A stretch of 64,000 nucleotides of DNA. Origin: Methanoregula sp. SKADARSKE-2. GTDB taxonomy: Archaea; Halobacteriota; Methanomicrobia; Methanomicrobiales; Methanospirillaceae. The stretch is taken from NCBI GenBank assembly GCA_030919125.1, contig CP121470.1, positions 1,720,391-1,784,390 on the forward strand, written 5' to 3'. A model generated the notes under the pieces. That model made no database searches and was not told where the DNA came from. It saw only the letters and a program-made list of their open reading frames with translations. A program made the position numbers and the translations under genes. Below are positions 1 through 64,000 of the stretch, piece by piece; positions within the stretch are counted from its first letter, which is position 1; each line of letters begins with the position of its first letter.

Positions 1-123
1 CTGCCTATGGCCTCATCAATATCCATCAATATCTTCATCGGAGAGACGATGTTTACGGTGATCGACTATTTGAGGGAAGAAGTCGGTTCCTCCACCCTGA
101 ACAATCCGACAGAGGTACTATGA
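1..123 (+). CDS. 3' end of an unidentified gene
   Basis: Frame 1 is open from the window edge to a TGA at 121-123, giving the last 40 residues of a protein that begins outside the window. The tail mixes hydrophobic and acidic residues (for example FTVIDYLREEVG) and ends NNPTEVL. I do not recognise the family from this piece. It could also be chance, because 40 open codons is a short stretch. Confidence 0.4.
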   Translation: MPMASSISINIFIGETMFTVIDYLREEVGSSTLNNPTEVL

Positions 124-266
124 CTCGTCGCAGTTGGTATACTACAATCTTCCTGTTCCGGCTCTGATCCATCAGGAATAATGTAACCTGAGATCGGATT
201 GTCGCTCCTCGTCCGTAAAATGCAGATTGTTATCTACTATAAAGAAAGAAAATTATTACTGCAATC

Positions 267-1415
267 ATGATTTCGTGGCTGATCGAGAATTTCAGGAACT
301 TTAAGCCTTCCGCGGCAATAGCGATCAACGCCACCCGGCACATGAACAAGATAGAACGCAGGAAACTCTTCTCACCCGATCTCGAACCCATGCGTACTGC
401 GGAGGGTCGCTGGTTTGAGGCAATTGTCTATGAGATGTTCCTCGATATATCGAAAGAATCCGATTCGATCAAGTATCTTGCGATGAAAGGTGCGGATGCC
501 CCAAGGCAGCGGGAAGACGTCAGGCGGGGACAAAACGGGCTTTTTTACTCGAAATACGGGGACATCACCATCAGGGGCAACGGTCAGGATCTCGCGGAAT
601 TCGATATGCTTCTTGTCGATTCCGAGAACCATGTGACATTTGCAGAAGTGGTAACGTCACCTGCCGATTTACGGGAGTTCGAGCAGGAGATCGCCTACAA
701 GAAAAAACTGCTCGGGTATCTTTATGGCCAGAAAATTACCCCGTTTCTTCTCATCTCATCGTTCGATCTTACCAACTATTCGGTGGTAAAACGCTTAATG
801 AAAGATAAAACGAACGCAATTATCCACACCATCTCGTGCGAACAGATCAAATCACTGGTGAAACATTACCGGCCGAGGATTATTTACAACAACCCGGTAA
901 ACCACCCGAAATTGATCCGGGCAACCGATATCAAGATGAAAAATCCGTTCGATTACAAACGATACCACGATGAAGTCCGTACCAGGATCTTTACTGATAT
1001 AGAAAAACGAGAACGAAAAAAATTTCCGGAGATAACCGATCCCACGGGAATGCTCGTCAAGAAAGTCCTCTACGGGGCTTTGCTCCCGCCGGCCATAAAA
1101 GCCCTTTGTGAGACCTATGGCCTCACGCTAAAAGGCAAACCCATCAGCTTTTTAGATTTCCCGAAATACTACTCAAAAGCCATTATTGCCACAGATCTTC
1201 CGGGCTATGAGCTGATTATTTACCTGCGATCAAAACAGAAGAAAGAGTATCACAAGATGATCCAGGCAAAGGACGGGCATTTCAAGTTCGAACGGCCCAC
1301 TCCGCCAAAAGTCGGCTTCTTTCTCTGGCTCGAAGCTATCCAGCCCACGCTTGGTACCCGGATAACCCTGGAAGTCCTGGAAAAATTCAGTATTGCAGGA
1401 CCACAAAAAAAATAA
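267..1415 (+). CDS. Uncharacterised protein, possible PD-(D/E)XK-like nuclease fold
   Basis: This 382-residue protein has no signal peptide or membrane segment. Residues 45-150 look like a restriction-endonuclease-like core: Glu51 in a helix (GRWFEAIVYEMF), Asp113 in the strand EFDMLLV, Glu127 in the next strand (VTFAEVV), then a lysine-rich helix (YKKKLLGYL, 144-152). The second half of a classic [DE]-x-K motif is absent: E127-V-V replaces it, so the lysine may come from the helix. The remaining 230 residues are basic and unassigned. The gene stands alone and converges with the glutamate-synthase-like gene. The ATG at 267 follows an AT-rich stretch suited to an archaeal promoter. The nuclease call is my inference from pattern and spacing; the family itself is not recognised. 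Confidence 0.55.
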   Translation: MISWLIENFRNFKPSAAIAINATRHMNKIERRKLFSPDLEPMRTAEGRWFEAIVYEMFLDISKESDSIKYLAMKGADAPRQREDVRRGQNGLFYSKYGDITIRGNGQDLAEFDMLLVDSENHVTFAEVVTSPADLREFEQEIAYKKKLLGYLYGQKITPFLLISSFDLTNYSVVKRLMKDKTNAIIHTISCEQIKSLVKHYRPRIIYNNPVNHPKLIRATDIKMKNPFDYKRYHDEVRTRIFTDIEKRERKKFPEITDPTGMLVKKVLYGALLPPAIKALCETYGLTLKGKPISFLDFPKYYSKAIIATDLPGYELIIYLRSKQKKEYHKMIQAKDGHFKFERPTPPKVGFFLWLEAIQPTLGTRITLEVLEKFSIAGPQKK

Positions 1416-1458
1416 TTGTTGCCGGGATCGGTACCGGCCGGATACGTTTCTCTCCCGG

Positions 1459-3048
1459 TTAATCGAGAAGGGCACCCATCGCCTCGTCGAACCGTGAGCT
1501 CATGACATAGTCGATACCGGATACTTCTGCAGCCTCCGGAGTAAGAGCCATCAGGTCGTCACGGGACATGGTCGAGAGTTGGAAGTTCCTGCTCCCTGCC
1601 ATAATCTGCTGGAGACCGGTCTTGAACTTCTGCGAGTACGTGTAGATACCGACTGCACCCATTGGGATCTCTTTGATACGGTTGCCGAATTTCTCCTTGA
1701 GCTCCTCGTACGCAACAAAGATCTCTTCGATATTGTTCCCGTACTTCGAGACCGACTTGGGAAGGTCGCCTTCCTTGATCCATTTCTCGATATTCTTGCC
1801 TACCATGCCGGGGATCATGAGGCCACGACCCATGCAGACAGCTTTGAAGTAGGGGCTGCCCATGGCGAGCGCCTTGAATGTGCCGGGTTCATCGGAGAAA
1901 CCACCCGCCATTGCAAGGTCGGGGACACGGTAGCCTTTCTTATCGAGTTTTGTCGCAAACTCATACGCAAGCGACTGGAGATAGAATGTCGGGATACCCC
2001 ACTCGTTCATCATCGGCCATGGACTCATACCGGTCCCACCCGGTGCCCCGTCGATGGTGAGGAGATCGATCTTAGCCTCGGAGCTGTACCTGAGGGCCAT
2101 TGCCAGTTCGACCATGGAGTATGCACCGGTCTTTAACGTCACACGCTTGAACCCGATGTCGCGGAGCCGGTCAACCTCTTCGAGGAAGCCTTCTTTGGTA
2201 ACGAAACCGAGACGGGAATGGCGCTCAAACTCCTTGATTGCCCCCGCCTTGAAGGCTGCCTGATTCTCTTTCAGGATCGGGTCGGGCAGGACGATATAGC
2301 CGCGCTTCTTGAGCTCGATCGCACGCTCGAGGGATTTGACCTTGATCTCCCCGCCAATGCACTTTGCACCCTGGCCCCATTTCAGTTCGATGGTGTCAAG
2401 ATTGTGCTTGCTCGCGACATACTCCGCGGTTCCAAGCCGGGTGTCCTCTACATTCATCTGGACGAGCATCTCTCCGTAACCGTCGTAGAATTTCCTGTAG
2501 ATATTGATACGGCGATCCATCTCGAGTGATTCCGTCACCTTTCCGTTGCTGTCCCGCTTGAGCCCGGGATCGATACCGCAGACGTTCTCACCGCAGACAA
2601 GGGTGATCCCGGAGATTGCCGCCCCGATGGCGAAGTGTTCCCAGTTCACTCTGGCGATCTCGGTCGAGCCCAGGGCCCCGGTAAAGATAGGAAGTCTCAT
2701 CCTGACCTTCTTGTCCCAGCCGTACTCGGTCTCGGTATCCACAGTTGAGAAGACCGCTGTATCCGGACCTGCTTCGATCCCTTCAGGAAGGCCGCGTGCG
2801 CCTACTGCATACCCGTGAATATTGAGGTGTGAGTAGTCGATCGGGTAATTCTTGTCAGCACCCGCAGTCATCTCACCGAAGGGACCGGGATAAAGAACCT
2901 CCCGACCGCGGAACGATGCCAGCCAGGTCTCACAGCTTCCCCTGCATCCATCGATACAACGGGTACAGATACCGGACATGGGAGCAACATTCCTTGACCG
3001 GCTCACCGTCCCCGTTGCTTCGTTTGCGTTTGGTTGCCTAAGATTCAA
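1459..3048 (-). CDS. Archaeal FMN-binding glutamate synthase-like protein (GltB central/FMN domain)
   Basis: The 529-residue protein matches the archaeal stand-alone glutamate-synthase domain, corresponding to the FMN/2-oxoglutarate barrel of bacterial GltB without its glutaminase part. Visible landmarks are the glycine-rich barrel segment TIDGAPGGTGMSP, the later segment LAMAGGFSDEPG and the phosphate-binding CMGRGLMIPG. The N-terminus carries a short cysteine cluster (CTRCIDGCRGSCETW) that may bind metal or an Fe-S cluster. In this family the domain takes ammonia and electrons from separate partner subunits to turn 2-oxoglutarate into glutamate. No glutaminase or ferredoxin subunit is adjacent, so partners must lie elsewhere. 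The start at 3048 is the first ATG and keeps the cysteine cluster. Confidence 0.88.
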   Translation of the reverse strand: MNLRQPNANEATGTVSRSRNVAPMSGICTRCIDGCRGSCETWLASFRGREVLYPGPFGEMTAGADKNYPIDYSHLNIHGYAVGARGLPEGIEAGPDTAVFSTVDTETEYGWDKKVRMRLPIFTGALGSTEIARVNWEHFAIGAAISGITLVCGENVCGIDPGLKRDSNGKVTESLEMDRRINIYRKFYDGYGEMLVQMNVEDTRLGTAEYVASKHNLDTIELKWGQGAKCIGGEIKVKSLERAIELKKRGYIVLPDPILKENQAAFKAGAIKEFERHSRLGFVTKEGFLEEVDRLRDIGFKRVTLKTGAYSMVELAMALRYSSEAKIDLLTIDGAPGGTGMSPWPMMNEWGIPTFYLQSLAYEFATKLDKKGYRVPDLAMAGGFSDEPGTFKALAMGSPYFKAVCMGRGLMIPGMVGKNIEKWIKEGDLPKSVSKYGNNIEEIFVAYEELKEKFGNRIKEIPMGAVGIYTYSQKFKTGLQQIMAGSRNFQLSTMSRDDLMALTPEAAEVSGIDYVMSSRFDEAMGALLD

Positions 3049-3392
3049 GATACCACTCCATTAGAATTTTTAGATATTCCCCGAACATCGAAGTGCATGG
3101 ATTCACCACATGAAGGAATGTGCCTTCTCCGCTGAGAAGATAACCATTTGAGTATATTTCTCAAACAAAATTTATTTGCAACGCTATCGGTAATAAGCGC
3201 TTGCTTTCCATCTTCATATAAGATTTATGGTTTTTGTCTGTGATGGCAACATATTTCCATCCAGTTTTTCTAAAAAATGAATCAGATTTTTAAGAAAAAT
3301 TAAAAAAAATACATGTTTGTTCATTTTTTGAAAACCGGGAATATGAGGACAAATTTAAGGACTGGATATTTTTTCTCGAAGGAAAAAATAAA
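3049..3392. other. AT-rich gap without a recognisable gene
   Basis: This stretch lies between the start of the glutamate-synthase-like gene and the left edge of the first IS5 copy. It is AT-rich with runs of A and T and contains no credible open frame. It probably holds the promoter of the minus-strand gene, but I cannot place a specific TATA box. Confidence 0.5.
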
Positions 3393-4287
3393 AGAGAATT
3401 CTGAAAAATTCCCCCTGTAGCCGGTAGTACTTTATCTTAGTACGATCAATGACGAGTATGGAAAATCTGGTTGATTTTGCGCTCGAGAAGCGGTATGAGA
3501 GTATCAAACGACTCGGGGATCGGCTTGACGGATTTTCGACATTAATCAATTGGGAGAGGTTTCTGACGGTAGTGGGAGGTCTGTATCGAAACCAGACCGA
3601 AGAGGGCGGTCGACCGAATATTGATATCGTTCTCATGGTTAAGATGCTGGTACTCCAGTCGATGTACAGCCTGTCCGATCCCGAACTTGAGCGTCAGGCC
3701 AATGATCGCATATCATTTATGAAATTCCTCGGGTATCCTAACAAGGTCCCGGATCAGACCACCGTCTGGTATTTCCGGGAGCGGTTGGCAAAGACCGGAA
3801 AGGATAAGGATATCTGGGATGAGCTCCAGCGACAACTCGATGCACAATGTCTGAAAATCAAAAAAGGCACCATTCAGGATGCGACTTTCATCACCTCAGA
3901 GCCCGGTCATGCTTCAACGAATACACCCCGGGGTGATGCTGCAAAAACTCGAAGAAGCCGGGATGGAACATGGGCGATAAAGGGCAAGAAATCTTATTTT
4001 GGATACAAACTCCATACCAAAGAGGATTGTGACTTCGGACTGATCCGGGCTCTCGAGGTTACAACACCTCAACCCACGATTCTTTGATCGATCTGCCAAT
4101 GAAGGTGATGTGATTTACCGGACGCTTTCATCAAGAATGTGTTTTACTCCGCGCATACCCGCGTCACCACGGTTTTCAGAGTCCACGCAAAAATGGTATT
4201 CTTGACATTCAGCTTCAACCTGTTTCAACTTGCAACTCTCAAAAAAGAAGGGTACTTGAGCGGATGCTGTTGATAAAAAACTGAAAT
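3393..4287 (+). mobile_element. IS5-family insertion sequence, damaged copy (mosaic)
   Basis: The first ~680 bases (3393-~4075) match the complete copy at 34586-35625 almost base for base; I count only a handful of differences. After about 4078 the two remain alignable but drop to roughly 75-80% identity, and an internal block of about 150 bases (present near 35308-35465) is missing. The shared right edge ends at the tail ...AAAAAACTGAAAT in both copies. I could not find clear terminal inverted repeats or a target duplication, so the outer limits are set only by where the two copies stop matching. Confidence 0.8.
3449..4087 (+). pseudogene. Truncated IS5-family transposase
   Basis: The open frame covers the first ~205 residues of the 325-residue transposase seen intact at 34642-35619. 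It keeps the N-terminal helical domain and the first catalytic aspartate (in IQDATFI). A one-base change near 4067 shifts the frame just after RALEVTT, and the later catalytic Asp and Glu are lost through the shift and the internal deletion. The copy cannot move itself. It could still supply a DNA-binding N-terminal fragment if expressed. Confidence 0.85.
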
Positions 4288-4496
4288 ATAACCGATAGAT
4301 AAGATTTGGGAAATGGTTTTGCGTTCTTCACATTTATCGAAAATTTTTTGTGGTTATTCGGAATTTTCGGAAGTTCGATGATACCCTGCGGAGTGTCCGG
4401 CGTGTCCGGGGTTCATCTCAGGTAACCCAGTGGGCTGATTATCTCCTGTCCCTGCCGGCACCGGCTTTTTATTGTTTCCGGGATAACAGAAAAAGC

Positions 4497-5828
4497 ATGG
4501 ATGTAGAGGAATTTGTCCGCAAAAGGATTGCGGACAGCGTGCCGGAAGAGACGATTCACCAGAACCTAGTCGAACAGATCCTCGAAATAAAATCGGTGAA
4601 CCCTTCCTTCGCATCCTCGTTTGCCCGTGCAGTGATCGAGGAGGTAAAGAATACCCGGGGGATATCCGGGGATTTCTTCGAATTCGAGCCTGCTGGCGTA
4701 AAAATGGGCGAGTTCGGTGTCGGATCCCGGGGGAAAGGGGATTTCTTTGCCCACCGGCAGATCGCCCGCATCATCGGGAAGACTTCGGCATCGGTAGGTG
4801 TCGACGAGATGGACGATGCAGGTGCCGTCCGGGCCGGCGGGGAATATATCGTCTGCACTGTCGACGGTATGCACTCACGCCTCTCGGACTACCCGTTCCT
4901 CGCCGGATTCCATGTCACCCGCGCGACCCTCCGGGATACCTATGTCATGGGCGCAAAGCCGATCATGCTCTTCTCTGACATCCACGTCGCGGATGATGGG
5001 GATGTTGCCAAGATCTTCGATTATACAGCCGGGATCACGACCGTCGGGGAGGCGATGGATGTCCCGCTCGTCACGGGCTCAACGCTCCGGATCGGCGGGG
5101 ACATGGTGCTCGGGAGCCGTCTCACCGGCTGTGTCGGCGCAGTTGGTGTCGCAGAGCACCTCACCGCGAGGAGATCCACTGCACCGGGCGATGTCCTTCT
5201 GATGACCGAAGGAGCCGGGGGCGGGACGATCGCGACTGCAGCAATCTATTCCGGCTTTGCGGATGTTGTCGGACAAACGATCAACTTAAACTTCCTCACT
5301 GCCTGCGAGACCCTGATGAAGAGCGGGGTCTTCCCGCAGATCCATGCCATGACCGATGTAACGAACGGGGGGATTCGGGGCGATGCCTTCGAGATGGCAG
5401 AGACGGCGGGATGCAGGATAATCATCGATGAGCAGGCTATCGGCAGCCTCGTGGAACCGCACGTGATGGAGATGCTCGAATCCCTCCGGATAGATTACCT
5501 TGGTGTCTCCCTCGATGCCCTCCTGATTGTTGCCCCTGCGGATGCAGCAGATCAGATCTGTTCGGTAGTGAAATCCTCCGGGGTCCGGATGCACAGGATA
5601 GGGTACGTGGAGACCGGTAAGGTGGAATCCGTGCTGCTCGTTGACGGGAAGGAGCAGGACTTCACCCCCCGGTTCCGCGAGTCGGCCTATACCCCGGTGA
5701 AGAAGGTTGTCGACACCGATCTCCGTGACTTCGAAGAGATGCAGGCAGGAGTCCTCCGCGCTTCGGAGGCGGCGATCCAGAAGAAGAAACGGGTGCTGTC
5801 GCACCTGATGGCAACGAAACACTCCTGA
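4497..5828 (+). CDS. AIR synthase-related protein (PurM superfamily, COG2144-like)
   Basis: About 443 residues from the chosen start. Residues 1-100 form a mostly helical N-terminal extension; the rest is a PurM/HypE/ThiL/SelD-type ATP-binding fold, with the early metal- and phosphate-binding part (GVDEMDDAGAV) and the later TDVTNGGIRGDAFEMAE. Proteins of this 'selenophosphate synthetase-related' group are common in methanogens, but their substrate is unknown, so none is assigned. The frame is open back to 4350, but those 49 codons lie next to the IS5 remnant and do not look conserved. I prefer the ATG at 4497, where the family-like sequence begins. The gene ends convergently with the methyltransferase at 5849. 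Confidence 0.8.
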   Translation: MDVEEFVRKRIADSVPEETIHQNLVEQILEIKSVNPSFASSFARAVIEEVKNTRGISGDFFEFEPAGVKMGEFGVGSRGKGDFFAHRQIARIIGKTSASVGVDEMDDAGAVRAGGEYIVCTVDGMHSRLSDYPFLAGFHVTRATLRDTYVMGAKPIMLFSDIHVADDGDVAKIFDYTAGITTVGEAMDVPLVTGSTLRIGGDMVLGSRLTGCVGAVGVAEHLTARRSTAPGDVLLMTEGAGGGTIATAAIYSGFADVVGQTINLNFLTACETLMKSGVFPQIHAMTDVTNGGIRGDAFEMAETAGCRIIIDEQAIGSLVEPHVMEMLESLRIDYLGVSLDALLIVAPADAADQICSVVKSSGVRMHRIGYVETGKVESVLLVDGKEQDFTPRFRESAYTPVKKVVDTDLRDFEEMQAGVLRASEAAIQKKKRVLSHLMATKHS

Positions 5829-5852
5829 TTTTATTCTTTTTTTATTTTTTAG
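5829..5852 (+). terminator. T-rich tract, likely archaeal terminator between convergent genes
   Basis: Right after the stop codon at 5828 the plus strand reads GATTTTATTC followed by runs of T. Oligo-T tracts on the coding strand terminate archaeal RNA polymerase. It sits in the 20-base gap between two convergent genes. Confidence 0.5.
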
Positions 5853-6580
5853 TGTTCCGGCTTCTCCCCGCTGACGCAGATATTGTACGCGAGCTGGGGC
5901 ACCCGTTTTTCCACGAAGGGTTCCATCCTGCTCGCAAGCGAGAAGAGGGGATCGAACATGTTGATATGAGCAAATGAACACCACTGGATCCGGATACTCT
6001 CAAATCCCGCGGAGGAGAAGAGTTCCCGCATCTCCTGCTCGTTATAATAATGCTCCCCGAAATTTTTCATGACAACGTGTTTTACCCGGATCTTTTCGCT
6101 GATATGGTAGAGGACCGGAATCCCCCGGGTCAGCAGTTTTTTCCCAAGCGTGCAGACCGCAATTTTTCCTTCGGGCCTGAGGACCCGGTATGCTTCCGCA
6201 AGCATATTCTCCGGGTTCTTGAGGTACGTAAAGACGAGGAGGCTTGAAACAGCGTCGAAGGAATTATCCCGGAAGGGCAAATTGTCTGCAGTTCCCAGGG
6301 TAAATACCGAGCCTGCACACCGGCGGCGGGCACGCTCGATCATCATCCTGCTGATATCGAGCCCGGTTGCGGTTCCGCCATTCCTTACATACCGGTCAAC
6401 GAAAAGACCGGTACCGCACCCGATATCCAGCAGCTCTCCGCTCCCCGGCAGTGCATCCATGACGTACCCGCTGATGTGGTCGTGGTAGGATTTTCCTTTG
6501 GTGCAGTCATAGTGGGAATCGTAAATATCCGCGATGGTGTCGTAATGGTCACGGATCTTCTCCTGCTTGACGGAACTCAT
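5849..6580 (-). CDS. Class I SAM-dependent methyltransferase
   Basis: This 243-residue protein has the class I methyltransferase core: motif I LLDIGCGTGLF (about residues 50-60), an acidic residue ending strand 2 (GLDISRMM), then NSFDAVSSLLVF and the post-core LRPEGKIAV. It resembles the UbiE/COQ5-type small-molecule methyltransferases, but the substrate cannot be read from sequence. Its start codon overlaps the stop of the RFC paralogue by four bases (6577-6580), so the two are translationally coupled at the far end of the long minus-strand operon. Confidence 0.85.
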   Translation of the reverse strand: MSSVKQEKIRDHYDTIADIYDSHYDCTKGKSYHDHISGYVMDALPGSGELLDIGCGTGLFVDRYVRNGGTATGLDISRMMIERARRRCAGSVFTLGTADNLPFRDNSFDAVSSLLVFTYLKNPENMLAEAYRVLRPEGKIAVCTLGKKLLTRGIPVLYHISEKIRVKHVVMKNFGEHYYNEQEMRELFSSAGFESIRIQWCSFAHINMFDPLFSLASRMEPFVEKRVPQLAYNICVSGEKPEH

Positions 6581-7572
6581 GGGAAGACATCCCGGAGCGA
6601 GGAAGCAAATGCGCTGACCTGGAGATATTCATTATTCGCATGTTTGAGCCGGTGTTCCGCTTCTGCAAGGGTTATTACGAGCGCAGGGGCGTTGTACTCC
6701 CGCTGGATAATGTTCCGGAGTTCGGAAAAAACTTCATCCCCCGAGAGGCCGTAATCGATCATCAGCGACTCGAGCTGTCGCATTGCATGCTTCATATCCC
6801 CTTCTCTGAGAACCATGAGTGCGGACGCGGCAATATTCGCGGTCTCTGACTGCGATGCGATGAGGAGCTCGCCGCATTTTCCGGTCTCCAACGCAAGCTG
6901 GAGGAGAAGGATTCCCCGGCGCAGATCGCCCCGGGCAGCCTGCACGATAAGTTCCAGATCGTCATCGGAGCAGGAATACCCGCAACCGGTCTCTCTGCCC
7001 CGGATCGAAGAGAGATGCAGAAGCACGGTCTCCTGCCCGACCGGAGAGAAGAAGAGGGGAAGGCACCGTGAAGTAATTGCAGGAATAAGCGCGCTTGAGG
7101 TGTTTGTCGTAAAGACGAACCGGCAGGTCTGGCTGTACCGTTCCATAATCCTGCGGAGAGCCTGCTGTGCATCCCGGCTCAGGGCATGGGCATCCTCGAA
7201 GACGAGGAGTTTGAACGGGGTTTCGAGAGGTCGCATCGAGGCATATTCCTTCAGAATGTATTTGAAATTGTTAATCAGCGACTGGCTCTTCTGGTACAGG
7301 TGTGTATACCGCTCGTCCTGTTCGAGAAAGGCCTTTCCCTGGAGGAAGATGTCGGCGGTCTGGAAGACCGAGGTGTTCAGCTCCCAGTCCTCCCCGTACA
7401 GGGACCTTGCGAAGCATTCGATAGCAACACTCTTCCCGGTCCCGTGAGGCCCGGAAAGGAGGAGATGGGGGATCGTTCCGGATGCGGCAAAGGAGGTGAG
7501 GTGCTGGATCACCGGCTCCTGCCCGAGAATTTCTCCAAATTGTACCGGCCGGTACCGTTCAGTCCAAAGCAA
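6577..7572 (-). CDS. Second replication factor C small-subunit paralogue (AAA+ clamp loader)
   Basis: 331 residues with the RFC layout: the N-terminal RFC box (WTERYRPVQFGEILGQE), Walker A GPHGTGKS (41-48), Walker B LLVFEDAH (122-129), the SRC arginine finger (168-170) and a helical collar. It differs from the canonical small subunit at 16020-16994 in having EDAH instead of DEAD, a P-loop with GPHGT, and a divergent collar. Several methanogens and haloarchaea carry two different RFC small subunits in one clamp loader; this is probably the second type. It overlaps the phosphopantothenate synthetase gene by 14 bases and the methyltransferase by four. Whether it hydrolyses ATP well is uncertain because the second Walker B acidic position is altered. 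Confidence 0.85.
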   Translation of the reverse strand: MLWTERYRPVQFGEILGQEPVIQHLTSFAASGTIPHLLLSGPHGTGKSVAIECFARSLYGEDWELNTSVFQTADIFLQGKAFLEQDERYTHLYQKSQSLINNFKYILKEYASMRPLETPFKLLVFEDAHALSRDAQQALRRIMERYSQTCRFVFTTNTSSALIPAITSRCLPLFFSPVGQETVLLHLSSIRGRETGCGYSCSDDDLELIVQAARGDLRRGILLLQLALETGKCGELLIASQSETANIAASALMVLREGDMKHAMRQLESLMIDYGLSGDEVFSELRNIIQREYNAPALVITLAEAEHRLKHANNEYLQVSAFASSLRDVFP

Positions 7573-8290
7573 GGGATAACCTCCCAGTCATCTCGCAAAT
7601 TGCTTCCGACAGAAAATACCGGTTGTCGGTTTCTTTGAGAAGCGTTACTCTCTCCTCGGTGCCAATCGTAGTACACGACTCCGCAATGTGGGGCACTGCC
7701 CGGGTAAGTTCATCGACAATAGTAAGGGTCGCGGTCCGTGCGGTCCGGGAGAGCGGGTTCAGGTCGATTGCGATCACTTTCTTGCCCATGCCCACGAGCG
7801 CCTCGCACCGGTCACCATCTTCGAGCGGGACCAGGACAACATCCGCTGCATACATCCCTTCGCGCCGGCACCATGCCCGATCGTGGGAGAGGGGCAACAA
7901 CCGTTCGGCAGGCCCGGAGAAGACGTCCGCTCCTGCATCGCGGAGCAGGTTCTCGATCTTGAGAATCCTCACTTCGGTCCGGTGGAAGAGGTTGACCTCG
8001 ACGAGCGCCCCGGTCGCCTTCTGAAGTGATGCGATCTCTCGCGCTGCAAGCGCGGCGGTGTTCCCGTTGACCGAGATCACCGGATGGCGGGCTGTGAGGA
8101 GCATTGCCGATGCGATCCTTGCGGCAAGCATGGCGCTCTCGGTTGTCCTCTCCCCGAGGAGGTAATCGAATGCTTCACCACGTCCGTGAGCGGTGAGCCC
8201 CTCCCAGGCAACGATCCCCTGCTCGGCGCAGCGTGCCAGCCGTTCCCTGGTCACCAGGGAGTGGTAGCGGGGGTGGTCGACCGGGATCAT
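7559..8290 (-). CDS. 4-phosphopantoate--beta-alanine ligase (phosphopantothenate synthetase)
   Basis: 243 residues matching the archaeal phosphopantothenate synthetase family (COG1701/DUF137). The enzyme joins 4-phosphopantoate and beta-alanine with ATP, the second archaeal-specific step toward CoA. Recognisable parts are the N-terminal DHPRYHSLVTRERL, the segment HPVISVNGNTAALAA (about residues 69-83), and GMGKKVIAIDLNPLSRTA (about 167-184). The start overlaps the end of the pantoate kinase gene by four bases, and coaBC lies just upstream, so three consecutive CoA steps are co-transcribed. The functional call is strong because both sequence and neighbours agree. Confidence 0.93.
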   Translation of the reverse strand: MIPVDHPRYHSLVTRERLARCAEQGIVAWEGLTAHGRGEAFDYLLGERTTESAMLAARIASAMLLTARHPVISVNGNTAALAAREIASLQKATGALVEVNLFHRTEVRILKIENLLRDAGADVFSGPAERLLPLSHDRAWCRREGMYAADVVLVPLEDGDRCEALVGMGKKVIAIDLNPLSRTARTATLTIVDELTRAVPHIAESCTTIGTEERVTLLKETDNRYFLSEAICEMTGRLSLALD

Positions 8291-9150
8291 GCTATCTCCC
8301 GCACGATATGCACGCCATCCTGCGCGACATGGAATTCATACACGTCACCCAGAGTTTCGAGGATGCGGCAGACATCCCTCCCGCAGGCAAAGACACCGTT
8401 TCCGAGCATCGTCATGCTCGCAGGTACACCGGCAGCATCGCATCGTTCAAGCGTGTTCTTTACTTCAGTGGTCATAAGGTCGCTCCGTTCGGTAAATTTC
8501 CGGCAGAGGGTGAAAAAGTCCGGGATATCCTTCGGAGTCTCAGCGGGAAATGCCGCAGATACCTGCCTCATCCGTTCCTCCGATCCCAGTACCTCCGGCG
8601 TATGGATAGGCCCAAAGCTCACTGCATACAGCGGCCCGGTGAGATCGAACCTCCGCTCATTGACCCCGTCGATGCCAGGTCTCGTCCGCACCACGAGCCC
8701 TCCACCCTGGCAGGCCGAGACATCCCCGAGGCCGGTCCGGTGAATTACTTCCTCTTCATGGGCAAGGAGGGCTATCTCCCGCGAAGACATGCCCAGCCCA
8801 AGGAGCCTGTTTGTGGCACAGAGGGAGGCGAGCAGGGCTGCTGCTGAGAGTCCGAAACCGGCCCCGATCGGAAGACGACATTCGGTCACTATGGATGCAG
8901 TCACCTGAAGTCGTTCCAGGGCCGAAGATATGAGGAGTGAGCCTGATGAGGATGAGACTCTCCCGGAAGGGTATGTCCTCTTGATCTCAATCCTTGTCTC
9001 CTGAGAAGGACGCACGGTGACCGTGACCCCTTCACTGATAACGATCCCTGATCCGATGCTCCCCGTTACAGCCGGGGAACTCCCGGGAACCCGCCGGAAA
9101 TACCCGGAGATATGGCCGGGGCAGAACGCAATGACGGCAGAAGCTTTCAT
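8287..9150 (-). CDS. Pantoate kinase (GHMP superfamily)
   Basis: 287-residue archaeal pantoate kinase (COG1829). It phosphorylates pantoate to 4-phosphopantoate, replacing the bacterial pantothenate kinase route. The GHMP ATP-binding motif is visible as LPIGAGFGLSAAALLA (about residues 92-107), and the N-terminus FCPGHISGYF plus TGLGDVSACQGGG (about 147-159) are typical of the family. The gene sits between coaBC and phosphopantothenate synthetase. A 150-base gap separates it from coaBC, so an internal promoter is possible; the link to the next gene is an overlap. Confidence 0.93.
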   Translation of the reverse strand: MKASAVIAFCPGHISGYFRRVPGSSPAVTGSIGSGIVISEGVTVTVRPSQETRIEIKRTYPSGRVSSSSGSLLISSALERLQVTASIVTECRLPIGAGFGLSAAALLASLCATNRLLGLGMSSREIALLAHEEEVIHRTGLGDVSACQGGGLVVRTRPGIDGVNERRFDLTGPLYAVSFGPIHTPEVLGSEERMRQVSAAFPAETPKDIPDFFTLCRKFTERSDLMTTEVKNTLERCDAAGVPASMTMLGNGVFACGRDVCRILETLGDVYEFHVAQDGVHIVREIA

Positions 9151-9300
9151 CAGGATTCCTCGTCTCTCACTGAATGGTATGTTGTTTTCGGAGTTTAATA
9201 AATCGCGAGCAGCGTGTTACGGGAATTTCCACCGGGGATTGTCACCCTCTGTACCGGGAAAGGAGATAGCAGGAAACCGGAATGATCACCGGCGAAGGTA

Positions 9301-10476
9301 TCAGAGTCCCAGGATGACCCTGTCCCAGATCGCTGCGGCGATCTCTTCCTTGGTGCCGCTTAACGGAGTTGACCCCGTGGAGGTCAGGAGCAGGTACTCT
9401 CCGCTCGCGCTTCCCATCGTCTCCGGGGCATTGACAAGGACCATCTCCGCCCCCCGGGCGATCATATCCCGGGCCTTTACTTCTTCATCCCTTCCCAGTT
9501 TGAACACGATGGTTACCGGTGAGAACCTCGATCTAACTTCATCGAGCAGTTTTGGAGACGGGTCCAGATCGATGGAGGTTTGTTTGCCGCTCGGGATCTT
9601 TCCCTTCACCTGTTTCGGGGTAAAATCCGAGATTGCCGCTGCGCTGATATAGATATCCGCACCGGTCTCTTCGAGAACCCGGAGTACTGCAACCCTCATC
9701 TCTTCTGCAGTCTCCACGGCAATATTCTTCACCAGGGGAACGGCGTCCCTATGAACCACCGTGACGCCGGCACCGAGCCGGAAAGCCTGCAGCGCGAGTT
9801 CCTTTCCCATACGCCCGCTCGACCTGGTCGTAAGAATCCGGACGTCATCAACCGGTTCCCGGCAGGATCCGCTGGTGATAAGGATGTGTTTCCCCATGAG
9901 CGGCTGGCCAAGAATTACCCGCTCACACCGGAGAACTATCTCCTCGTTATCTGCAATCTTTGCCCTCCCCTCTTCAATCCTGGGATCGAGAACTTCTATC
10001 CCCCATCCCCTGAGTTTTGTGATATTCTCCGGAATAGCGGGATGCCGGTACATGCTGTGGTGCATGGCGGGCACGATGAGGACCGGCGTCCCGCTGCCGA
10101 TTGCGGTCGTCGCGAAGGTGGTTACCGGGGTATCGTCGATTCCGCATGCGATCTTGCTTATCGTGTTGGCGGTGCAGGGAGCTATCAGCAGGAGGTCGGT
10201 GGTACCCTCGTCCCCGCAGAAGGTCACGTGTTCCACGCGACCGGTTAACCCGGTGATCGTCTCCCGGCCGCTCGCATACGTGAGAGCGTCGGGATGGATG
10301 ATCCCGGCAGCGGCCCGGCTCATCACCGGCTGGACGGTCGCTCCTTTCCTCCGGAGGATGTGGATCAGTTTTACGATCTCCACCGCGGCGATGCTGCCGG
10401 TAACCGCGACAACGATCTCTTTTCCGGCAAGGGTCTGGGGGGTCACGAGAGGGTCACATCCTGCACCACATGCCAT
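9301..10476 (-). CDS. coaBC: Bifunctional phosphopantothenoylcysteine decarboxylase/phosphopantothenate-cysteine ligase
   Basis: 391 residues with two domains. The N-terminal CoaC flavoprotein part (about 18-185) has AVTGSIAAVEIVKLI, the substrate-clamp APCTANTISKIACGIDD and PAMH. The C-terminal CoaB part (about 190-390) begins with HILITSGSCREPVDDVR and has the dimerisation/CTP region ISAAAISDFTP. Together they add cysteine to 4'-phosphopantothenate and decarboxylate the product to 4'-phosphopantetheine. The start overlaps the upstream methyltransferase by 34 bases; a start a few codons inside cannot be excluded, since the first ~15 residues (MACGAGCDPLV) are not typical. Confidence 0.93.
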   Translation of the reverse strand: MACGAGCDPLVTPQTLAGKEIVVAVTGSIAAVEIVKLIHILRRKGATVQPVMSRAAAGIIHPDALTYASGRETITGLTGRVEHVTFCGDEGTTDLLLIAPCTANTISKIACGIDDTPVTTFATTAIGSGTPVLIVPAMHHSMYRHPAIPENITKLRGWGIEVLDPRIEEGRAKIADNEEIVLRCERVILGQPLMGKHILITSGSCREPVDDVRILTTRSSGRMGKELALQAFRLGAGVTVVHRDAVPLVKNIAVETAEEMRVAVLRVLEETGADIYISAAAISDFTPKQVKGKIPSGKQTSIDLDPSPKLLDEVRSRFSPVTIVFKLGRDEEVKARDMIARGAEMVLVNAPETMGSASGEYLLLTSTGSTPLSGTKEEIAAAIWDRVILGL

Positions 10477-11321
10477 GCATGCGGGCGGTATTTCTTAACC
10501 TTATGTACGTGGATTGTGGAAGAAAAACCTGCCTCTGCAACCATTGTCTGGATTTGATCCTCCACCGTGCCGATGCTGTGGAGATGGAGGATGCTTCCCG
10601 GTCTCACATGACGGAGCGCGTGCGGGAGCATCACGATCGCATCGAAGTGGCCCATGACCAGCCGGTCATATGTTCCGCTGAGCAGATCCCTGCAGTCCCC
10701 AAGCGAGGTCACGACCCGTGCGCTCAGCCCATTCCTTACGATATTCCTGTTCAGGTAGCCGAAGGCCACCGGGTTGATCTCCATGGCGTGAACCTGCGCC
10801 CCGGCACCACCCATCGGGATGGTGAAATAGCCTATCCCGGCAAACATGTCGGCGATCCGCTCGGTGCGCCCGCAACCGGAGATGAGCCGGGTCATCCTCA
10901 CCTTCTCGTTCCGGTTCCCCTGCGAGAACATGACCCGGCAGGGGTCGAGAATATAGGAGTATCCGCTCTCGCGATGTTCGACTTCGCCAGCCTCTCCCCA
11001 GAGGATCTCGGTCCGCGGGGTCCGCGTCACATCGTGGAGCGACTCGATCCAGATCACCCCCCGGGGATTGCGGAATCTGACGATCTCCCCGAGCTCGTTT
11101 CCCTCAGGCTTCTCCCCGTGAACAACTGCGATATCGCCGACCATGAAAAAGCCCCGGCCGCAGTAGATCTGGCGTTCCGGGATCTCGCGCTCGCATGGCT
11201 GCCCGTCCCGGACCGGCATCCATGCAAGCCCGCCCTCAATATAGGGGCGTCGGCCGGTATCCACCCAGTCCTCGTTTATTATCTCCGGTATCCGGTCGAT
11301 CGGGACCGCTCGCACTCGCAT
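10443..11321 (-). CDS. Taw2/Trm5-family tRNA-modifying SAM-dependent transferase
   Basis: 292 residues of the class I fold used by the archaeal tRNA-G37 enzymes Trm5 and Taw2. Motif I is ADMFAGIGYFTIPMG (about residues 167-181), followed by HAMEINPVAFGYLNRNI. The segment LVMGHFDAIVMLPHALRHV resembles the Taw2 (aminocarboxypropyl transferase, wyosine pathway) pattern more than the Trm5 methyltransferase pattern, so I favour Taw2. The N-terminal ~60 residues are family-like but not diagnostic. It overlaps coaBC and lies 13 bases from nmd3, inside the operon. Confidence 0.8.
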   Translation of the reverse strand: MRVRAVPIDRIPEIINEDWVDTGRRPYIEGGLAWMPVRDGQPCEREIPERQIYCGRGFFMVGDIAVVHGEKPEGNELGEIVRFRNPRGVIWIESLHDVTRTPRTEILWGEAGEVEHRESGYSYILDPCRVMFSQGNRNEKVRMTRLISGCGRTERIADMFAGIGYFTIPMGGAGAQVHAMEINPVAFGYLNRNIVRNGLSARVVTSLGDCRDLLSGTYDRLVMGHFDAIVMLPHALRHVRPGSILHLHSIGTVEDQIQTMVAEAGFSSTIHVHKVKKYRPHAWHVVQDVTLS

Positions 11322-11333
11322 ACTCTTCCCGGA

Positions 11334-12380
11334 CTATCCAACAACAACCATGTGGTCTTCGTCGCGTAGGATCCGCAGTTTCATACCCGCCTCGATATAC
11401 ATCCAGGCAGGCTGCCGGAACTCTGTGGTCCTGCAGGAATCCGGATCCATGATCCCCATGGTCTTCCCGTCAGCGAATACTATCAGTGCCGATTTTGCAG
11501 ACCGTGAATTTCCGACAACCCGCTCGACATCGTCCTCACGGACCGTCTTGTTCGTTCCATCCCCGAGATCAGTGACCCTGAGGAAGTTCGATTCCACCCG
11601 CTCAACCTGGTAATACCGGTTCTTCACCCGTACAACATCGTATTGCTGGTACCGGGGGAGTTTGACGGAATACGTGACGCGAAAGAGCTGTCTCCCGTTC
11701 TTTTCGCCGACAAGCTTGGGATGGGTTGTATACCTGCCCCCGAGCTGGGTGTTTATCGCCTTTGAGATAAGCATCCCGATACGCTGGGATCCGACAATAA
11801 TGTCGATCCCGTCATGGATCTGGTTGATGTCGGAGATGAACGAGAGCCGTTCCCCACCGGACTGCAGCGAATCCTCAACCTGGTGAGCAATCGTTGCCGC
11901 CATCCTCACCTCGTGTTTACTCGGAAGTCTTCCCCCGGCCCGTACCTGGACGACCCCTTCGTAGTAGCTGCCGCTGATCCGGTTGCACCGGTCACACTGC
12001 TCCTTGTGCCATATTATCTCCACAGAACACGTCCCCTCTACCGGGGAATTATACAGGGTTCCCCGAACGGTCAGATCAGCCCGCGACCTGTTGACCGTGA
12101 GATCATGAATGGTTGCCGTGATCGTGGGTTTCTTGAGATCGGGGTGGAAGTGCACCGCACTTCTCGCAAGCTCCGGCGCGATATCGCTCCGGTCCATCTC
12201 CGAATCTGTCCACGTGTTCACCTGTTTCATAGCCCCACAGCTTGGGCAGTGGACGTGTTTAACTCGGGTTGCGCAGGTAAACCACGGGGTCTTTCCGATC
12301 CTGCACCCGGTGCAGAGCCCGTCATCGGAGACGCGTGATGGTTTGCCACATTTCGGGCAGAAACTGTCCTGGATTGCCAT
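11334..12380 (-). CDS. Archaeal NMD3-like ribosome-associated zinc protein
   Basis: 348 residues with N-terminal zinc-binding CxxC pairs: FCPKCGK and LCTGCRI (about residues 7-27) and HCPSCGA (about 44-50), plus a further pair QCDRCNR near 128-134. The central and C-terminal parts match the NMD3 fold, whose eukaryotic form loads onto the 60S subunit for export. In archaea the protein is thought to act in large-subunit maturation or quality control. It is followed immediately by the Taw2-like gene and preceded by DUF424 with a two-base gap, an arrangement frequent in archaea and consistent with a translation role. Confidence 0.88.
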   Translation of the reverse strand: MAIQDSFCPKCGKPSRVSDDGLCTGCRIGKTPWFTCATRVKHVHCPSCGAMKQVNTWTDSEMDRSDIAPELARSAVHFHPDLKKPTITATIHDLTVNRSRADLTVRGTLYNSPVEGTCSVEIIWHKEQCDRCNRISGSYYEGVVQVRAGGRLPSKHEVRMAATIAHQVEDSLQSGGERLSFISDINQIHDGIDIIVGSQRIGMLISKAINTQLGGRYTTHPKLVGEKNGRQLFRVTYSVKLPRYQQYDVVRVKNRYYQVERVESNFLRVTDLGDGTNKTVREDDVERVVGNSRSAKSALIVFADGKTMGIMDPDSCRTTEFRQPAWMYIEAGMKLRILRDEDHMVVVG

Positions 12381-12382
12381 TT

Positions 12383-12688
12383 TTACAACTCATATATCTG
12401 GACATGCGGGACTTTCCCGATCATGATGCAGCCTTCGCGGGTTACGAGTCCCATATCGATTGCAGTAGTTATCGCCCGCTCCCCCATGAGGTTGGCATTG
12501 CAGGCTCTTTTCAGGGCCTCCCTCACTTCGGATTCAGAGACAGTGCTGGTCCCGTAAAACGCCTCGGTTATTTTTACCGACCGCTTGTCGTGAGAAATCG
12601 TCGTATTGATCAATTCGCGATCGCAGACCGCAACGACATCGCTCATTCCGGGGGCGCGATGGACCTTTAAATACATTGGTTTATGCAT
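12383..12688 (-). CDS. DUF424 domain protein
   Basis: 101-residue small cytosolic protein matching the archaeal DUF424 family, with the characteristic start MYLKVHRAPG, a central strand-helix region and the tail HVQIYEL. Its function is unknown; archaeal genomes often keep it beside translation genes. Only two bases separate it from nmd3, so the pair is co-transcribed. Either ATG (12688 or four codons later) could start it; MYLKVH is the conserved beginning, so the shorter form is equally possible. Confidence 0.85.
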   Translation of the reverse strand: MHKPMYLKVHRAPGMSDVVAVCDRELINTTISHDKRSVKITEAFYGTSTVSESEVREALKRACNANLMGERAITTAIDMGLVTREGCIMIGKVPHVQIYEL

Positions 12689-12724
12689 TGGCCGGTCGGG
12701 ATAAAAAAAGTTGAGTTCGTTACC

Positions 12725-13558
12725 TTAATCGATCGAGATGGTAACACCATATACTTTTTCGATGTTCTCCCCGTGGATGCGGAAACAATCCTCTTCCGTG
12801 ACAACTCCGGCCTCGAGGAACTTATTCGTGTAGCGCGGCACCGATTTCGGGCCGATTACCGCCCCGGGGCGCGAATTTTCATCCATATAATCGCTCTCCA
12901 TCGTGAACCTCCGCCCCTTTTTCACTATCTGCGGGATTGCTTCATGCTTCGCGATGAGAGACGGGTGCAGCGGGGTGGTATCCACTGAACCGTAATGCTT
13001 TACCACGCGCTCAACCGGGACACCCGCCCTTTGCGCCATTCCCACGATATCGGCGCAGGGGCCGGTCTCTGCATGGATCTGGAGGGCGCATCTGCGCTCC
13101 GCTGCGAGAAGGAGCGCATGCTCAAGGACATCGTTCGATGCCGCAAGAACCTCCGGAGGGACTTCGTAATGGGGTCTCCCGCTCTTCAGGCCGACAGCCT
13201 TTCCCTCCTGCACGTAGCACGCAGCGCATTCAAGGCCATCCTTCATGACCGCCACTGCATCGGCAAGTGGCATACGCTCCGCGAGCCGGTTAATCTCAGC
13301 AGGATGGACCCCAAGGATGGGAAAAACAACGATGCCGGTCTCGCGAATAAGGTCAGCTACCCGGAGCGTTTCATCGAAAACTGCTGCATAGTCCCGTCCC
13401 GAAGACGGGTGGACCCCGAGGGACCAGGACGGTTTCGAGACGAGGAAGATATGCGTCCCGCCCGCGCGGAAGAAATCCTTCGCTGCTTCGATACCCCTCC
13501 CGTTGACAGGATCGATATGGATATGATCGTCAGTGATGGGAAAGCTGGGGGATTTCAT
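12725..13558 (-). CDS. TatD-related metal-dependent hydrolase
   Basis: About 277 residues of an amidohydrolase-type barrel. The N-terminal metal motif is DDHIHIDP (residues 9-16); later come ILGVHPAEINRL, the strand CALQIHAET and VKHYGS with another histidine. This matches the archaeal TatD-like branch rather than bacterial TatD DNase. The frame is open back to 13651, but those extra codons overlap mptD and are not conserved. The ATG at 13558 puts the metal motif at the right distance and gives a normal 29-base overlap with mptD. The substrate is unknown. Confidence 0.85.
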   Translation of the reverse strand: MKSPSFPITDDHIHIDPVNGRGIEAAKDFFRAGGTHIFLVSKPSWSLGVHPSSGRDYAAVFDETLRVADLIRETGIVVFPILGVHPAEINRLAERMPLADAVAVMKDGLECAACYVQEGKAVGLKSGRPHYEVPPEVLAASNDVLEHALLLAAERRCALQIHAETGPCADIVGMAQRAGVPVERVVKHYGSVDTTPLHPSLIAKHEAIPQIVKKGRRFTMESDYMDENSRPGAVIGPKSVPRYTNKFLEAGVVTEEDCFRIHGENIEKVYGVTISID

Positions 13559-13883
13559 GGATCTCCACGATCTCCATAAGCGGGTAGCTGATGGATGGGG
13601 CAAGTTTTGCCCGGCAATAGGTAAAACCAACCCGAGTGATGATCTCGACATTGTACATCAGACCGGAGAGTTCGCTGTACCCGAACCGGTTTTCGGTCAT
13701 CAGGCTTCGGTCGAGCCGGACGGTTATCTCTTCGACAAAAGGCTGAAGGATTGCCGCTTTCTCGATCGCTTTCTCAACGCTTGCCGCAGTTTCGCGCGAA
13801 ATGGGGGTTCCCACCCACTGGTGGTAGAGGGCTCCCAGTTTTATCCCGGCTTCAAACACCGCCCTTTCCCGGTCGTTTATCAT
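13530..13883 (-). CDS. mptD: Archaeal dihydroneopterin aldolase
   Basis: 117 residues matching the archaeal MptD family (DUF372/COG2098). The enzyme cleaves 7,8-dihydroneopterin to 6-hydroxymethyl-7,8-dihydropterin in methanopterin synthesis. Family features seen are the N-terminal helix ERAVFEAGIKLGALYHQW, the central FGYSELSGLMYNVEI and the C-terminal VEIHEIP. It is unrelated in sequence to bacterial FolB. The gene lies 22 bases after mcm and overlaps the TatD-like hydrolase. Confidence 0.9.
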   Translation of the reverse strand: MINDRERAVFEAGIKLGALYHQWVGTPISRETAASVEKAIEKAAILQPFVEEITVRLDRSLMTENRFGYSELSGLMYNVEIITRVGFTYCRAKLAPSISYPLMEIVEIHEIPQLSHH

Positions 13884-13904
13884 GATCTTCTCCCTGTTCT
13901 ATCG

Positions 13905-16016
13905 TCAGATCAACTGGATAATGCCATGTTTTGGTTCCATCGCTTCGCCATTCCGGAGGAGCATGTCGATCCCCTCCCGTACTTTGTCCCGGGAGAACCC
14001 CTTCGAAGAGACGGTCTCGATAACCTGATCGATCGACGCCCTCCGGTTCTCCCCGCCGACATCCCGGATCGCGTCCTTGATCACCCGAACGATATCCCGT
14101 TTCTCCTTTGAGATACCGGTTGCGATCTTGTCGATATCGAAATTGCCGGTCTTCGCATCGTACGCGATCTGGCGCAGGCAGGCATCCACGATATGGATGA
14201 CCCGGTCCGCGTCACTGATCTCGATGGTATTTGAGAGCCGGATGCGTGCGCTCGCCTCCCCGAGCCGTACCAGTGCTTCGAGCTGTCGTGCGGTCACCGG
14301 GACCGGCTTGTTCGGTTCTGCGATACCCCTCAGTTTGAGGTAGTAGTTCACCAGCGCTTCCTTTGCATCCGGGGACATGATGGGGAAACAGTTCCGCTTT
14401 GCATACGCGACGTATTTCCGGAAGAGGGACGGGTCGATATCCGGCATGACCGGCTTGAGCTGCTGCTGGATGTACTCGTCCGTCACCCTGGGGATCGGGG
14501 TCTTCTTGTGCTGGGCGATCAGCTCTCCGGTTGTATGGGCTTTGAGGATGTGCTGGGCGATCGCGAGGTCGCGCTTCTGCTCCGGCTGGTCGGTCATGAT
14601 GAAGATCAGATCGAACCGGGAGAGGAGCGAGGGGGGCATGTTGATCTGGTCCGAGATATCGCCGTACATATCGAACCGGCCATACTTCGGGTTTGCAGCC
14701 CCGAGGAGGGCGCACCGGGATTTCAGGGTCGCCGTGATGCCGGCCTTCGCAACGCTGATCGACTGCTGCTCCATCGCTTCGTGCAGGGCAGAGCGATCTT
14801 CCTTCTGCATCTTGTCCATCTCATCGACCGCGGCGACACCCATATCGGCGAGGACGAGTGCACCGGCTTCAAGCGTCCAGCGGCCTTCACCGAATTCGTC
14901 CTTGACAGCAGTCGCGGTCAAGCCGGCAGATGTCGAAGACTGACCGCTCGTATAGATCGCCCGTGGCGAGAGCTTGACCACGTATCGCAGCAGCTGGCTC
15001 TTTGCGATACCCGGATCCCCGATCAGGAGGACATGGATGTCGCCCCTGAGCCTGCTCCCGTCGGGCATCTCCTTAGCAATCCCGCCAAAAAGCTGGAGCG
15101 CGATCGCTTCCTTGACATCCTCGCTCCCGTAGATGGTCGGTGCGACAGAATGCGGGATCATCCGGTAGATCATCGGGTCTTTGCTGAGGGCCTGGATATC
15201 GTTCTCGTCCTTCTCATCGATCTCGACTTCCTCAAACTCCTTCTCGGCTACTTCGATCGAGTTGCATTCAAGGAAGATATCGAATACCGTGCTCTTCTCG
15301 CCCTTGATCACGCGCTGCATCGAGCGGAGGATACCGTTGACGATGACCCGATCTCCCGCAGAGACCTGCCCTGAAAGGTCATCGGTAACATCGATATCCA
15401 ACGTCTGGGGTTGCTCACCGCCCCGGAGTCCTTCGGGAGATTCCTGGACCCGGAGTTTCTGGGAATCGACAAATCGTGACCGGGCAGGGACGAGATCCAG
15501 TTTTTTGAATGTGCAGCCATCCGTCGCACATCCATCCGGGTCAATGAATTTACCGTATTTCTGGATTTTGTGCGTGAAGTGACCTGCGGGGCACTTGAAA
15601 ACGGCTTCGACGATCCGTGGCCGGACTTCGGTGGTCTTGCGCAGGATTCCTTCCACGGAGAGGAACTTGTTGATGTCATCCGATCGGATATCCCGCGCAG
15701 CGGTCTTCTTCGGGAGATTGATGAACCGGATATTGATATTCTTCGGTTCCTTTCCGTCCTTTATCCTAATGAGCTGGTTGTTTTTGATGGCATCCCCGAC
15801 ATCCTCGATGACTTTTCCCGGGCTTTCGAGCAGTTCATCCGCAAGACCGATCCCCACTTTACCGAACCGCTCGACCTCACGGTAATCGATGTAAAGCGAG
15901 CGCTTGTGGGGGTATTCGCGGGAGATCTCGCCGAGCTCTTTCTTGTATTTGCTCTTTAAGAGCCGGCTCCAGTCGCCGATCTTGTCTCCTTCGTGCATGT
16001 CGGGGGCAATCTCCAT
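13905..16016 (-). CDS. mcm: MCM replicative DNA helicase
   Basis: 703 residues. The N-terminal domain includes a zinc-binding region (KCPAGH ... DGCATDGC, about residues 140-170) and an OB fold. The AAA+ domain has Walker A GDPGIAKS, Walker B VLADMGVAAVDEMDKM and the arginine finger SLLSRFD. The C-terminus (last ~70 residues) is the usual winged-helix domain. It unwinds DNA at the replication fork as a hexamer. The start is three bases from the stop of rfcS, so helicase and clamp loader are co-transcribed, a sensible pairing. Confidence 0.97.
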   Translation of the reverse strand: MEIAPDMHEGDKIGDWSRLLKSKYKKELGEISREYPHKRSLYIDYREVERFGKVGIGLADELLESPGKVIEDVGDAIKNNQLIRIKDGKEPKNINIRFINLPKKTAARDIRSDDINKFLSVEGILRKTTEVRPRIVEAVFKCPAGHFTHKIQKYGKFIDPDGCATDGCTFKKLDLVPARSRFVDSQKLRVQESPEGLRGGEQPQTLDIDVTDDLSGQVSAGDRVIVNGILRSMQRVIKGEKSTVFDIFLECNSIEVAEKEFEEVEIDEKDENDIQALSKDPMIYRMIPHSVAPTIYGSEDVKEAIALQLFGGIAKEMPDGSRLRGDIHVLLIGDPGIAKSQLLRYVVKLSPRAIYTSGQSSTSAGLTATAVKDEFGEGRWTLEAGALVLADMGVAAVDEMDKMQKEDRSALHEAMEQQSISVAKAGITATLKSRCALLGAANPKYGRFDMYGDISDQINMPPSLLSRFDLIFIMTDQPEQKRDLAIAQHILKAHTTGELIAQHKKTPIPRVTDEYIQQQLKPVMPDIDPSLFRKYVAYAKRNCFPIMSPDAKEALVNYYLKLRGIAEPNKPVPVTARQLEALVRLGEASARIRLSNTIEISDADRVIHIVDACLRQIAYDAKTGNFDIDKIATGISKEKRDIVRVIKDAIRDVGGENRRASIDQVIETVSSKGFSRDKVREGIDMLLRNGEAMEPKHGIIQLI

Positions 16017-16019
16017 TGT

Positions 16020-16994
16020 TCATCTCACGGTTTTTTTCTGGGAGGAGAGTACGAACCGGGCAATCATCGCTTCCATCTGGATATCGCTGCTTGCGCCCTC
16101 CGAGAGACGGAAGTCTGTCTCTCCAAGATGATCGATGAGTTCGACTTTCAGTCTTTTGTCCATCTCCTTTTTTACGATCGCCCGGTAGCACTGGTTGATC
16201 AGCTCGTTAGGCGCGATTCCCCGTTCGTGGAGAAGGTTTGCGAGGAGCGATTCCGCAGCATCAAACTCTCCCTTAAGCGAAAGGTCCAGGAGTTCGTTGA
16301 TCTCATCCGGACGGGCGGTCGACGTGATAGCGTACACCATCTTTTCGTCGATAGTTGTGCTGATGATAGCAGCTCCCTGGAGGGCATTTATTGCTTTTCG
16401 CATGTCGCCCTGCGCAATATAGACAATCGCATCCATGGCTGCCGGAGTAATGGTAAGCCCTTCCCGGGCAGCGATCCGGCAGGACTCCTCCTTGACAGCA
16501 TCGCCCCCGAGCGGTTTGAACCGGTAAATGGCGCACCGGCTCTGGATTGGGTCGATAATCTTGGATGAGTAGTTGCAGGAGAGGATGAACCTGCAGGTCT
16601 GCGCGTAACTCTCCATCGTCCTGCGCAGGGCTGCCTGCGCGTCTGTTGTCAGTGCGTCTGCCTCATCAAGGAAGAGGATCTTGAATGTCGCATCACCGAG
16701 AGGCGAGGTCCGGGCGAACTGCTTGATCTGGTTGCGCACAACATCGATGCCCCGCTCATCGGAGGCGTTCATCTCCCGGAAATTCATCTGCCACGTATCT
16801 CTAAAAAATTCGTGGGCAAGCGTAACTGCGGCGGTCGTTTTCCCCACACCGGCGCTTCCGGTAAAAAGGAGGTGGGGAAGGTTGCCGGTCATTACGTACG
16901 ACGATAACCGCTCCACGATCTCATTCTGGCCTACGATCTCGGAGAGTTTCGTTGGCCGGTATTTTTCTATCCAGATGGTATGACTCTCTTCCAT
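16020..16994 (-). CDS. rfcS: Replication factor C small subunit
   Basis: About 324 residues of the canonical archaeal clamp-loader small subunit. It shows the RFC box [16 protein letters not shown], Walker A GSAGVGKT, the [13 protein letters not shown] motif, Walker B FLDEADAL and the SRC arginine finger (QSRC). The complex opens and loads the PCNA clamp. An ATG four codons upstream at 17006 is an alternative; MEESHTIW matches the usual family start. It is the first gene of the long minus-strand operon and diverges from the surface-protein gene at 17144. Confidence 0.96.
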
Positions 16995-17108
16995 TTGGGA
17001 TCCCACCCCGGTCGATCCTGACCCTGTCGTTAACAGATACTATGTGCCTTCAAGGTAAGTGAATCCTCGCGAAGGAGGCAAACAGAAGATTTCCGGCAGA
17101 GAATGTCA

Positions 17109-17119
17109 TAATATTTATC
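17109..17119 (+). promoter_or_regulatory. TATA box for the surface-protein gene
   Basis: The sequence TAATATTTATC lies about 25-35 bases before the ATG at 17144. Such spacing in archaea implies a very short or absent leader. No Shine-Dalgarno precedes the ATG, which fits leaderless translation. Confidence 0.55.
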
Positions 17120-17143
17120 ATAAGAGCTTCGAAATAACATTTC

Positions 17144-18175
17144 ATGAAAATCCGGTTTATCCTTCCCTTTTTAATTATCCTCTTTCTGTTCATTGCACCA
17201 GTCTCCGGCAGCCTGAACAAAATAGTATCCAATGCTCCCGTTTTTGTTGGTGAGACCGATGTTGACATCTCATCGGCCCTGAACGGGTGCCATAATATTG
17301 CGTGGTGGCCGCAGGGTGCGGATATCACAAGAGATCCTGCAGCTGCCAATCTAACCATATCGGAAATAAATACGGCTTCTCAACGCAACTTTCATTTTAA
17401 TTTCAGCCCGGACATTTTTTCCGGTCATACCGGTACCTGGTACTGTCAGGATAAGAAGCCGTATTTTTCAGTGTTTGATGTACGGCAGCTGGAGAATAAT
17501 ATCAGCATCGTGAATCTTGACACCAATGAGGACATCACCGGTCAGTCCGTCTTTTTTACGACAAAACTGGCCTACCGGATCGATACAAACATGTATCCCG
17601 CACTCAAGTACGCGAACCGTCCCAATTACAACCCAAGCGATTCATTTTTTACGGTGACCATTACCGATCCTCGGGGCAGATCGGTGCCGTATTTTTATAC
17701 CGGAAGTGCAGGTAACGCGAACACTCAGATAATTCCGCTGGATGTCCATCCGCTCATTTCGGGCCCGACCTACTCTGCACCCAACATGCAGTCATGGGAC
17801 AAAACCGCCAAGAATGTCCAAGGCGATCCTTTGTATCCCCCGGGAACCTACACGGTAAAGCTCACTCAGAATCTCAACAACATGGACCGAATCTACGCAG
17901 GCAGCGCTTTCGATTCCCCGGGAACGCTGACGAGTACTGCGACCTTCACCCTCTTCGAGCCGGTCACGCCGACCTTGCCAACAACAATCTCCTCCCTCCT
18001 CCCCACATCCATACCGGTGACTACGCAGACTGTCCCGACAACTCTTGCCCCCGCGACCCAAGCACCAACCACAACGCTGACGAAAAAAGTAACCTACTCA
18101 CCGGTCCCGGCGGGAATCGCCCTGCTCGGTATCCTGCTAGCCGGTATTTTCATGATCCGGCGTATTCGCAGGTAA
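17144..18175 (+). CDS. DUF3821-type surface protein with C-terminal membrane anchor
   Basis: 343 residues. A signal peptide (residues 1-22, hydrophobic FILPFLIILFLFIAPVSG) is followed by a DUF3821-like extracellular beta domain (about 23-250; typical VSNAPVFVGETDVDIS near the start). A Thr/Pro-rich linker covers about 270-315, and a C-terminal membrane segment (AGIALLGILLAGIFMI) ends in RRIRR. This layout is characteristic of Methanomicrobiales cell-surface proteins; the linker is probably glycosylated. The ligand or role is unknown. It is monocistronic. Confidence 0.85.
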   Translation: MKIRFILPFLIILFLFIAPVSGSLNKIVSNAPVFVGETDVDISSALNGCHNIAWWPQGADITRDPAAANLTISEINTASQRNFHFNFSPDIFSGHTGTWYCQDKKPYFSVFDVRQLENNISIVNLDTNEDITGQSVFFTTKLAYRIDTNMYPALKYANRPNYNPSDSFFTVTITDPRGRSVPYFYTGSAGNANTQIIPLDVHPLISGPTYSAPNMQSWDKTAKNVQGDPLYPPGTYTVKLTQNLNNMDRIYAGSAFDSPGTLTSTATFTLFEPVTPTLPTTISSLLPTSIPVTTQTVPTTLAPATQAPTTTLTKKVTYSPVPAGIALLGILLAGIFMIRRIRR

Positions 18176-18237
18176 TCCGGCGCAGGCAACCGGAATTCAA
18201 GCTTTTTTTATAGATCGACCGCGCACGTTAACTACCT

Positions 18238-18738
18238 ATGAAACCGGTAAAGAAAGCCTCAGAACCCGAAAGAGCCGGGTCCCGCTCTTATCTCTTTGCT
18301 GGAGTAGCTGTGGTAATTCTTGCGATAGCCATAATCTGCTTTGTGTTCTTTCCGCCCGCACCAGCGAACGCCGGTGATGAGGGTGCCGGTGCTGCGAGTG
18401 CAGGTGCCCTGTACGACAAGAGTGTCGACCTTGCAAATGCCGGGAAATTCGAGCAGGCCCTTGAAGCAGCAGACCAGACCCTTGCCCTCAATAACACGAT
18501 GTACACCTCACTTTTACAATCAAATCGAGCCGGGATCCTGGTAATGCTGGGAAGAAATGCCGATGCAATAACCGCTGCGGATGCGGCACTCGCCATCCAG
18601 GGGAATCTGACGGTAAGCCATTCCATAGCCTGGTTCAACAAGGGCAATGCACTGAAGAATCTTGGACGAATCGATGAGGCCAGGTCTGCATATGCAAATG
18701 CTTCTCTTCTCGATCCATCCTTGAAGTTCCCGATCTAA
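18238..18738 (+). CDS. Membrane-anchored TPR protein
   Basis: 166 residues. A single N-terminal membrane segment (about residues 18-40) follows a basic cytoplasmic stretch, giving an N-in orientation. A small-residue linker leads into tetratricopeptide-like repeats from about residue 58: ALYDKSVDLANAGKFEQALEA, a second repeat, and a third starting AWFNKGNALKNLGRIDEARSAY. TPRs mediate protein-protein contacts, so this is probably an extracytoplasmic scaffold. A TATA-like TTTTTATAG ends about 25 bases before the ATG. Confidence 0.8.
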   Translation: MKPVKKASEPERAGSRSYLFAGVAVVILAIAIICFVFFPPAPANAGDEGAGAASAGALYDKSVDLANAGKFEQALEAADQTLALNNTMYTSLLQSNRAGILVMLGRNADAITAADAALAIQGNLTVSHSIAWFNKGNALKNLGRIDEARSAYANASLLDPSLKFPI

Positions 18739-18816
18739 ACCGTCAGAACCTTCATTTTTTTAACCCCCGAATAAAAGCCGGATTGGACTCCGCCCCGGTA
18801 CGATGCACGGACTATA

Positions 18817-18829
18817 TCTTAAATATCAA
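18817..18829 (+). promoter_or_regulatory. TATA box for the RPA-associated gene operon
   Basis: TCTTAAATATCAA lies about 27-39 bases before the ATG at 18856. This is the expected distance for a short-leader archaeal transcript driving the three-gene operon 18856-23073. Confidence 0.5.
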
Positions 18830-18855
18830 CCGCCGACAATGCTGTTGGGATAAAA

Positions 18856-19638
18856 ATGGACGGGGCTGTACGGGTATTTGCGGGGGAGTTCAATGCGTCA
18901 ACCCTCCCCGTACGAAATAATGCAGACGATGCACCATGGGTGGTTACCCCAGGTGGGGCATGGTGCAGGACGATATACCTCGCCGGTGCCCTGACCGAGG
19001 TTGTCGAAGATGGCGATATGATGCGCTGCCGGATCGCCGACCCTACCGGAGCATTCGATATCGTAATCGGTGGCAGGAAAAACTCCGTTGCCGAGACGCT
19101 CCGGGGCATGCCGGTCCCTTCGTTTGTAACCGTAAACGGTCAGGCCCGGCTCTTTCAGAAAACCGGGAGATCGCACCTGTCCATACGCCCCGATGGTATC
19201 CTATCTGTTGACCGTGCGATTCGCGACCAGTGGGTGCTTGTCACTGCCGAAGCAACCCTCGTCCGTCTTGAAAATCTCCGGCTCGCCCTGGATGGAAAAA
19301 TTCATGATGAGCAGGTGCTCATCCCGCTCCGTCACTACGGGACCACCAGAGCGAAAATTGAGGAGCTATGCGGGATGGTCGAACACGCAATCGGGAGCCT
19401 TCACCCTCCCGCGCAAAGCATACTGGAACGCGCCCGCGCTCCGGATGATAATGCCCGTGAGCGGGTGATGGATATTATGAAGACCGGCAGCGGTCCCCGG
19501 GGAATTGCGGTTGAGGAGATCATCGCCCGCGCTGCGGAACGAGGCATCTCCCCGGCAACGGTCCTTGCGGCTATCGAGGCCCTCATCGTGGATGATGAAT
19601 GCTACCAGTCCCAGAAGGGATTTGTCAAACCGTTATGA
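18856..19638 (+). CDS. RPA-associated OB-fold protein (COG3390-like)
   Basis: 260 residues. The N-terminal half (about 1-150) is an OB fold with the nucleic-acid-binding-type strands YLAGALTEVVEDGDMMRCRIAD and FVTVNGQAR. The C-terminal part is helical with a winged-helix-like end (GIAVEEIIARAAERGISPATVLAAIEALI, about 215-243). This matches the archaeal family encoded near or associated with RPA single-strand-binding subunits. Its stop overlaps the next start (ATGA at 19635), and the operon continues into a phosphoesterase and an Lhr-type helicase, which suggests DNA repair or replication restart. Confidence 0.8.
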   Translation: MDGAVRVFAGEFNASTLPVRNNADDAPWVVTPGGAWCRTIYLAGALTEVVEDGDMMRCRIADPTGAFDIVIGGRKNSVAETLRGMPVPSFVTVNGQARLFQKTGRSHLSIRPDGILSVDRAIRDQWVLVTAEATLVRLENLRLALDGKIHDEQVLIPLRHYGTTRAKIEELCGMVEHAIGSLHPPAQSILERARAPDDNARERVMDIMKTGSGPRGIAVEEIIARAAERGISPATVLAAIEALIVDDECYQSQKGFVKPL

Positions 19639-20390
19639 ATCTTGAATTTTTTGATGAGGGGCCGGCTCTGGTTATTGAGGGGGAGACGCGCCACCTCGTG
19701 GTTGCCGATCTTCACTTTGGCATTGAGGCTGACCTCGCGGCACATGGCATGCATTTCCGGAGCCGGAGCGCTGCCCGGCTCAAACGGCTCATGGCGGTCA
19801 TCGAAGCAGCACAACCGGATGCTCTGATTCTTCTTGGCGATATCAAGCACAGTATCCCCTCCCTGACCCGGCAGGAATATTACGAGATGCCGGGGATCCT
19901 TGCTGACATCCGGAAGCGGATTCCGATCCTTGTATTCCCGGGCAACCACGATATCGGCCTCGAGTGTTTTCTCTCCGATGGGGAGCTCCAGCCAAAGGAA
20001 GGGGCGGTGATCGATGGAGTAGCGTACCAGCATGGCCATATGATCCCGGACAAGAGCCTTGCGGGGAAACTGATCGTCATCGGGCACCATCACCCATTGC
20101 TTCTCTTAAAAGACGAGGTCGGGTGTGCGCTGAGGGCTCCCGCGTATCTCCGGGCTTCCGTAGATGCAGAGGCGCTCGGGATGAATGAGCCCGCGGAAGG
20201 CGACACTGCAACCCGCGTCCTTTTCGTCCCGGCGTTCAACGAAATAGCCGGCTATGACATCCTCCAGATTGTGAACAAGCCGTTTGCCCCCCTATCGAAA
20301 TATATCGATAAAGAAGGGGCCGAGATCATCCTTGCCGACGGGACGCTCATCGGCCCGCTGAGCGCGATCGAGTCCGATGCCCCTGATTGA
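19635..20390 (+). CDS. Calcineurin-like metallophosphoesterase (COG1407-like)
   Basis: About 251 residues with all phosphoesterase blocks: ADLHFGIE (DxH), LLGDIKHS (GD), FPGNHDIG (GNHD) and IGHHHP near residue 150. The archaeal COG1407 group is predicted to be nuclease- or phosphatase-like; its substrate is not established. The ATG at 19635 overlaps the previous stop. The frame stays open upstream, but the coupled start places the conserved LEFFDEGPALVIEG at the N-terminus. The gene's 3' end overlaps the helicase gene by 14 bases. Confidence 0.88.
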   Translation: MNLEFFDEGPALVIEGETRHLVVADLHFGIEADLAAHGMHFRSRSAARLKRLMAVIEAAQPDALILLGDIKHSIPSLTRQEYYEMPGILADIRKRIPILVFPGNHDIGLECFLSDGELQPKEGAVIDGVAYQHGHMIPDKSLAGKLIVIGHHHPLLLLKDEVGCALRAPAYLRASVDAEALGMNEPAEGDTATRVLFVPAFNEIAGYDILQIVNKPFAPLSKYIDKEGAEIILADGTLIGPLSAIESDAPD

Positions 20391-23073
20391 CACCCTCGAT
20401 CCCAAGGTCCGGGAATGCATCCGGAAACGCGGTTTTTCCGAGTTCTCCCCCGCACAGGAGAAGGCGATCCCCCTCATCCTCAGAGGTAAAAATATCGTCC
20501 TGGTCGCCCCGACCGGGACCGGCAAGACTGAGAGCGCAATGTTCCCGGTCTTCAACGCCCTCCTCCGGATGCCGGCAGGTGGCGGGTTCAAAGCTCTCTA
20601 CATTACCCCGCTCCGTTCCCTCAACCGGGACATTCTCGCCAGGATGCAGTGGTGGTGTGCCGAACTTGGCCTCACGGTCGGTGTCCGGCATGGCGATACA
20701 CCCATGAACGAGCGGCGGAAGCAGGCCCTCTCTCCGCCCGACCTGTTGATCACGACCCCCGAGACCGTTCAGGCCATCTTCATGGGAAAGCGCCTCCGGA
20801 AGCATCTCTCAAGCGTAAAATTCGTGATCATCGATGAGATCCACGAGCTCGCCGGGAGCAAGCGGGGCGCCCAGCTCGCAGTCGCGCTCGAACGGATCCA
20901 CGTATACGCCGGGGACTTCCAGCGGATCGGTCTCTCGGCTACTGTCGGAAACCCTGACGATATCGGAAAGTTCCTCTGCGGAACGCGTCCTTTCTCCATC
21001 GTCCAGGTCCCGGTTGCAAAGCAGCTGGAGATCGCGGTACGATATATTGGGGATGATCTCGATCACCAGGTTAACGTGCTCTCATCGATGCTGAAGGGAG
21101 AGGGGTCGACTCTCGTCTTCGTCAATACCCGGGTGACCGCAGAAGCGCTCGGCCACGCCCTTTTCGAGCGCGGCGATGTGGAGGTCCACCACGGATCACT
21201 CTCGAAAGAAGTCCGGATCGATGCCGAGGAGCGGTTCAAGAAAGGCGAGATCAGGACTCTTATCTGTACCTCGTCCATGGAACTCGGTATCGATATCGGG
21301 AGAGTGGATCACGTCATCCAGTTCGGTTCACCCCGCGAGGTCGCGCGCCTTGTCCAGCGGGTTGGGCGGGCCGGGCACCAGCTCAACACCATATCCCGGG
21401 GCACAATCCTTGCGACCGGCTTCGATGATCTGCTGGAATCACTCGTCATCGCAAAGAAGGCAAAGGCAAACGAGATCGAGCGGGTCACCCTGCATACGAA
21501 CGCTGCCGACGTTCTTGCAAACCAGATCGCCGCGATCATGGTTGAGTACGGTGAGATCGAGCGCGACCGGATCCGGGAGATTGTCGAGCGCTCATCGATC
21601 TTCGCCTCGTGCGGGAGACTCCTCGATGATGTCTGCAGCCAGATGGAGGAGCACCGGCTGATCCGGATCGATGGCAGCCGGATCGTCACCACCGCGCGTG
21701 CCCGGCGCTATCTCATGACCAACCTCTCCATGATCCATGACGAGCGCAAGGTCCCGATTTTTGACATGGTCTCCCGCCGGACCGTCGGGACCCTTGACGA
21801 ATCGTTCGTGGTCGGATGGGTCCATCCCGGAGCGATCTTCATCACCAAAGGGCAGCTCTGGCGAGTACTCGAGATAGCGGACGGGAGGCTCACTGTTGAA
21901 CCAACAAAAAAGGCAACCGGGGAACTTCCCTCGTGGGAAGGAGAGCAGATCCCGGTCCCGTACAATATCTCGCTCGAAGTCGGCAGTATGCGGCGGGAGC
22001 GGAATATCGCAGCTTATACGCCGGATAAAGAGAGCATTGCGTTCTCCGGGAAATTTTTGACCGAGATGGACAAAAACCGGTCGCTCGTCCCGACCGACCG
22101 GCTCATCACGCTGGAGAACACCGATGAAGGGGTTGTCTGCAATGTCTGTGCAGGGCACAAGGCGAACGAGGCCTTCGGGAGGGTTATTTCGATACTCCTC
22201 TCTGCGCGATACGGTACGACTGTTGGCCTCGAACTTGATGCGTACCGAATGCTCCTGCACCTGCCCTCCTCTATACGGGCTGCGGACGTGCGTGACGTTA
22301 TTGACGGTCTCGAACCCGCGCATATGTCCGGGATCCTCCGGCTCGCACTCAAACGGACCGCCCTCTTCAAGTGGAAACTCGTTCAGATCGCAAAGAAGTT
22401 CGGGGCTGTCGATCCTGATGCAGATTATGAGAAGATCAGCATCCACCGGCTGCTCGATTTTTTCGAAAACTCGGTTGTACAAGCGGAAGCATACCGGGAA
22501 CTGCTCATGGAATACATGGATATCGATACCGCTGCGGCGGTTGTCGGGCTCGTGAAGAAGGGGGATGTCAAAGTAGGGATTGGCCCGCTCTCGCTCATTG
22601 GCGCCGGGGGCCTCTTGTCTTCCCGCGATCAGATCCCCCCGCCCACTGCCGACCAGGTCATCCTCTCGACCCTCCAGCGAAGGCTGAACCAGACCGAGAT
22701 CCTGCTCGGGTGCATGAACTGCCGGAACTGGAAGAGCAAAACTGCGGTCGCCCGGGTGCCCGATCTCCCCCAGTGTCCGAAATGCGGGGCCCGGCTCATA
22801 GCCGCGCTCAAGCCGTACGAAGAGGACGAGTACGCCCTTATGAAAAAACCGGGTAAGAACAGCGAGGTGCGCTCTATCGAGCAGCGGATGCTCAGGAATG
22901 CAAATATCATCCTCTCGAGCGGGAAGAAAGCTGTCATCGCCCTTGCCGCCCGGGGGGTTGGACCCGAGCATGCTTCCCGGATCCTCGCAACCCTCACGGA
23001 TGGCGATGCTTTCTACCGGGAGATCATGAAAGCCGAGCGGAGTTTCATCCAGACCCACCGGTACTGGGCATAA
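20377..23073 (+). CDS. Lhr-like superfamily 2 DNA helicase
   Basis: 898 residues. The helicase core has the Q-like motif FSEFSPAQEKAIP, Walker A APTGTGKTES, motif II IIDEIHELAGSKRG, motif III LSATVGNP, and motif VI QRVGRAGHQ. The DEIH box and the GSKRGAQLAVALERI sequence are typical of Lhr helicases. After the winged-helix/Lhr-core region comes a zinc-binding pair CMNCRNWK ... CPKCGA (about residues 785-808). Lhr proteins are 3'-5' translocases in DNA repair. The chain is much shorter than the ~1,500-residue bacterial Lhr but normal for archaea. It overlaps the phosphoesterase gene. Confidence 0.92.
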   Translation: MPLIDTLDPKVRECIRKRGFSEFSPAQEKAIPLILRGKNIVLVAPTGTGKTESAMFPVFNALLRMPAGGGFKALYITPLRSLNRDILARMQWWCAELGLTVGVRHGDTPMNERRKQALSPPDLLITTPETVQAIFMGKRLRKHLSSVKFVIIDEIHELAGSKRGAQLAVALERIHVYAGDFQRIGLSATVGNPDDIGKFLCGTRPFSIVQVPVAKQLEIAVRYIGDDLDHQVNVLSSMLKGEGSTLVFVNTRVTAEALGHALFERGDVEVHHGSLSKEVRIDAEERFKKGEIRTLICTSSMELGIDIGRVDHVIQFGSPREVARLVQRVGRAGHQLNTISRGTILATGFDDLLESLVIAKKAKANEIERVTLHTNAADVLANQIAAIMVEYGEIERDRIREIVERSSIFASCGRLLDDVCSQMEEHRLIRIDGSRIVTTARARRYLMTNLSMIHDERKVPIFDMVSRRTVGTLDESFVVGWVHPGAIFITKGQLWRVLEIADGRLTVEPTKKATGELPSWEGEQIPVPYNISLEVGSMRRERNIAAYTPDKESIAFSGKFLTEMDKNRSLVPTDRLITLENTDEGVVCNVCAGHKANEAFGRVISILLSARYGTTVGLELDAYRMLLHLPSSIRAADVRDVIDGLEPAHMSGILRLALKRTALFKWKLVQIAKKFGAVDPDADYEKISIHRLLDFFENSVVQAEAYRELLMEYMDIDTAAAVVGLVKKGDVKVGIGPLSLIGAGGLLSSRDQIPPPTADQVILSTLQRRLNQTEILLGCMNCRNWKSKTAVARVPDLPQCPKCGARLIAALKPYEEDEYALMKKPGKNSEVRSIEQRMLRNANIILSSGKKAVIALAARGVGPEHASRILATLTDGDAFYREIMKAERSFIQTHRYWA

Positions 23074-23218
23074 CCAGGAACGTTCTCCTCTCTCATAGGG
23101 TATGTCTTGTCAAGAGTTCGTGGCTTGTCTGAAACCTCTCTCTTGAAAAACTCCCCAAAAAATGACGGGAGCATCACTGCTGAACCGGATGACTGAAAAA
23201 AATTTTCAGTTAAAGAAT

Positions 23219-23230
23219 TTTTTTTAAATG
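23219..23230 (+). promoter_or_regulatory. TATA box for the cysteine-rich peptide gene
   Basis: TTTTTTTTAAAT ends about 22 bases before the ATG at 23252. Because it overlaps the upstream ATG at 23228, that earlier codon would lie in or before the promoter. This supports the 23252 start. Confidence 0.5.
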
Positions 23231-23251
23231 GAGAGGGCAGATAACACCATT

Positions 23252-23533
23252 ATGTCCGGCCCGTACCATTCCCTTTTTGTAAAAGGTTTTGTCATCATCG
23301 CGGTACTCCTTGCCCTTGCGGTTCCGGCCGCTGCGATGAAAATTACTCCAAACACCGCTGTATGCAGTACATCGATCGTCTCCCATTCTGCAGGGTACCC
23401 TACGCTGTTTTCGGAAATCTCAGACTGCCAGCATGACTGTTATCATTTATGTGCAATCGTCTGTAGCGATGGATGGTGCATGATCAGCTGCATGAGAAAT
23501 TGTGACCGCTATTGCGAGGAAGAGAGTTCATAA
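23252..23533 (+). CDS. Small secreted protein with a double (CX3C)-ladder hairpin
   Basis: 93 residues. A signal peptide (about residues 8-28, VKGFVIIAVLLALAVPAAA) precedes a mature peptide of ~65 residues. Its C-terminal part holds eight cysteines at 59, 63, 67, 71 and 76, 80, 84, 88: four at exact four-residue spacing, a short turn (SDGW), then four more at the same spacing. A ninth is at 38. Each row would line one face of a helix, giving a helical hairpin that could be disulfide-zipped or bind metal. I do not recognise the family. The gene is monocistronic, downstream of the helicase and convergent with TBP. The start at 23252 was chosen from the TATA box position. Confidence 0.75.
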   Translation: MSGPYHSLFVKGFVIIAVLLALAVPAAAMKITPNTAVCSTSIVSHSAGYPTLFSEISDCQHDCYHLCAIVCSDGWCMISCMRNCDRYCEEESS

Positions 23534-23773
23534 TTTTTGGAGTTCATTAAAAATATCCCGGGAGAAAACCCGTTCCATGATAAAAGGATGAACAACCATG
23601 GTTGGTTTATCACCATGATGGTATGAGGGCTCTTCGATCTCTTGGTACCCCTTTGCCGGTTTTTGCGATTTGCAGGAAAACGACAATATCGTATACCCGT
23701 TACTGCCGCCCGAGAGCATCGGGATTTTTAACGGAAATAAAAAAATTTCTCTGGTTATGGGTCTATCTCAATC

Positions 23774-24328
23774 TTACATTATGCTCTCGAGTTTCTGCTC
23801 GAGGAAATCAAGCCCCTTCTTGATATCTTCCAGGTTCTTGCCACCGGTCAGGATGATCTTTCCGGAGGAGAAGAGGAGCGCGACGATCTTCGGATCCTTG
23901 ATACGGTAGACGAGACCCGGGAATTGCTCGGGCTCGTACTCGATGTTCTCAAGGTTGAGCGTGATCACGACTTTGTTGAGGTTGATGTACTTACCGATAT
24001 CGTACGAGCAGACGATGTTGGTGATAGCCACCTTCGGCTCATCAAAGGTGTCGACGCCCGCTTCCTTGAGCGATTTGATGATGATCCCAAGGCCGTCCGT
24101 GAGCGCTTTTTTGTCCCGAATGCCCGTGAGTACAACTTTACCTGAGGAAAAGATCAGTGAAGCAATCTTCGGGTTCTCGATGCGGTAAACTGCACCGGGG
24201 AACCTCTTGGTATTGAGTTCGCAGCTCGGGATCTTCTTTGAGACCTCGACAAGATCGATGGAATCGGCGATAACGCCGGATGCTACGATGTTCTCAATTT
24301 TTAACGATTCGTACTTTTTATCAGCCAT
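23774..24328 (-). CDS. tbp: TATA-box-binding protein
   Basis: 184 residues with the two-fold TBP repeat. Repeat 1 (about 7-95) contains RFPGAVYRIENPKIASLIFSSGK, and repeat 2 (about 98-182) has the matching QFPGLVYRIKDPKIVALLFSSGK. The protein binds TATA boxes and recruits TFB and RNA polymerase. The sequence looks fully functional. Whether the genome has further TBP copies cannot be told from this window. Confidence 0.97.
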   Translation of the reverse strand: MADKKYESLKIENIVASGVIADSIDLVEVSKKIPSCELNTKRFPGAVYRIENPKIASLIFSSGKVVLTGIRDKKALTDGLGIIIKSLKEAGVDTFDEPKVAITNIVCSYDIGKYINLNKVVITLNLENIEYEPEQFPGLVYRIKDPKIVALLFSSGKIILTGGKNLEDIKKGLDFLEQKLESIM

Positions 24329-24525
24329 CCACTATACTATGATTGTGCCAGAATCATAATACTAATGCACAACCTTTATGTCCCCTCGCTGACCCGCATT
24401 TTGCCGTCGTTGTCCTGTCCTCAGGTACCGCCGCTCCGGGCGCAGGTCCCTTTCCCATCCTCTCCTCCTTCGCGGCCGGATGGAGAGATTGATGAGCCCC
24501 CCATGAAACATTAGTTCCTGATTAT

Positions 24526-26165
24526 ATGGCAAAGACGGGCAGCGTTCCAGTTACGAAGAGATAAAGAGGACAGTCTCCAGCGAAGTCCCGGAATACTTCA
24601 ACTTCGGGTTCGATCTGATCGACAGCTGGGCAAAGAAGGACCGGAACAAGGATGCGATGATCTGGGTAGACCAGAACGGTGAAGAGAAGAAGTACAGTCT
24701 CCTCGACCTCGCAAACCTCTCCAACCAGGCTGCAAACGCCCTCCTGAAGTATGGGATTAACAAAGGCGACCGGGCGCTGGTCCTGCTCCCCCGGAACGCG
24801 GAGTAGTGGATCTTCGCCATCGCACTCAACAAGCTCGGTGTGGTCTTTGCCCCCTGCCCGACCATGCTCACCCCTCCTCCGGGACATAAAGTACCGGACC
24901 AATGTCGGGAAATTCCGGATGATCATCACCGATCTGGAAAACACCGGTAAGGCCGAGGAGATCTGCGATGAGTGCCCGAGCCCCACTGCCCGGATGATTG
25001 CGGATGACGAGAAGCAGAGCTGGGAGAGCTTCCCGTACGAGTTCCTCTATCCCGCTCCGGTCTCCCACCGGTCTGTCAGCATTCTGGACTCCCGGAAGAC
25101 CCGGAGCAGCGACTCGATGCTGATCTCCTTCACCTCCGGTACAACCGGCGAGCCCCAGATGGTCCTCCATAACAACGGATATCCACTCGGCCATCTCCGC
25201 TTTACGGTCTCCAACACCGGTTGGGCTAAGTGTGCATGGGGCAAGATCTTCGGCCAGTGGATCGAAGGCGCCTGCAATTTCGCATACCTCTTTGATGGCA
25301 GGTTCCAGGCTACCGAGGCCGTCCCGCTCTTCCAGAAGTACCAGGTCACTACTTTCTGCTGCCGCCAACAATCTACCGTATGCTTATCCTTGCAGACCTC
25401 AAGCGTTTCGATCTCACCTCGCTCCGGCACTGCTGCAGCGCGGGCGAGCCCGTCAACCCTGAGGTCATCAAGGCCTGGAAGGACGCGACCGGCCTGACGA
25501 TCTTCGAAGGCTATGGGCAGACCGAGACCGTGCTGTGCATCGGCACCTTCCCCGGCATGACCCCGAAGTTCGGGTCTATGGGCCGGCCGTCGCCCGGCTG
25601 GAACATTGAGATCCACGACGATCACGGGAGACCTGTAGGCCTGCACGAAGAGGGGAAGATAGCGATCAAGATCAACCCCCGCCCGATCGGAATGTTCCGC
25701 GAGTACCTCAACAACGATGAGGAGAACAAAAAATCCTTTGTCGGCGATTGGTACTACACCGGTGACAAGGCATACAAGGATGAGGACGGGTACTTCTGGT
25801 TCATTGGCCGTGACGATGATGTGATCAAATCATCAGGCTACCGGATCTGGCCGTTCGAGGTTGAGAGCGCCCTGATCGAGCACCCGGCTGTGCAGGAGGC
25901 TGCGGTCGTGGGCTCACCAGACGATATCCGAGGGCTTGTGGTGAAGGCGTTCGTGATCTTAAAGCCGGACGTGAAACCCTCCGACACGCTCGTGCAGGAG
26001 ATCCAGAACCATGTCAAGAATGTCACCGCACCGTACAAGTATCCCCGGCAGATCGAGTTTGTCGACTCGCTCCCGAAGTCCATCTCCGGAAAGATCCGGC
26101 GCAACGAGCTCCGGGACCGGGAGATGAAGACCTTCATGAACGAGTCGAACGGCAAGAAGGCCTAA
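24526..26165 (+). pseudogene. Broken AMP-forming acyl-CoA synthetase (medium-chain type)
   Basis: Three frames together spell one acyl-CoA synthetase of about 545 residues: N-terminal pieces from 24526 (EVPEYFNFGFDLIDSW), the middle in the frame 24751-25380 with the P-loop-like ISFTSGTTGEPQMV, and the intact C-terminus from 25380 (FEGYGQTETV, YYTGDKAYKDEDGYFWFIGRDDDVIKSSGYRI, and the catalytic lysine region SISGKIRRNELR). Lesions visible are a frameshift near 24550, an in-frame TAG after LLPRNAE (about 24804), a frameshift near 24885 and another near 25365. The family activates acetate or longer acids as acyl-CoA. The gene is clearly dead as a whole. Confidence 0.88.
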
Positions 26166-26206
26166 CCCCCTATCTTTATTTAATCCGGTAGGTAATCTAT
26201 AAAGGC

Positions 26207-26291
26207 GCGAGGGTAGCCAAGCCCGGTTAAAGGCGCCAGGTTCAGGGCCTGGTCTCGAAGGAGTTCTTGGGTTCGAATCCCATCCCTCGCA
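26207..26291 (+). tRNA. tRNA-Leu (anticodon CAG)
   Basis: The 85-base sequence folds as a cloverleaf with a 7-bp acceptor stem (GCGAGGG/CCCTCGC), anticodon stem CCAGG/CCTGG around loop TTCAGGG (anticodon CAG at 26243-26245), a long class II variable arm (CTCGAAGGAGTTC region) and the T-arm GGGTTCGAATCCC. A is the discriminator and CCA is not encoded. The long variable arm and anticodon agree on leucine. No intron is visible. Confidence 0.95.
26274..26291 (+). repeat. Direct repeat 1: tRNA-Leu 3' end (candidate attachment site)
   Basis: The 18 bases CGAATCCCATCCCTCGCA cover the T-arm 3' half and acceptor 3' strand of the tRNA. The same 18 bases occur exactly at 26935-26952. Duplication of a tRNA 3' end is the standard footprint of integrase-mediated insertion. 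Confidence 0.7.
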
Positions 26292-26422
26292 TCCCGCTTT
26301 TGGGAATTTGATCTCCCAAAAACCATCTTCTTTTATTGTTTTGCCGGAGAGTAACGGCACTGGTCCCGAGCAGGAAATACGGCGAAACTGAAACGGTTCC
26401 ATCCTGACGCCACTTTAGCCAG

Positions 26423-26656
26423 TACGGGACGAACTATCGGCTAGGGAACCTGACGAATCCCAGGACGGCCGTCCAGTCCTATCCGATACCCGAAGGGCTT
26501 GCATTCTTCGATAGGCTCGGAGAACAGCTTGAGCTGTTTCCACCACCGCCGGCTGACCAGCTCGCACTGCAAAAGTTTGCAGAGGTCGGGATAGGGGCCG
26601 GCATATATCCCGAATACGTAATCCTCTCTCTTTTCTATTCTGAAAAGAGGATATAG
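26423..26656 (+). pseudogene. Fragment of a DUF1254-type protein
   Basis: The open stretch, ending in TAG at 26654-26656, has no start codon. Its sequence (YRLGNLTNP..., then EGLAFFDRLGEQLELFPPPPAD..., then FAEVGIGAGIYP) resembles the C-terminal end of the N-terminal DUF1254 domain, where a helix pair and a 'fa.iGIgpG' motif are conserved. Everything before and after is missing. It lies between the two copies of the tRNA 3' repeat. The family call rests on remembered pattern only. Confidence 0.5.
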
Positions 26657-26702
26657 GTAAAGCGCCAAAATTACTCAAGAGAAAATTTTTGGAGGATTTG
26701 TT

Positions 26703-26879
26703 TTGGGAGATATCAAAGAATGTTTCATGTGCACGGTTTGTGGCTATATGTATGATCCCGCCCTGGGAGACGAGGAAGGGGGAATTTCCCCCGGCATCTC
26801 GTTTGATACCCTGTCGGGAGAATGGACTTGTCCCCATTGCGGGGCGGACCGGGACGATTTTGTGAAAAAAACCCCGTGA
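26703..26879 (+). CDS. Rubredoxin (TTG start)
   Basis: 58 residues from a TTG at 26703, preceded at seven bases by a GGAGG Shine-Dalgarno (26691-26695). The two rubredoxin knuckles are present: CTVCGYMYDPALGDE (about residues 10-24) and WTCPHCGADRDDF (about 42-54), with the linker GISPGISFDTLSGE. The four cysteines bind one iron. In anaerobes rubredoxin passes electrons to oxygen- and peroxide-detoxifying enzymes. There is no ATG in frame upstream of the first cysteine pair except one directly before it, so the TTG with its ribosome-binding site is the best start. Confidence 0.88.
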   Translation: MGDIKECFMCTVCGYMYDPALGDEEGGISPGISFDTLSGEWTCPHCGADRDDFVKKTP

Positions 26880-26934
26880 TTGGTTAACATTACAGATGGT
26901 AGAGTTGGCGACGAAAACAAGGGATTCCTGGCCG

Positions 26935-26952
26935 CGAATCCCATCCCTCGCA
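26935..26952 (+). repeat. Direct repeat 2: copy of tRNA-Leu 3' end (candidate att site)
   Basis: An exact 18-base copy of 26274-26291. It is not preceded by the rest of a tRNA, so it is not a gene. Between the two copies lie the DUF1254 fragment and the rubredoxin; no integrase is present in the 0.66 kb. Confidence 0.7.
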
Positions 26953-26959
26953 CTTTTTC

Positions 26960-27355
26960 TTATTCTTTTCTCGATGAATTTTGCTTTTTCAACCGAACGA
27001 ATTCTTTCGCTAATGTATCGGTCCCAGGGATAACCCGGGTTTCTTCCATGCCGGCATTCACCGTGTCGGAGACATCCCTATGTTGATGGAGGCAGGTTGT
27101 GATGAGCATGGCTGCGATGGAACCGAAATCTCGATCGTCCGCCGGTCTGATTGCATTGAGATAGGCCTTACGCTCCGGAAGCCCGAGGTACATTGTCGGT
27201 TACCCGGACCGCTCAAGGACAAAGTTCATAAGGGCCCTTCCCACCCTCCCGTTGCCATCGGTAAACGGGTGAATCAGTTCAACCGCGTATGCAACAGGAG
27301 AGCGGGCTCGAAAGGGTGGAGTTTTTCGCATTGGCCCGGTACCACATGAAGAGAT
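26960..27355 (-). pseudogene. Remnant of a Fic-domain protein
   Basis: Read on the minus strand, the frame gives [19 protein letters not shown], the complete Fic catalytic motif HPFxDGNGRxxR. After FVLERSG a TAA (27200-27202) falls where a tyrosine codon is expected, and the frame continues PTMYLGLPERKAYLNAIRPADD to its stop at 26960. The fragment therefore has an in-frame nonsense codon. No proper N-terminal region precedes the motif; the ~25 residues before it do not look like Fic. Fic enzymes AMPylate or otherwise modify proteins; this copy is inactive as one chain. Confidence 0.75.
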
Positions 27356-27444
27356 CCGAGTCTAAACATAACTTCACCATCACCCCGCCCACCCACATGA
27401 TATACCGTCAAAGAACAGACCGAAATATCAGGACGTGTCTGCAT

Positions 27445-27909
27445 ATGGCCTCTGATGAGGTACCCTCAAAGACCCTGTGGCGTGGGAGATCGGGGATCAA
27501 ACTTTTCTGGAATACCGGAATATCAGAGCCGTCCGCTGGACCTAAGGGAGTTGTAAGCAAACCTCACTATTTCCCCCTCTGCGAACACTGCGGCTCCCAG
27601 ATCACCGGCGCCAGCCGATCCCGGTTCTGCTGCGATGAATGCCGGGCCCTCCACTGGAAACGGATCTGCAAAACGATCCGGTGGGAGATCCTTGAGCGCG
27701 ACCAGTTCACCTGCCGGAGATGCGGGGGCCGGTTCCGGGTGTCCAAGCTTGAGATCCACCATATCATGCCGGTGAGCGAGGGCGGGGACAGTCGGCCCGA
27801 AAATCTCATCACCGTATGCGTGGAATGTCACAAGAAAGAGAGGTCCGGGGCTGCGCGGGCGATGCGCCAGCACATCCCGCTCAACAATTTCATTGAGATC
27901 CCCGCGTAG
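27445..27909 (+). CDS. HNH endonuclease with N-terminal zinc finger
   Basis: About 154 residues from the ATG at 27445. A zinc-finger-like pair, LCEHCGSQI ... FCCDECRALHW (about residues 45-71), precedes a standard HNH domain: ERDQFTCRRCGGRF, LEIHHIMPVSEGG and LITVCVECHKKE (about 85-137). The conserved His-His, Asn and His and the two CxxC pairs are all present, so the nuclease looks active. Starts at 27289 or 27346 are also in frame, but they overlap the Fic remnant. Stand-alone HNH genes are often mobile or part of defence or phage functions; nothing next to this one decides. Confidence 0.72.
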   Translation: MASDEVPSKTLWRGRSGIKLFWNTGISEPSAGPKGVVSKPHYFPLCEHCGSQITGASRSRFCCDECRALHWKRICKTIRWEILERDQFTCRRCGGRFRVSKLEIHHIMPVSEGGDSRPENLITVCVECHKKERSGAARAMRQHIPLNNFIEIPA

Positions 27910-28003
27910 AAAAATACACTTGGAGCTACCCCTCCCTGCCCTAGGGAGGTCCGGATGTTTTTTAGAAGGGGCGGGTCTGATCTCTCTGCACCGGAAAAAA
28001 GGA

Positions 28004-28305
28004 TCAGCGTTGTATGTGGCTCCGATCACAGAACGGCTTGTTATGGGATCTCCCACACCGGCAGAGCTTGGGCCGGTTCCTTATCGTGGAGGTTTTGCCA
28101 TCGGCAGAAACCAGCGGGATACTCCTGCATACCCAGAGTGGCCCGTGTTTGCCCTTTGCAGGATATTCGATGATCACATCTGACTTTTCCAGGACCGGTT
28201 CGATCGTCTCCCGTTCTTCAGGCCCGCATAACAAGCCGGCCCGGGGGGGCAGTCGCTGGCATCTTCGATGGCCATTCGCCCGGGCCACAGGAATATTTCG
28301 TACCC
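28004..28305 (-). pseudogene. Frameshifted CDGSH-type iron-sulfur protein
   Basis: The C-terminal frame has GPLWVCRSIPLVSADGKTSTIRN followed by the CDGSH motif region LCRCGRSHNKPFCDRSH, in which Gly of CDGSH is replaced by Arg. Upstream, the family-like sequence jumps to another frame (DASDCPPGPACY) across a run of seven C/G bases near 28240, so a one-base slip in that homopolymer breaks the gene. The intact family pairs a divergent 4Fe-4S domain with a CDGSH 2Fe-2S domain. The first domain is largely lost here. Confidence 0.7.
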
Positions 28306-28322
28306 GTCAGGACAGCATTTTC

Positions 28323-28868
28323 TTATCCGGTCCCATCCCAGAATTCCGTGACAATTTTCCAGATCTTCTCCCGCAATTCTTGAACCCTGGATGGGGACGC
28401 GGGAAGAGACACCCGATCTGCCGGCAGCCGCTCATAGAGTGACCGGTTCACCTCAATCTGGATCCGCGGGATTCCCTTGTGCCAGTAATGGGCGTTTGCA
28501 ATGAACCCCCCCGAGAACGGATCATTGATCGCCACGCTTCCCGGATGAGAGAATTCATGCTCAAAGGTATCTGCCAGGGCACGGATCCATCCGGGGGGAC
28601 AGGTGGTGATGCTGTCGGGATGCGGCTCCCCACTGCCGTCGCCATTGTTCCCGAGACAGATGAGCGGGCGGGCCTGGGTGCGGGGGTCGCAGTGGTACAG
28701 GAGTTCCGCATCGCTGAGCGCGAGACGGGGTCGCAGGTATTCCGGGATTTCGGTTCCCCCGTGGGGAATGGAGATAAGGAACGGATAGGGATCAGTCGCG
28801 CTACCACTGAGCGATGATGGGAACCGGGCGTACTTAACATTTTGGAAGACGGGGCGCGGTTTTGGCAA
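28323..28868 (-). pseudogene. Internally shortened N-formylglutamate amidohydrolase-like gene
   Basis: The frame encodes 181 residues, whereas the family is usually about 250-270. The N-terminal metal site region FLISIPHGGTEIPEYL (about 30-45) and the C-terminal FEHEFSHPGSVAINDPFSGGF and WHKGIPRIQIEVNRSLY are well kept. The middle (about 60-95) is low-quality sequence (DPRTQARPLICLGNNGDG) that does not fit, consistent with an internal deletion of some 70-90 residues. The family hydrolyses N-formylglutamate. I treat it as inactive, though the frame is open. Confidence 0.7.
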
Positions 28869-29369
28869 ACGAGTTCTTCCAGACCTCTGCCTCCCCCATC
28901 TGGGCAGCGGGTGATGTGCAGGGCGGCCTCAGCTCAAACCTGCTGCGAAGGTAGGGGGATCGATTGCTGCGGAGAACATAATTACCGGCGGGAGCACCGT
29001 TTTTGACAGGTCAGCACTTCCTCATGCGATCTTCACCACTCCGCAGGTCGCGAGCGTGGGCATGATGGAACTGTGGGCAAAGGCTTCCGGCCTGGAAGTG
29101 ACAAACCGCTGTACATTGATGTCATCGCTTGCTAACTCCTCAATTATGGGGGACATAAGGGGGCTGGGGAATCGTGGCCGAGACCGGAACCGGAAGGATT
29201 CTTGGGGTTCATATCTCTGCCCCGGTCGCTGCCGGGATGAGCCAGGAAGGAGCCCTTACCGTAAAATTCCGGCTTACTGTTCAGAATCATCGGCACAACC
29301 TTCCATCTCTTTCCGAGAGTAACAGAAGCGATCGGGCACTCTGCCCGAACATTCCGTGCCCCACAGTAA
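28864..29369 (+). pseudogene. Fragment of a flavin disulfide reductase (mercuric reductase/lipoamide dehydrogenase family)
   Basis: Pieces in three frames align to the C-terminal half of this family: NEFFQTSASPIWAAGDV (FAD-binding GD motif), then KVGGSIAAENIITGG and ALPHAIFTTPQVASVGM (dimer-domain start), then GRILGVHISAPVAAGMSQEGA and finally FHLFPRVTEAIGHSA before a TAA at 29367-29369. At least three frameshifts separate them, and the N-terminal FAD domain with the redox cysteines is missing. It starts head-to-head beside the amidohydrolase remnant. Confidence 0.8.
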
Positions 29370-29398
29370 GACCGGTTCCTACGGCCCTCGAGAGAAAA

Positions 29399-29408
29399 AT
29401 TTATATCA
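29399..29408 (+). promoter_or_regulatory. TATA box for the 64-residue protein gene
   Basis: AATTTATATC ends 24 bases before the ATG at 29432, the usual position for a near-leaderless archaeal transcript. No Shine-Dalgarno is seen. Confidence 0.55.
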
Positions 29409-29431
29409 TTCCTTTTGGTATTGAGTGGTAT

Positions 29432-29626
29432 ATGTTCGATGTCGTTACCTCAAAACGGATGCCGGACGGGATCGTTGTCTTCTGGCTGGATGAGGAAGGA
29501 AAGAAGTTCGAGGCTTTTGGTTTTGTAAACCTGATCGACCTGAAGATCAATGCCCTCGATCTCCTGAACAATCCGCAGAATTATGAGATTGACGCAGATG
29601 AGAAGAAACTCTTCCAGAAAGTCTGA
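29432..29626 (+). CDS. Small uncharacterised protein (64 residues)
   Basis: An acidic small protein without membrane segments or signal peptide. Its sequence has a beta-hairpin-like start (FDVVTSKRMPDGIVVFWLDEEGK) and a helical, charged C-terminus (YEIDADEKKLFQKV). I do not recognise a named family. It has its own TATA box at the right distance and an intact frame inside an otherwise decayed block, so it looks like a living gene. The longer in-frame extension upstream overlaps the reductase remnant and is rejected. Confidence 0.65.
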   Translation: MFDVVTSKRMPDGIVVFWLDEEGKKFEAFGFVNLIDLKINALDLLNNPQNYEIDADEKKLFQKV

Positions 29627-29786
29627 GCCGGGATAGTCGAATCCATTTTTTTTTAATTCGGCGGATTGAGACCCTTTTTCCCTCCCGGGGTCTGTGTCGG
29701 GGAAACGCTCCGGGGTCGGCAAGGAATGCCGGTTCATTTCCGTCAGCCCGGTTTTTTCTTTGTATTCTTCTCTCCATAATTCTTCA

Positions 29787-30492
29787 TGTGATATCCCGAA
29801 TTGATTTTACACATATAACCATTTCTGCGCATATTTCAGAATCCTCTCCTGGGGTAGACGGTACCAGAATGCGTTATAAGGCTCATCGAAATCGAGACTC
29901 ACTCATGTGAGGTTTGATGACATTGTGCCAGTGAAGAATTTTATCGACAGAACCGAACTTCGCGATCCTTCGTTCGACTTCTCCGAAGAACCATTCAATT
30001 TTGCCGTTCGTTTGAGGGTGTTTTATCCTGGTTGGGATGTGTTTTATGTTGTGATGAACAAGGAACTCTCCGAATTTATGATGGGCCTATTCACGGTTCC
30101 GAGCTGAAACGAATTGTGTACCGTTGTCAGTGAGGATCTCGCGGGGCGTACCTTACATCTGGAATCCCTGATTCAGCACCGTGAGAGTGTTCTTCTCCAG
30201 ATGGCTTGGACCAATGTTGTTGGATTGATAGGTTGCGAGGATCAACTCTTCTGCTCTATCATCGATGGCTTGGGGCTTTCTTCCAGATTGCCTGAGTACC
30301 GGATATTCCCCCGATTCTCTGAACGGGTTGATGAACTGATACACTCGTTGACGGGTAATCTGGAAATACCGGGCAATCTCAACAACGGGTTTATCATTGA
30401 CACATTGCTGAATGATCCTCTGGATAGCCCCATTCGATAAGTTGCTCAAATCGGTATTTACATCTGATGTCAAATGATTTCGGGATAGGACA
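29787..30492 (-). mobile_element. IS481-family element, deletion derivative
   Basis: This 706-base copy is nearly identical to the full element at 56375-57344 but lacks an internal 264 bases. Its ends are TGTGATATCCCGAAT (left) and, read inward from the right, TGTCCTATCCCGAAA, an imperfect terminal inverted repeat. The remaining transposase frame (minus strand, from 30473) keeps the N-terminal helix-turn-helix. It then jumps in frame across the deletion and meets a TAA where the full copy has TAC after GFQM. It cannot encode a transposase but may still be mobilised by the intact copy. Confidence 0.85.
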
Positions 30493-30543
30493 AGTTAAAA
30501 AAACCGGAACAAAACCCCTCACCAGAATAAAGCGATGGAAAAA

Positions 30544-32856
30544 TTATTGGGTCTCCGGTAACTTTTCTGCCCGGTTCTTACGATCGGTATACTGTCCGAT
30601 AAGCGAGAGGATCGCAGGCATAATGAAGATGGCTCCGGTGAGGGAAAAACCGACTGCTATGAGGGTCGTAATACCGAAGTTGCTGATGATCGGGAAACTT
30701 GCAAGGCAAAGGGTGGAGAATCCGAAGAAGGTCGCGAGGCCGGATACCGTTATTGCAGTCCCGATCTTTTTTACGCTCTCCTGGATGGCAGCAAGAGGAT
30801 CGTGAAGCCGTTCTTCCTCTTCAGCATACCGCTCCATGACAAGGATCGTATATTCGGCCGCAACACCGATGGTCATTGAACCGAGCGTGGCGGTGAGGGG
30901 GGTGTAGGCAATCCCGAGAAGGTACATCGCAACCGCATTCCATCCGATGATGGCGATGGTGGGGACCAGGGGGGAGACCGCATGAAGGTGCCGGTACACC
31001 AGCAGGAGATAGAGGAATATCAGGAGGAAACCCAGGTACGTCATCATGTCTTTTGACGATATGAGATCGTGCATAAGGGAGGTGAAGAGATCGAAACTTC
31101 CCGTCGGCTGAACGGTTATTCCTACAGGGGGTTTAAAGAATCCAATCTCCTTTATCATCTGCTGTTTGAGCGATTCCTCGATCTTTGACTCCATCTTTAT
31201 GGTGCCGAATTCGATAACCGCACTGAGGGAACCGATGAGGTAGGGCGATGAGATCTGTTCGGGAATCTTCCCAAGAACCGCATTCAGCTGGCTCTGGGTC
31301 TCCGGCATGGCACCGTTATTGTAGGCAAGGATGTAGGTGACGATACTTGTCGCCCGGGTGAGTTCTGAATGACGGGATAGTTCGAAATCCTGGAAGTTCT
31401 TCATCCATCTGATAGTATCCAGATCGGTTACACTCTCTCCTTCAACAGAGATTGTTGCCGTATCGGTCGAGCCTATGATCCTTCCCACCTTATCCATCTG
31501 GATCTTTGCGGGCATGTCGCTTGGGACGAATGTTTTTTCACTGGTCTCGATCGGGATGATTGCATCTACCTGAAAACCGATGACCGCGACAAGGGCTGCA
31601 ATGAGGAGGATTGGGATGGGATTTTTCGCAATTTTTACCGAGGTGCTGGTCAGGAAATCACCGTAAGAGAAGGAACCTCTCTTCTTGCCCGCGGATCTCT
31701 CTCCTGCCTTGACCGCATCCAGAGAATCGCAGGCACCCTCCCCCACAGCATAACATACTTCCGGACTTGGACTTTTTGGTTTGTACTTCAGCAGAACCGC
31801 AAGGGTCGGCATACCCACGAGGGAGACGCAATAGCAGCTCATGACACCGATGATCGCGACAATCCCGAAGGATCTGATCATCGGGACCGGTGAAATGAAC
31901 ATTGCAAGAAAACCCATGCAGGTTGCGAGCATGGCGAACAAGACTGCAGGGCCGGTTTTTGTAACCGTGGTAAAGACCGCCTCATCAAGGGAGCCTTTCC
32001 GGGATTCTTCATCGAACCTGGCATGGAACTGGATTGCGTAATCAATGCCAAGACCAATAAGAACGGGGAATGCACCCACGACTGCCATGTTGAGTTTGAT
32101 CCCGGCAAGTCCCATCAGACCTAGGGAAGAGACGAGGCCTATCCCGACAAGGAATACTGGCATGAACCTGTACCGGACATACGCAAAGAGTATGCCCATT
32201 ACAAGGATCATGAGGATCATCGCAGCGCCGATAAGAACTCCCATGTTCTGGCCAAGCCCGGCCGACATCTCTTTTGTGAATGCCGGGCTCCCGGTGACCG
32301 TGACCGTTGTACCCGGGGGCGGGTTTGAGGCACTGACAACAGAATGGATATTGTTGATCCCGGCGGTCTTGGCGTTGTCGGACAGTCCCCCACTCAGTTT
32401 GATCTGGACAAGAGACATCATGTTTGACGGGATCGCAGTAGAGCGGACTTCGGCAGGGATGAGAGAGACCGCTGCATCAATATCCGCCCTGGACATGGGA
32501 AGGGTTCCGCCATGAACTTCCTTGAGGAGGTCCGTTATGCCTCCTACCGATTTTATATTCTGCTGCTGGCTGATCGTTCTCTCCAGCCGGTCAATGTAGG
32601 ACAGGAGATCAGGATTTAAGGGATCGTTTGTCTCGATAATCAGGATGATGGAATCCGACTGGAACGTGTCGATATAGTGATTGTAGTGAATTCCTTTTGG
32701 TGAGTCCGAATTGAGGTACGTTGATGCCCCGGTCTCCATCGTTATCGTGGTCATCCCATAAAGCGAGATGAGAAATACCAAAGCCACAAGGGCAGCGACG
32801 TACCGGGGGTAGTTGTTGATTGCCCGGGCAATGTGTTCAAAAACAGAATCGATCAT
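30544..32856 (-). CDS. RND-superfamily transporter (MMPL/HAE3-like)
   Basis: 770 residues with the internal two-fold repeat of RND transporters: a first membrane segment at about 17-36, an external domain to about 200, a membrane bundle of five segments (about 205-365), then the same order again in the second half, ending near residue 755. Conserved features include VLIGLGIDYAIQFHARFDEE in the first half and MTIGVAAEYTILVMERYAEEE in the second, the proton-relay region. This archaeal HAE3/MMPL group is predicted to export hydrophobic or lipid-like molecules. It follows the COG1361 gene by about 110 bases on the same strand, a frequent pairing. Confidence 0.9.
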   Translation of the reverse strand: MIDSVFEHIARAINNYPRYVAALVALVFLISLYGMTTITMETGASTYLNSDSPKGIHYNHYIDTFQSDSIILIIETNDPLNPDLLSYIDRLERTISQQQNIKSVGGITDLLKEVHGGTLPMSRADIDAAVSLIPAEVRSTAIPSNMMSLVQIKLSGGLSDNAKTAGINNIHSVVSASNPPPGTTVTVTGSPAFTKEMSAGLGQNMGVLIGAAMILMILVMGILFAYVRYRFMPVFLVGIGLVSSLGLMGLAGIKLNMAVVGAFPVLIGLGIDYAIQFHARFDEESRKGSLDEAVFTTVTKTGPAVLFAMLATCMGFLAMFISPVPMIRSFGIVAIIGVMSCYCVSLVGMPTLAVLLKYKPKSPSPEVCYAVGEGACDSLDAVKAGERSAGKKRGSFSYGDFLTSTSVKIAKNPIPILLIAALVAVIGFQVDAIIPIETSEKTFVPSDMPAKIQMDKVGRIIGSTDTATISVEGESVTDLDTIRWMKNFQDFELSRHSELTRATSIVTYILAYNNGAMPETQSQLNAVLGKIPEQISSPYLIGSLSAVIEFGTIKMESKIEESLKQQMIKEIGFFKPPVGITVQPTGSFDLFTSLMHDLISSKDMMTYLGFLLIFLYLLLVYRHLHAVSPLVPTIAIIGWNAVAMYLLGIAYTPLTATLGSMTIGVAAEYTILVMERYAEEEERLHDPLAAIQESVKKIGTAITVSGLATFFGFSTLCLASFPIISNFGITTLIAVGFSLTGAIFIMPAILSLIGQYTDRKNRAEKLPETQ

Positions 32857-32965
32857 AGCTTACCAGCATTCACGTATTCCTTAGGATCTCCTCGTCCGTT
32901 GCCTTTTTACCAGATATCCCCTGTTTAAATGGTGACCGGAAGTATCTCTTTCCCGGTTTTCTTCA

Positions 32966-34261
32966 TCACGACTGCTTTTTCCGGAAATGGAAGGCCAGAT
33001 ACACGATCCCGATTATCGCTGCTGCGATTATGGTGAGATATACAGGGTTTGAGAGGATCGTGGTCAATCCCGCCGGCTTCGAGACATTGACCCTCACCTT
33101 CATCGTTTCAGAGATATACGTATTATCGAGAGCATCCCGGTAACGGATCTCAGAATCGAGACCATATTCCTTGAGGGTAGCCCCCTTATCTACCGAGATA
33201 TCGTACGATGCTTTTGCGGATTCACCGGGTTTAAGGTCCCCGAGGTACGCAGTATCATCGTTACTGGTAAAGGGATCGACCGCACTGATGCGCGCCAGGG
33301 CGCTGTAGATTATCGTATCTCCGGTATTTTTATACTCAACATCCACGACTTTCTTGTTCCCGGAGTTCATTTCAGCCGGCAGGGAGGTTATGGTAAAATC
33401 CACCTTGCCCCCCACCGGGATACCGACCGTATCGCTCCGGCTGGTTACAAAATCACCCTCATTATTCTGGTAGACTACCACGACATCGACCGGATATGTC
33501 TGACGCTGTGCATCTCCCGTGACCGCTACCTTGTACCGGCAGGAGATTATGTTCCCCGGGGGGAAGTCCCCGATATACACACTGCTGTCCGTAGGGGTGA
33601 TGGGACTGTCCCCGCTCCGCTGGATCTGTACGGTTGCTTTCTTTCCAAAGTCTGAACCGGTATTCTGGATTTTCATATCAATGTAGCCTTCCGTACCGAC
33701 ATTGAGCTGGTCCGGAGTGGCCGAGAGGATATCAATGGAAATATCCGGCTTTATTTTTATCGGGAGAAGAAGCGTTCCGGTAACCGTCTTGTACGTATAC
33801 CGGATGGTGTCAACACCATACTGATCTACGGTATAAAGATAGGTGTAATTGTACTTGACAGGGAGCGTGTAACTCCCTGAGGGCGCAGCAGAATTGATCT
33901 TCGTGCTGAATACTGCGCTCTTACTCGTCCCCCCAAGGAGATCACCAAGGATCTGCGGATCCGATTTGACCGTAAGCGGGGCATCTCCAGGGAGGAGTGC
34001 TATTGACAAGAATTTTGCGGTATTTGGCAGATCATCCCGGTTTACGATATCCGAACTGACAAATTTGAATTCGTTTAAGCCGGTGTTCTGCAGAATTATG
34101 GTCAGGGAAAGATCCGATCCCGGACTGAACTCGTTGGTTCCGGAGATATACGCAGATAATTCCGGGCTTCCCGCCATGTATTTTTCTCCTGCAAATGCAG
34201 GTATTACCAGAACTGCACAGACTATGAGTGACAGGCAGAACAATTTTCCCTTGCTTGGCAT
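32966..34261 (-). CDS. COG1361-type secreted/membrane protein, partner of the RND transporter
   Basis: About 431 residues. A signal peptide (LFCLSLIVCAVLVIPAFAG, about 7-25) leads into several immunoglobulin-like/NEW3 repeats (for example DLSLTIILQNTGLNEF, INVGTEGYIDMKIQNTGSDF, VVDVEYKNTGDTIIY). A single C-terminal membrane helix (LTIIAAAIIGIVYLAFHF) ends in a short basic tail. The frame stays open upstream to 34513, but the ATG at 34261 sits directly before the signal peptide and is the proper start. Such proteins lie next to archaeal MMPL transporters and are thought to work with them outside the membrane. Confidence 0.88.
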   Translation of the reverse strand: MPSKGKLFCLSLIVCAVLVIPAFAGEKYMAGSPELSAYISGTNEFSPGSDLSLTIILQNTGLNEFKFVSSDIVNRDDLPNTAKFLSIALLPGDAPLTVKSDPQILGDLLGGTSKSAVFSTKINSAAPSGSYTLPVKYNYTYLYTVDQYGVDTIRYTYKTVTGTLLLPIKIKPDISIDILSATPDQLNVGTEGYIDMKIQNTGSDFGKKATVQIQRSGDSPITPTDSSVYIGDFPPGNIISCRYKVAVTGDAQRQTYPVDVVVVYQNNEGDFVTSRSDTVGIPVGGKVDFTITSLPAEMNSGNKKVVDVEYKNTGDTIIYSALARISAVDPFTSNDDTAYLGDLKPGESAKASYDISVDKGATLKEYGLDSEIRYRDALDNTYISETMKVRVNVSKPAGLTTILSNPVYLTIIAAAIIGIVYLAFHFRKKQS

Positions 34262-34585
34262 CTTAAAGGCTCTCCTTATGCAAATTGAATTGATCGCTAT
34301 AAAACCTGCCATTTTGCAGGAGATGAACGCTTTTCTTCTTGTTCCACTATGGATCCTTTCTAAAACCATGGCAGGTATTTTTATTAAAGTATTTGGTTTC
34401 TGTGAAACCTCTGATATTCCGGCCGGCCCACGCTGCTCGGCCATTCGGCAGATCTGTCTATTGTCTACGGCTCCAGACCTGCCCTCTTCATCCGGAAATC
34501 TCCGGGCATTCACCCGGACGGGAGATTTGGGGGGGATCCTGGGTAGGGTTCTTGAACCAACAAAATTCCCTCCAAGATACCCAAT

Positions 34586-35625
34586 AGAGAATTCTGAAAA
34601 ATTCCCCCTGTAGCCGGTAGTACTTTATCTTAGTACGATCAATGACGAGTATGGAAAATCTGGTTGATTTTGCGCTCGAGAAGCGGTATGAGAGTATCAA
34701 ACGACTCGGGGATCGGCTTGACGGATTTTCGACATTAATCAATTGGGAGAGGTTTCTGACGGTAGTGGGAGGTCTGTATCGAAACCAGACCGAAGAGGGC
34801 GGTCGACTGAATATTGATATCGTTCTCATGGTTAAGATGCTGGTACTCCAGTCGATGTACAGCCTGTCCGATCCCGAACTTGAGCGTCAGGCCAATGATC
34901 GCATATCATTTATGAAATTCCTCGGGTATCCTAACAAGGTCCCGGATCAGACCACCGTCTGGTATTTCCGGGAGCGGTTGGCAAAGACCGGAAAGGATAA
35001 GGCTATTTGGGATGAGCTCCAGCGACAACTCGATGCACAATGTCTGAAAATCAAAAAAGGCACCATTCAGGATGCGACTTTCATCACTTCAGAGCCCGGT
35101 CATGCTTCAACGAATACACCCCGGGGTGATGCTGCAAAAACTCGAAGAAGCCGGGATGGAACATGGGCGATAAAGGGCAAGAAATCTTATTTTGGATACA
35201 AACTCCATACCAAAGAGGATTGTGACTTCGGACTGATCCGGGCTCTCGAGGTTACAACTGCCTCAACCCACGATTCGCAAATCGACCTGTCGAACGAAGG
35301 AGAGGTGATCTACCGTGACCGAGGATATTTCGGTACCAAAACAAAAGGTTTCAACACCACCATGCAACGGGGTGTTCGTGGGCATCCGATCGGTATCCGC
35401 GATGTTCTCAAAAACGCTCGAATCTCTCGAATCCTATCTCCCGGGGAACGCCCATATGCCGTCATCAAGAATGTGTTCCATTCTGCTCATACCAGAGTCA
35501 CAACTGTTCTCAGGGTGTATACCAAAATGCTGTTCTCGGCCTTCTGCTTTAACCGGTTTCAACTCGCAACCCTCAAAAAACAAGGGGTTCTTGAGCGGAT
35601 GCTCTCGACAAAAAACTGAAATGTG
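34586..35625 (+). mobile_element. IS5-family insertion sequence, complete copy
   Basis: The left shared edge with the copy at 3393 is AGAGAATTCTG and the right shared edge is AAAAAACTGAAAT. The element contains one intact transposase gene filling almost the whole length. I could not identify clear terminal inverted repeats or a target-site duplication by eye, so the ends could be several bases off. Confidence 0.8.
34642..35619 (+). CDS. IS5-family transposase
   Basis: 325 residues. The N-terminal domain (about 1-130) includes the family-like YSLSDPELERQANDRISFMKFLG and the segment VPDQTTVWYFRERL. The catalytic DDE core is visible as IQDATFI (first Asp), VIYRDRGYFGTK (second Asp) and SPGERPYAVIKNVF (likely Glu), with YGYKLH-like FGYKLHTKEDCDFGL between them. 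The frame is intact, so the copy may be active. An ATG three codons downstream is an alternative start. Confidence 0.9.
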   Translation: MTSMENLVDFALEKRYESIKRLGDRLDGFSTLINWERFLTVVGGLYRNQTEEGGRLNIDIVLMVKMLVLQSMYSLSDPELERQANDRISFMKFLGYPNKVPDQTTVWYFRERLAKTGKDKAIWDELQRQLDAQCLKIKKGTIQDATFITSEPGHASTNTPRGDAAKTRRSRDGTWAIKGKKSYFGYKLHTKEDCDFGLIRALEVTTASTHDSQIDLSNEGEVIYRDRGYFGTKTKGFNTTMQRGVRGHPIGIRDVLKNARISRILSPGERPYAVIKNVFHSAHTRVTTVLRVYTKMLFSAFCFNRFQLATLKKQGVLERMLSTKN

Positions 35626-36365
35626 GCCTGAAAATGCAAGAACCGGATACATAGACCCACTCACATTGGTGCTATTTTGTAAAATTGGGGCAAACCGAAC
35701 GCTCGGGAAGCACCCCTTTCCGGTACGATCGTAAAATAAATGGGTTATTCGTTATCCTCTTGTATATGTGTCACGGGTATTGTTGGCTCTGTGATAACCG
35801 CAGGCGTTGCAGTGAAAGAGGGTACTCTGTTGAAAAGATCTGATCTCTTGGGAAACCTTGTACGGGAAACCACAAGGGACCTGATTAAAAAAAATTTCCC
35901 ATTTTAACTCGTTACGCATTGAGCCATGGAGGACCATGCACCTGCCTCTGCATGAATCTTTCCGGGTTTATTCCTGTCCTTCAAGACCATTGCATGGCTG
36001 CATGCCCGCATTACCGGGCCTGCTCCCGGGAGCCGGAAACGATCCCGGGGGAGGCGCTCCAGACAGCCGGCATGCTGAATAAAACCTTGGTATTCCGTGA
36101 TCCCGCACCCCGGATCAGCGGGTTTTTATGGGGGGTCAGGGTGGAGCCAGGTCCTCGCAATTGAGTGAAAAAATTGGAGTTATGCAGGACTATTTATTCA
36201 AAAACCCTAAAAATATTGTCATACGGATAGATCGTTTTCGGAAAGCACCCCCGGAAAAATCCGGAACATTTCCGAAAGGAAAGAAAGAAGCGGACATCCG
36301 AAATGTACGGGCAGGATATGCCATGACGGGTGTCTGCTCCGGGAATACTAAAGGATTACCAGTTA
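35626..36365. other. 740-base gap with no supported gene
   Basis: Between the IS5 copy and the ABC remnant I find only short frames with poor composition. One of 81 codons at 35919-36164 contains several cysteines (CTCLCMN, CMAACPHYRAC) but shows no ribosome-binding site and turns into low-complexity sequence. I would not call it. AT-rich stretches near 35740 and 36200 may be promoters of lost genes. Confidence 0.5.
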
Positions 36366-36961
36366 TGACAGCCGCAATCAAATCCACAACCTGACACGGC
36401 GTTTTGGCGACCTGGTTGCCGTAGACTCTGTCTCGATCGATATCCAGCCGGGAGAGATCTTCGGTCTCCTTGGCCCCAACGGGGCGGGCAAGACCACGAT
36501 CATCTCCATGCTCTCAACCATGCTTTCCCCGTCTTCGGGGCTCGCAACCTTGAATGGGTTTGATATTGAAAAGGATCTCGACAATGTGCGCAGATCTATC
36601 GGTATTGTCTTCCAGGACCAGAGCCTGGATGAGGAACTGACCGCTTGGGTGAACATGGATTTCCAAGGCCGCCTCTACCGGGTCCCCCCGGAGACGAGGA
36701 GACAGCGGATCGAAGAGCTCCTTGCCCTGGTCGAACTGGATGGCCGAAAAGACGATACTGTCAAGACCTTCTCCGGTGGCATGCGGCGCCGGCTGGAGCT
36801 TGCCCGGGCCCAACGGTTCAAGGCTTGCAGCCCTCGCTCCGTTTGTAACCGGGTTGGCTGCAGGTGACGGGAGAGCTACTGCGTATGTCTGCTCAGGTCA
36901 TGCGTGCGCAATGCCGGTAAACGATACGGAAAAAATGCTGGAACTTCTCGGGAAAAAGTAA
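36366..36961 (+). pseudogene. Deletion chimera: ABC-transporter ATPase start fused to a YyaL (DUF255) tail
   Basis: The first part encodes a DrrA-type ABC ATPase: after ATG ACA GCC GCA ATC a one-base loss in an A run shifts the frame, then LTRRFGDLVAVD, Walker A GLLGPNGAGKTT and the signature FSGGMRRRLELAR follow. Right after the signature, where Walker B should come, the sequence changes. In another frame it reads LAALAPFVTGLAAGDGRATAYVCSGHACAMP to a stop at 36961, the typical C-terminus of YyaL/DUF255 thioredoxin-domain proteins. A deletion has joined two genes at about 36810; neither is functional. Confidence 0.8.
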
Positions 36962-37035
36962 AGCTATCGATTTTTTCCTCTTGCGGAGAAACCGGGCCTC
37001 CTGACCAGGGATCAAACCCGCCCGGAAAAGGAGGA

Positions 37036-37512
37036 TCAGAGGTTTTTCAGCGCAATGAGATCCTTGACCCCGACAAGGCGCCAGACCAGCGACCGTTCCT
37101 CTTCCGCGATTGCCGCAGGTGTATCGTCCGGGGAGTGGCCGAGCGCAGCCATGATATTGGAGGAGAGGTTCCGCTCGACAATGAGATCGACAAACCGCTG
37201 CCTGATGATCTTCTTCTCAATCGAGTCGTGGACCTCTTCGAGGTATCCCTGGAGGGTGACAAATGTATAGGAGGAGAAGTCCTTCGTATACTTCTCGATC
37301 TCGACCGAGACGTACGGGCTCTTCCGGAAATACTCGATCTTCTTCCCGTATTTTGTCGAGAGGAAGTACATGAACGACCCGTCGAATACGTACAGGAAGG
37401 GTGCAATGTACGGGTACTTCTCGCCCTGGAATGCGATACGGCAGACGTAGCCTTTCTCGATGAGCTTATCGTATTCTTGCTTCTCCATCCGCGGGATCTT
37501 TATGATATCCAT
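37036..37512 (-). CDS. Pyridoxamine-phosphate-oxidase-like flavoprotein
   Basis: 158 residues of the split-barrel PNPOx-like fold that binds FMN or F420. Typical elements are the start helix MEKQEYDKLIEKGYVCRIAFQGEKYPYIAPFLYVFDGSFMYFLS in order, a basic phosphate-contact strand (KSPYVSVEIEKY) and TFVTLQGYLEEV. The C-terminal ~50 residues are charged and helical. Physiological substrates for these small archaeal members are unknown. The gene is monocistronic on the minus strand, upstream of the region of broken genes. Confidence 0.82.
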   Translation of the reverse strand: MDIIKIPRMEKQEYDKLIEKGYVCRIAFQGEKYPYIAPFLYVFDGSFMYFLSTKYGKKIEYFRKSPYVSVEIEKYTKDFSSYTFVTLQGYLEEVHDSIEKKIIRQRFVDLIVERNLSSNIMAALGHSPDDTPAAIAEEERSLVWRLVGVKDLIALKNL

Positions 37513-37575
37513 GCACTCACAACAATCTCCGTTCCGAGCAGAACCAGATAAAGCTTGTCAATTTTTATCATGGGG

Positions 37576-38890
37576 TTACCGTTCTATCCAAAAGCCTGTA
37601 TTCTTCCAGGAGGTCATGCCTCCCAGCATGTTGGTGACGGAGCGGTACCGGTTTGCATGCAGGATCCCAGCGGCGAGGCTTCCCTTGTACCCCCCGTCAC
37701 AGTAGGTGATAACCGGAAGATCGCGCGGGATCTCATCGAGATGTTCTGTCAGCTCGCCGATATAGCGGTGATGCGATCTGGGGATGTGGCCCACGGATCT
37801 CCGGTTCTTTATGTCCCGTACATCGAGAACAAAAACCGTCTCTTTCTCTTGTCGCTCCTTAAGTTCCTGCGCAGTACACGTGGCAAACGAGTCAGTCTCC
37901 TGAGCAGCCTTCGACCAGGACGGGAAACCTCCTCCAAGGTAGCCGCGGAGATTGTCGTACCCGAGCCGGGTGAAGTGACAGAAGACGTCTTTGAGCCCGC
38001 AGTTGAAATCGTCAACGACAACAATCGGCTCGTTATAATCGAGGAACCATCCCATGAACGAGGGGAGCCCGTCCCGCCAGATCGAGAGGCTGTGTGGGAT
38101 ATGGCCGGCGGCGAAACTGGTCGGGGACCGGATATCGACTATCTGGCAACCGGATTTCCTGAGCGCTACGACTTCAGGAATAGAGAGCGGTCCCGGCCGG
38201 GGGATCCGGTCAAGGAGTTGCGGACCGTTGGCGTTGAGCACCTCCATGGTACGGAAGTATGGGGGATAGTAGGGTGATTCGGTGACACGCCGGGCGATAA
38301 ATTCCTCCCGGGCAAGGGCAAGAAGCGGGTTTGTCGCACGCTCGTAGCCTGCGGTTGTGAACGAGTGGTCCGCGATATCCCCGCCGCAGAGAGACCCGGC
38401 ACCGTGGGCCGGACAGACGATGACCCCCTCGCCAAGCGCGAGGATCTTCTTTACAATGCTGTCATGGATCTTGCCCGCCATCTCAGCCTTTCTCTCCTGC
38501 CCGTAAAAATCGGTTCGACCAATGTCGCCGGCAAGGAGCGCGTCGCCGCAGAAGACCATATAGGGTTTATCGGAGACTTCTCGGTCTTTCAGGACAATTA
38601 AGATGCTCTCCTCCGTATGGCCCGGTGTCTCAATGACCCCGAGTTCGAGCGTCCCAATCAAAAAGATCTCTCCCTCTTTCACCGGGTTGCCATACGCAAA
38701 ATTGAAATTTTTTCCATGCCAGATTCCGGCCCCGCAGAGGTTTGCAAGCTCCCGGGAACCGGTGAGATAATCCTCGTTCCGGTGGATCTCGAAGAGGTGG
38801 GTGATGGCCATCTCATTGCGGTCTGCGAGAGCGAGGTACTCCTCACATGACGGACGGGTATCGGAGGAGAACCGGCTGGTTGTTTCCCGT
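37576..38890 (-). CDS. MBL-fold hydrolase with two rhodanese domains, 5' end missing or overlapping
   Basis: The frame encodes a metallo-beta-lactamase domain (metal motif IHRNEDY, then ETPGHTEESI, CGDALLAGD, CPAHGAG) and two rhodanese domains (about 255-350 and 365-455). The second rhodanese keeps the active-site-like ITYCDGGYKG with its cysteine; the first has VVDDFNC. This family of persulfide/sulfur-handling enzymes normally begins about 25 residues before the DPR-like strand. Here the frame reaches that strand (DTRPSCEEYLAL, near 38880) but then runs into the 3' end of the LigT-phosphoesterase gene without a start. The first internal ATG is at 38814. Either the 5' end was lost or translation starts inside the overlap. 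Confidence 0.72.
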
Positions 38891-40147
38891 TTTCTCCGCA
38901 TGGCGGATCCGTGAAGTGATCTCCTTGAGGGAGACCGGGACGTATCCCACGACTTCGGCACTCACATTGATCCGCCGGTCGCAAAAATTGATGAACGGGA
39001 ATTCTGCGAGCTGGTTGTTGTGGTGATGCCCGTGGATCACCCAGCCATCGAACCCGATAGGGGCATCGGAGGGGTCGTGCACAAGAAGAAACTTCCGGCC
39101 CTCGTACACGAGATCGGCAGAACGAACCATCCCCGGTTCCGGGTCATCATGGTTCCCCGCGATATAGGTGACCTTTCCTACGAGCTGTTCACGATAGTGT
39201 GATGATGGAGGGGCATCGTTCCCGTACCGCAGGTCTCCCAGGAGATACGCCGTGCTGTTCGGAGAGACCGTGGCATTCCAGTTGCGGATAAGGACAGCGT
39301 CCATCTCCTGAACATTTGGAAACAGGAACGGCCGGGAACAGTACCGGATGATATTTGCGTGACCGAGATAAAGGTCTGCAATCAGGAATATATCGTCCCC
39401 CGGCCCGGCGGGAGTTAAGAGTTCAAACCTGGCATACTTCCGGAAATCCGCAAGCGTCTTACGATTGCATTCGGAATTGTGGAGATCTTCTCCCACGATC
39501 CAGCGTTTTTCCAGAAGATCGTATTCACCGAGGATCTCCTCTCCTACTAAAACTGTTATCCGGAGTCCGGTCTCGTCAATGAGGAGGGGCCGGAGCACCG
39601 GTTTTTTCCCGATACCCCATATCCTGGCAAGGAAGATCCCTACCGCCGGGAAAAATCCGGAATGGGCCTTATCCGGAACCTTGGATGCTCTTATCCGCTC
39701 AAGCTTTTGGAAGATCTCAGAGGCCTGATCTTCTGCGAGCCGGTTGGCAATCGTCACATGGAACCATTTTTTATCCGGGAATGCGTCCCAGGCATTGAGA
39801 CTGGTGACAACCGGGTTCAGCGTATCGCTGATGCCCCTCGTGAGCGCCCGTAATTCTTCGGAAGGATGCACGGTGAATGCGAGAACGCTGCCGTTCATCC
39901 CGACCTTCTTCTCCCAGCCATCGATGGTGAAAGGAACCGGATCATACGCTTGCGCAATATCCTGAAGGGTGTCGAGAAGTGTCTGAGGGCCGGTATCTCT
40001 CAGGAGAAACGGGCCAAACAGGGTGACGTGAGGGTGTCGTTCCATGAAACCCTCAACCCCGAACCGTTCGGCCAAGGCAGAGATGATGGTTTTTACACGC
40101 CACTTCGTTCTTGTGAGCCGGATCTCAATAAGATAGGTTTCTTCCAT
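38843..40147 (-). CDS. 2'-5' RNA ligase-like (2H phosphoesterase) fused to a calcineurin-like phosphoesterase
   Basis: 434 residues in two parts. Residues 1-210 are a LigT-type 2H domain with both HxTx motifs: HVTL at 40-43 and HVTI at 130-133. Residues 250-415 are a COG4186-like metallophosphoesterase with LIADLYLGHANIIRY (255-269), LLGDLR (303-308), GNHD (331-334) and IHGHHHN (371-377). The first metal motif, normally D-x-H, is D258-x-Y260 here. LigT proteins open 2',3'-cyclic phosphates on RNA ends; a fused phosphatase could remove the resulting phosphate, but that is inference. The gene overlaps the MBL-rhodanese frame. Confidence 0.85.
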   Translation of the reverse strand: MEETYLIEIRLTRTKWRVKTIISALAERFGVEGFMERHPHVTLFGPFLLRDTGPQTLLDTLQDIAQAYDPVPFTIDGWEKKVGMNGSVLAFTVHPSEELRALTRGISDTLNPVVTSLNAWDAFPDKKWFHVTIANRLAEDQASEIFQKLERIRASKVPDKAHSGFFPAVGIFLARIWGIGKKPVLRPLLIDETGLRITVLVGEEILGEYDLLEKRWIVGEDLHNSECNRKTLADFRKYARFELLTPAGPGDDIFLIADLYLGHANIIRYCSRPFLFPNVQEMDAVLIRNWNATVSPNSTAYLLGDLRYGNDAPPSSHYREQLVGKVTYIAGNHDDPEPGMVRSADLVYEGRKFLLVHDPSDAPIGFDGWVIHGHHHNNQLAEFPFINFCDRRINVSAEVVGYVPVSLKEITSRIRHAEKTGNNQPVLLRYPSVM

Positions 40148-40762
40148 GCACGAGCAGTCCGCTACTTTTAGGTATGTGCAGTCATAGAGGTTAAACCTGT
40201 GACTTTGTTACGATCAGGTTCAGATACCAGGGATCCCGGAAAAACCCGTAACATCCCCAAAACTAAAAAAAAAGTCCGGGGGGATAGCCGAGCGCAGGAC
40301 TTTTGCAGGAACTGTTCAGCGCTTGAGGAAGTTTCCTTCAAATTCTCTCGGGGCAGGTTTTCGGCTTCTCTGTAACGATCTCTTTTGAAAAGATCCTGAT
40401 CATACCCCTTTCCAAAAAACCATCCTGACAATGGTCGTCCCATTTCCCGCTGTATCAACTCCGGTCATCTCAAACCAGCTCTTCTTCCCAACGGGTAACG
40501 TTTGGGAAGTTTCCCGTCAGAAGTTCTCTTATTGGCTTCCTGGTTCAGGGCATATTTTAAATCCGTCATCTCAGGGGGATGTGCTGTCCAGGCGTTTATC
40601 ATCGGAGGATTTCTGAGGGTATAAGAGAGGGCAGGGAAATTACCAGAGAGGGTCGAGGGGGCGCGAAATAGTCCGGGGCATTCAACAGGTGTGGGTGTTT
40701 CTGGGGAACCGCTTCTCCCGAAACCAAATTCTCTTTGCGATAAAAACAAAACTCCTGATTAC
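40148..40762. other. 615-base gap with no supported gene
   Basis: Between the LigT fusion (leftward) and the HAD hydrolase (rightward). The minus-strand frames here (40168-40458 and 40465-40749) have no ribosome-binding site and unconvincing composition. The region should hold the divergent promoters; TATA-like ATATTTTAAATC occurs near 40551-40562, too far from either gene to assign. Confidence 0.5.
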
Positions 40763-41449
40763 ATGTGCATGGGAGATTCACTTTCATCCATCAGGACACT
40801 CTTATTCGATATGGACAACACCCTCTTTGATCTCGAAGGAGCGCAGGCTGCATCCTGCTGCGAGGTGGCCCGGTTTCTGGGGGACGATGATGGCGGGGCC
40901 TTATACGATTATTTCCTCCGGCCGGTCCGGGGTTTTGAGTCGCATGAGAATATCCGGGATTATATAAGGGATCGGAATCTCTGGGATGACGGGACGTTCC
41001 GGAAGGCCTGCACGATCTTCGAAGAACGGAGACTCCAGCAGATCACGGTATACGACCATGTGGCAGAAACACTTTTTGAGCTGGGGGAACTGGGATATGC
41101 CATGGCAATTGTCACCGATGCACACTTCCGGGATGCAACGAAACGCCTCGAGAAGACCGGCCTCCTCCCTTTTTTCCGTGGTATGGTAACCTACGATCTG
41201 ATCGGTGAGAAAAAACCATCCCGGGAACCGTTCCTTGCGGCACTCGATATGATGAGATCAGAGGCCCATGAGGCGCTTTTTATCGGTGACAGCCCCAGGC
41301 GCGACATAGAACCCTGCCGCTCTCTTGGGATCCGGACGGTGTATGCCCGGTACGGGGACACCAATTTCTCCCAGGGCGACAGGGTAAACGCCGATTTCAC
41401 CATCGACTCGCTCAAAGAACTCCTCGATATCCTCGGAACATCCCGCTGA
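40763..41449 (+). CDS. HAD-superfamily hydrolase
   Basis: About 228 residues with the four HAD motifs: [12 protein letters not shown] (nucleophile and acid/base Asp), AIVTDAH (motif II Thr), the motif III lysine in [10 protein letters not shown], and [13 protein letters not shown] (motif IV acids). The cap domain between motifs I and II is helical (C1 type). These enzymes are mostly small-molecule phosphatases; the substrate is unknown. The start at 40763 (or 40769) places motif I close to the N-terminus as usual; the longer frame from 40691 is not family-like. Confidence 0.88.
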
Positions 41450-41606
41450 GACCAAGAGTTCTCCGTTCTCCAGAATCGGTGGAAACAGTACAGGAGTGCC
41501 TCGGGAGCGCGATCATGGCAACCTGCTCGTTTATACCGGACTTTTCGATTTTTTCTGTAACTATTCACCACAACATAAAAAAAAGAGTACGATAAATTTT
41601 AGTGAT

Positions 41607-42149
41607 ATGTTTGTTCCATCCAAGATCTTTTTCACCAAAGGGGTTGGTGTCCATAAAGATCGCCTTGCCTCATTCGAGCTGGCATTGAGGAAGGCCGGGA
41701 TAGAGAAATGCAATCTCGTCTATGTTTCCAGTATTTTTCCTCCGAACTGCAAGCAGATCACCAAGTCTGAGGGCTTAAAGCAGCTCCAGCCGGGCGGGAT
41801 AACGTTCTGCGTCATGGCACGGAACGAGACCAATGAACCCAACAGACTTGTATCATCCGCGATCGGTCTTGCACTCCCCAGCGATAATGCAGAATACGGG
41901 TACCTCTCCGAGCACCACGCGTTTGGCGAGACCCAGGAGAAGACGGGGGAATACGCAGAAGATCTCGCGGCGACCATGCTTGCAACCACGCTCGGTATCG
42001 AGTTCGATGTGACCCTCGCATGGCAGGAGCGGGAGCAGATCTATAAGGCAAGCGGGAAGATCATCAAGACCAAGAATATCTGCCAGTCCGCAGAAGGGGA
42101 CAAGAACGGTCTCTGGACAACGACCATTGTGGTTGCGGTGTTCCTCTAA
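41607..42149 (+). CDS. pdaD: Pyruvoyl-dependent arginine decarboxylase
   Basis: 180 residues matching archaeal PdaD. The proenzyme self-cleaves between two serines within [12 protein letters not shown] (Ser83-Ser84) to produce the pyruvoyl group on the new alpha chain. Other family parts are [21 protein letters not shown] at the N-terminus and [14 protein letters not shown]. The enzyme makes agmatine, the first step of archaeal polyamine synthesis and of agmatidine for tRNA-Ile2. The ATG at 41607 follows AT-rich ATAAATTTTAG, which could serve as the TATA box. Confidence 0.94.
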
Positions 42150-42239
42150 TCTTTTGTGGTTTTTCCCTTTTTCTGAGGTCTTTTTATTCCCTTGCAGAGG
42201 GTTCGAAAACCCGGGTTTTAAGATCAAAGACGTTTGTGG

Positions 42240-43007
42240 TTATCTCTCCACTCGGTCCTTTGCCATCCTTCGGATCTTCTCCGCAAGTGCGAGCACCGCC
42301 ATCCGGGCCGCACTCGCCTCCGGGATACTGGAGACCGGTGTTGCCGCAAGATCTGCATTTTCAACAGCGTCATCGGCCGGGATGATGGCTATCGGCTCTT
42401 CGCTGCCGATATCGACCGGGGCGGATCCTGTTTTGTACTTGTTGACCACGAAAAAAATCTTCTCGTTCTCAAGGCCGAGCTGGGTCGCGATCTCCCGGAT
42501 CCGTGCAACGGTCCGGAGCCCCCGGGCCCCGGGATCGCTCACGATCAGGAGCATGTCGGGCTTCCCGATGGTGCCGCGAGCGATATGTTCCATTCCGGCC
42601 TCGGTGTCGATGACGACGAACCGGTACTCGCGTTGGAGCTGTTGCATGCATTCGCCGAGAAGGTCGTTTGCAAAACAATAACAGCCGCTTCCCTCCGGCC
42701 TGCCCATGGCTACGAGATCGAAGCCTTCCGCCTCGACAAGCGACTGACGGAACCGGAACCGAACATAGTCGTGCCGGTTCATCCCCGGCGGGATCTGGCG
42801 GCTGAACGCCTCCTCCCGCATGCTGCCGAGCGATTCCCCGACAGTAACCCCAAGGGCTTCGTGGAGGTTGGCGTTCGGGTCTGCGTCGACAGCAAGGACC
42901 GGCTTTTCGCCGAGCTCAAGGAACGATCGGACGAGGAGCGAGCTGACCGTTGTCTTGCCGGTGCCGCCTTTTCCGGAGAGTGCGATGGTGAAGGGTTGCG
43001 ATGGCAT
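42240..43007 (-). CDS. CooC/AcsF-type nickel-insertion ATPase
   Basis: 255 residues of the MinD/SIMIBI class. It has the deviant Walker A SGKGGTGKTT (about 11-20), switch I VDADPNANL, and FVVIDTEAGMEHI. A Cys-x-Cys (GCYCFAND, near 108-115) matches the metal-binding CxC of CooC. These ATPases mature the nickel centres of CO dehydrogenase or acetyl-CoA synthase. It is the last gene of the acs-like operon, about 80 bases after the methionine-synthase-like gene. Confidence 0.88.
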   Translation of the reverse strand: MPSQPFTIALSGKGGTGKTTVSSLLVRSFLELGEKPVLAVDADPNANLHEALGVTVGESLGSMREEAFSRQIPPGMNRHDYVRFRFRQSLVEAEGFDLVAMGRPEGSGCYCFANDLLGECMQQLQREYRFVVIDTEAGMEHIARGTIGKPDMLLIVSDPGARGLRTVARIREIATQLGLENEKIFFVVNKYKTGSAPVDIGSEEPIAIIPADDAVENADLAATPVSSIPEASAARMAVLALAEKIRRMAKDRVER

Positions 43008-43088
43008 GGTTGGCTCCTTGCTGACCGGTGGATATTGCGGTCGGGGAAATTTATTTTAATGTTTTGTCTTTCGGAGTTTTCTTACTAA

Positions 43089-44132
43089 TTATCCGCGCTG
43101 TTCTGCCCGGATCCGCCGGGAGATCTCTCTCGCCGCGCCCATGATGGCGAGCGAGCCGTTTCGGTCTGCGAAACGGATCCCGCAGCTCGGTGTGATAAGG
43201 GACTGGGCGTCAAAAAGCTCTTCGGGAATTCTCGCACAGAGCTGCTTCCGGATTGCGAGATATTTTTCATACAGGGAATCGATCGTCTCCTTTGAAAATA
43301 CTGCGTACTCGGCGGGAACAATCCCCCAGGCCACTACGCCGCCCCGCTCCAGGTAGGAGATGACCGCGTCGGTGTAGAGGAGGAACTCCTTTGCCGTGGT
43401 GTACGCATCAAACGAGACCACGGAGGGGTTGAGTTCGAGCACGAACTTCCAATCGGTATTCGAGCAGCAGTGGACGCCAAGGCCCCCTTCAACAAGGGAG
43501 GCGATGTCTTCCCACCCGGCTTTTACCATCGCATGGTCGAGCGGAACGACAGATGATCCGAGCGAGGCAAGGTAGGGCTCATTGAGGACCACGAGGGTCT
43601 CATGAACCCCGTTCTTTGTCTTCATCTCGTTCTCGCACCACCGGGCCTTGAGAGCGATCATCTTCGAGAGGACGTCGGCGATCTGCGAATCGTAGTAGAT
43701 CGGGCGCTTGCCGGCGTCAACAACCTGCATACCGAAGGTAACTGGGCCGGTTACCTGGCACTTGAGGTACTGCGTGCCGGCGAGGGACCGGCCCGTCATC
43801 TCGATGAACGCCGATGCATAATCTTTGTGGAGCGCATAGGGGGCAAAATTGCCTTCCACGTAGTCCATGTAGATCTGTTCCATTGCAGCGGTCTGATCCC
43901 GGGTTCTGTCGAAGAGGAGCCGGTCCTCGCGGATGAGCCGGCCCGGGAGCTGCTCGGAGTCGTTGAAGACAATCCCCTCGAGCTGGCCCCGGTCCGGAAG
44001 GGTCGGGATGTACGGGAACCCGGGGAAGATCGAGAGGACATCGCTGCAGGCTCTGGCCGGGTCGGTATGCGGGAGTGCGCCAACGCCGGTCGCGAGCGAA
44101 TGGGGGGGAGAGATCATCCGCGCCATGCTCAC
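43089..44132 (-). CDS. Core methionine synthase-like protein (MetE C-terminal domain only)
   Basis: 347 residues corresponding to the catalytic half of cobalamin-independent methionine synthase. The zinc ligands are in place: H221 and C223 in VHCCSN and C317 in TPSCGIR. ATGVGALPHTDP at the start is also typical of the family. It lacks the N-terminal folate-binding half, so the methyl donor is not a long-chain folate. Stand-alone 'core' enzymes of this type use methyl-corrinoid proteins. Its position directly after the genes for the corrinoid iron-sulfur protein and its activator points to that protein as donor. It overlaps the activator gene by four bases. Confidence 0.82.
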   Translation of the reverse strand: MSMARMISPPHSLATGVGALPHTDPARACSDVLSIFPGFPYIPTLPDRGQLEGIVFNDSEQLPGRLIREDRLLFDRTRDQTAAMEQIYMDYVEGNFAPYALHKDYASAFIEMTGRSLAGTQYLKCQVTGPVTFGMQVVDAGKRPIYYDSQIADVLSKMIALKARWCENEMKTKNGVHETLVVLNEPYLASLGSSVVPLDHAMVKAGWEDIASLVEGGLGVHCCSNTDWKFVLELNPSVVSFDAYTTAKEFLLYTDAVISYLERGGVVAWGIVPAEYAVFSKETIDSLYEKYLAIRKQLCARIPEELFDAQSLITPSCGIRFADRNGSLAIMGAAREISRRIRAEQRG

Positions 44133-46033
44133 TCCTTCCCATGATTCCGGGTTGCCTCCAGCTCTTCCTGCACTGCGGGGAAGAGCGTGAGATCGGTATG
44201 CGGGAGGAATGCGCTGGAGGTGTACTCTTCCATGAACGAGGGCTCGGCATTGAGTTCGATGTACGCGATCTTGTACGCGATCTCATCCAGGGTCTTGCGC
44301 TTCGACCGGTTGATCAGGGCCATGTTTGCCCCGGCGACCGCTCCGTTCCCGATATTCCTGACATGGTCGATCCCGATCTCCGGAATAATCCCGATGATCG
44401 TCGCATTCTTCTTGTCGAGGTAATTGCCGAACGCCCCGGCAAAGTAGATAGTCGCGATCTCGTGCCGGGTGACACCTGCCTCCTTCATCAGGGTGACGCA
44501 GGCGGCATGGACGGAGGCCTTGCTCATGATCAGGTTCTTGATGTCATTCTCGGTGATGACAATGTCTTTTCCGATCGCGGTCTCTCTCTCCCATACGACG
44601 ACAAACTCGGGGAAGTGATCGCCTTTACGGACCCTGTCGTTCTCTATCCCCGTGTTGATCCGCCCGGTCCGGTCGATGATTCCGGCAACGAGCATTTCGG
44701 CGAGGAGATCGATCAGCCCAGAACCCGTTATTCCCCGGGGTTTCGCGCTGTTGATTGTCGTATAGGCTGGCGCGAGGGTCGTGGGATCGATCGTCACCTT
44801 CTCGATCGCCCCGGGGTTTGCCCGCATGCCGAAGAGGACCTCGCCGCCCTCGAGAGCAGGCCCGGCCGCGCCCGCACAGGAGAACATCCACTCCCTATTC
44901 CCGAGCACGACCTCGAAGTTCGTCCCGATATCGATCATGAGGGAGATCTCCTCCCGTTCTGCCATACCGCACGCGAGGATGTCTGCTATAATGTCGCCTC
45001 CGATAAAATCGCTGACTGCGGGGAAGGCGAAGAGGCCGCAGTTCTGGTTGCAGGCTATCCCGATCCTGCTTGCCGCAACCGAGAGGGCCCGGCGCACGAC
45101 CGGGACATAGGGCTCGGCGATCATGTATGCCGGGTCGATGCCGAGGAGCATGTGGGTCATGACCGTGTTCCCGGCAATGACGACCTCGTAGATGTCTTCC
45201 CGGTCGATCCCGGCATTGTCAGCGGCGGACGTGAGAGCCGTATTGATGCTCTCGACCGCAAGGGCCTGGAGCTTCGCAAGCCCGTTCTTCCGGGCGAAAT
45301 TGACCCGGGCGAGGATATCCTCGCCGCAGCTGATCTGCTTGTTGTAGTTTGAGGCGATCCCGACGACCTTGCCGGTCACGAGATCCCAGAGGTAGACAAC
45401 GATCGTGGTAGATCCGAGATCGACCGCGGCGCCGTACAGGCGCATTGCCGTATCATTCTCCTGGAGGTCGATGAGCCGGTACCCTCCTGGTACGAGCGCG
45501 ATCGTGCCCGTGACTTTCCAGTCACTGTGCCGGAGGATCCCCGGGATCTCCCGTAGAACTTCGAGCGGGGCGTACATCTTCTCTGCGACCGGGCCCCCGG
45601 ATTTCTGGATCCCCCAGAGGAGCCGGGAGAGGTCGGGCGACGGATCGGCAAGGCTTGGGGGCTGGAGCTGGACGTAGAACTTCCGGACCGAGGGCCTGAA
45701 CTCGATCGGGAGATCTTCGCGGGTGATCAGGATCTTCTGCTCCTGGATCAGGGAGCTCTCGGGTATCGTGACCTGGATGTCGCCATCGACTGAGGTAACG
45801 CACGCGAGGCATGCCCCGCGCCGGATCTCGTCCTCGTTAAAGAACCGGAAATATTTCTGGAGATCGAAGCTTGTTTTACCGGCCTGGACAAACATCACGC
45901 ACTTGCCACATTTGCCCTGCCCGCCGCAGATGACGTTCACGTTCAGGCCGGCACGCTGGGCTGCGTCCAGGATAGTGCATCCGCGCTCGACATCGATCTT
46001 CCGGTAACTGGGAAGGAAGGTGACCGTAGGCAT
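44129..46033 (-). CDS. acsV: Corrinoid-protein reductive activator (AcsV/COG3894-like)
   Basis: 634 residues. The N-terminus is a 2Fe-2S ferredoxin domain with CGGQGKCGKC (about 35-45) and the later RRGACLACVT. The rest is the ASKHA ATPase of the DUF4445 group, with LGSTTIVVYLWD, ISLMIDIGTNFEVVLGN and AGAFGNYLDKKNATIIG. The protein uses ATP and an electron to return inactive cob(II)amide of the corrinoid iron-sulfur protein to cob(I)amide. The gene lies three bases after acsC and overlaps the core methionine synthase gene, as expected for the bacterial Wood-Ljungdahl operon. Confidence 0.88.
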   Translation of the reverse strand: MPTVTFLPSYRKIDVERGCTILDAAQRAGLNVNVICGGQGKCGKCVMFVQAGKTSFDLQKYFRFFNEDEIRRGACLACVTSVDGDIQVTIPESSLIQEQKILITREDLPIEFRPSVRKFYVQLQPPSLADPSPDLSRLLWGIQKSGGPVAEKMYAPLEVLREIPGILRHSDWKVTGTIALVPGGYRLIDLQENDTAMRLYGAAVDLGSTTIVVYLWDLVTGKVVGIASNYNKQISCGEDILARVNFARKNGLAKLQALAVESINTALTSAADNAGIDREDIYEVVIAGNTVMTHMLLGIDPAYMIAEPYVPVVRRALSVAASRIGIACNQNCGLFAFPAVSDFIGGDIIADILACGMAEREEISLMIDIGTNFEVVLGNREWMFSCAGAAGPALEGGEVLFGMRANPGAIEKVTIDPTTLAPAYTTINSAKPRGITGSGLIDLLAEMLVAGIIDRTGRINTGIENDRVRKGDHFPEFVVVWERETAIGKDIVITENDIKNLIMSKASVHAACVTLMKEAGVTRHEIATIYFAGAFGNYLDKKNATIIGIIPEIGIDHVRNIGNGAVAGANMALINRSKRKTLDEIAYKIAYIELNAEPSFMEEYTSSAFLPHTDLTLFPAVQEELEATRNHGKE

Positions 46034-46036
46034 GAA

Positions 46037-47368
46037 TTACTTCCACTCCTCGTGGAGGTACTCCCCGATATCGGCAGCGTCCCGCGGGCCGACCTGGACT
46101 TTCCACCCGGTCGCTTCCTCGATCCTCCCGGAGAGCGGCGAGGCATAGCCGGGGATGATCAGTTTCCGGTGGGAGACCTCGTTCTCAACATCAAATTTCT
46201 TTATCGCATCCCGGACGAGCGTCTCATTGAGCTTCCCTGCCGCAACAGCCGTCAGGACCGATAACCCTTCCGTGTCAACGATCAGCATGAAGGAGGGGAC
46301 CCGGGTGGATTCGAGGTATCCTTCGAGCGTGAAGAAGGTGAGCGAGAAGTTCACGGTCAGGAGGACCGGTGCATCCTTGCCGGGGGACCCGATCCGGTAC
46401 AGCCCGGGGTTCATCTGGATCGGCTTCTGGGGATCGGTGTACACGTTCTGGCGGAGGGTAAGCGCGGCCTTGGAAGAGGCCTGAGAGAGCGGCGAGAGAA
46501 CGATGACGGACGCATACTTCACGATCCCGAGTGCGATCGCGGCATCTTCCTGGTCGGTCAGGGTTGCATCGAGATAGATCGGATACCCGAGCTCGGGAGC
46601 GGTGCGGGTGATCGCAAGCTGCCGAATTACCGTTGTAGCGGTGACAAAATCCCCAAGGGTTACCGGGGCGAGATCCAGGACGAGATCCTGCAGGCCTTCA
46701 GCGCAGCAATCCTTTGCAAGCTGCGCCAGCTCGTCGAGCCCGTTTGAACGGATTGCAAGCGGGCAGCCGTGCTGCTTTGCTAGAGCGCACATCTCTTTTG
46801 CATTCGCCCGCGTCGCTGCATGGAGGAGAGGCCGGTAGGTTCCGCAATGGACAAGAGCCGCACGGAGAGCGTCAGGATTTTTCGAGATGAGGACCAGAGG
46901 GAGGTCTGCGGTCCGTTCGATGGCAGCGACCGCGTCGGCGAATCTCTCCGGTGTCCCGCTCTCGTTTTCTATCGCGATCCCATTAAACCGGAGCTCCATC
47001 CCGACCCGGATGAGGGACTCGTCCCGGACCCGCTTTGTTACGGCGATGATCTCTTCCGCAGTCTGGGCATCCTTAAGCCGGAAGATAATTCCCGGCGGGT
47101 GGTAGAATGTCTTCTCGTGCCGGTAGAAAACAAATTCCTCGCCTACGCCAAACGATCGCTCGCCAACCCCAATTTTTACGAGCCGGATGGGTGGCCGGGT
47201 CGTGGCACCGAGGAGAGACTTCGCCTCATCGCTGAGGTACGGGCAGAACTCGACATCCGCTTTTCCCCCGGCAAGTTTCATGGCAAAGGTAAGGCAGGTG
47301 GGGTCCCCGCACTCCTTGCAGTTCTTCTTCGGCAGGAGCTTGTAGATGTCGAGAGCCTTGAGCGCCAT
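46037..47368 (-). CDS. acsC: Corrinoid iron-sulfur protein large (gamma) subunit, bacterial AcsC-like
   Basis: 443 residues. The N-terminal 4Fe-4S motif has four cysteines in KKNCKECGDPTCLTF ... FCPY (residues 17-43). A TIM barrel follows, and the C-terminus ending VQVGPRDAADIGEYL is the B12-binding domain. Length and sequence are close to bacterial AcsC (about 445 residues), including YTDPQKPIQMNPGLYRIG. The protein carries the methyl group on cobalt between the pterin and acetyl-CoA synthase. The frame is open to 47464; the ATG at 47368 matches the family start (MALKALDIYKLLPKKNC) and overlaps the acsD stop. Confidence 0.9.
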   Translation of the reverse strand: MALKALDIYKLLPKKNCKECGDPTCLTFAMKLAGGKADVEFCPYLSDEAKSLLGATTRPPIRLVKIGVGERSFGVGEEFVFYRHEKTFYHPPGIIFRLKDAQTAEEIIAVTKRVRDESLIRVGMELRFNGIAIENESGTPERFADAVAAIERTADLPLVLISKNPDALRAALVHCGTYRPLLHAATRANAKEMCALAKQHGCPLAIRSNGLDELAQLAKDCCAEGLQDLVLDLAPVTLGDFVTATTVIRQLAITRTAPELGYPIYLDATLTDQEDAAIALGIVKYASVIVLSPLSQASSKAALTLRQNVYTDPQKPIQMNPGLYRIGSPGKDAPVLLTVNFSLTFFTLEGYLESTRVPSFMLIVDTEGLSVLTAVAAGKLNETLVRDAIKKFDVENEVSHRKLIIPGYASPLSGRIEEATGWKVQVGPRDAADIGEYLHEEWK

Positions 47369-48333
47369 CACTGACCCCCCGCGGTGCCGGCCCTTCCTGC
47401 CCCGGCCTGCATTCCCTCCAACGCGGCCCTGAGCATCGGGATCGTCTTCGGATGCCGGACGCAAAGGATCTCTGCCCCCGCAACGGCCGCAGCAAGGCCG
47501 GTGTAAAACTCCCAGGTCACCGCCATCTCATCCTGGATCACGGGGTCGGCTTCCCGTACTTCTTTTACGGTGAGGGCATCGATCGCGGAACAGATCATCG
47601 GCATCGCGAGGTCAACATCACCTTTCAGGGCCGAGTACCGGATCCGTTCCATCGCCGAGTACGAGTACTCGAACCCGTACCCGAGCGTGCCGGTGTACGG
47701 ATCGATCACGATGTGATCGTGCCGGACCCCGATCTCCCGGAGGAGGATGTTGAGCTGCTTTGCGAGATTGATATCGATCGGCGACTGGGCGATGACCGAG
47801 TGGTCGTAGGCAAGTGCGGCTGCGGCGATGCTCCGGTACCGGGACGCTTCCGCGGTGCCGAGGAGGAGGCGCTCGCCCTGGCCGGTCTCGCCGCACTTCT
47901 GGAAGACCTCGCTGTCTATCCTCGGCTCGTTGCTTCCCTCGATGACAAGCGGGAGGCCGGTTGATGAGAGGACGGTCTCGACCGCTCTCCCGACAGCAGC
48001 CATCTCCGAGAAGTTCCTCTGCTTCGTGCTGGTAAGGTACAGCCGGATAAGATCGACCCCGTACTGCTTGTCTGCGGCTTTCGTCCATCCGGAGAGGTCG
48101 TCAAGGAGGTCGCCGCAGTAATTCCTTATGATCGGCGACCAGTAGACCGGGTTGTCGCAAATCTCAAAAGCAATGAGCGGGGATTTAACGCCCACCGGTT
48201 TTTCGAGGAACGGCAGGGTCGTACCCCCGCCAATCCGGTATGAGACCTCCCGGGACCCTCCGTCTGCTTTGGTTGCGCCGAGAAGGACATTGCCAATCGT
48301 GCCGGTCCACCCGAAGTTTACGTCATATGTCAT
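47368..48333 (-). CDS. acsD: Corrinoid iron-sulfur protein small (delta) subunit, bacterial AcsD-like
   Basis: 321 residues of a TIM barrel. Family signatures include the strand SPLIAFEICDNPVYW, VIEGSNEPRIDSEVFQKCGE and VIDPYTGTLGYGFEYSYSAMERIR. The size fits bacterial AcsD (about 310-325) and is shorter than most archaeal CdhD chains (about 400 or more). It dimerises with AcsC. The stop overlaps the acsC start by one base, and only nine bases separate it from acsB upstream. Confidence 0.9.
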   Translation of the reverse strand: MTYDVNFGWTGTIGNVLLGATKADGGSREVSYRIGGGTTLPFLEKPVGVKSPLIAFEICDNPVYWSPIIRNYCGDLLDDLSGWTKAADKQYGVDLIRLYLTSTKQRNFSEMAAVGRAVETVLSSTGLPLVIEGSNEPRIDSEVFQKCGETGQGERLLLGTAEASRYRSIAAAALAYDHSVIAQSPIDINLAKQLNILLREIGVRHDHIVIDPYTGTLGYGFEYSYSAMERIRYSALKGDVDLAMPMICSAIDALTVKEVREADPVIQDEMAVTWEFYTGLAAAVAGAEILCVRHPKTIPMLRAALEGMQAGAGRAGTAGGQ

Positions 48334-48342
48334 TTTCAGGCC

Positions 48343-50373
48343 TCACATCAGGGGTTTCATGGAGAGTGCGGGGTGATGCACCGATTCAAGGTAGGTCATC
48401 AGTTCTTCGATCGTTGTCGCGTTGTTCTCGTCGGCGATCTTCTCGAAGAACTCAGGCTTCCCATGCTCCGCGAGCTTCTGCGTCAGCCTTCTTCTGAGCT
48501 CTTCTTTCAGCTGGGCCGGCATCCAGACAAGACGCTCGATACCACCCTCGCCCTGGAGGAACCGGTCCGAGAGGATGTAGTTCTTCGAGATCCCGGCAAA
48601 GCCGGGGGTCTGTGCTCCCCCTCCGATCGTTCTTGCGAGAGTCGAGAAGGACATGCCTGACGGCGTAATTCCCTTAAACTCCCGGTTGACCACCATGATC
48701 CCGTTCACTTCCGGAAGCATCAGGGCGATCGCCTCGAAACAGCCGCAGCAGGTCATCGGGTACTCCATCACGCTGTAGAGGGTGCACCGGTCGATCTCCC
48801 CGTGGCTTGCCTTCCGGACAAACTTGTTGACCCCTTCAAACTCGCCCGTCTCGGCATTGATGAGCGTGCCCCGCTCGATCGGCTGGTTGGCACCGGAGGG
48901 GGAGATCTCGTAGGCGATCTTGCCGTCGAGCCAGCTGATCGCCCCGCAGAGCGCCGGGCGTTCAGGAGTGATGACGCAGACATGGTTCGGGGCAAAAGTC
49001 TGGCAGAGCGTGCAGGAGTAGTACGTGGTCGTCTCCTTATCGCACATCCCCTTGATCCGTGCGTCGCGCTCTTCATAGATCGCCTCGGCCTCCTTCTTTG
49101 CAGCGAGAATCTTCTCCGGATCGGTGATGAGCGTGACCGAGATCGCATCGAGGAGTTGCGGGAAGTCCATCCGGAACTTGCTCGCGATGAGTTTCCCGAT
49201 ATGCTTGATCTTTATTCCTTTTGCAACAACTTCTTTTGAGATCCTTACCCAGATGAGATCCCTCTGGGCCACGTGCCACGAGCCCTCGCCATAGTTGACG
49301 AAGTTGTGGATCCTCCGTTCAAGGACCGGCTCGTAGTCCTTCCGCATATTCTTGCCGGCAACATCGATGACGATCCCGAGCGGGTTTGCGGAACCCTCCC
49401 TCATCTGGTCGACCTCCGGGCCGATGACCGTGATCTCTCCGTCTTTTACTTCGGAGGGATCCCGCATGCGGAGGATCTCGAAGGCGGGCGATCGCCCGCC
49501 CCCGAACTCGAGATACATCTCCTCTTTCCGGATACTCTTTCCCTCGAATGCCGGGGAGCAGCCCATCGGGATCGGGATTGCAACGACATTGACCCGGATC
49601 CCTTTCTTCTCCATGCCGGTCCGGACGATATTCTCCGCATCGGTGTGGATCCATTCACCACCGGTATACCCGTCCAGAGAGAGAATGGGGAAACCGAGGA
49701 CCCGCATCCCGTCAACCAATGCCACATCCTCATCGGAGAGGCCGGGGAAGACGATGACGATCGCTTTTGCCCGCTCGGCAGCGTACGTGAGGAGACGGGA
49801 GGTGTCGCCCGGCGTGACTCCGCCAAACATCACCGCTACCCGGGCTATGATATCCACAAAATGGATCCCGTACTGCGGTGTCGGGCCGAGCGGGATGAGC
49901 CGGTAATCGAGGCCGAGCTTCACCCCGGCGCCGGTAAGAATAGGGACGACATCGCCTGCCAGGAAGGTAAGCATATACTTTTCCTGGAGTTCACGGCAGA
50001 TCGCTGCGGCGGCATCGGGGCCACACGGTCTCCCCACAATCAGGGCAAGGCCGAGAATACTTCCATCAACGAGCGAGTACCCGAGTTTCCTTATAACCGT
50101 ATCGCTGATGAAACCGGTGTACGGCTCCGGTGCCTTCCCGCCTGAGGCTGTCCCTTCCGCAAGAATACACTCTGCGGCAACGAGCGGGTTGCTGCCCATC
50201 CGAATGAAAACATCGGATGCACCTTCCGGGTCATGTACCTGGAGACCGGTCAGCGCAAAGGAGATGGGAAGATGGTACGCCGTCTCTTCGTACGAGAACG
50301 GGTTCTTTATCGTGGCTATCTTTGATTTCAGGAGTTCTTCGCCATTTTGTTTGGCCAACTCAACGTCGGTCAT
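48343..50373 (-). CDS. acsB: Acetyl-CoA synthase, bacterial AcsB type
   Basis: 676 residues. The C-terminal A-cluster domain has the 4Fe-4S cysteines C454, C457, C466 and C476 (YSCTLCQTFAPNHVC ... ALCG) and the distal nickel site C543-G-C545 in MTCCGCFEAI. The N-terminal ~310 residues form the extra domain found in bacterial AcsB but absent from archaeal CdhC (about 470 residues); that domain docks CO dehydrogenase. The sequence follows bacterial AcsB throughout, including the end HPALSMKPLM. It condenses a methyl group, CO and CoA to acetyl-CoA. It is the first gene of the operon and diverges from the surface-protein gene at 50548. Confidence 0.95.
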   Translation of the reverse strand: MTDVELAKQNGEELLKSKIATIKNPFSYEETAYHLPISFALTGLQVHDPEGASDVFIRMGSNPLVAAECILAEGTASGGKAPEPYTGFISDTVIRKLGYSLVDGSILGLALIVGRPCGPDAAAAICRELQEKYMLTFLAGDVVPILTGAGVKLGLDYRLIPLGPTPQYGIHFVDIIARVAVMFGGVTPGDTSRLLTYAAERAKAIVIVFPGLSDEDVALVDGMRVLGFPILSLDGYTGGEWIHTDAENIVRTGMEKKGIRVNVVAIPIPMGCSPAFEGKSIRKEEMYLEFGGGRSPAFEILRMRDPSEVKDGEITVIGPEVDQMREGSANPLGIVIDVAGKNMRKDYEPVLERRIHNFVNYGEGSWHVAQRDLIWVRISKEVVAKGIKIKHIGKLIASKFRMDFPQLLDAISVTLITDPEKILAAKKEAEAIYEERDARIKGMCDKETTTYYSCTLCQTFAPNHVCVITPERPALCGAISWLDGKIAYEISPSGANQPIERGTLINAETGEFEGVNKFVRKASHGEIDRCTLYSVMEYPMTCCGCFEAIALMLPEVNGIMVVNREFKGITPSGMSFSTLARTIGGGAQTPGFAGISKNYILSDRFLQGEGGIERLVWMPAQLKEELRRRLTQKLAEHGKPEFFEKIADENNATTIEELMTYLESVHHPALSMKPLM

Positions 50374-50500
50374 CGTCTTTGAGCCCTCTGATCATGGCTT
50401 TTCCCGTGAAGATTGATATACTTTCGTTATTCGGCCGATTTGTGAGAGAAACGCCAAGCCATTCCCGATCTCACCCTCCGGACCGGGGAGCTCTAACAAA

Positions 50501-50520
50501 AATATATATCCTTTTAAATA
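50501..50520 (+). promoter_or_regulatory. TATA-like promoter of the surface-protein gene
   Basis: AATATATATC followed by CTTTTAAATA places one TATA-like element at about -45 and a second at about -28 relative to the ATG at 50548. A purine-rich GAGAGG lies between them and the start. Confidence 0.45.
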
Positions 50521-50547
50521 ACATCCTTCTTAACGAGAGGCAGAGTT

Positions 50548-51426
50548 ATGGGTTTTGTGCGAGTTGATGCGGTTATCACCGCGATTCTTTTGCTTTTTAC
50601 GGTACTTCTGGTCATCCCCCCGGCCTCTGCGACCGGGACGGTCTCGATTGGCTACAGCGGATCCGGCGGGGCATATATCAGGGACAATATCTTCTTCAGC
50701 GGTATCGATACGATCGGGAGCAATCTCTCGATCAGGATCAGCGGGCCGGGGCTCTCTCCCATGGGAGTGCCCCTGTATGATCTGAATGGTGAGCCCGGCT
50801 CAGGAGATCCTGTACCCGTAAGTCCCGACGGAAGCTGGAGACTGCTCTGGATGGGCTCGAGCACCAAGGGGCTCGACAAGATGAAAACAGCCAGGTATTA
50901 TTTCACGGTCTATGATACCGCCAGCCCGGAGGTCACCGCAACGGCGTCGATCATGATGAAGAAGGCAGAGTTTTACATAACCGCTTCTCCCAACCCGGCC
51001 GTAGCAGCGGACTATGTTGTCCTCACCGGGATTGCCGAGCGTGTCAGCACAAATGTCAAGATAGATATTGTCGATAATGCGGGCAGGGTGTACCGTACAT
51101 TTTTTGCGCCGGTCAGTGATGACGGGTACTTCAATTACGGGTTCCACGTTGACATGGAGCCGGAAACCTATACAATCGTTGCCACCAGCCCCTCAATGAA
51201 CACTACACTCAGGATCCCGTTTGTTGTCGCCCAGTCCCGGGCGCCGGTCTCAAGCGCGACCCTGCCGGTTGTAACGGACACACCGTCTGCGGTAACTGCC
51301 ACTGCGACGCCGACGTCACCTTCGGGAACTACACCCACCCCGGCCCCCCACTCTCCCTTCCTGGCAATTGCCGGGCTCCTCGTGGTCGGGGGTCTTGCTG
51401 CCCTGATGCAGACTTCACGAAAATAA
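50548..51426 (+). CDS. Secreted surface protein with C-terminal membrane anchor
   Basis: 292 residues. The signal peptide is AVITAILLLFTVLLVIPPASA (about 9-29). Two or three beta-sandwich segments follow (about 30-130 and 135-225), the first beginning VSIGYSGSGGAYIRDNIFFSG. A Thr/Pro/Ser-rich linker (about 228-268) leads to a C-terminal helix FLAIAGLLVVGGLAALM and a short basic end. The plan is the same as that of the protein at 17144, but the extracellular sequence differs. The role is unknown; it is probably glycosylated on the cell surface. A T-run right after the stop (51429-51437) should end transcription. Confidence 0.8.
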   Translation: MGFVRVDAVITAILLLFTVLLVIPPASATGTVSIGYSGSGGAYIRDNIFFSGIDTIGSNLSIRISGPGLSPMGVPLYDLNGEPGSGDPVPVSPDGSWRLLWMGSSTKGLDKMKTARYYFTVYDTASPEVTATASIMMKKAEFYITASPNPAVAADYVVLTGIAERVSTNVKIDIVDNAGRVYRTFFAPVSDDGYFNYGFHVDMEPETYTIVATSPSMNTTLRIPFVVAQSRAPVSSATLPVVTDTPSAVTATATPTSPSGTTPTPAPHSPFLAIAGLLVVGGLAALMQTSRK

Positions 51427-51625
51427 CTTTTTTTTTGGTCTCGTAACCTTGGTTTAAAAAGGAAAGAATTCGCTTTGAGCGTTATTGTTCAGAGGTACCA
51501 TCGCAAACGCGATGGAGGTTACTAACGGGTACGAATGGTTTTCATGAACCGCGCCCCCGTCTCGACCAGAATGTATATCGAGTCTGCTGTCGCACATTTA
51601 ACCTGCTAAACCTGGTGAATAGTGC

Positions 51626-53029
51626 TTGAATAAATTCACCTTCATCACCCACATGCCCGATGATCCCGGAGCTCTTTCTAAAGCAGCCGGGATCATCAAG
51701 GAATATTCCGGGAATATCAATAGGATCCAGTGTGACCGCCGGATCGATCCGGGGACGGTCTTCTCGAAGTCACGACATCACCGGAGTCATATGCGGCAAT
51801 CACCCGAAAACTTGCTGCTATCGGGTATCTCCAGACCCCGCTCAAGCCCCTCAGTTTTTTAAAATTCTGCATCTCTATTCCCCACCACCGGCCCGGGACC
51901 CTCTTCGAGTTCCTCAACTACACGACCGCAGCCGGGGCGAACATAGCGTTCATCGACTTCGATGAAAAGGGACGGCACTCTGACCGGCTTACGGTCAGTC
52001 TCAACCTCGAAGAGAGCGGTACTGTCGATGCGCTCCTCGACCAGCTCAAATCCCGGTACCGGATAGATATTCTCGAATACGATAAAACCGGCAAACACCT
52101 CGACGAGACGGTCTTCTCCTTCAGGTATGCGCAGGCCGTGCGCGATATCATCGGGGAATCGGAAGAGGCGTTCATCCTCTCGTTCCTCGCGGACACGAAC
52201 CAGATCGCGCAGGAGCTGATGGAGCGGGGGTGCGATCCCCGGCAGGTCTTTGAGAGCGTGCTCCTGACCGGACGGACCATGCGGGATACGTCCGGTGACC
52301 GGTTTTACGCGGATGTCCAGAAGATCCGAATTTCGGATACGGTCACGATCTTCTGCTTCCAGGTCCCGTGCGGGGGCAATATCTTTGTGATCGAGGCACC
52401 GGATGAGCGGGTCATGGTCGATACCGGGTACGGCATCTATCACAACGACGTGATGGAGATGCTCTTGCGGTATGCTCTCTGCGAGGACCGAAAGTTCTTT
52501 CGGATCATCGTCACCCACGCAGACGCAGACCACTGCGGCGCCTCCGGGTACTTCGATGCCCCGGTCCTGATGCATCACGGGACAAAGGCGATCATCGAGA
52601 CAAAAAACCGGGCGTACGGTTCCCGGAGTGAGCACTCGGTCCTCGAAGCCTTCTACACAAAGATGATCAACCTCTTCTCAAAGTTCGGGACACCTGAGGA
52701 GATCCGGTGTTTCCCGCAAGGGTCGGGATCGAGCCGGGGGATCTTCCCCATCATCGACTGGGTCACCTTGGGGAGGATCGGGTTTGAAGTTCTTGACGGT
52801 CTGGGGGGCCACACCTTTGGTCAGGTCTTCCACTTTGCCCCGGATCACGGACTCCTTTTTGCAGCAGACAGCGTCATCAACTTCTCAAGCCTCTCAAAAG
52901 AGCGGGGCCGGGTGGAACGGAAGGCGCGGCGTTATCTTTGGCGGGCATGGGGCGGTGTCGGTGCTCGAGGAGAAGAAGCTGGTGCCATTTGGGGAGATTG
53001 AGCGATACGTGCCGGGGAAGAGAAACTAA
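51626..53029 (+). pseudogene. Broken ACT-domain/metallo-beta-lactamase fusion gene
   Basis: A TTG at 51626 opens a first ACT domain (FITHMPDDPGALSKAAGII). A frameshift near 51765 moves the reading to the frame carrying a second ACT domain (SIPHHRPGTLFEFLNYTTAAGANIAFIDFD), a helical linker and an MBL domain with the metal motif THADADHCG. After NFSSLSKER (about 52905) sequence is missing and the frame changes; the end GGHGAVSVLEEKKLVPFGEIERYV is in another frame, to a stop at 53029. At least two lesions make it a pseudogene. ACT domains usually sense amino acids; the enzyme's substrate is unknown. Confidence 0.8.
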
Positions 53030-53596
53030 TATCCCCTCTGCCCAGGTTTCGCCCGGTAACTCGGCTGTTCTAGGTCCTGGGGCATATTCATAATTCGTCA
53101 CGATGATCCTGAACGCCGCTGGCCATTGCAGTCAGAGACCGCTTGGCCAAGACCGGATCGATCGGGAATTCCCTGCAGAGTCCCTCCGGAACCTTTGAAT
53201 GAGAGAGGATGTAAAAGTCGCCTTTACGGTCAGTTTTTTGCAAAAGATGTGCGAGGCGTTCCTGGTCCGCAGAGCAAACCCCGTCTGAGAGAGTAATCGG
53301 TGAAGCTTGCGCCGGGGAGAGGGGGGGTACAGGGGGTCGAAGGAGGGGCCGCCAGTGTTTGTAAAAGGAGAGGGGAGCCGATTCGGACCGGAAGGGCCGG
53401 ACAACCGGCCTTCTATCGCAAGAGCGCACCAAGAGCCCAGCGTCCCTTTAATCCGCATCCACAAAAAGGGCCGTGTTGCGGGGATCCTGCATATAGTCTT
53501 TTTTTTGGAACACGGTAATCATCCCAAGGGGTGTACTTCTCACATACTTCGATATTCTCATCTACTTTGGGAATGCATTTTCTTAACGGGTGAACC
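53030..53596. other. Gap with one uncertain minus-strand frame
   Basis: A frame of 114 codons on the minus strand (53432-53088) ends in a coding-looking stretch (LLQKTDRKGDFYILSHSKVPEGLCREFPIDPVLAKR) but starts in low-quality sequence. It may be the tail of a lost gene. I do not recognise it and do not call it as a gene. Confidence 0.4.
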
Positions 53597-54196
53597 ATGG
53601 AGAGGCACAGGGTCCAGGAAATGATGCAGCTGATGGCATCGAAGATCCGCTCGATCGCGAACACCGTATCTGATGAAGATGTGGAGAAATTCCTCCACGA
53701 ACTTCTCACTGCAAAGCGGATTTATGTGATCGGGGCCGGGAGATCCGGCCTTGTCGCGAAAGCCTTTGCCATGCGCCTCATGCACCTCGGGCTCTGTGCG
53801 TACGTAGTCGGTGAGACTATCACCCCGGCGCTTGCGAAAGGTGATCTCATGGTAATCTTCTCCGGATCCGGCAGGACAAAGACCGTTGCCGATATCTCAG
53901 AGACCGCAAAGGAACTGGGGGCACATATCTGCCTCATCTCTTCGAACGTCGACTCGCGGATCGGGAAGATCTCCGACTGCGTGGTCGTCATCGAGCACCA
54001 CCGGGATGACGTAGAAGACGATGCCGTCGAGTTTGAGATCCGGCAGATGATGGGCGATCACAAATCGTTTGCCCCGCTCGGCACGCTCTTTGAAACGGCC
54101 TCTATGATCTTTGCAGATGCGGTTATCTCCCGGCTCATGGAGATCACAAAGACTGACGAGTCGGCGCTGAAGAACCGGCATACGAATATCGAATGA
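53597..54196 (+). CDS. 6-phospho-3-hexuloisomerase (SIS domain)
   Basis: 199 residues of a SIS-type sugar isomerase, with YVIGAGRSGLVAKAFAMRLMHLG (about 44-66), the phosphate-binding IFSGSGRTKTV (about 91-101) and the C-terminal GTLFETASMIFADAVI. The sequence is typical of archaeal PHI, which converts hexulose-6-phosphate and fructose-6-phosphate, providing ribulose-5-phosphate in archaea without an oxidative pentose pathway. The partner hexulose-phosphate synthase is not adjacent. The next gene starts 21 bases downstream, and GCAGGAGG there is a clear Shine-Dalgarno. Confidence 0.9.
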   Translation: MERHRVQEMMQLMASKIRSIANTVSDEDVEKFLHELLTAKRIYVIGAGRSGLVAKAFAMRLMHLGLCAYVVGETITPALAKGDLMVIFSGSGRTKTVADISETAKELGAHICLISSNVDSRIGKISDCVVVIEHHRDDVEDDAVEFEIRQMMGDHKSFAPLGTLFETASMIFADAVISRLMEITKTDESALKNRHTNIE

Positions 54197-54217
54197 TCCG
54201 TTGCAGGAGGAAGTCAC

Positions 54218-55315
54218 ATGAAATTTGCAGAAAGGGTCCGGCAGATCGAACTCTCCGGGATCCGGAAGATCTTCGAAGCAGCAGGCCAAGGCTCGATCAA
54301 CCTCGGGCTTGGCCAGCCGGATTTCGACACGCCACTGGAGATCAAGGATGCGGCGATCGCGGCGATCAAGGGAGGAAAGACCGGCTATACGCCGGGGATC
54401 GGGATTCCGGAGCTCAGGGCCGCGATCTGCAAAAAGTTCCAGCGGGAGAACGGCCTTGCGTACAAGCCTGACCAGCTCATCGTGACCTCCGGCGCAAGCG
54501 AGGCACTCCACATCGTGATGCAGGCGCTCGTTGAGGGCGGGGAGAAGGTTCTCTGCCCGGACCCGGGCTTTGTCTCGTACATGTCGCTTGCGACCCTCGC
54601 CAACGCCCGGCCGGTAAGTGTCCCGCTCACCGGAACCTTCCATGTTAATATCGAGAGGGCAAAGGATCTGATGGACGGGGCCCGGCTCTTTATCCTGAAC
54701 TCGCCCTCGAACCCGACCGGAGCGGTGGAGAGCAAGGAATCGATCAGGGCCATCGTCGAGTACGCTGACGACAAGGGTGTCACAGTAGTCTCCGATGAAG
54801 TGTACGAACATTTCATCTACGGCAAGAAGCACTGGAGCGCAGCCCAGTTCGGCGAGAATGTCGTCACCATCAACGCAACTTCCAAGACCTACGCGATGAC
54901 CGGCTGGCGGCTCGGGTATCTCGCAGCCTCAGCTGAGATTGTCTCCGAGTGCCTCAAGGTCCACCAGTACTGCCAGGCATGTGCGACCTCAATCTCCCAG
55001 TACGCTGCCCTCGCTGCTTATGAAGGCGACCAGCGGCCGGTGGCCGCAATGCGGGAGGAGTACAGAGTACGCAGGGACATTCTCTGCAACGGGCTTGTGG
55101 AGCTTGGCTTCGATCTCCCTGTTCCGGAGGGTGCGTTTTACGCGTTCGTCCCTATGGAGCCTTCGGTTACACAAAAGATTATCGATGCGGGCATCGTAAT
55201 TGTTCCCGGTTCAGCCTTTGGGAAGAAGGCGCCGGGCTTTGCACGGTTCAGCTACGCAACATCGCGAGAGAACCTCCAGACAGCGCTTGATCGGATCAGT
55301 AGCGTGGTGAGATAA
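54218..55315 (+). CDS. PLP-dependent class I/II aminotransferase
   Basis: 365 residues of fold type I. Key pieces are NLGLGQPDFDTP near the N-terminus, the PLP contact TSGASEALHIVMQ, LNSPSNPTGAV, VVSDEVYEHFIY (Asp and Tyr) and the Schiff-base lysine in NATSKTYAMTGWRLGYL. The C-terminal arginine that binds the carboxylate is in FARFSYA. The family covers aspartate, aromatic and branched-chain aminotransferases; specificity cannot be read here. The ATG is preceded by GGAGG at about 54205, and the stop overlaps the peptidase start by one base. Confidence 0.92.
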   Translation: MKFAERVRQIELSGIRKIFEAAGQGSINLGLGQPDFDTPLEIKDAAIAAIKGGKTGYTPGIGIPELRAAICKKFQRENGLAYKPDQLIVTSGASEALHIVMQALVEGGEKVLCPDPGFVSYMSLATLANARPVSVPLTGTFHVNIERAKDLMDGARLFILNSPSNPTGAVESKESIRAIVEYADDKGVTVVSDEVYEHFIYGKKHWSAAQFGENVVTINATSKTYAMTGWRLGYLAASAEIVSECLKVHQYCQACATSISQYAALAAYEGDQRPVAAMREEYRVRRDILCNGLVELGFDLPVPEGAFYAFVPMEPSVTQKIIDAGIVIVPGSAFGKKAPGFARFSYATSRENLQTALDRISSVVR

Positions 55316-56352
55316 TGGTCAAAGAGTTACTCAGGAAATTATCGAACGCCCACGGGGTGTCGGGCAGCGAAGGCAGCATCTTTGCGGTGATCAAAAAAGA
55401 GCTCAAGGGTCACGTGGATGAGATCCGCGAGGATGCGATGGGCAACCTGATCGCGGTAAAGAAAGGCAACAAGTTCAAGGTGATGCTCGCGGCCCACATG
55501 GATGAGATTGGCCTGATGGTGAAGTATATCGATGAGAAGGGCTTCATCCGGTTCGTAACGCTCGGGGGCTGGTATGGCCCGACCCTTGCTGCGCAGCGGG
55601 TTATCCTTCACACCGGCAAAGGCGATATCCCGGGCGTCATTGGCGGCAAGCCACCTCACATGATGGACGAGGATGAGCGCAAGAAGGGGGTCAAGATGGA
55701 GGATATGTTCATCGATGTCGGTGCATCGAAACGTGACGAGGCCGAGGCGCTCGGGATCGAGATTGGGACGCCTATCACGATCGATCGCGAGTTCTGCGAA
55801 CTCGCGGGTGGCCGGGTCACGGGAAAAGCGTTCGACAACCGTGCGGGGGTCGCGATGCTCATCAAGACGCTAAAAGAAGTCAGATCACCGCTTACGATCT
55901 ATGCAGTCTTCACTGTGCAGGAAGAAGTCGGCCTGAAAGGGGCACGGACGAGCGCCTACCAGCTTGACCCCGACTGCGCCATTGCGACCGATGTCACGAT
56001 CCCGGGCGATCATCCGGGGATCGAGATGCGGGACGCTCCCTGCGAGATGGGTAAGGGCCCGGTTGTCACCATTGTCGATTCGAGCGGCCGCGGGCTCATC
56101 GCAAGCAGGAAGATGGTCAACTGGCTCAAGGCCGCTGCGGAGGCGAACCAGGTGAACATCCAGCTCGAGGTCGGGAGCGGGGGCACGACCGACGCGACAG
56201 CGATCCACCTGACAAAGGGCGGGATTCCGTCAACGACCGTGAGTATTCCTTCGCGCTATATTCACTCGCCCTGCGAGGTTCTGGACCTTCATGACCTGGA
56301 GGAGGCTGTCGTGTTGCTGACGACTGCGCTGAGCCGGAAGCCGGACCTTTAA
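55315..56352 (+). CDS. M42-family aminopeptidase (TET-type)
   Basis: 345 residues of the M42 metallopeptidase family. Metal ligands are visible in AAHMDEIGLMV (His and Asp), GKAFDNRAGVA (bridging Asp), TVQEEVGLKGA (catalytic and metal Glu), ATDVTIPGDH (Asp) and the C-terminal PSRYIHSPCE (His). These enzymes form tetrahedral dodecamers that trim peptides to amino acids. Co-transcription with an aminotransferase suggests amino-acid salvage. The stop is followed closely by the IS481 element at 56375. Confidence 0.93.
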   Translation: MVKELLRKLSNAHGVSGSEGSIFAVIKKELKGHVDEIREDAMGNLIAVKKGNKFKVMLAAHMDEIGLMVKYIDEKGFIRFVTLGGWYGPTLAAQRVILHTGKGDIPGVIGGKPPHMMDEDERKKGVKMEDMFIDVGASKRDEAEALGIEIGTPITIDREFCELAGGRVTGKAFDNRAGVAMLIKTLKEVRSPLTIYAVFTVQEEVGLKGARTSAYQLDPDCAIATDVTIPGDHPGIEMRDAPCEMGKGPVVTIVDSSGRGLIASRKMVNWLKAAAEANQVNIQLEVGSGGTTDATAIHLTKGGIPSTTVSIPSRYIHSPCEVLDLHDLEEAVVLLTTALSRKPDL

Positions 56353-56374
56353 ATTTTCTCTCAAAACCTGAAAT

Positions 56375-57344
56375 TGTGATATCCCGAATTGATTTTACAC
56401 ATATAACCATTTCTGCGCATATTTCAGAATTCTCTCCTGGGGTAGACGGTACCAGAATGCGTTATAAGGCTCATCGAAATCGAGACTCACTCATGTGAGG
56501 TTTGATGACATTGTGCCAGTGAAGAATTTTATCGACAGAACCGAACTTCGCGATCCTTCGTTCGACTTCTCTGAAGAACCGTTCAATTTTGCCGTTCGTT
56601 TGAGGGTGTTTTATCCTGGTTGGGATGTGTTTTATGTTGTGATGAACAAGGAACTCTCTGAATTTATGATGGGCCTGTTCACGGTTCCGAGCTGAAACGA
56701 ATTGTGTACTGTTGTCAGTGAGGATCTCGCGGGGCGTACCGTACATCTGGAATCCCTGATTCAGCACCGTGAGAGTGTTCTCGGTAGTTGGAGAATCGAA
56801 TACCCCGTAGCAGGTGATGAGGCGGGATGAATCATCCATGAATGCGATCAGCCATTTCTTCGATCCTTCAAGTTCGAACTCTTTCCAGTCTCCCTGCCCC
56901 ATCGACATGGAATGAGTACGTTCATACCGAACATATTTCCGCTGTTGCCGTTTTTTCATGTTGATCTCCACCAGACCGTGGTTCAACAATACCCGATAGA
57001 TTCGATTATGCGGGATATGGATCCCGTGTGTTTCCTCAATCTTCTTCTCCAGATGGATTGGACCAATGTTGTTGGATTGATAGGTTGCGAGGATCAACTC
57101 TTCTGCTCGATCATCGATGGCGTGGGGCTTTCTTCCAGATTGCCTGAGTACCGGATATTCTCCCGATTCTCTGAACGGGTTGATGAACTGATACACTCGT
57201 TGACGGGTAATCTGGAAATACCGGGCAATCTCAACAACGGGTTTATCATTGACACATTGCTGAATGATCCTCTGGATATCCCCATTCGATAAGTTGCTCA
57301 AATCGGTATTTACATCTGATGTCAAATGATTTCGGGATAGGGCA
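56375..57344 (-). mobile_element. IS481-family element, complete copy
   Basis: A 970-base element. Its left end is TGTGATATCCCGAAT and its right end, read inward, is TGCCCTATCCCGAAA, matching over most positions as terminal inverted repeats. The single transposase gene fills 56471-57325 on the minus strand. No clear target-site duplication is visible. The shorter sibling at 29787-30492 shares nearly every base, which implies recent transposition. Confidence 0.88.
56471..57325 (-). CDS. IS481-family transposase
   Basis: 284 residues. The N-terminal helix-turn-helix region has VVEIARYFQITRQRVYQFINPF (about 30-51). The catalytic core has the three acidic residues in IAFMDDSSR, ILTDNSTQF and NGKIERFFREVE, with HIPTRIKHPQTNGK before the Glu, a hallmark of this family. 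The frame is intact and the copy may be active. Its 5' end lies only about 20 bases inside the element's right terminal repeat. Confidence 0.92.
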   Translation of the reverse strand: MTSDVNTDLSNLSNGDIQRIIQQCVNDKPVVEIARYFQITRQRVYQFINPFRESGEYPVLRQSGRKPHAIDDRAEELILATYQSNNIGPIHLEKKIEETHGIHIPHNRIYRVLLNHGLVEINMKKRQQRKYVRYERTHSMSMGQGDWKEFELEGSKKWLIAFMDDSSRLITCYGVFDSPTTENTLTVLNQGFQMYGTPREILTDNSTQFVSARNREQAHHKFREFLVHHNIKHIPTRIKHPQTNGKIERFFREVERRIAKFGSVDKILHWHNVIKPHMSESRFR

Positions 57345-57479
57345 AAAAACGAATTTTTTTTAATTGCCTTCTTATTATCGCATCGTCTCAGGCTTGTTCC
57401 GGATTCGGGTCTTCAGGAACCCCCGATTTGAGGAACAAACAAAAATAACCCCATCCTTGAGAAGACAGGCAAGAATTTC

Positions 57480-57735
57480 TGAGATACTTTGTTCCCCCCC
57501 GATGCAGCAGCGTCTTCGAGCAATCTCACCTTTTTTCCATCGTACGATACGGTCAGCACAATGGTCGGTCAGCAATCTCCCGGTTATGCGTAATGATGAC
57601 GATCGTCTGGCTTTTTGCTGGAGATCTTCCGAGAAATTTCATGACCCGGCAGGTTTCATTTCCGTCAAGTCCCGTCATGGTTTTGTCCAGGAGAAGGACC
57701 TCCGGGTGCCCGGCAACGACTCAGGTTATTGAGGC
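57480..57735 (-). pseudogene. C-terminal fragment of an ABC-transporter ATPase
   Basis: On the minus strand the frame gives VVAGHPEVLLLDKTMTGLDGNE (Walker B/D-loop region, with DEP changed to DKT) and TIVIITHNREIAD (H-loop). A frameshift after IAD moves the ending CADRIVRWKKGEI to another frame. This is the last third of a MacB/LolD-like ATPase. The Walker A half is absent, probably lost when the neighbouring IS elements arrived. Confidence 0.7.
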
Positions 57736-57894
57736 GTCCTCCCCGCGAGACCAAAGAGATCGAGATATTTTGTAGGGACGGGGCAGGCATTCTCAAGAGC
57801 TCTGTTCAATCCGGCTTTCCCTAGTAGTCCCCGACAATTGAATATATAGATTTTATTGGAAAGTACTTTATTTAAGTACTTACTATAAAGTTTC

Positions 57895-58615
57895 AATGAA
57901 GAAGCGGTATGTTCAGGAAAAACGATCGGCCGCGTCTTAAAAAAACGAGTTAAAACCTCACCTGCGGCAATGCTGGGTTATTCCGCCGCAACAAAACGCT
58001 GAATTTGTTGCTCACATGGAGGATATCCTGGAACTCTATCACCGACCTTATGATCCGGAAGTTCCTCTGATTTGTATGGATGAAAAATCGGTCCAGTTAT
58101 CGGAGACTCCCGGGATTCGTTGCCAGCGACTCCCCGGTATCCCGTTCGATATGATTATGAGTATACACGAAATGGAACTGCCTCAATATTCCTCTTCACT
58201 AAAACCCCTGAAAGGAGGGAGGAGAGTTAATCCCCGCAAGCACAGAAAAAAAGTGGATTGGGCTCACGAAGTTAGAGAGTTACTCGAGATTGATTATCCG
58301 AACGCCAGAAAAATAATTCTTATCTGCGATAACCTGAACACCCACACGATTGGAGCATTTTATGAGGCGTTTCCTCCGGAGGAAGCTTCGATTCTTGTCA
58401 AACGCCTGGAGATCCATAACACCCCCATACATGGGAGCTGGCTCAACATCGCTGAAATTGAATTAAGTGCGTTATCCCGTCAATGTCTTGATCGAAGATT
58501 GATAATCTGGAATTGCTTATCCACGAAACAAAAAAGTGGGAAACTTCCAGAAACAATAACCAGAAACTGGTCGACTGGCAGTTTACTTCTGAAAGTGCAA
58601 GGATTAAACTAAAAC
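57895..58615 (+). pseudogene. Degenerate IS630-family transposase
   Basis: Sequence from about 57945 (WVIPPQQNAEFVAHMEDILELYH) to 58612 matches IS630-type DDE transposases: LICMDEKSVQL (first Asp), IILICDNLNTHT (second Asp), and NTPIHGSWLNIAEIELS (Glu). Between the first two, a stretch reads correctly (RYDYEYTRNGTASIFLF) only in another frame. One base lost near 58143 and one gained near 58200 compensate each other, so the main frame stays open but carries about 20 wrong residues. The N-terminal HTH part is broken by stops, and the C-terminus is shifted. Element ends were not found. Confidence 0.75.
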
Positions 58616-58856
58616 GACTCTACCATCAATTTTAAGTGTCTCGCTCTACTAGCGTTGCGTGCCCCCACCTTTTTTCACAATTATTTGTTGAACCCTTAAC
58701 TCAATCTCAAATCCGACCCCCCTCTCCCGATCATCCGCACCTTCCGGTGAGAAGTAAAACCCGGGGCGGCCGGTCTTTTTGGCGTAGCATCTCCGGAATA
58801 AAGATATTAAAACTTTCTATGACTGAAAATTATTTTGCACTCAACAAAAACCCCGT

Positions 58857-58873
58857 GTGCTAATGATTAGCAC
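58857..58873. promoter_or_regulatory. 17-base palindrome, Fur-box-like operator candidate
   Basis: GTGCTAATGATTAGCAC is a perfect inverted repeat of eight bases around one central G. Its inner 15 bases have the 7-1-7 form of Fur-family sites (TGATAATnATTATCA) with one symmetric change per arm. It lies about 36-52 bases before the microprotein start at 58909, downstream of AT-rich AAATTATTTT, where an operator would block transcription. Confidence 0.55.
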
Positions 58874-58908
58874 CCTTTGCTATAACCTCAAAGGAGGTGA
58901 GCGAAAAA

Positions 58909-58983
58909 ATGTTTGACTGGAATATCTTCCTTAACATCATCATCGCGATTCTCCAGGCCATCATGCATTACCTGCCCAAATAA
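58909..58983 (+). CDS. 24-residue hydrophobic microprotein with a perfect Shine-Dalgarno
   Basis: ATG to TAA encodes MFDWNIFLNIIIAILQAIMHYLPK, a single short hydrophobic helix with Asp near the start and Lys at the end, enough to span or lie in a membrane. AAGGAGGTGA (58890-58899) precedes the ATG by nine bases and pairs fully with the 3' end of archaeal 16S rRNA, far stronger than most starts in this window. A palindrome lies just upstream. I recognise no family. Small membrane regulators, toxin-like peptides and leaderless bacteriocin-type peptides are all possible. Confidence 0.6.
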   Translation: MFDWNIFLNIIIAILQAIMHYLPK

Positions 58984-59013
58984 GGGGGCGGATTTTTGGA
59001 GGTCAAAAAGAGG

Positions 59014-59070
59014 ATGGCCGTTCTCATGCAATCACCATTCTTGGGAAACGACTACAACTTTTTTTGTTGA
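59014..59070 (+). CDS. Possible second micro-ORF (18 residues) in the same transcript
   Basis: GGAGGT (58998-59003) lies about ten bases before an ATG at 59014 that opens 18 codons to a TGA (MAVLMQSPFLGNDYNFFC). It follows the 24-residue microprotein by 30 bases. The ribosome-binding site is good but the frame is very short, so this is tentative. Confidence 0.3.
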   Translation: MAVLMQSPFLGNDYNFFC

Positions 59071-59177
59071 GAACGACCGATGAACTGTCCTTTCCCTTCG
59101 CGGTTTTCTCCCGACAGTCAGCCAAAAATGCTCAGGGAAGCAATCTCCATCCTGCCTGGATCAACTCTCCGTTAACT

Positions 59178-59738
59178 TCACGATCTTCCCCCCAGAATCA
59201 GATAGTGATAGGGCCCGGCATCGCGAACGGACAGAATACCAAACCCTCCGGATTCTATCATGCGCCGGGCCTTTTCGATGGAAAACCTCTTCTGCAACGG
59301 CGGGCCAAATTCCATCGGTTGATCCATCCAGTCGAGATCAGCGAGATGGCCGGACGGCTTGAGCGTAATCCGGGCATTGCGGATAACCTGCCCGGGATCG
59401 CAAAAGTCATGGAGAGTGATGCCAAAGAAGACAAGATCGGCACACCCTTCGCAGGGAACTGCAATCTCAGCTTCGCCCGACCGGGCAACGATATTTTTCA
59501 GCCCCTCCCGTTCTGCCTGTTGGCAAAGACGGGCGATCGCATCTGCATCGATATCAACGGCATATACCCGTCTCCGGTTCCCGACTTTCCGGGCGGCCGG
59601 AAGAGCGAAGTAACCATCACCACATCCCATGTCCCCAAAGACCATGCCGGGTCCAAGCCCTATCATGCCAAAAATCTCTTCCGGATCCTGCCACGTCCGC
59701 CGTTCAGGATCATCTGCTCTGAACTGCCGTCTGCTCAT
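59178..59738 (-). CDS. Class I SAM-dependent methyltransferase
   Basis: 186 residues. Motif I is GMVFGDMGCGDGYFALPAA (about 35-53), then VYAVDIDADAIARL (acidic end of strand 2), EIAVPCEGCADLVFFGITLHDF and the late LKPSGHLADLDW. This resembles the UbiE/ArsM-like small methyltransferases found in methanogens. The N-terminal RTWQDPEEIFGMIGL is typical of that group. Substrate is unknown. It is monocistronic and reads toward the microprotein locus. Confidence 0.82.
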   Translation of the reverse strand: MSRRQFRADDPERRTWQDPEEIFGMIGLGPGMVFGDMGCGDGYFALPAARKVGNRRRVYAVDIDADAIARLCQQAEREGLKNIVARSGEAEIAVPCEGCADLVFFGITLHDFCDPGQVIRNARITLKPSGHLADLDWMDQPMEFGPPLQKRFSIEKARRMIESGGFGILSVRDAGPYHYLILGGRS

Positions 59739-59912
59739 GAAAACACGTAAGGGGTCTGTTAATCAGGAAAGAATATGTAGTTTCTCCCGATCGGGTTAAA
59801 AGAGCAGAAAAAAGTTCGAACCGATCTTTTGGGATACCCCGGAGATCGTAATTACCGGAATCTGTGATGGTGCGACAACGTTCGATTTGGAGAGGACCTG
59901 ATGACCCTGGCT

Positions 59913-60650
59913 TTAGAGGTTTTGCACGGGAATGAAACTGTTACCCACGGTGGGGGGGTTGATGAGCCGGGGGAGGTTGATCCCAAGGGCTTCCTTGAGG
60001 ATATCTTCAACAGTCTCCACAGGTACGAAGCCTACCTCGCCCCGTACGTCTGCCGGCACATCTTCCAGATCCCGCAGGTTCTCCTTGGGGAGGATGATCT
60101 TCCGGATTCCCGTCCGGTGAGCAGCAAGAACTTTCTCTTTAATCCCACCGACCGGAAGGACAGCACCACTCAGGGTGATCTCTCCGGTCATCGCGATCTT
60201 CGGGTCAACGGTTTTACCCGTGATCAGCGAAGCAAGCGATGTGAAGAGCGTTACACCGGCTGAAGGCCCGTCCTTGGGTGTAGCTCCCGAGGGGACGTGT
60301 ATGTGGATATCGCTCTTGATAAAGTCGAAGCTGTTCGTGGTATGAGCGAGCCGCGACTGTATCAGGCTTAACAAGAACTTCGCAGGCTCCTTCATGACAT
60401 CTCCCAGTTGGCCGGTCAGGATCAGTTCGCCTTTCCCCGGCATGAAAGTCCCCTCGATAAAGAGGATATCTCCCCCGACGGGTGATCAGGCAAGGCCGGT
60501 CACCACACCCGCAACCCTCTCTTTTCGTCCGTCTTCCTGCCGGATGATCTCTTTTCCCAGGATCGCATCAAGCATCCCGGCTTTTACCATGAACGGGAGA
60601 TCGACTTTTACGGAAATAATCCTTTCAGATACATGCCGTGCAGGATCGGG
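59913..60650 (-). pseudogene. Orphan C-terminal (protease) domain of Lon
   Basis: The minus strand encodes the Lon proteolytic domain: VAGVVTGLA, then a TGA (about 60486) where the family has Trp, then [33 protein letters not shown], the catalytic serine motif [11 protein letters not shown] and the catalytic lysine region [21 protein letters not shown]. The AAA+ ATPase and N-terminal domains are entirely missing; sequence beyond about 60650 is not Lon-like. It follows the soluble LonA type rather than the membrane LonB usual in archaea. Both the nonsense codon and truncation indicate a pseudogene, though the 176-residue piece from 60443 could be translated. Confidence 0.82.
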
Positions 60651-60799
60651 ATCTGAGATCGAGCCGGGTAATACCCTAGCCCGATCACTCGATAATGGAA
60701 GAGCGAAAAAAAAGATGAAAGGAATTTTTGCGTCCACAAAACAGAAATTTTCCTCATGAAGACAATACCCTTCATGAGGCTCTCCGGTCTCGGCCCGGT

Positions 60800-61135
60800 T
60801 CAGATATACCGGTTTTTCCTGAGCCAGTCTGTCTGGGGTTTGAGATAACGGTAAACGATATCGCATTTCTCATCCTGAATGCTCCAGGGTATTACGATTA
60901 CGGTATCGCCTTCACGGATCCATGCCCGTTTCTTGATCTTGCCCTTGATCCTGCCCATCCGGGTTACCCCATCGATGCACCTGACCCGGATATGATTTGC
61001 TCCAAGCATTGTCTCTGCAAGGGCAAACTGTTCGTTCGCCCATTTTTTTGGTAACCGGACCCTGACGGTTGGAGTCCCATCGGGATTTACTGCGTTCAGA
61101 TCCGGTTCTTCATCCTTTTTTTTAAAAGCTGCCAT
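60800..61135 (-). CDS. Translation initiation factor aIF1A
   Basis: 111 residues of the S1-like OB fold of archaeal/eukaryotic IF1A. Typical segments are TVRVRLPKKWANEQFALAETMLGANHIRVRCIDG, RMGRIKGKIKKRAWIREGDTVIVIPW and the conserved C-terminal CDIVYRYLKPQTDWLR. It binds the A site of the small ribosomal subunit during initiation. The start at 61135 precedes a charged, acidic N-terminal tail usual for archaeal members. The gene is intact in a region of broken neighbours. Confidence 0.95.
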   Translation of the reverse strand: MAAFKKKDEEPDLNAVNPDGTPTVRVRLPKKWANEQFALAETMLGANHIRVRCIDGVTRMGRIKGKIKKRAWIREGDTVIVIPWSIQDEKCDIVYRYLKPQTDWLRKNRYI

Positions 61136-61418
61136 TCAACCAACTGCGTTATCTTTGAATCATAGGTGTGCTGACATGTTGAAGATATGTATGGAGATAC
61201 CCCAAAAAGACAATTTAACCTTTTGTTTTATCAAAAAAATTCAGGCAGGTTATTCTTTTGGTTATTTTTGGGCAAAAGGATCACCTACGCTTTTTTGTTT
61301 TACCTTTTTTCGCAGGTGCCACAACAGGAATAAGGTCAACCCCCCAAATCCTTCCGGGGAGACCCGGTACCTGCGGGAGAGGCAGAAACGGTTCTATTGC
61401 TTTAACCCCGGATCCTAA
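61136..61418. other. Gap upstream of aIF1A without recognised gene
   Basis: AT-rich on the aIF1A side (the minus-strand promoter is expected here), with several poly-A/T runs. The plus-strand frames of 81-87 codons have poor composition and no ribosome-binding site. Confidence 0.45.
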
Positions 61419-62100
61419 TTATTTATCCGGGTGCCGGAGTTCCTGCCTTATCGGTAAGACTTTTTTTGAGGCGATATTGGGGATCCCGGCAGGGACGCCA
61501 TAATAACCTGTATCAAAGGAAGGGCCCGGAACAATTGTCGCTGTACCGCAATTGCCCTGGATATGTACTGCACCGGAGTAGTCCAGTCGCCCGAAAAATT
61601 TCCGATCTCCCGAGGAAGCCGGGCGGTGTGAGAGAGGAATCTGCGATCGGTTCGCAGGGCTTTGCAACGGTATTTTGAAGATGGGATGATGACGTGATCT
61701 CCGGATTACAACGGCCGGTACCTGTTTATTGCCTGCCCCATGTCCCGGGAGTCCGGGTTTTTTGAAATATCCTTCACTCTCTTTCTCAAAGACCGGAGAA
61801 TTCCAAAGAGGAGTCTCCGGTTTGTCCGCCCGCTTTTTTGGCAGTACGTACTTCACCACGAACGGATCCCTGGAGACTTTTGTAACGATATCTCCTTGAG
61901 GAAATGCCGTTAAAACTTTTTTGTCCCGGGGGGATAAGCTGAAGCTCACCTGCAGTTGTGCAATCGCCCGGAAACCGTCACATTTCATCCCAATCCACAT
62001 AGAGATCAATGAGCGCACGAGCAATTCCCGCTACCAAAACCGGCCCCCTCTTTTCCGGTGCCGTCATCTCAGATTCAGGACACGAAACTTCCTGCGAGGT
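61419..62100 (-). pseudogene. Remnant of an unidentified gene, possibly ATPase-like
   Basis: Two minus-strand frames join into one coding-like stretch: VLVAGIARALIDLYVDWDEM in one frame (to about 61975) and then GFRAIAQLQVSFSLSPRDKKVLTAFPQGDIVTKVSRDPFVVKYVLPKK in the next. The second part recalls the C-terminal tail of HerA/DUF87-type ATPases, but I cannot confirm that. The remaining sequence toward 61419 becomes unconvincing (RRSRHHPIFKIPLQ). A frameshift at about 61980 and the lack of an ATPase core suggest a decayed gene end. Confidence 0.4.
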
Positions 62101-62119
62101 CGGTCCTTGTGTCCGGTAA

Positions 62120-63711
62120 GATGGATCTGAAACTGGAGCTCTCTCGCGATATATCGTTACCAGCCCAAGCTGGGTTCGATCGCTCACGGTCATCGTTCTT
62201 CTCTGCGGCTGCGTCGAACTCATGGCAATACTCTGGCGCGGGAAAGGTCTCATCCATCCCACCCTCTTTCCCTTGGCCGTATATTTCCTTCCTGCGCTCG
62301 TGGCATTCGGCCTTACCCCCGGGCTGACACGGAAATTTCGGGGGAAACTCACCTACGAATGGTCGGGCCTTACTGCCGCAATCGGCCTCGTTATCTTGCT
62401 CCTTATCTCGCTCTCTCCGGTCCTGCTGATCAGCTCCTCCTTCCCGGTCTTCTTTGCCATCTCGCTTGCTTTTGTCCTCTCCTTCAGGATGCTCCTCCTT
62501 GCAGCGGTCGTCGATTTCCATCTTCGCAGGGTCGTCGTCCCTGCCCTCCTCCACTCCGGTATCGCGATCGCGGGCGCCACACCCTTCCTCGGTCTCCAGT
62601 TCCTGCAGCTCTCCATCCTGCTCCATATCAGCTTCGCCCTCGGGGTTCTTGTATTTATTATCGTAATCGAGCGCCCGATGAAGGCCAACTTCAGGGTCGG
62701 TCCTCTCGAGCTTGCCAACGCGTTCCTTGCCCACCTCTCTGAAGGAAGCAGGAAACTCGACGATTTCTTCCGGAGTGTCGGCGAGAGCATTGTCGTGCCC
62801 CAGGTCTCCCTTGTCCTGGAACGTGCGGGAAAGGAGAGGATTGTCGTTACGATCTCAAACGTCCACCCGGGCCCCCTGGGGGAGATTGGCGGGAGCAACC
62901 TCCCGAAGATCCTCCACGGGAGATGCTCGAGAAGGGATCGCTGGTCTTTTACGGCTTTGCTTCGCACGATTTTAACCCGGTCGATGAGACAGAGGTTAAG
63001 AGTGTGGGTAATGACGTCCTCGCTTCTCTTCCGAAATCCTGCATAAACCCCCTCTGCACCCCTGCCACACGCTTCCGGTATAGATCTGTGGATGTGCTCT
63101 CCCAGGTATTTGGCGATACCATTCCTGTAGCCGCGACCCGGTCGCCCCTCGTTACCGAGGATCTTGATTTCTCGGTCGGGTTTGCAATCATGAAATCCGG
63201 GGAGAAATTCTTCCGCCATGTCGGGTTCATCGATACTCACAACTGCATGGACTCACTCGAGGACGGGGTCTACCCGGCAACCGAACGTGTGATGGAGTAT
63301 ATCGGGGCGTCCGAGGCTGCGTTTTCTGCAATGGCGCAGCGGGAACAGGTCCCGTTCTCGGCGGGATACGCAACCCGGAGACTCCCGTTTTCCTGGGCCG
63401 AAGGGTTTGGCGATCTGGGCATCCAGGTCCTGGTGATCGTTGTTGACGGGCAAACGACCCCATATCTCCTCTTTGACGGGAACAACATGCAGACCGGGAC
63501 ACGGGACGAGATCCGGAAACGGTTGCTTTCCCATCTTGACGAGTGCGAGGTTATGACCACCGATACCCACGTGGTCAATACCGTCTCCGGCAGGAACCAG
63601 GTTGGGCTGAAGATCCCTCTGGATAATTTTTACCCTTTTGTCGAAGAAGCCGTATGGGATGCAGTTTCGGACGCCGCACCCGCACGCACAGTCGGCGATA
63701 CGGCCTGGTGA
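62120..63711 (+). pseudogene. Frameshifted DUF2070 membrane protein gene
   Basis: Start-region codons from about 62120 (MDLKLELSR) shift one base before RYIVTSPSWVRSLTVIVLLCG. The frame then continues through several membrane segments (about 62220-62670) and the first soluble region (VTISNVHPGPLGEIGGSNLPKIL). A second frameshift near 62925 moves to the frame of LEKGSLVFYGFASHDFNPVDE, which runs to the stop at 63711 with DTHNCMD and LLFDGNNMQTG. Pieces match DUF2070, a euryarchaeal membrane family of unknown function. The protein is also shorter than usual, so internal sequence may be missing. Confidence 0.78.
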
Positions 63712-63818
63712 CGGTCAAAACGCGGCATATGACGTTTGGACAGAGATAGGATTATCAGCGAAAGAAGCCGACATACATCAGGAAATTCCGTTAAATCGGG
63801 GACTTTCGGGGAAAAACC

Positions 63819-64000
63819 ATGGAGATCACGACCGCAATCCGTGAGGGGGCAACGATCCTGACCATCACCGGCAGGGTGGATACCGCGACAGCGCCGGCAC
63901 TGGAACGGGAGATCAACCACCAGATAGAGCAGGGAAACAGAAAGATCCTTCTCAATTTTTCAGGCGTCTCATATATCAGCAGCGGCGGCCTTCGCGTCCT
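63819..64000 (+). CDS. STAS-domain anti-sigma-factor-antagonist-like protein (partial)
   Basis: The gene starts at the ATG at 63819 and runs off the window after 60 residues. The sequence shows the STAS fold: a beta start (MEITTAIREGATILTITGRVDTATAPALE), then KILLNFSGVSYISSGGLRVL with the conserved serine that is phosphorylated in SpoIIAA-like proteins. In archaea such proteins belong to phospho-relay or signalling modules, often beside PP2C phosphatases and serine kinases; those would lie beyond the window. Confidence 0.88.
   Translation, partial: MEITTAIREGATILTITGRVDTATAPALEREINHQIEQGNRKILLNFSGVSYISSGGLRV

Follow-up and report, generated by a model that had tools for sequence, protein, structure and literature searches.

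Helical hairpins closed by disulfides are known from the small Tim and CHCH proteins, a eukaryotic group oxidised by Mia40, in which twin CX3C or CX9C motifs form two rungs and are joined by long loops. In plants, the six-cysteine alpha-hairpinins carry the pattern CX3CX3CXnCX3CX3C, with bridges along the hairpin having been shown for 2NB2, and the family has been delimited by a 4C/6C core, CX3C(X3C)X4-20CX3C(X3C), with at most two additional cysteines outside it (PMC11591084). Cysteine-lined helices have also been described in the copper storage proteins (Csps), four-helix bundles forming tetramers, of which the exported members carry Tat leaders; Csp3 binds Cu(I) through CXXXC pairs lying in the same helix (PMC5171941). 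A similar spacing, CX3CX3C, is found on one half of sactibiotic-like peptides of the thuricin CD class (PMC3132745). Among methanogens, extracellular, intermolecular disulfides have been proposed in the sheath of Methanospirillum hungatei (PMC10593813).

A peptide with a longer pattern of this kind is encoded by Methanoregula sp. SKADARSKE-2, in a 64,000-nucleotide stretch of its 1.95-Mb genome (the window). An open reading frame of 93 residues plus stop, at 23252-23533 of the forward strand, has cysteines at 38, 59, 63, 67, 71, 76, 80, 84 and 88, the last eight of which form the motif CX3CX3CX3C-SDGW-CX3CX3CX3C. The two ladders around the SDGW turn, following a signal peptide, had been proposed in the original prediction and were confirmed by translation; its inventory was right for the eight ladder cysteines and had omitted the ninth, C38, in the linker. 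The features are listed below with the basis of each, G192 being another genome of the same genus.

23184..23210, no strand assigned: conserved block with the inverted repeat ACTGAAAA-AAA-TTTTCAGT (23192-23210), candidate operator; comparison with G192
23220..23229, + strand: TATA-like stretch TTTTTTAAAT, lying some 27 nt ahead of the ATG; read from the sequence
23252..23533, + strand: ORF of the double cysteine-ladder peptide; translation, syntenic 48% identical orthologue in G192, dN/dS 0.34
23252..23335, + strand: putative Sec-type signal peptide, residues 1-28; read from the sequence, cleavage guessed after VPAAA
23336..23416, + strand: linker, residues 29-55, fast-evolving, carrying the ninth cysteine C38 (23363-23365); alignment and codon counts
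23426..23464, + strand: first ladder, C59, C63, C67 and C71 (CX3CX3CX3C); translation, all four cysteines kept in G192, predicted helix 56-70
23465..23476, + strand: turn SDGW, residues 72-75; DGW invariant in the alignment, non-helical in both AlphaFold2 models
23477..23515, + strand: second ladder, C76, C80, C84 and C88 (CX3CX3CX3C); translation and alignment, predicted helix 74-92

The leader of the peptide (MSGPYHSLFVKGFVIIAVLLALAVPAAA) has neither a lipobox nor twin arginines as read over residues 1-28. Its core, AVLLxLAVPAAA, is conserved in the G192 orthologue, and residues 6-27 are predicted to be helical in a full-length AlphaFold2 model. Among 122 crudely called exported-like ORFs from stretches covering the genome, the peptide is the most cysteine-rich, with nine cysteines in 67 residues, 91 of the 122 having two or fewer. 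The leader sequence and this comparison both point to export through a Sec-type leader, which would leave a mature mini-protein of approximately 65 residues, with the ladder region (CQHDCYHLCAIVCSDGWCMISCMRNCDRYC) following the C38 linker. The mature peptide is acidic, with a net charge of -4 to -5, and a cationic antimicrobial peptide has been rejected on this account. Concerning the start codon, the ATG at 23252 has been favoured over an in-frame upstream ATG at 23228, since G192 has ACG at the latter site.

A protein search across 232 genomes of the order has revealed a clear homologue in one of the 231 other genomes, the orthologue in G192 (E 9.4e-23, 48% identity), and two of 39 genus members carry the peptide. 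The original prediction had been staked on a homologue keeping the cysteine spacing in related genomes, and this is what the alignment gives: all eight ladder cysteines and the DGWCM segment are kept in G192, as are M77, M81, D85 and Y87 of the second ladder. Each orthologue has a total of nine cysteines, the one outside the ladders lying in the linker, at residue 38 of the present peptide and at residue 44 in G192. Between the two, dN/dS is 0.34 for the whole peptide and falls to 0.21 over the ladder; the linker drifts freely. The G192 copy is also syntenic, lying in a gap of approximately 700 bp between the end of an Lhr-type helicase gene and a convergent TBP gene; this gap measures only 29-69 bp in most other genus members, and no relative or remnant of the peptide was detected in the longer helicase-TBP gaps of other members. 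Such longer gaps, 600-1000 bp in length and devoid of any ladder-peptide relative, are seen at L333, L344 and L348.

None of 300,000 random placements of nine cysteines in the 65-residue mature part gave the double ladder, and the status of the gene rests more on the comparative evidence than on these trials. An unexpressed or decaying frame would agree with a clear homologue in just one other genome of 232, but the orthologue with its synteny, the open frame, the dN/dS of 0.34 and the conserved upstream block make this reading hardly credible; a chance ORF has been rejected on the syntenic orthologue, the dN/dS and the upstream block. A recent transfer between the two carriers was also rejected, since the flanking-gene tree does not group them as sisters and the similarity of their helicases does not exceed that seen between other species. 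Their position on the tree suggests that the gene would be either ancestral with frequent losses or moved long ago.

With regard to known families, sequence searches against Pfam, NCBIfam and PDB were empty or at chance level, Pfam giving nothing up to an E of 10 and NCBIfam only chance GMP reductase matches at the same threshold, which is consistent with the original statement that no named archaeal family has this ladder. A two-row profile search of the order and of a 394-genome sample of the phylum added no other clear member, nor did a protein scan of genome contigs, viral contigs, phages and plasmids; the matches at E of about 1e-4 to 1e-2 in these family searches were without the ladder, short, or covered the leader only. 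The DNA pattern of the ladder is common elsewhere, the matches listed from genome and viral collections being almost all low-complexity or tandem-repeat/microsatellite frames, and among these listed matches the pattern scans neither prove nor exclude distant relatives. Sequence comparison thus indicates that the peptide gene is real, conserved and lineage-restricted, and that it belongs to no catalogued family.

Conservation extends upstream of the gene, where ACCGGATGACTGAAAA(AAA)TTTTCAGT has been kept in G192 bar one inserted A, within a poorly conserved intergenic region. With 0-6 spacer bases allowed, the palindrome occurs at one place in each carrier genome and in one of 37 other genus genomes, there at an unrelated place, and the exact palindrome has no second copy in the rest of the window or elsewhere in either carrier genome. 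It sits just before the TATA-like stretch, the position of which would suit an archaeal transcript with a short leader or none, and may serve as the operator of the peptide gene. A function as terminator of the helicase gene was rejected, as the RNA hairpin barely beats shuffles (z -1.1) and no T-run follows it in G192.

The helical hairpin anticipated by the original prediction has been recovered by AlphaFold2, in which the mature pair is modelled, from an input of two sequences only and with an overall pLDDT of 64, as antiparallel helices at residues 56-70 and 74-92 (H28-42 and H46-64 of the mature chain) with a ladder pLDDT of 84-85. The full-length model has the same helix pair, and in the mature model the linker is predicted to be disordered, with pLDDT <50 for mature residues 1-25. 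In antiparallel pairing, the positions 59-88, 63-84, 67-80 and 71-76 each sum to 147, which constitutes an exact register. A rigid-helix optimisation with 100 degrees per residue brought all four CB-CB distances to 3.3-5.0 A, and one with 98 degrees to 3.4-4.3 A; the outer distances of 5.0 and 4.9 A at 100 degrees indicate that four consecutive i+4 rungs strain ideal helices. This optimisation, a crude check of feasibility and no substitute for a structure, allows four simultaneous disulfides with near-ideal helices.

Nothing significant was found by Foldseek against PDB (best E >1), as the small size of the hairpin would lead one to expect. Close shape overlap (rmsd 1.2-1.4 A) was seen solely with disulfide-closed plant alpha-hairpinins, the three-rung Nigellin-1.1 (2NB2), which the model overlaps at rmsd 1.2 A over 35 columns, and Jug r 2, with vicilin-buried peptides, Luffin P1 and BWI-2c also returned in a first search. 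As in alpha-hairpinins, especially the six-cysteine Nigellin-1.1, a secreted precursor and an antiparallel helix-loop-helix are predicted, and the stretch from C63 to C84 reads CX3CX3CX4CX3CX3C (C63, C67, C71-X4-C76, C80, C84), which falls within their core motif. Disulfides along the hairpin, a further mark of the family, would be allowed in the peptide by the crude geometry. Unlike the alpha-hairpinins, the peptide has eight ladder cysteines instead of four or six, is archaeal and not of plant origin, is acidic, and has three cysteines outside the 6C core (C38, C59 and C88), where the family definition admits two; no sequence match or significant fold relationship to them was found. It may be described as the 6C alpha-hairpinin motif with one more rung, and the likeness is most likely a case of convergence. 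The original prediction had turned for comparison to Tim/CHCH and copper storage proteins, which are not the nearest, and had not included the closer six-cysteine alpha-hairpinins; no small Tim/CHCH Pfam match of the peptide was obtained at E up to 10.

The best reading of the peptide, given about an even chance, is that of a helical hairpin zipped by four disulfide rungs. The C-terminal part would fold outside the cell as an antiparallel hairpin and would oxidise to the ladder C59-C88, C63-C84, C67-C80 and C71-C76. It would be the scaffold of the plant six-cysteine alpha-hairpinins with a fourth rung, most likely arrived at independently. In support of this, the syntenic orthologue, at 48% identity, retains the eight ladder cysteines and the turn despite a drifting linker. 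The odd total of nine cysteines in both species fits four internal bridges and one thiol for an outside partner; the single extra cysteine, in the linker, would remain unpaired and could anchor the peptide to the envelope or couple it to a partner or to itself. As to its role, the best guess is a hyper-stable acidic extracellular binding peptide, placed under its own palindromic operator and present in a minority of species.

The redox setting of the host counts against such a zip. The organism, in which a TBP gene adjoins the peptide gene, is a methanogen and has been taken as a strict anaerobe because mcrA is present; no VKOR was found in either carrier genome, and a crude scan of stretches covering the host genome gave no obvious CcdA candidate. 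Nonetheless, extracellular disulfides in this host are plausible, since it has an exported thioredoxin-like protein with a CSHC motif (PF00085; L381:4093-4584, G000:C1 about 242893-243384) and disulfides have been proposed in the sheath of another methanogen. The exported CSHC protein is in itself a candidate extracytoplasmic thiol oxidoreductase in a VKOR-less methanogen. The wider claim, that a natural hairpin laddered by four disulfides has been invented in a strictly anaerobic methanogen devoid of VKOR, is more tentative and is placed somewhat below an even chance. If it is true, it would imply a new hyper-stable miniprotein scaffold and an unrecognised way for methanogens to fold proteins oxidatively outside the cell. 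An oxidised ladder would raise the number of rungs in the cystine-stapled helical hairpin to four, from two or three, and would bring the fold to an anaerobic archaeon, a setting in which little is understood of oxidative folding outside the cell and for which the peptide would be a small and easily synthesised test case.

The anaerobic, VKOR-less host would also suit a thiolate metal binder, whose cysteine-lined helices, kept reduced and perhaps dimerised into a four-helix bundle, would hold Cu(I), Zn or another soft metal and scavenge or deliver it outside the cell. Consistent with this are the Cu(I)-binding CXXXC pairs of Csp3, the invariance of M77 and M81 beside the ladder, and the likeness to Csp1/Csp3 and DUF326 proteins in having CXXXC along helices, with the thiolates on one face of the predicted helices. 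However, neither genome has a DUF326 (PF03860) match and the peptide has no Pfam match, the chain is predicted as a hairpin of two ladder helices and not as the four-helix bundle of Csps, the perfect mirror register fits pairwise bridges with no metal involved, and no metal gene occurs among the neighbours scanned. The original prediction had left the choice between up to four disulfides and a metal cluster; four bridges do fit the crude rigid-helix model, and metal binding stands as an unlikely though serious alternative, under which the peptide would constitute a minimal Csp-like hairpin.

An exported, extremely cysteine-rich peptide with an odd number of cysteines might instead cross-link the cell envelope, the cysteines of many copies forming intermolecular disulfides within the archaeal surface layer, as the bonds proposed for the Methanospirillum hungatei sheath would suggest. 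The mirrored spacing on the two sides of the short conserved turn speaks for closure within one molecule, and carriage by only two of 39 genus members indicates that the peptide is not a core part of the envelope. Cross-linking is thus considered improbable.

By periodicity, the nearest proteins are the CXXX-repeat radical SAM targets of TIGR04114 and TIGR04117 (the latter named 'Cys-Xaa-Xaa-Xaa repeat radical SAM target'), which are short and exported with a cysteine at every fourth residue. The sole compact ladder proteins among the matches listed, the exported-looking L160:7012-7374 and L143:5354-6058, have continuous CX3C ladders and match TIGR04117 below cut-off; they are themselves possible unrecognised targets of this type. 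These matches, along with a TIGR04083 peptide-modifying radical SAM enzyme which the host has in common with G192, speak for a CXXX-repeat peptide that would receive thioethers from a radical SAM enzyme acting in trans and then be exported. The ladder peptide, though, has no TIGR04117 or TIGR04114 match even at E up to 10, its ladders are shorter, and its Sec leader lacks the twin arginine of L160. Neither the window nor the DNA up to 10 kb from the G192 copy contains a long ORF with CX3CX2C, no radical-SAM-like ORF or maturase being found nearby in either genome, and none of 18 radical-SAM-like ORFs scanned across the genome stretches was a CXXX-repeat maturase, a count in which ORFs cut by stretch boundaries could be missed. 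The cysteines of sactibiotics are confined to one half of the peptide and a radical SAM gene is adjacent, neither of which holds here. The placement of the TIGR04083 gene between mcrA and mtrE also suggests another substrate. The radical-SAM RiPP reading is therefore weakened, and is regarded as very improbable.

The TIGR04083 radical SAM/SPASM enzyme (L387:401-1567, G000:C1 about 358601-359767) lies directly between mcrA and an mtrE-like gene, named by eye from its sequence, and an 80% identical copy is found near mcrA in G192. This location suggests McrA or another methanogenesis protein as its substrate. The pattern scans have also revealed giant Gly-rich proteins whose CX3C arrays contain up to 122 cysteines, in L071, L159 (Termititenax-like), L118 and the viral contig L280 (6590-8029); those scanned have no Pfam or NCBIfam match, and the L280 protein matches phrog_6085, of unknown function.

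Additional aspects have been observed in the window and the genus. The TBP gene (window 23774-24328; genus loci L328-L357) is heavily duplicated in the genus, with up to eight TBP-like matches in G169 and paralogues 50-90% identical to the query. An acyl-CoA-synthetase-like coding region with an TSGTTGEPQMVLH motif (window 24522-26165) is split over at least two overlapping frames and looks frameshifted or decayed. The ORFs at 3449-4087 and 34642-35619 share an N-terminus (MTSMENLVDFALEKRYESIKRLGDRLDGF...) and are probably copies of one mobile-element gene, one of them shortened.

Follow-up and report, generated by a model that had tools for sequence, protein, structure and literature searches.

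Methanoregula sp. SKADARSKE-2 carries, within the 64,000-nucleotide stretch of DNA analysed here (the window), a six-gene operon built around AcsB, an acetyl-CoA synthase (ACS) that by sequence comparison is of the three-domain, bacterial type, with both the A2-A3 core and the A1 domain present. On the comparisons reported below, the operon is not a recent private transfer but is old in Methanomicrobiales. In the reading we prefer, to which we give a little less than an even chance, it would encode a module of ACS, corrinoid protein and MesB that is independent of CO dehydrogenase (CODH), old in the order, and active mainly as a decarbonylase feeding methionine synthesis.

Operon composition

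The genes were located on the minus strand in the order acsB-acsD-acsC-acsV-mesB-cooC. The acsB gene (48343..50373, 676 aa) was assigned using NF040764 (902 bits, passing the cut-off of 800), PF03598, PF19436 and Foldseek, which matched ACS chains 7zkj, 1ru3 and 6ytt. The small and large subunits of the corrinoid iron-sulfur protein are encoded by acsD (47368..48333, 321 aa; PF03599 and NF003376, 342 bits, cut-off 280) and acsC (46037..47368, 443 aa; PF04060, PF03599 and NF003195, 547 bits, cut-off 306), which overlap by 1 nt. AcsC has the N-terminal Fe-S motif and a match to PDB 2h9a, and, both subunits being present, the corrinoid iron-sulfur protein AcsCD seems complete. All three genes had been called in the original prediction; the calls are real and correctly placed, and the profiles agree with them.

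The acsV-like gene (44129..46033, 634 aa) encodes a predicted reductive activator of the corrinoid protein that clearly belongs to the RACo family, having the RACo linker, middle and C-terminal domains together with Fer2; it aligned to NF040756 over its full length at 549 bits, below the curated cut-off of 800. The last gene, conserved across sampled loci, is a cooC-like P-loop ATPase gene (42240..43007, 255 aa; PF01656 and MinD/ParA-type matches), the product of which probably functions in nickel insertion. AcsV-like and CooC-like genes had been noted after acsC and are present, but the sixth gene that lies between them, a mesB-like gene with the core methionine synthase fold (43089..44132, 347 aa), had been missed. 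No acsE was found in the operon. The genome's only PF00809 protein was considered as AcsE and rejected, as it adjoins folD and resembles dihydropteroate synthase.

AcsB domain and residue comparison

The N-terminal bacterial-type domain claimed for AcsB is present, although at approximately 265 residues rather than approximately 310; this A1 domain spans residues 1-265 (49579..50373, minus strand). In blastp it matched bacterial ACS and the archaeal family f7 at 30-35% and gave no match to CdhC, and comparison of the A1 domain of 6yua with AcsB gave a TM of 0.74-0.78 by target length.

Residues were compared between 94 distinct AcsB sequences of the order and CODH-coupled ACS controls. Relative to CODH-bound ACS, the helical bundle of A1 is shortened by a deletion of 16 residues in all 94. 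The position of tunnel residue Ala222 of Moorella ACS or Ala225 of C. hydrogenoformans ACS, Ile176 in this AcsB (49846..49848, minus strand), is Ile, Leu or Val in 94/94 sequences and Ala in every CODH-coupled control; a laboratory A225L variant entry of the C. hydrogenoformans enzyme has Leu there. A further tunnel alanine, Ala225 in the numbering that gives Ala222, is replaced by Val or Ile in 94/94 AcsB of the order, and the counterpart of CO-alcove Ile146 in Moorella ACS, Tyr99 here (50077..50079, minus strand), is Tyr in 94/94, the CODH-coupled controls having Ile or Val. The tunnel and alcove substitutions and the 16-residue loss were absent in four kinds of CODH-coupled ACS. The six A-cluster ligands (Cys454, Cys457, Cys466, Cys476, Cys543 and Cys545; 48739..49014, minus strand) are invariant in the 94 AcsB and the controls, and alcove residues Phe229, Val149 and Phe512 are conserved in Methanomicrobiales AcsB. 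Two Moorella positions were not relied on: 110, which adjoins the deletion, and 265, where the CODH-fused archaeal enzyme likewise has Ile. The AlphaFold model of AcsB was unfit for judging the tunnel, because residues 99-104 (gating helix) have pLDDT < 50 and the domain placement is unlike that in crystal structures.

From the bulky tunnel residues and the changed alcove residue in every AcsB examined, we infer that CO would not be delivered to AcsB from a docked CODH. The residue at 146/149 has been proposed to strain acetyl-nickel and to account for the requirement for A1 in C-C cleavage (PMC12289521).

Distribution and phylogeny

AcsB was found in 105-111 of 232 Methanomicrobiales genomes, approximately half, with five of the six families represented. 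Gene order was identical in 20/20 sampled loci from five families, and mesB lay 3' of acsB in all 76 loci of sufficient length. AcsB and the MesB-like protein occurred together in 108 genomes, with 3 exceptions in each direction; these counts were made regardless of kinship, and joint loss of a linked block could yield the same pattern.

Phylogenetic analysis placed AcsB of the order in one clade (100/100 support), and the AcsB core is 54% identical to C. hydrogenoformans ACS and 44% to this genome's CdhC. The bacterial affinity expected for AcsB, AcsC and AcsD was borne out for AcsB insofar as it is of the A1 type and a split with 100/100 support divides it from archaeal CdhC, but AcsC and AcsD fell outside the few bacterial sequences compared, as a third lineage. 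The bacterial side of the trees came from only four sources. A scan of the contig collection for bacterial relatives returned only Methanomicrobiales among the 80 matches listed, no relative was found in viral contigs, and the plasmid collection contained one bacterial AcsB, from Acetoanaerobium noterae.

The original prediction had proposed horizontal transfer from an anaerobic bacterium; a transfer peculiar to this methanogen is not supported. The A1 domain and the core identity to the C. hydrogenoformans enzyme would fit recent acquisition by this single methanogen from an anaerobic bacterium, as would the G+C content of the operon (59.6%, versus 54.5% for the window), but the distribution already contradicts it, leaving a negligible chance: five families share the operon in a fixed order, AcsB is a single clade, and the tree of operon proteins broadly follows the families of the order. 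Any transfer would therefore be old relative to the order.

CODH genes in carriers of the operon

As originally noted, there is no CO dehydrogenase gene in the window. The genome-wide check for acsA/cooS and cdhA/cdhC found cdhA at C1:59985-62249 with cdhBCDE adjoining, and found no cooS in this genome; with this intact native cluster elsewhere, the operon supplements the native complex, one of the two options (replacing or supplementing) initially offered. The genome also has one hybrid-cluster protein; such proteins were excluded as CODHs.

Across carriers, cdhA was present in 53 and cooS in 58, and approximately four in five have some Ni-CODH, but carriage of the acsB operon was unrelated to that of cooS (odds ratio 1.0). 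Methanosphaerula palustris, for example, has the operon and cooS but lacks cdhA. Neither CdhA nor CooS was found in 23 of 111 carriers, including a 99% complete single-contig genome, and 10 of those 23 rechecked with the prismane family yielded a hybrid-cluster protein only, or nothing. Sampled loci contained no CODH gene inside the operon, and cooS lay approximately 2 kb from it in two genomes (G157 and G219). The CODH partner of AcsB had been posed as an open question; given the 23 carriers without Ni-CODH, an obligatory one is unlikely.

The MesB-like protein

The MesB-like protein gave no Pfam match. Its predicted model is closest to MesD (3rpd) and MetE (Z ~22-23), its zinc site HxC..D..C (His221, Cys223, Asp242, Cys317) is kept in 62/62 sequences, and it is a probable methionine synthase by predicted activity. 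In the same 62 sequences, the homocysteine-amino position (equivalent to MetE Asp599) is Asn in 47, Ser in 8 and Asp in 7, and the Ser433 equivalent is Ala in 39, Ser in 12 and Gly in 11; as the former residue is mostly Asn or Ser, the thiol substrate may differ. Another methionine synthase, MesA, was found in 216/232 genomes, so that the MesB route would not be the sole methionine source; replacement of MesA by MesB was rejected on the same count.

Comparison with described systems

Like the bacterial CODH/ACS systems of Moorella, C. hydrogenoformans and C. autoethanogenum, the operon encodes a three-domain ACS, AcsC, AcsD, and AcsV-like and CooC-like proteins; unlike them, it has neither acsA nor acsE, and its AcsB has the shortened A1, the replaced tunnel alanines and the Ile-to-Tyr alcove change. 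The archaeal CdhABCDE complex (ACDS) has a homologous ACS core and the homologues CdhD and CdhE, but the operon is without CdhA or CdhB, and CdhC has no A1, a CdhA domain being used instead (PMC11474084). The AcsA-AcsB fusion of archaeal family f7, from the same phylum, does have A1, but there AcsB is fused to CODH, keeps alanines 222 and 225 and has no 16-residue gap.

To our knowledge, CODH is missing from Dehalococcoides mccartyi. In two reports (PMC7005905, PMC7857596), its methionine methyl group derives from the acetate methyl group, and its Wood-Ljungdahl route is incomplete, with acsE and metF reported missing. Both systems combine a corrinoid protein with a methionine synthase of the MesB kind, but D. 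mccartyi is a bacterium, and mesB in a fixed acs operon is not reported there. Price et al. (2021, PMC7857596) already describe operons that join mesB to acsC and acsD in some methanogens, and the joint occurrence of MesA and MesB in some Methanomicrobiales; AcsB and its A1 domain, the lack of CODH and the tunnel are not treated in the sections consulted. The MesB-like protein resembles the MesB family described there in its H-C-D-C zinc pattern, in size and in being linked to acsC and acsD, and differs in that the homocysteine-binding Asp is mostly Asn in the Methanomicrobiales proteins. A search of the open literature did not find the operon named in Methanoregula or Methanosphaerula; bacterial-type AcsB may have been noted earlier in this order.

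Proposed function and alternatives

AcsB would most likely act mainly as an acetyl-CoA decarbonylase, yielding CoA, free CO and methyl-AcsCD; MesB would transfer the methyl group from methyl-AcsCD to homocysteine to form methionine, as proposed for D. mccartyi, and the CO would be oxidised where cooS or cdhA is present and otherwise exit the cell. The module reading draws support from the fixed operon order, the mesB linkage and co-occurrence, the CODH-less carriers, the missing acsE, the tunnel, alcove and A1 changes, the proposal for residue 146/149 and the D. mccartyi precedent. Counting against it are the near-universal MesA, the mostly non-Asp homocysteine-amino residue, the presence of some CODH in most carriers and of nearby cooS in two genomes, and methyl-H4MPT, which is already a methyl source in methanogens. 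The fuller account, in which an A1-containing ACS has dispensed with CODH, fixed substitutions closing its tunnel, and passes methyl groups through AcsCD to MesB with release of CO, is put forward more tentatively.

AcsB might instead work in the synthetic direction, AcsCD obtaining its methyl group from methyl-H4MPT without AcsE and AcsB combining it with dissolved CO (from outside, CooS or CdhA) into acetyl-CoA, with MesB as a methionine side branch. This is rather unlikely, though the many carriers with Ni-CODH and the conserved alcove residues favour it, and the ACS of C. hydrogenoformans has a very high affinity for CO, taking it up from solution despite a blocked tunnel (PMC12289521); the 23 CODH-less carriers and the nil cooS association speak against it, and the constant presence of mesB would go unexplained. 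Docking of AcsB to CdhA or CooS of the same cell, which would make it a standard CODH/ACS apart from a modified interface, is a good deal less probable. Both CODHs are common among carriers, cooS lies near the operon in G157 and G219, and interfaces already vary among bacterial classes (PMC11474084); but a CdhA domain occupies the place of A1 in the methanogenic complex, so that a clash is expected with any ACS that has an A1 of its own, this genome retains native CdhC beside CdhA, the tunnel alanines are gone in all sequences, and 23 carriers have no CODH. It is more doubtful still that the MesB-like protein methylates another thiol, such as coenzyme M, so that acetate methyl groups would lead to methyl-CoM and methane: the zinc site is kept while the homocysteine-amino residue has mostly changed, and coenzyme M methyltransferase 4ay7 has the same fold (Z 17.9), but MetE and MesD are structurally nearer and Asn may still bind homocysteine.

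Significance

The ACS A1 domain has been stated to be missing in all methanogens and all modern archaeal ACSs, and its absence in archaea has been used to reason about which enzyme the last common ancestor had (2024 PNAS, PMC11474084); the A1-containing AcsB of Methanomicrobiales contradicts that statement. The order supplies > 90 naturally occurring equivalents of tunnel mutants made in the laboratory, and opens to experiment the question of whether a cell can make use of an ACS when it has no CODH. For methanogens of peatlands and digesters, the operon further points to a possible path of acetate carbon into methionine and to a possible origin of CO.

Operon layout and AcsB architecture

The acsB-acsD-acsC-acsV-mesB-cooC operon lies on the minus strand at window positions 42240-50373, with all ORFs but mesB placed just as originally predicted. 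Between acsB and mesB, adjacent genes overlap by up to 4 bases or are up to 9 bases apart, and 81 bases separate mesB from cooC. AcsB scored above the curated cut-off of the three-domain acetyl-CoA synthase (ACS) model in a profile search. Its residues 1-265 share 30-35% identity with the N-terminal A1 domain of bacterial ACS and gave no real match to CdhC, the archaeal homologue without A1. In structural comparison the AcsB model matched ACS chains, and the A1 portion of the model matched the isolated C. autoethanogenum A1. Sequence match and predicted fold thus establish that the bacterial-type N-terminal domain is real, but the length first given for it, about 310 residues, was too great.

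The gene between acsV and cooC (43089-44132), overlooked in the original prediction, encodes a 347-residue MesB-like protein for which Pfam gave no match at a threshold as loose as E 10 and the PDB gave none by sequence. Its model is nearest to MesD (3rpd; Z 22.7, rmsd 3.1, 280 residues), scores Z of about 22 against MetE, and is less close to coenzyme M methyltransferase 4ay7 (Z 17.9) and UroD. All 62 MesB-like sequences share the zinc residues His221, Cys223, Asp242 and Cys317, which agree with the H-C-D-C pattern given for D. mccartyi MesB by Price et al. (PMC7857596); that paper already notes that mesB shares operons with acsC and acsD in some methanogens.

Genomic context

The window (G000:C1:1720391-1784390) belongs to a single-contig genome of 1.95 Mb; those of its close relatives that bear names are Methanoregula. 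A native cdhA-cdhB-cdhC-cdhD-cdhE cluster lies at C1:53-64 kb. Because this cluster comes with a RACo-type activator and two CooC-type ATPases of its own (locus L006:3362-5227 and 12512-14310), the genome holds two sets of service genes. A pyruvoyl-dependent arginine decarboxylase gene (window 41496-42149) is convergent with cooC; it also adjoins the operon in several other genomes (L035, L036, L051) and lies upstream of acsB in L044. The 434-aa product of window 38843-40147 has a 2'-5' RNA ligase-like domain, and its C-terminal part shows weak similarity to a metallophosphoesterase (PdeM model). Elsewhere, a dihydropteroate synthase-like gene adjoins folD (L169:1441-3083; G000:C1 about 905-908 kb), hinting at folate alongside methanopterin chemistry in a methanogen.

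Distribution and origin

AcsB exceeded the model cut-off in 105 of the 232 sampled Methanomicrobiales genomes (111 counting fragments), in families f1, f2, f4, f5 and f6; none was found in f3. AcsB and the MesB-like protein are both present in 108 genomes and both absent in 118, and the six genomes with one alone are all incomplete (62-89% complete; Fisher value 2e-58, kinship ignored). Gene order is fixed in 20/20 sampled loci (cooC lying beyond the fetched stretch in one), and mesB is downstream of acsB in all 76 loci of sufficient length. Joint presence or absence varies inside several genera (g10, g13, g27, g31).

Elsewhere in the sampled phylum, AcsB occurs only in genomes of family f7, where it is fused behind CO dehydrogenase (CODH) to give a protein of 1377-1395 aa. 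This single ORF, linking CODH with a three-domain AcsB (L164:6591-10778 in G250; L166:8164-12297 in G232), is a natural archaeal CODH-ACS fusion; acsD, acsC, acsV and cooC adjoin it.

The order's AcsB forms a single clade (100/100) and, together with bacterial and f7 sequences, separates from CdhC (100/100), with no fixed branching order among the three. For AcsC and AcsD, the sequences of the order make up a third lineage next to the bacterial-plus-f7 and Cdh groups. The families are broadly mirrored in a tree built from five operon proteins of 21 genomes, with f4 a single clade, f1 compatible with one and f2 split. We conclude that the operon either has long been present in the order and was lost repeatedly, or was acquired long ago and exchanged to some extent; AcsB may plausibly have come from bacteria.

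CODH partner

No cooS was found in the window's genome at E 1e-30, the sole further prismane-family protein being a hybrid-cluster protein. Among the 111 AcsB carriers, cdhA occurs in 53, cooS in 58, both in 23 and neither in 23; AcsB presence is independent of cooS (odds ratio 1.0). When ten carriers lacking both (90-99% complete; G056 one contig) were searched with PF03063, seven had no match and the other three had only hybrid-cluster proteins. G196 has the operon and cooS, and cdhA was not found there. Downstream of the operon, at a distance of about 2 kb, two genomes have cooS and a cooC-like gene (L045:17145-19501, G157; L052:19-2600, G219), so that AcsB may have a CODH partner there and some species may show a loose partnership.

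Tunnel and alcove residues

Ninety-four distinct AcsB sequences of the order were compared in Moorella numbering. All keep the A-cluster cysteines, Arg142, Gly145, Val149, Phe229 and Phe512. Position 222 (Moorella Ala) is Ile in 54, Leu in 30 and Val in 10; position 225 (Ala) is Val in 91 and Ile in 3; position 146 (Ile) is Tyr in 94/94; and the helical bundle is shorter by 16 residues. In contrast, ACS of C. hydrogenoformans, C. autoethanogenum, A. noterae and the f7 fusion has Ala, Ala and Ile or Val at these positions and lacks the 16-residue gap. Position 225 of C. hydrogenoformans corresponds to Moorella 222, since it is Leu in the entry titled A225L and Ala in wild type. Equivalent tunnel mutants of Moorella ACS reportedly exist. 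Judging from how Ruickoldt et al. 2024, cited in PMC12289521, title their paper, and from the remark in PMC12289521 that a blocked tunnel does not stop ACS capturing CO, A225L-type variants concern CO passage. PMC12289521 also lists no residues but Ile, Leu, Val or Thr at its position 149 (Moorella 146) and proposes that Ile149 strains acetyl-nickel, explaining why C-C cleavage needs A1; we infer that Tyr here favours cleavage.

Proposed role

Operon anatomy supports a putative path from AcsB through AcsCD (the corrinoid iron-sulfur protein) to MesB, which AcsV and CooC would service; the direction of flow through this module is beyond what sequence can give. Acetyl-CoA cleavage may supply methionine, which would explain the tight mesB link, the absence of CODH and acsE, and the changes in the tunnel. 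Caution on this methionine reading is warranted, since MesA is nearly universal and the homocysteine residues of the MesB-like protein have changed. Regardless of function, these genomes contradict the statement in PMC11474084 that no methanogen has A1.
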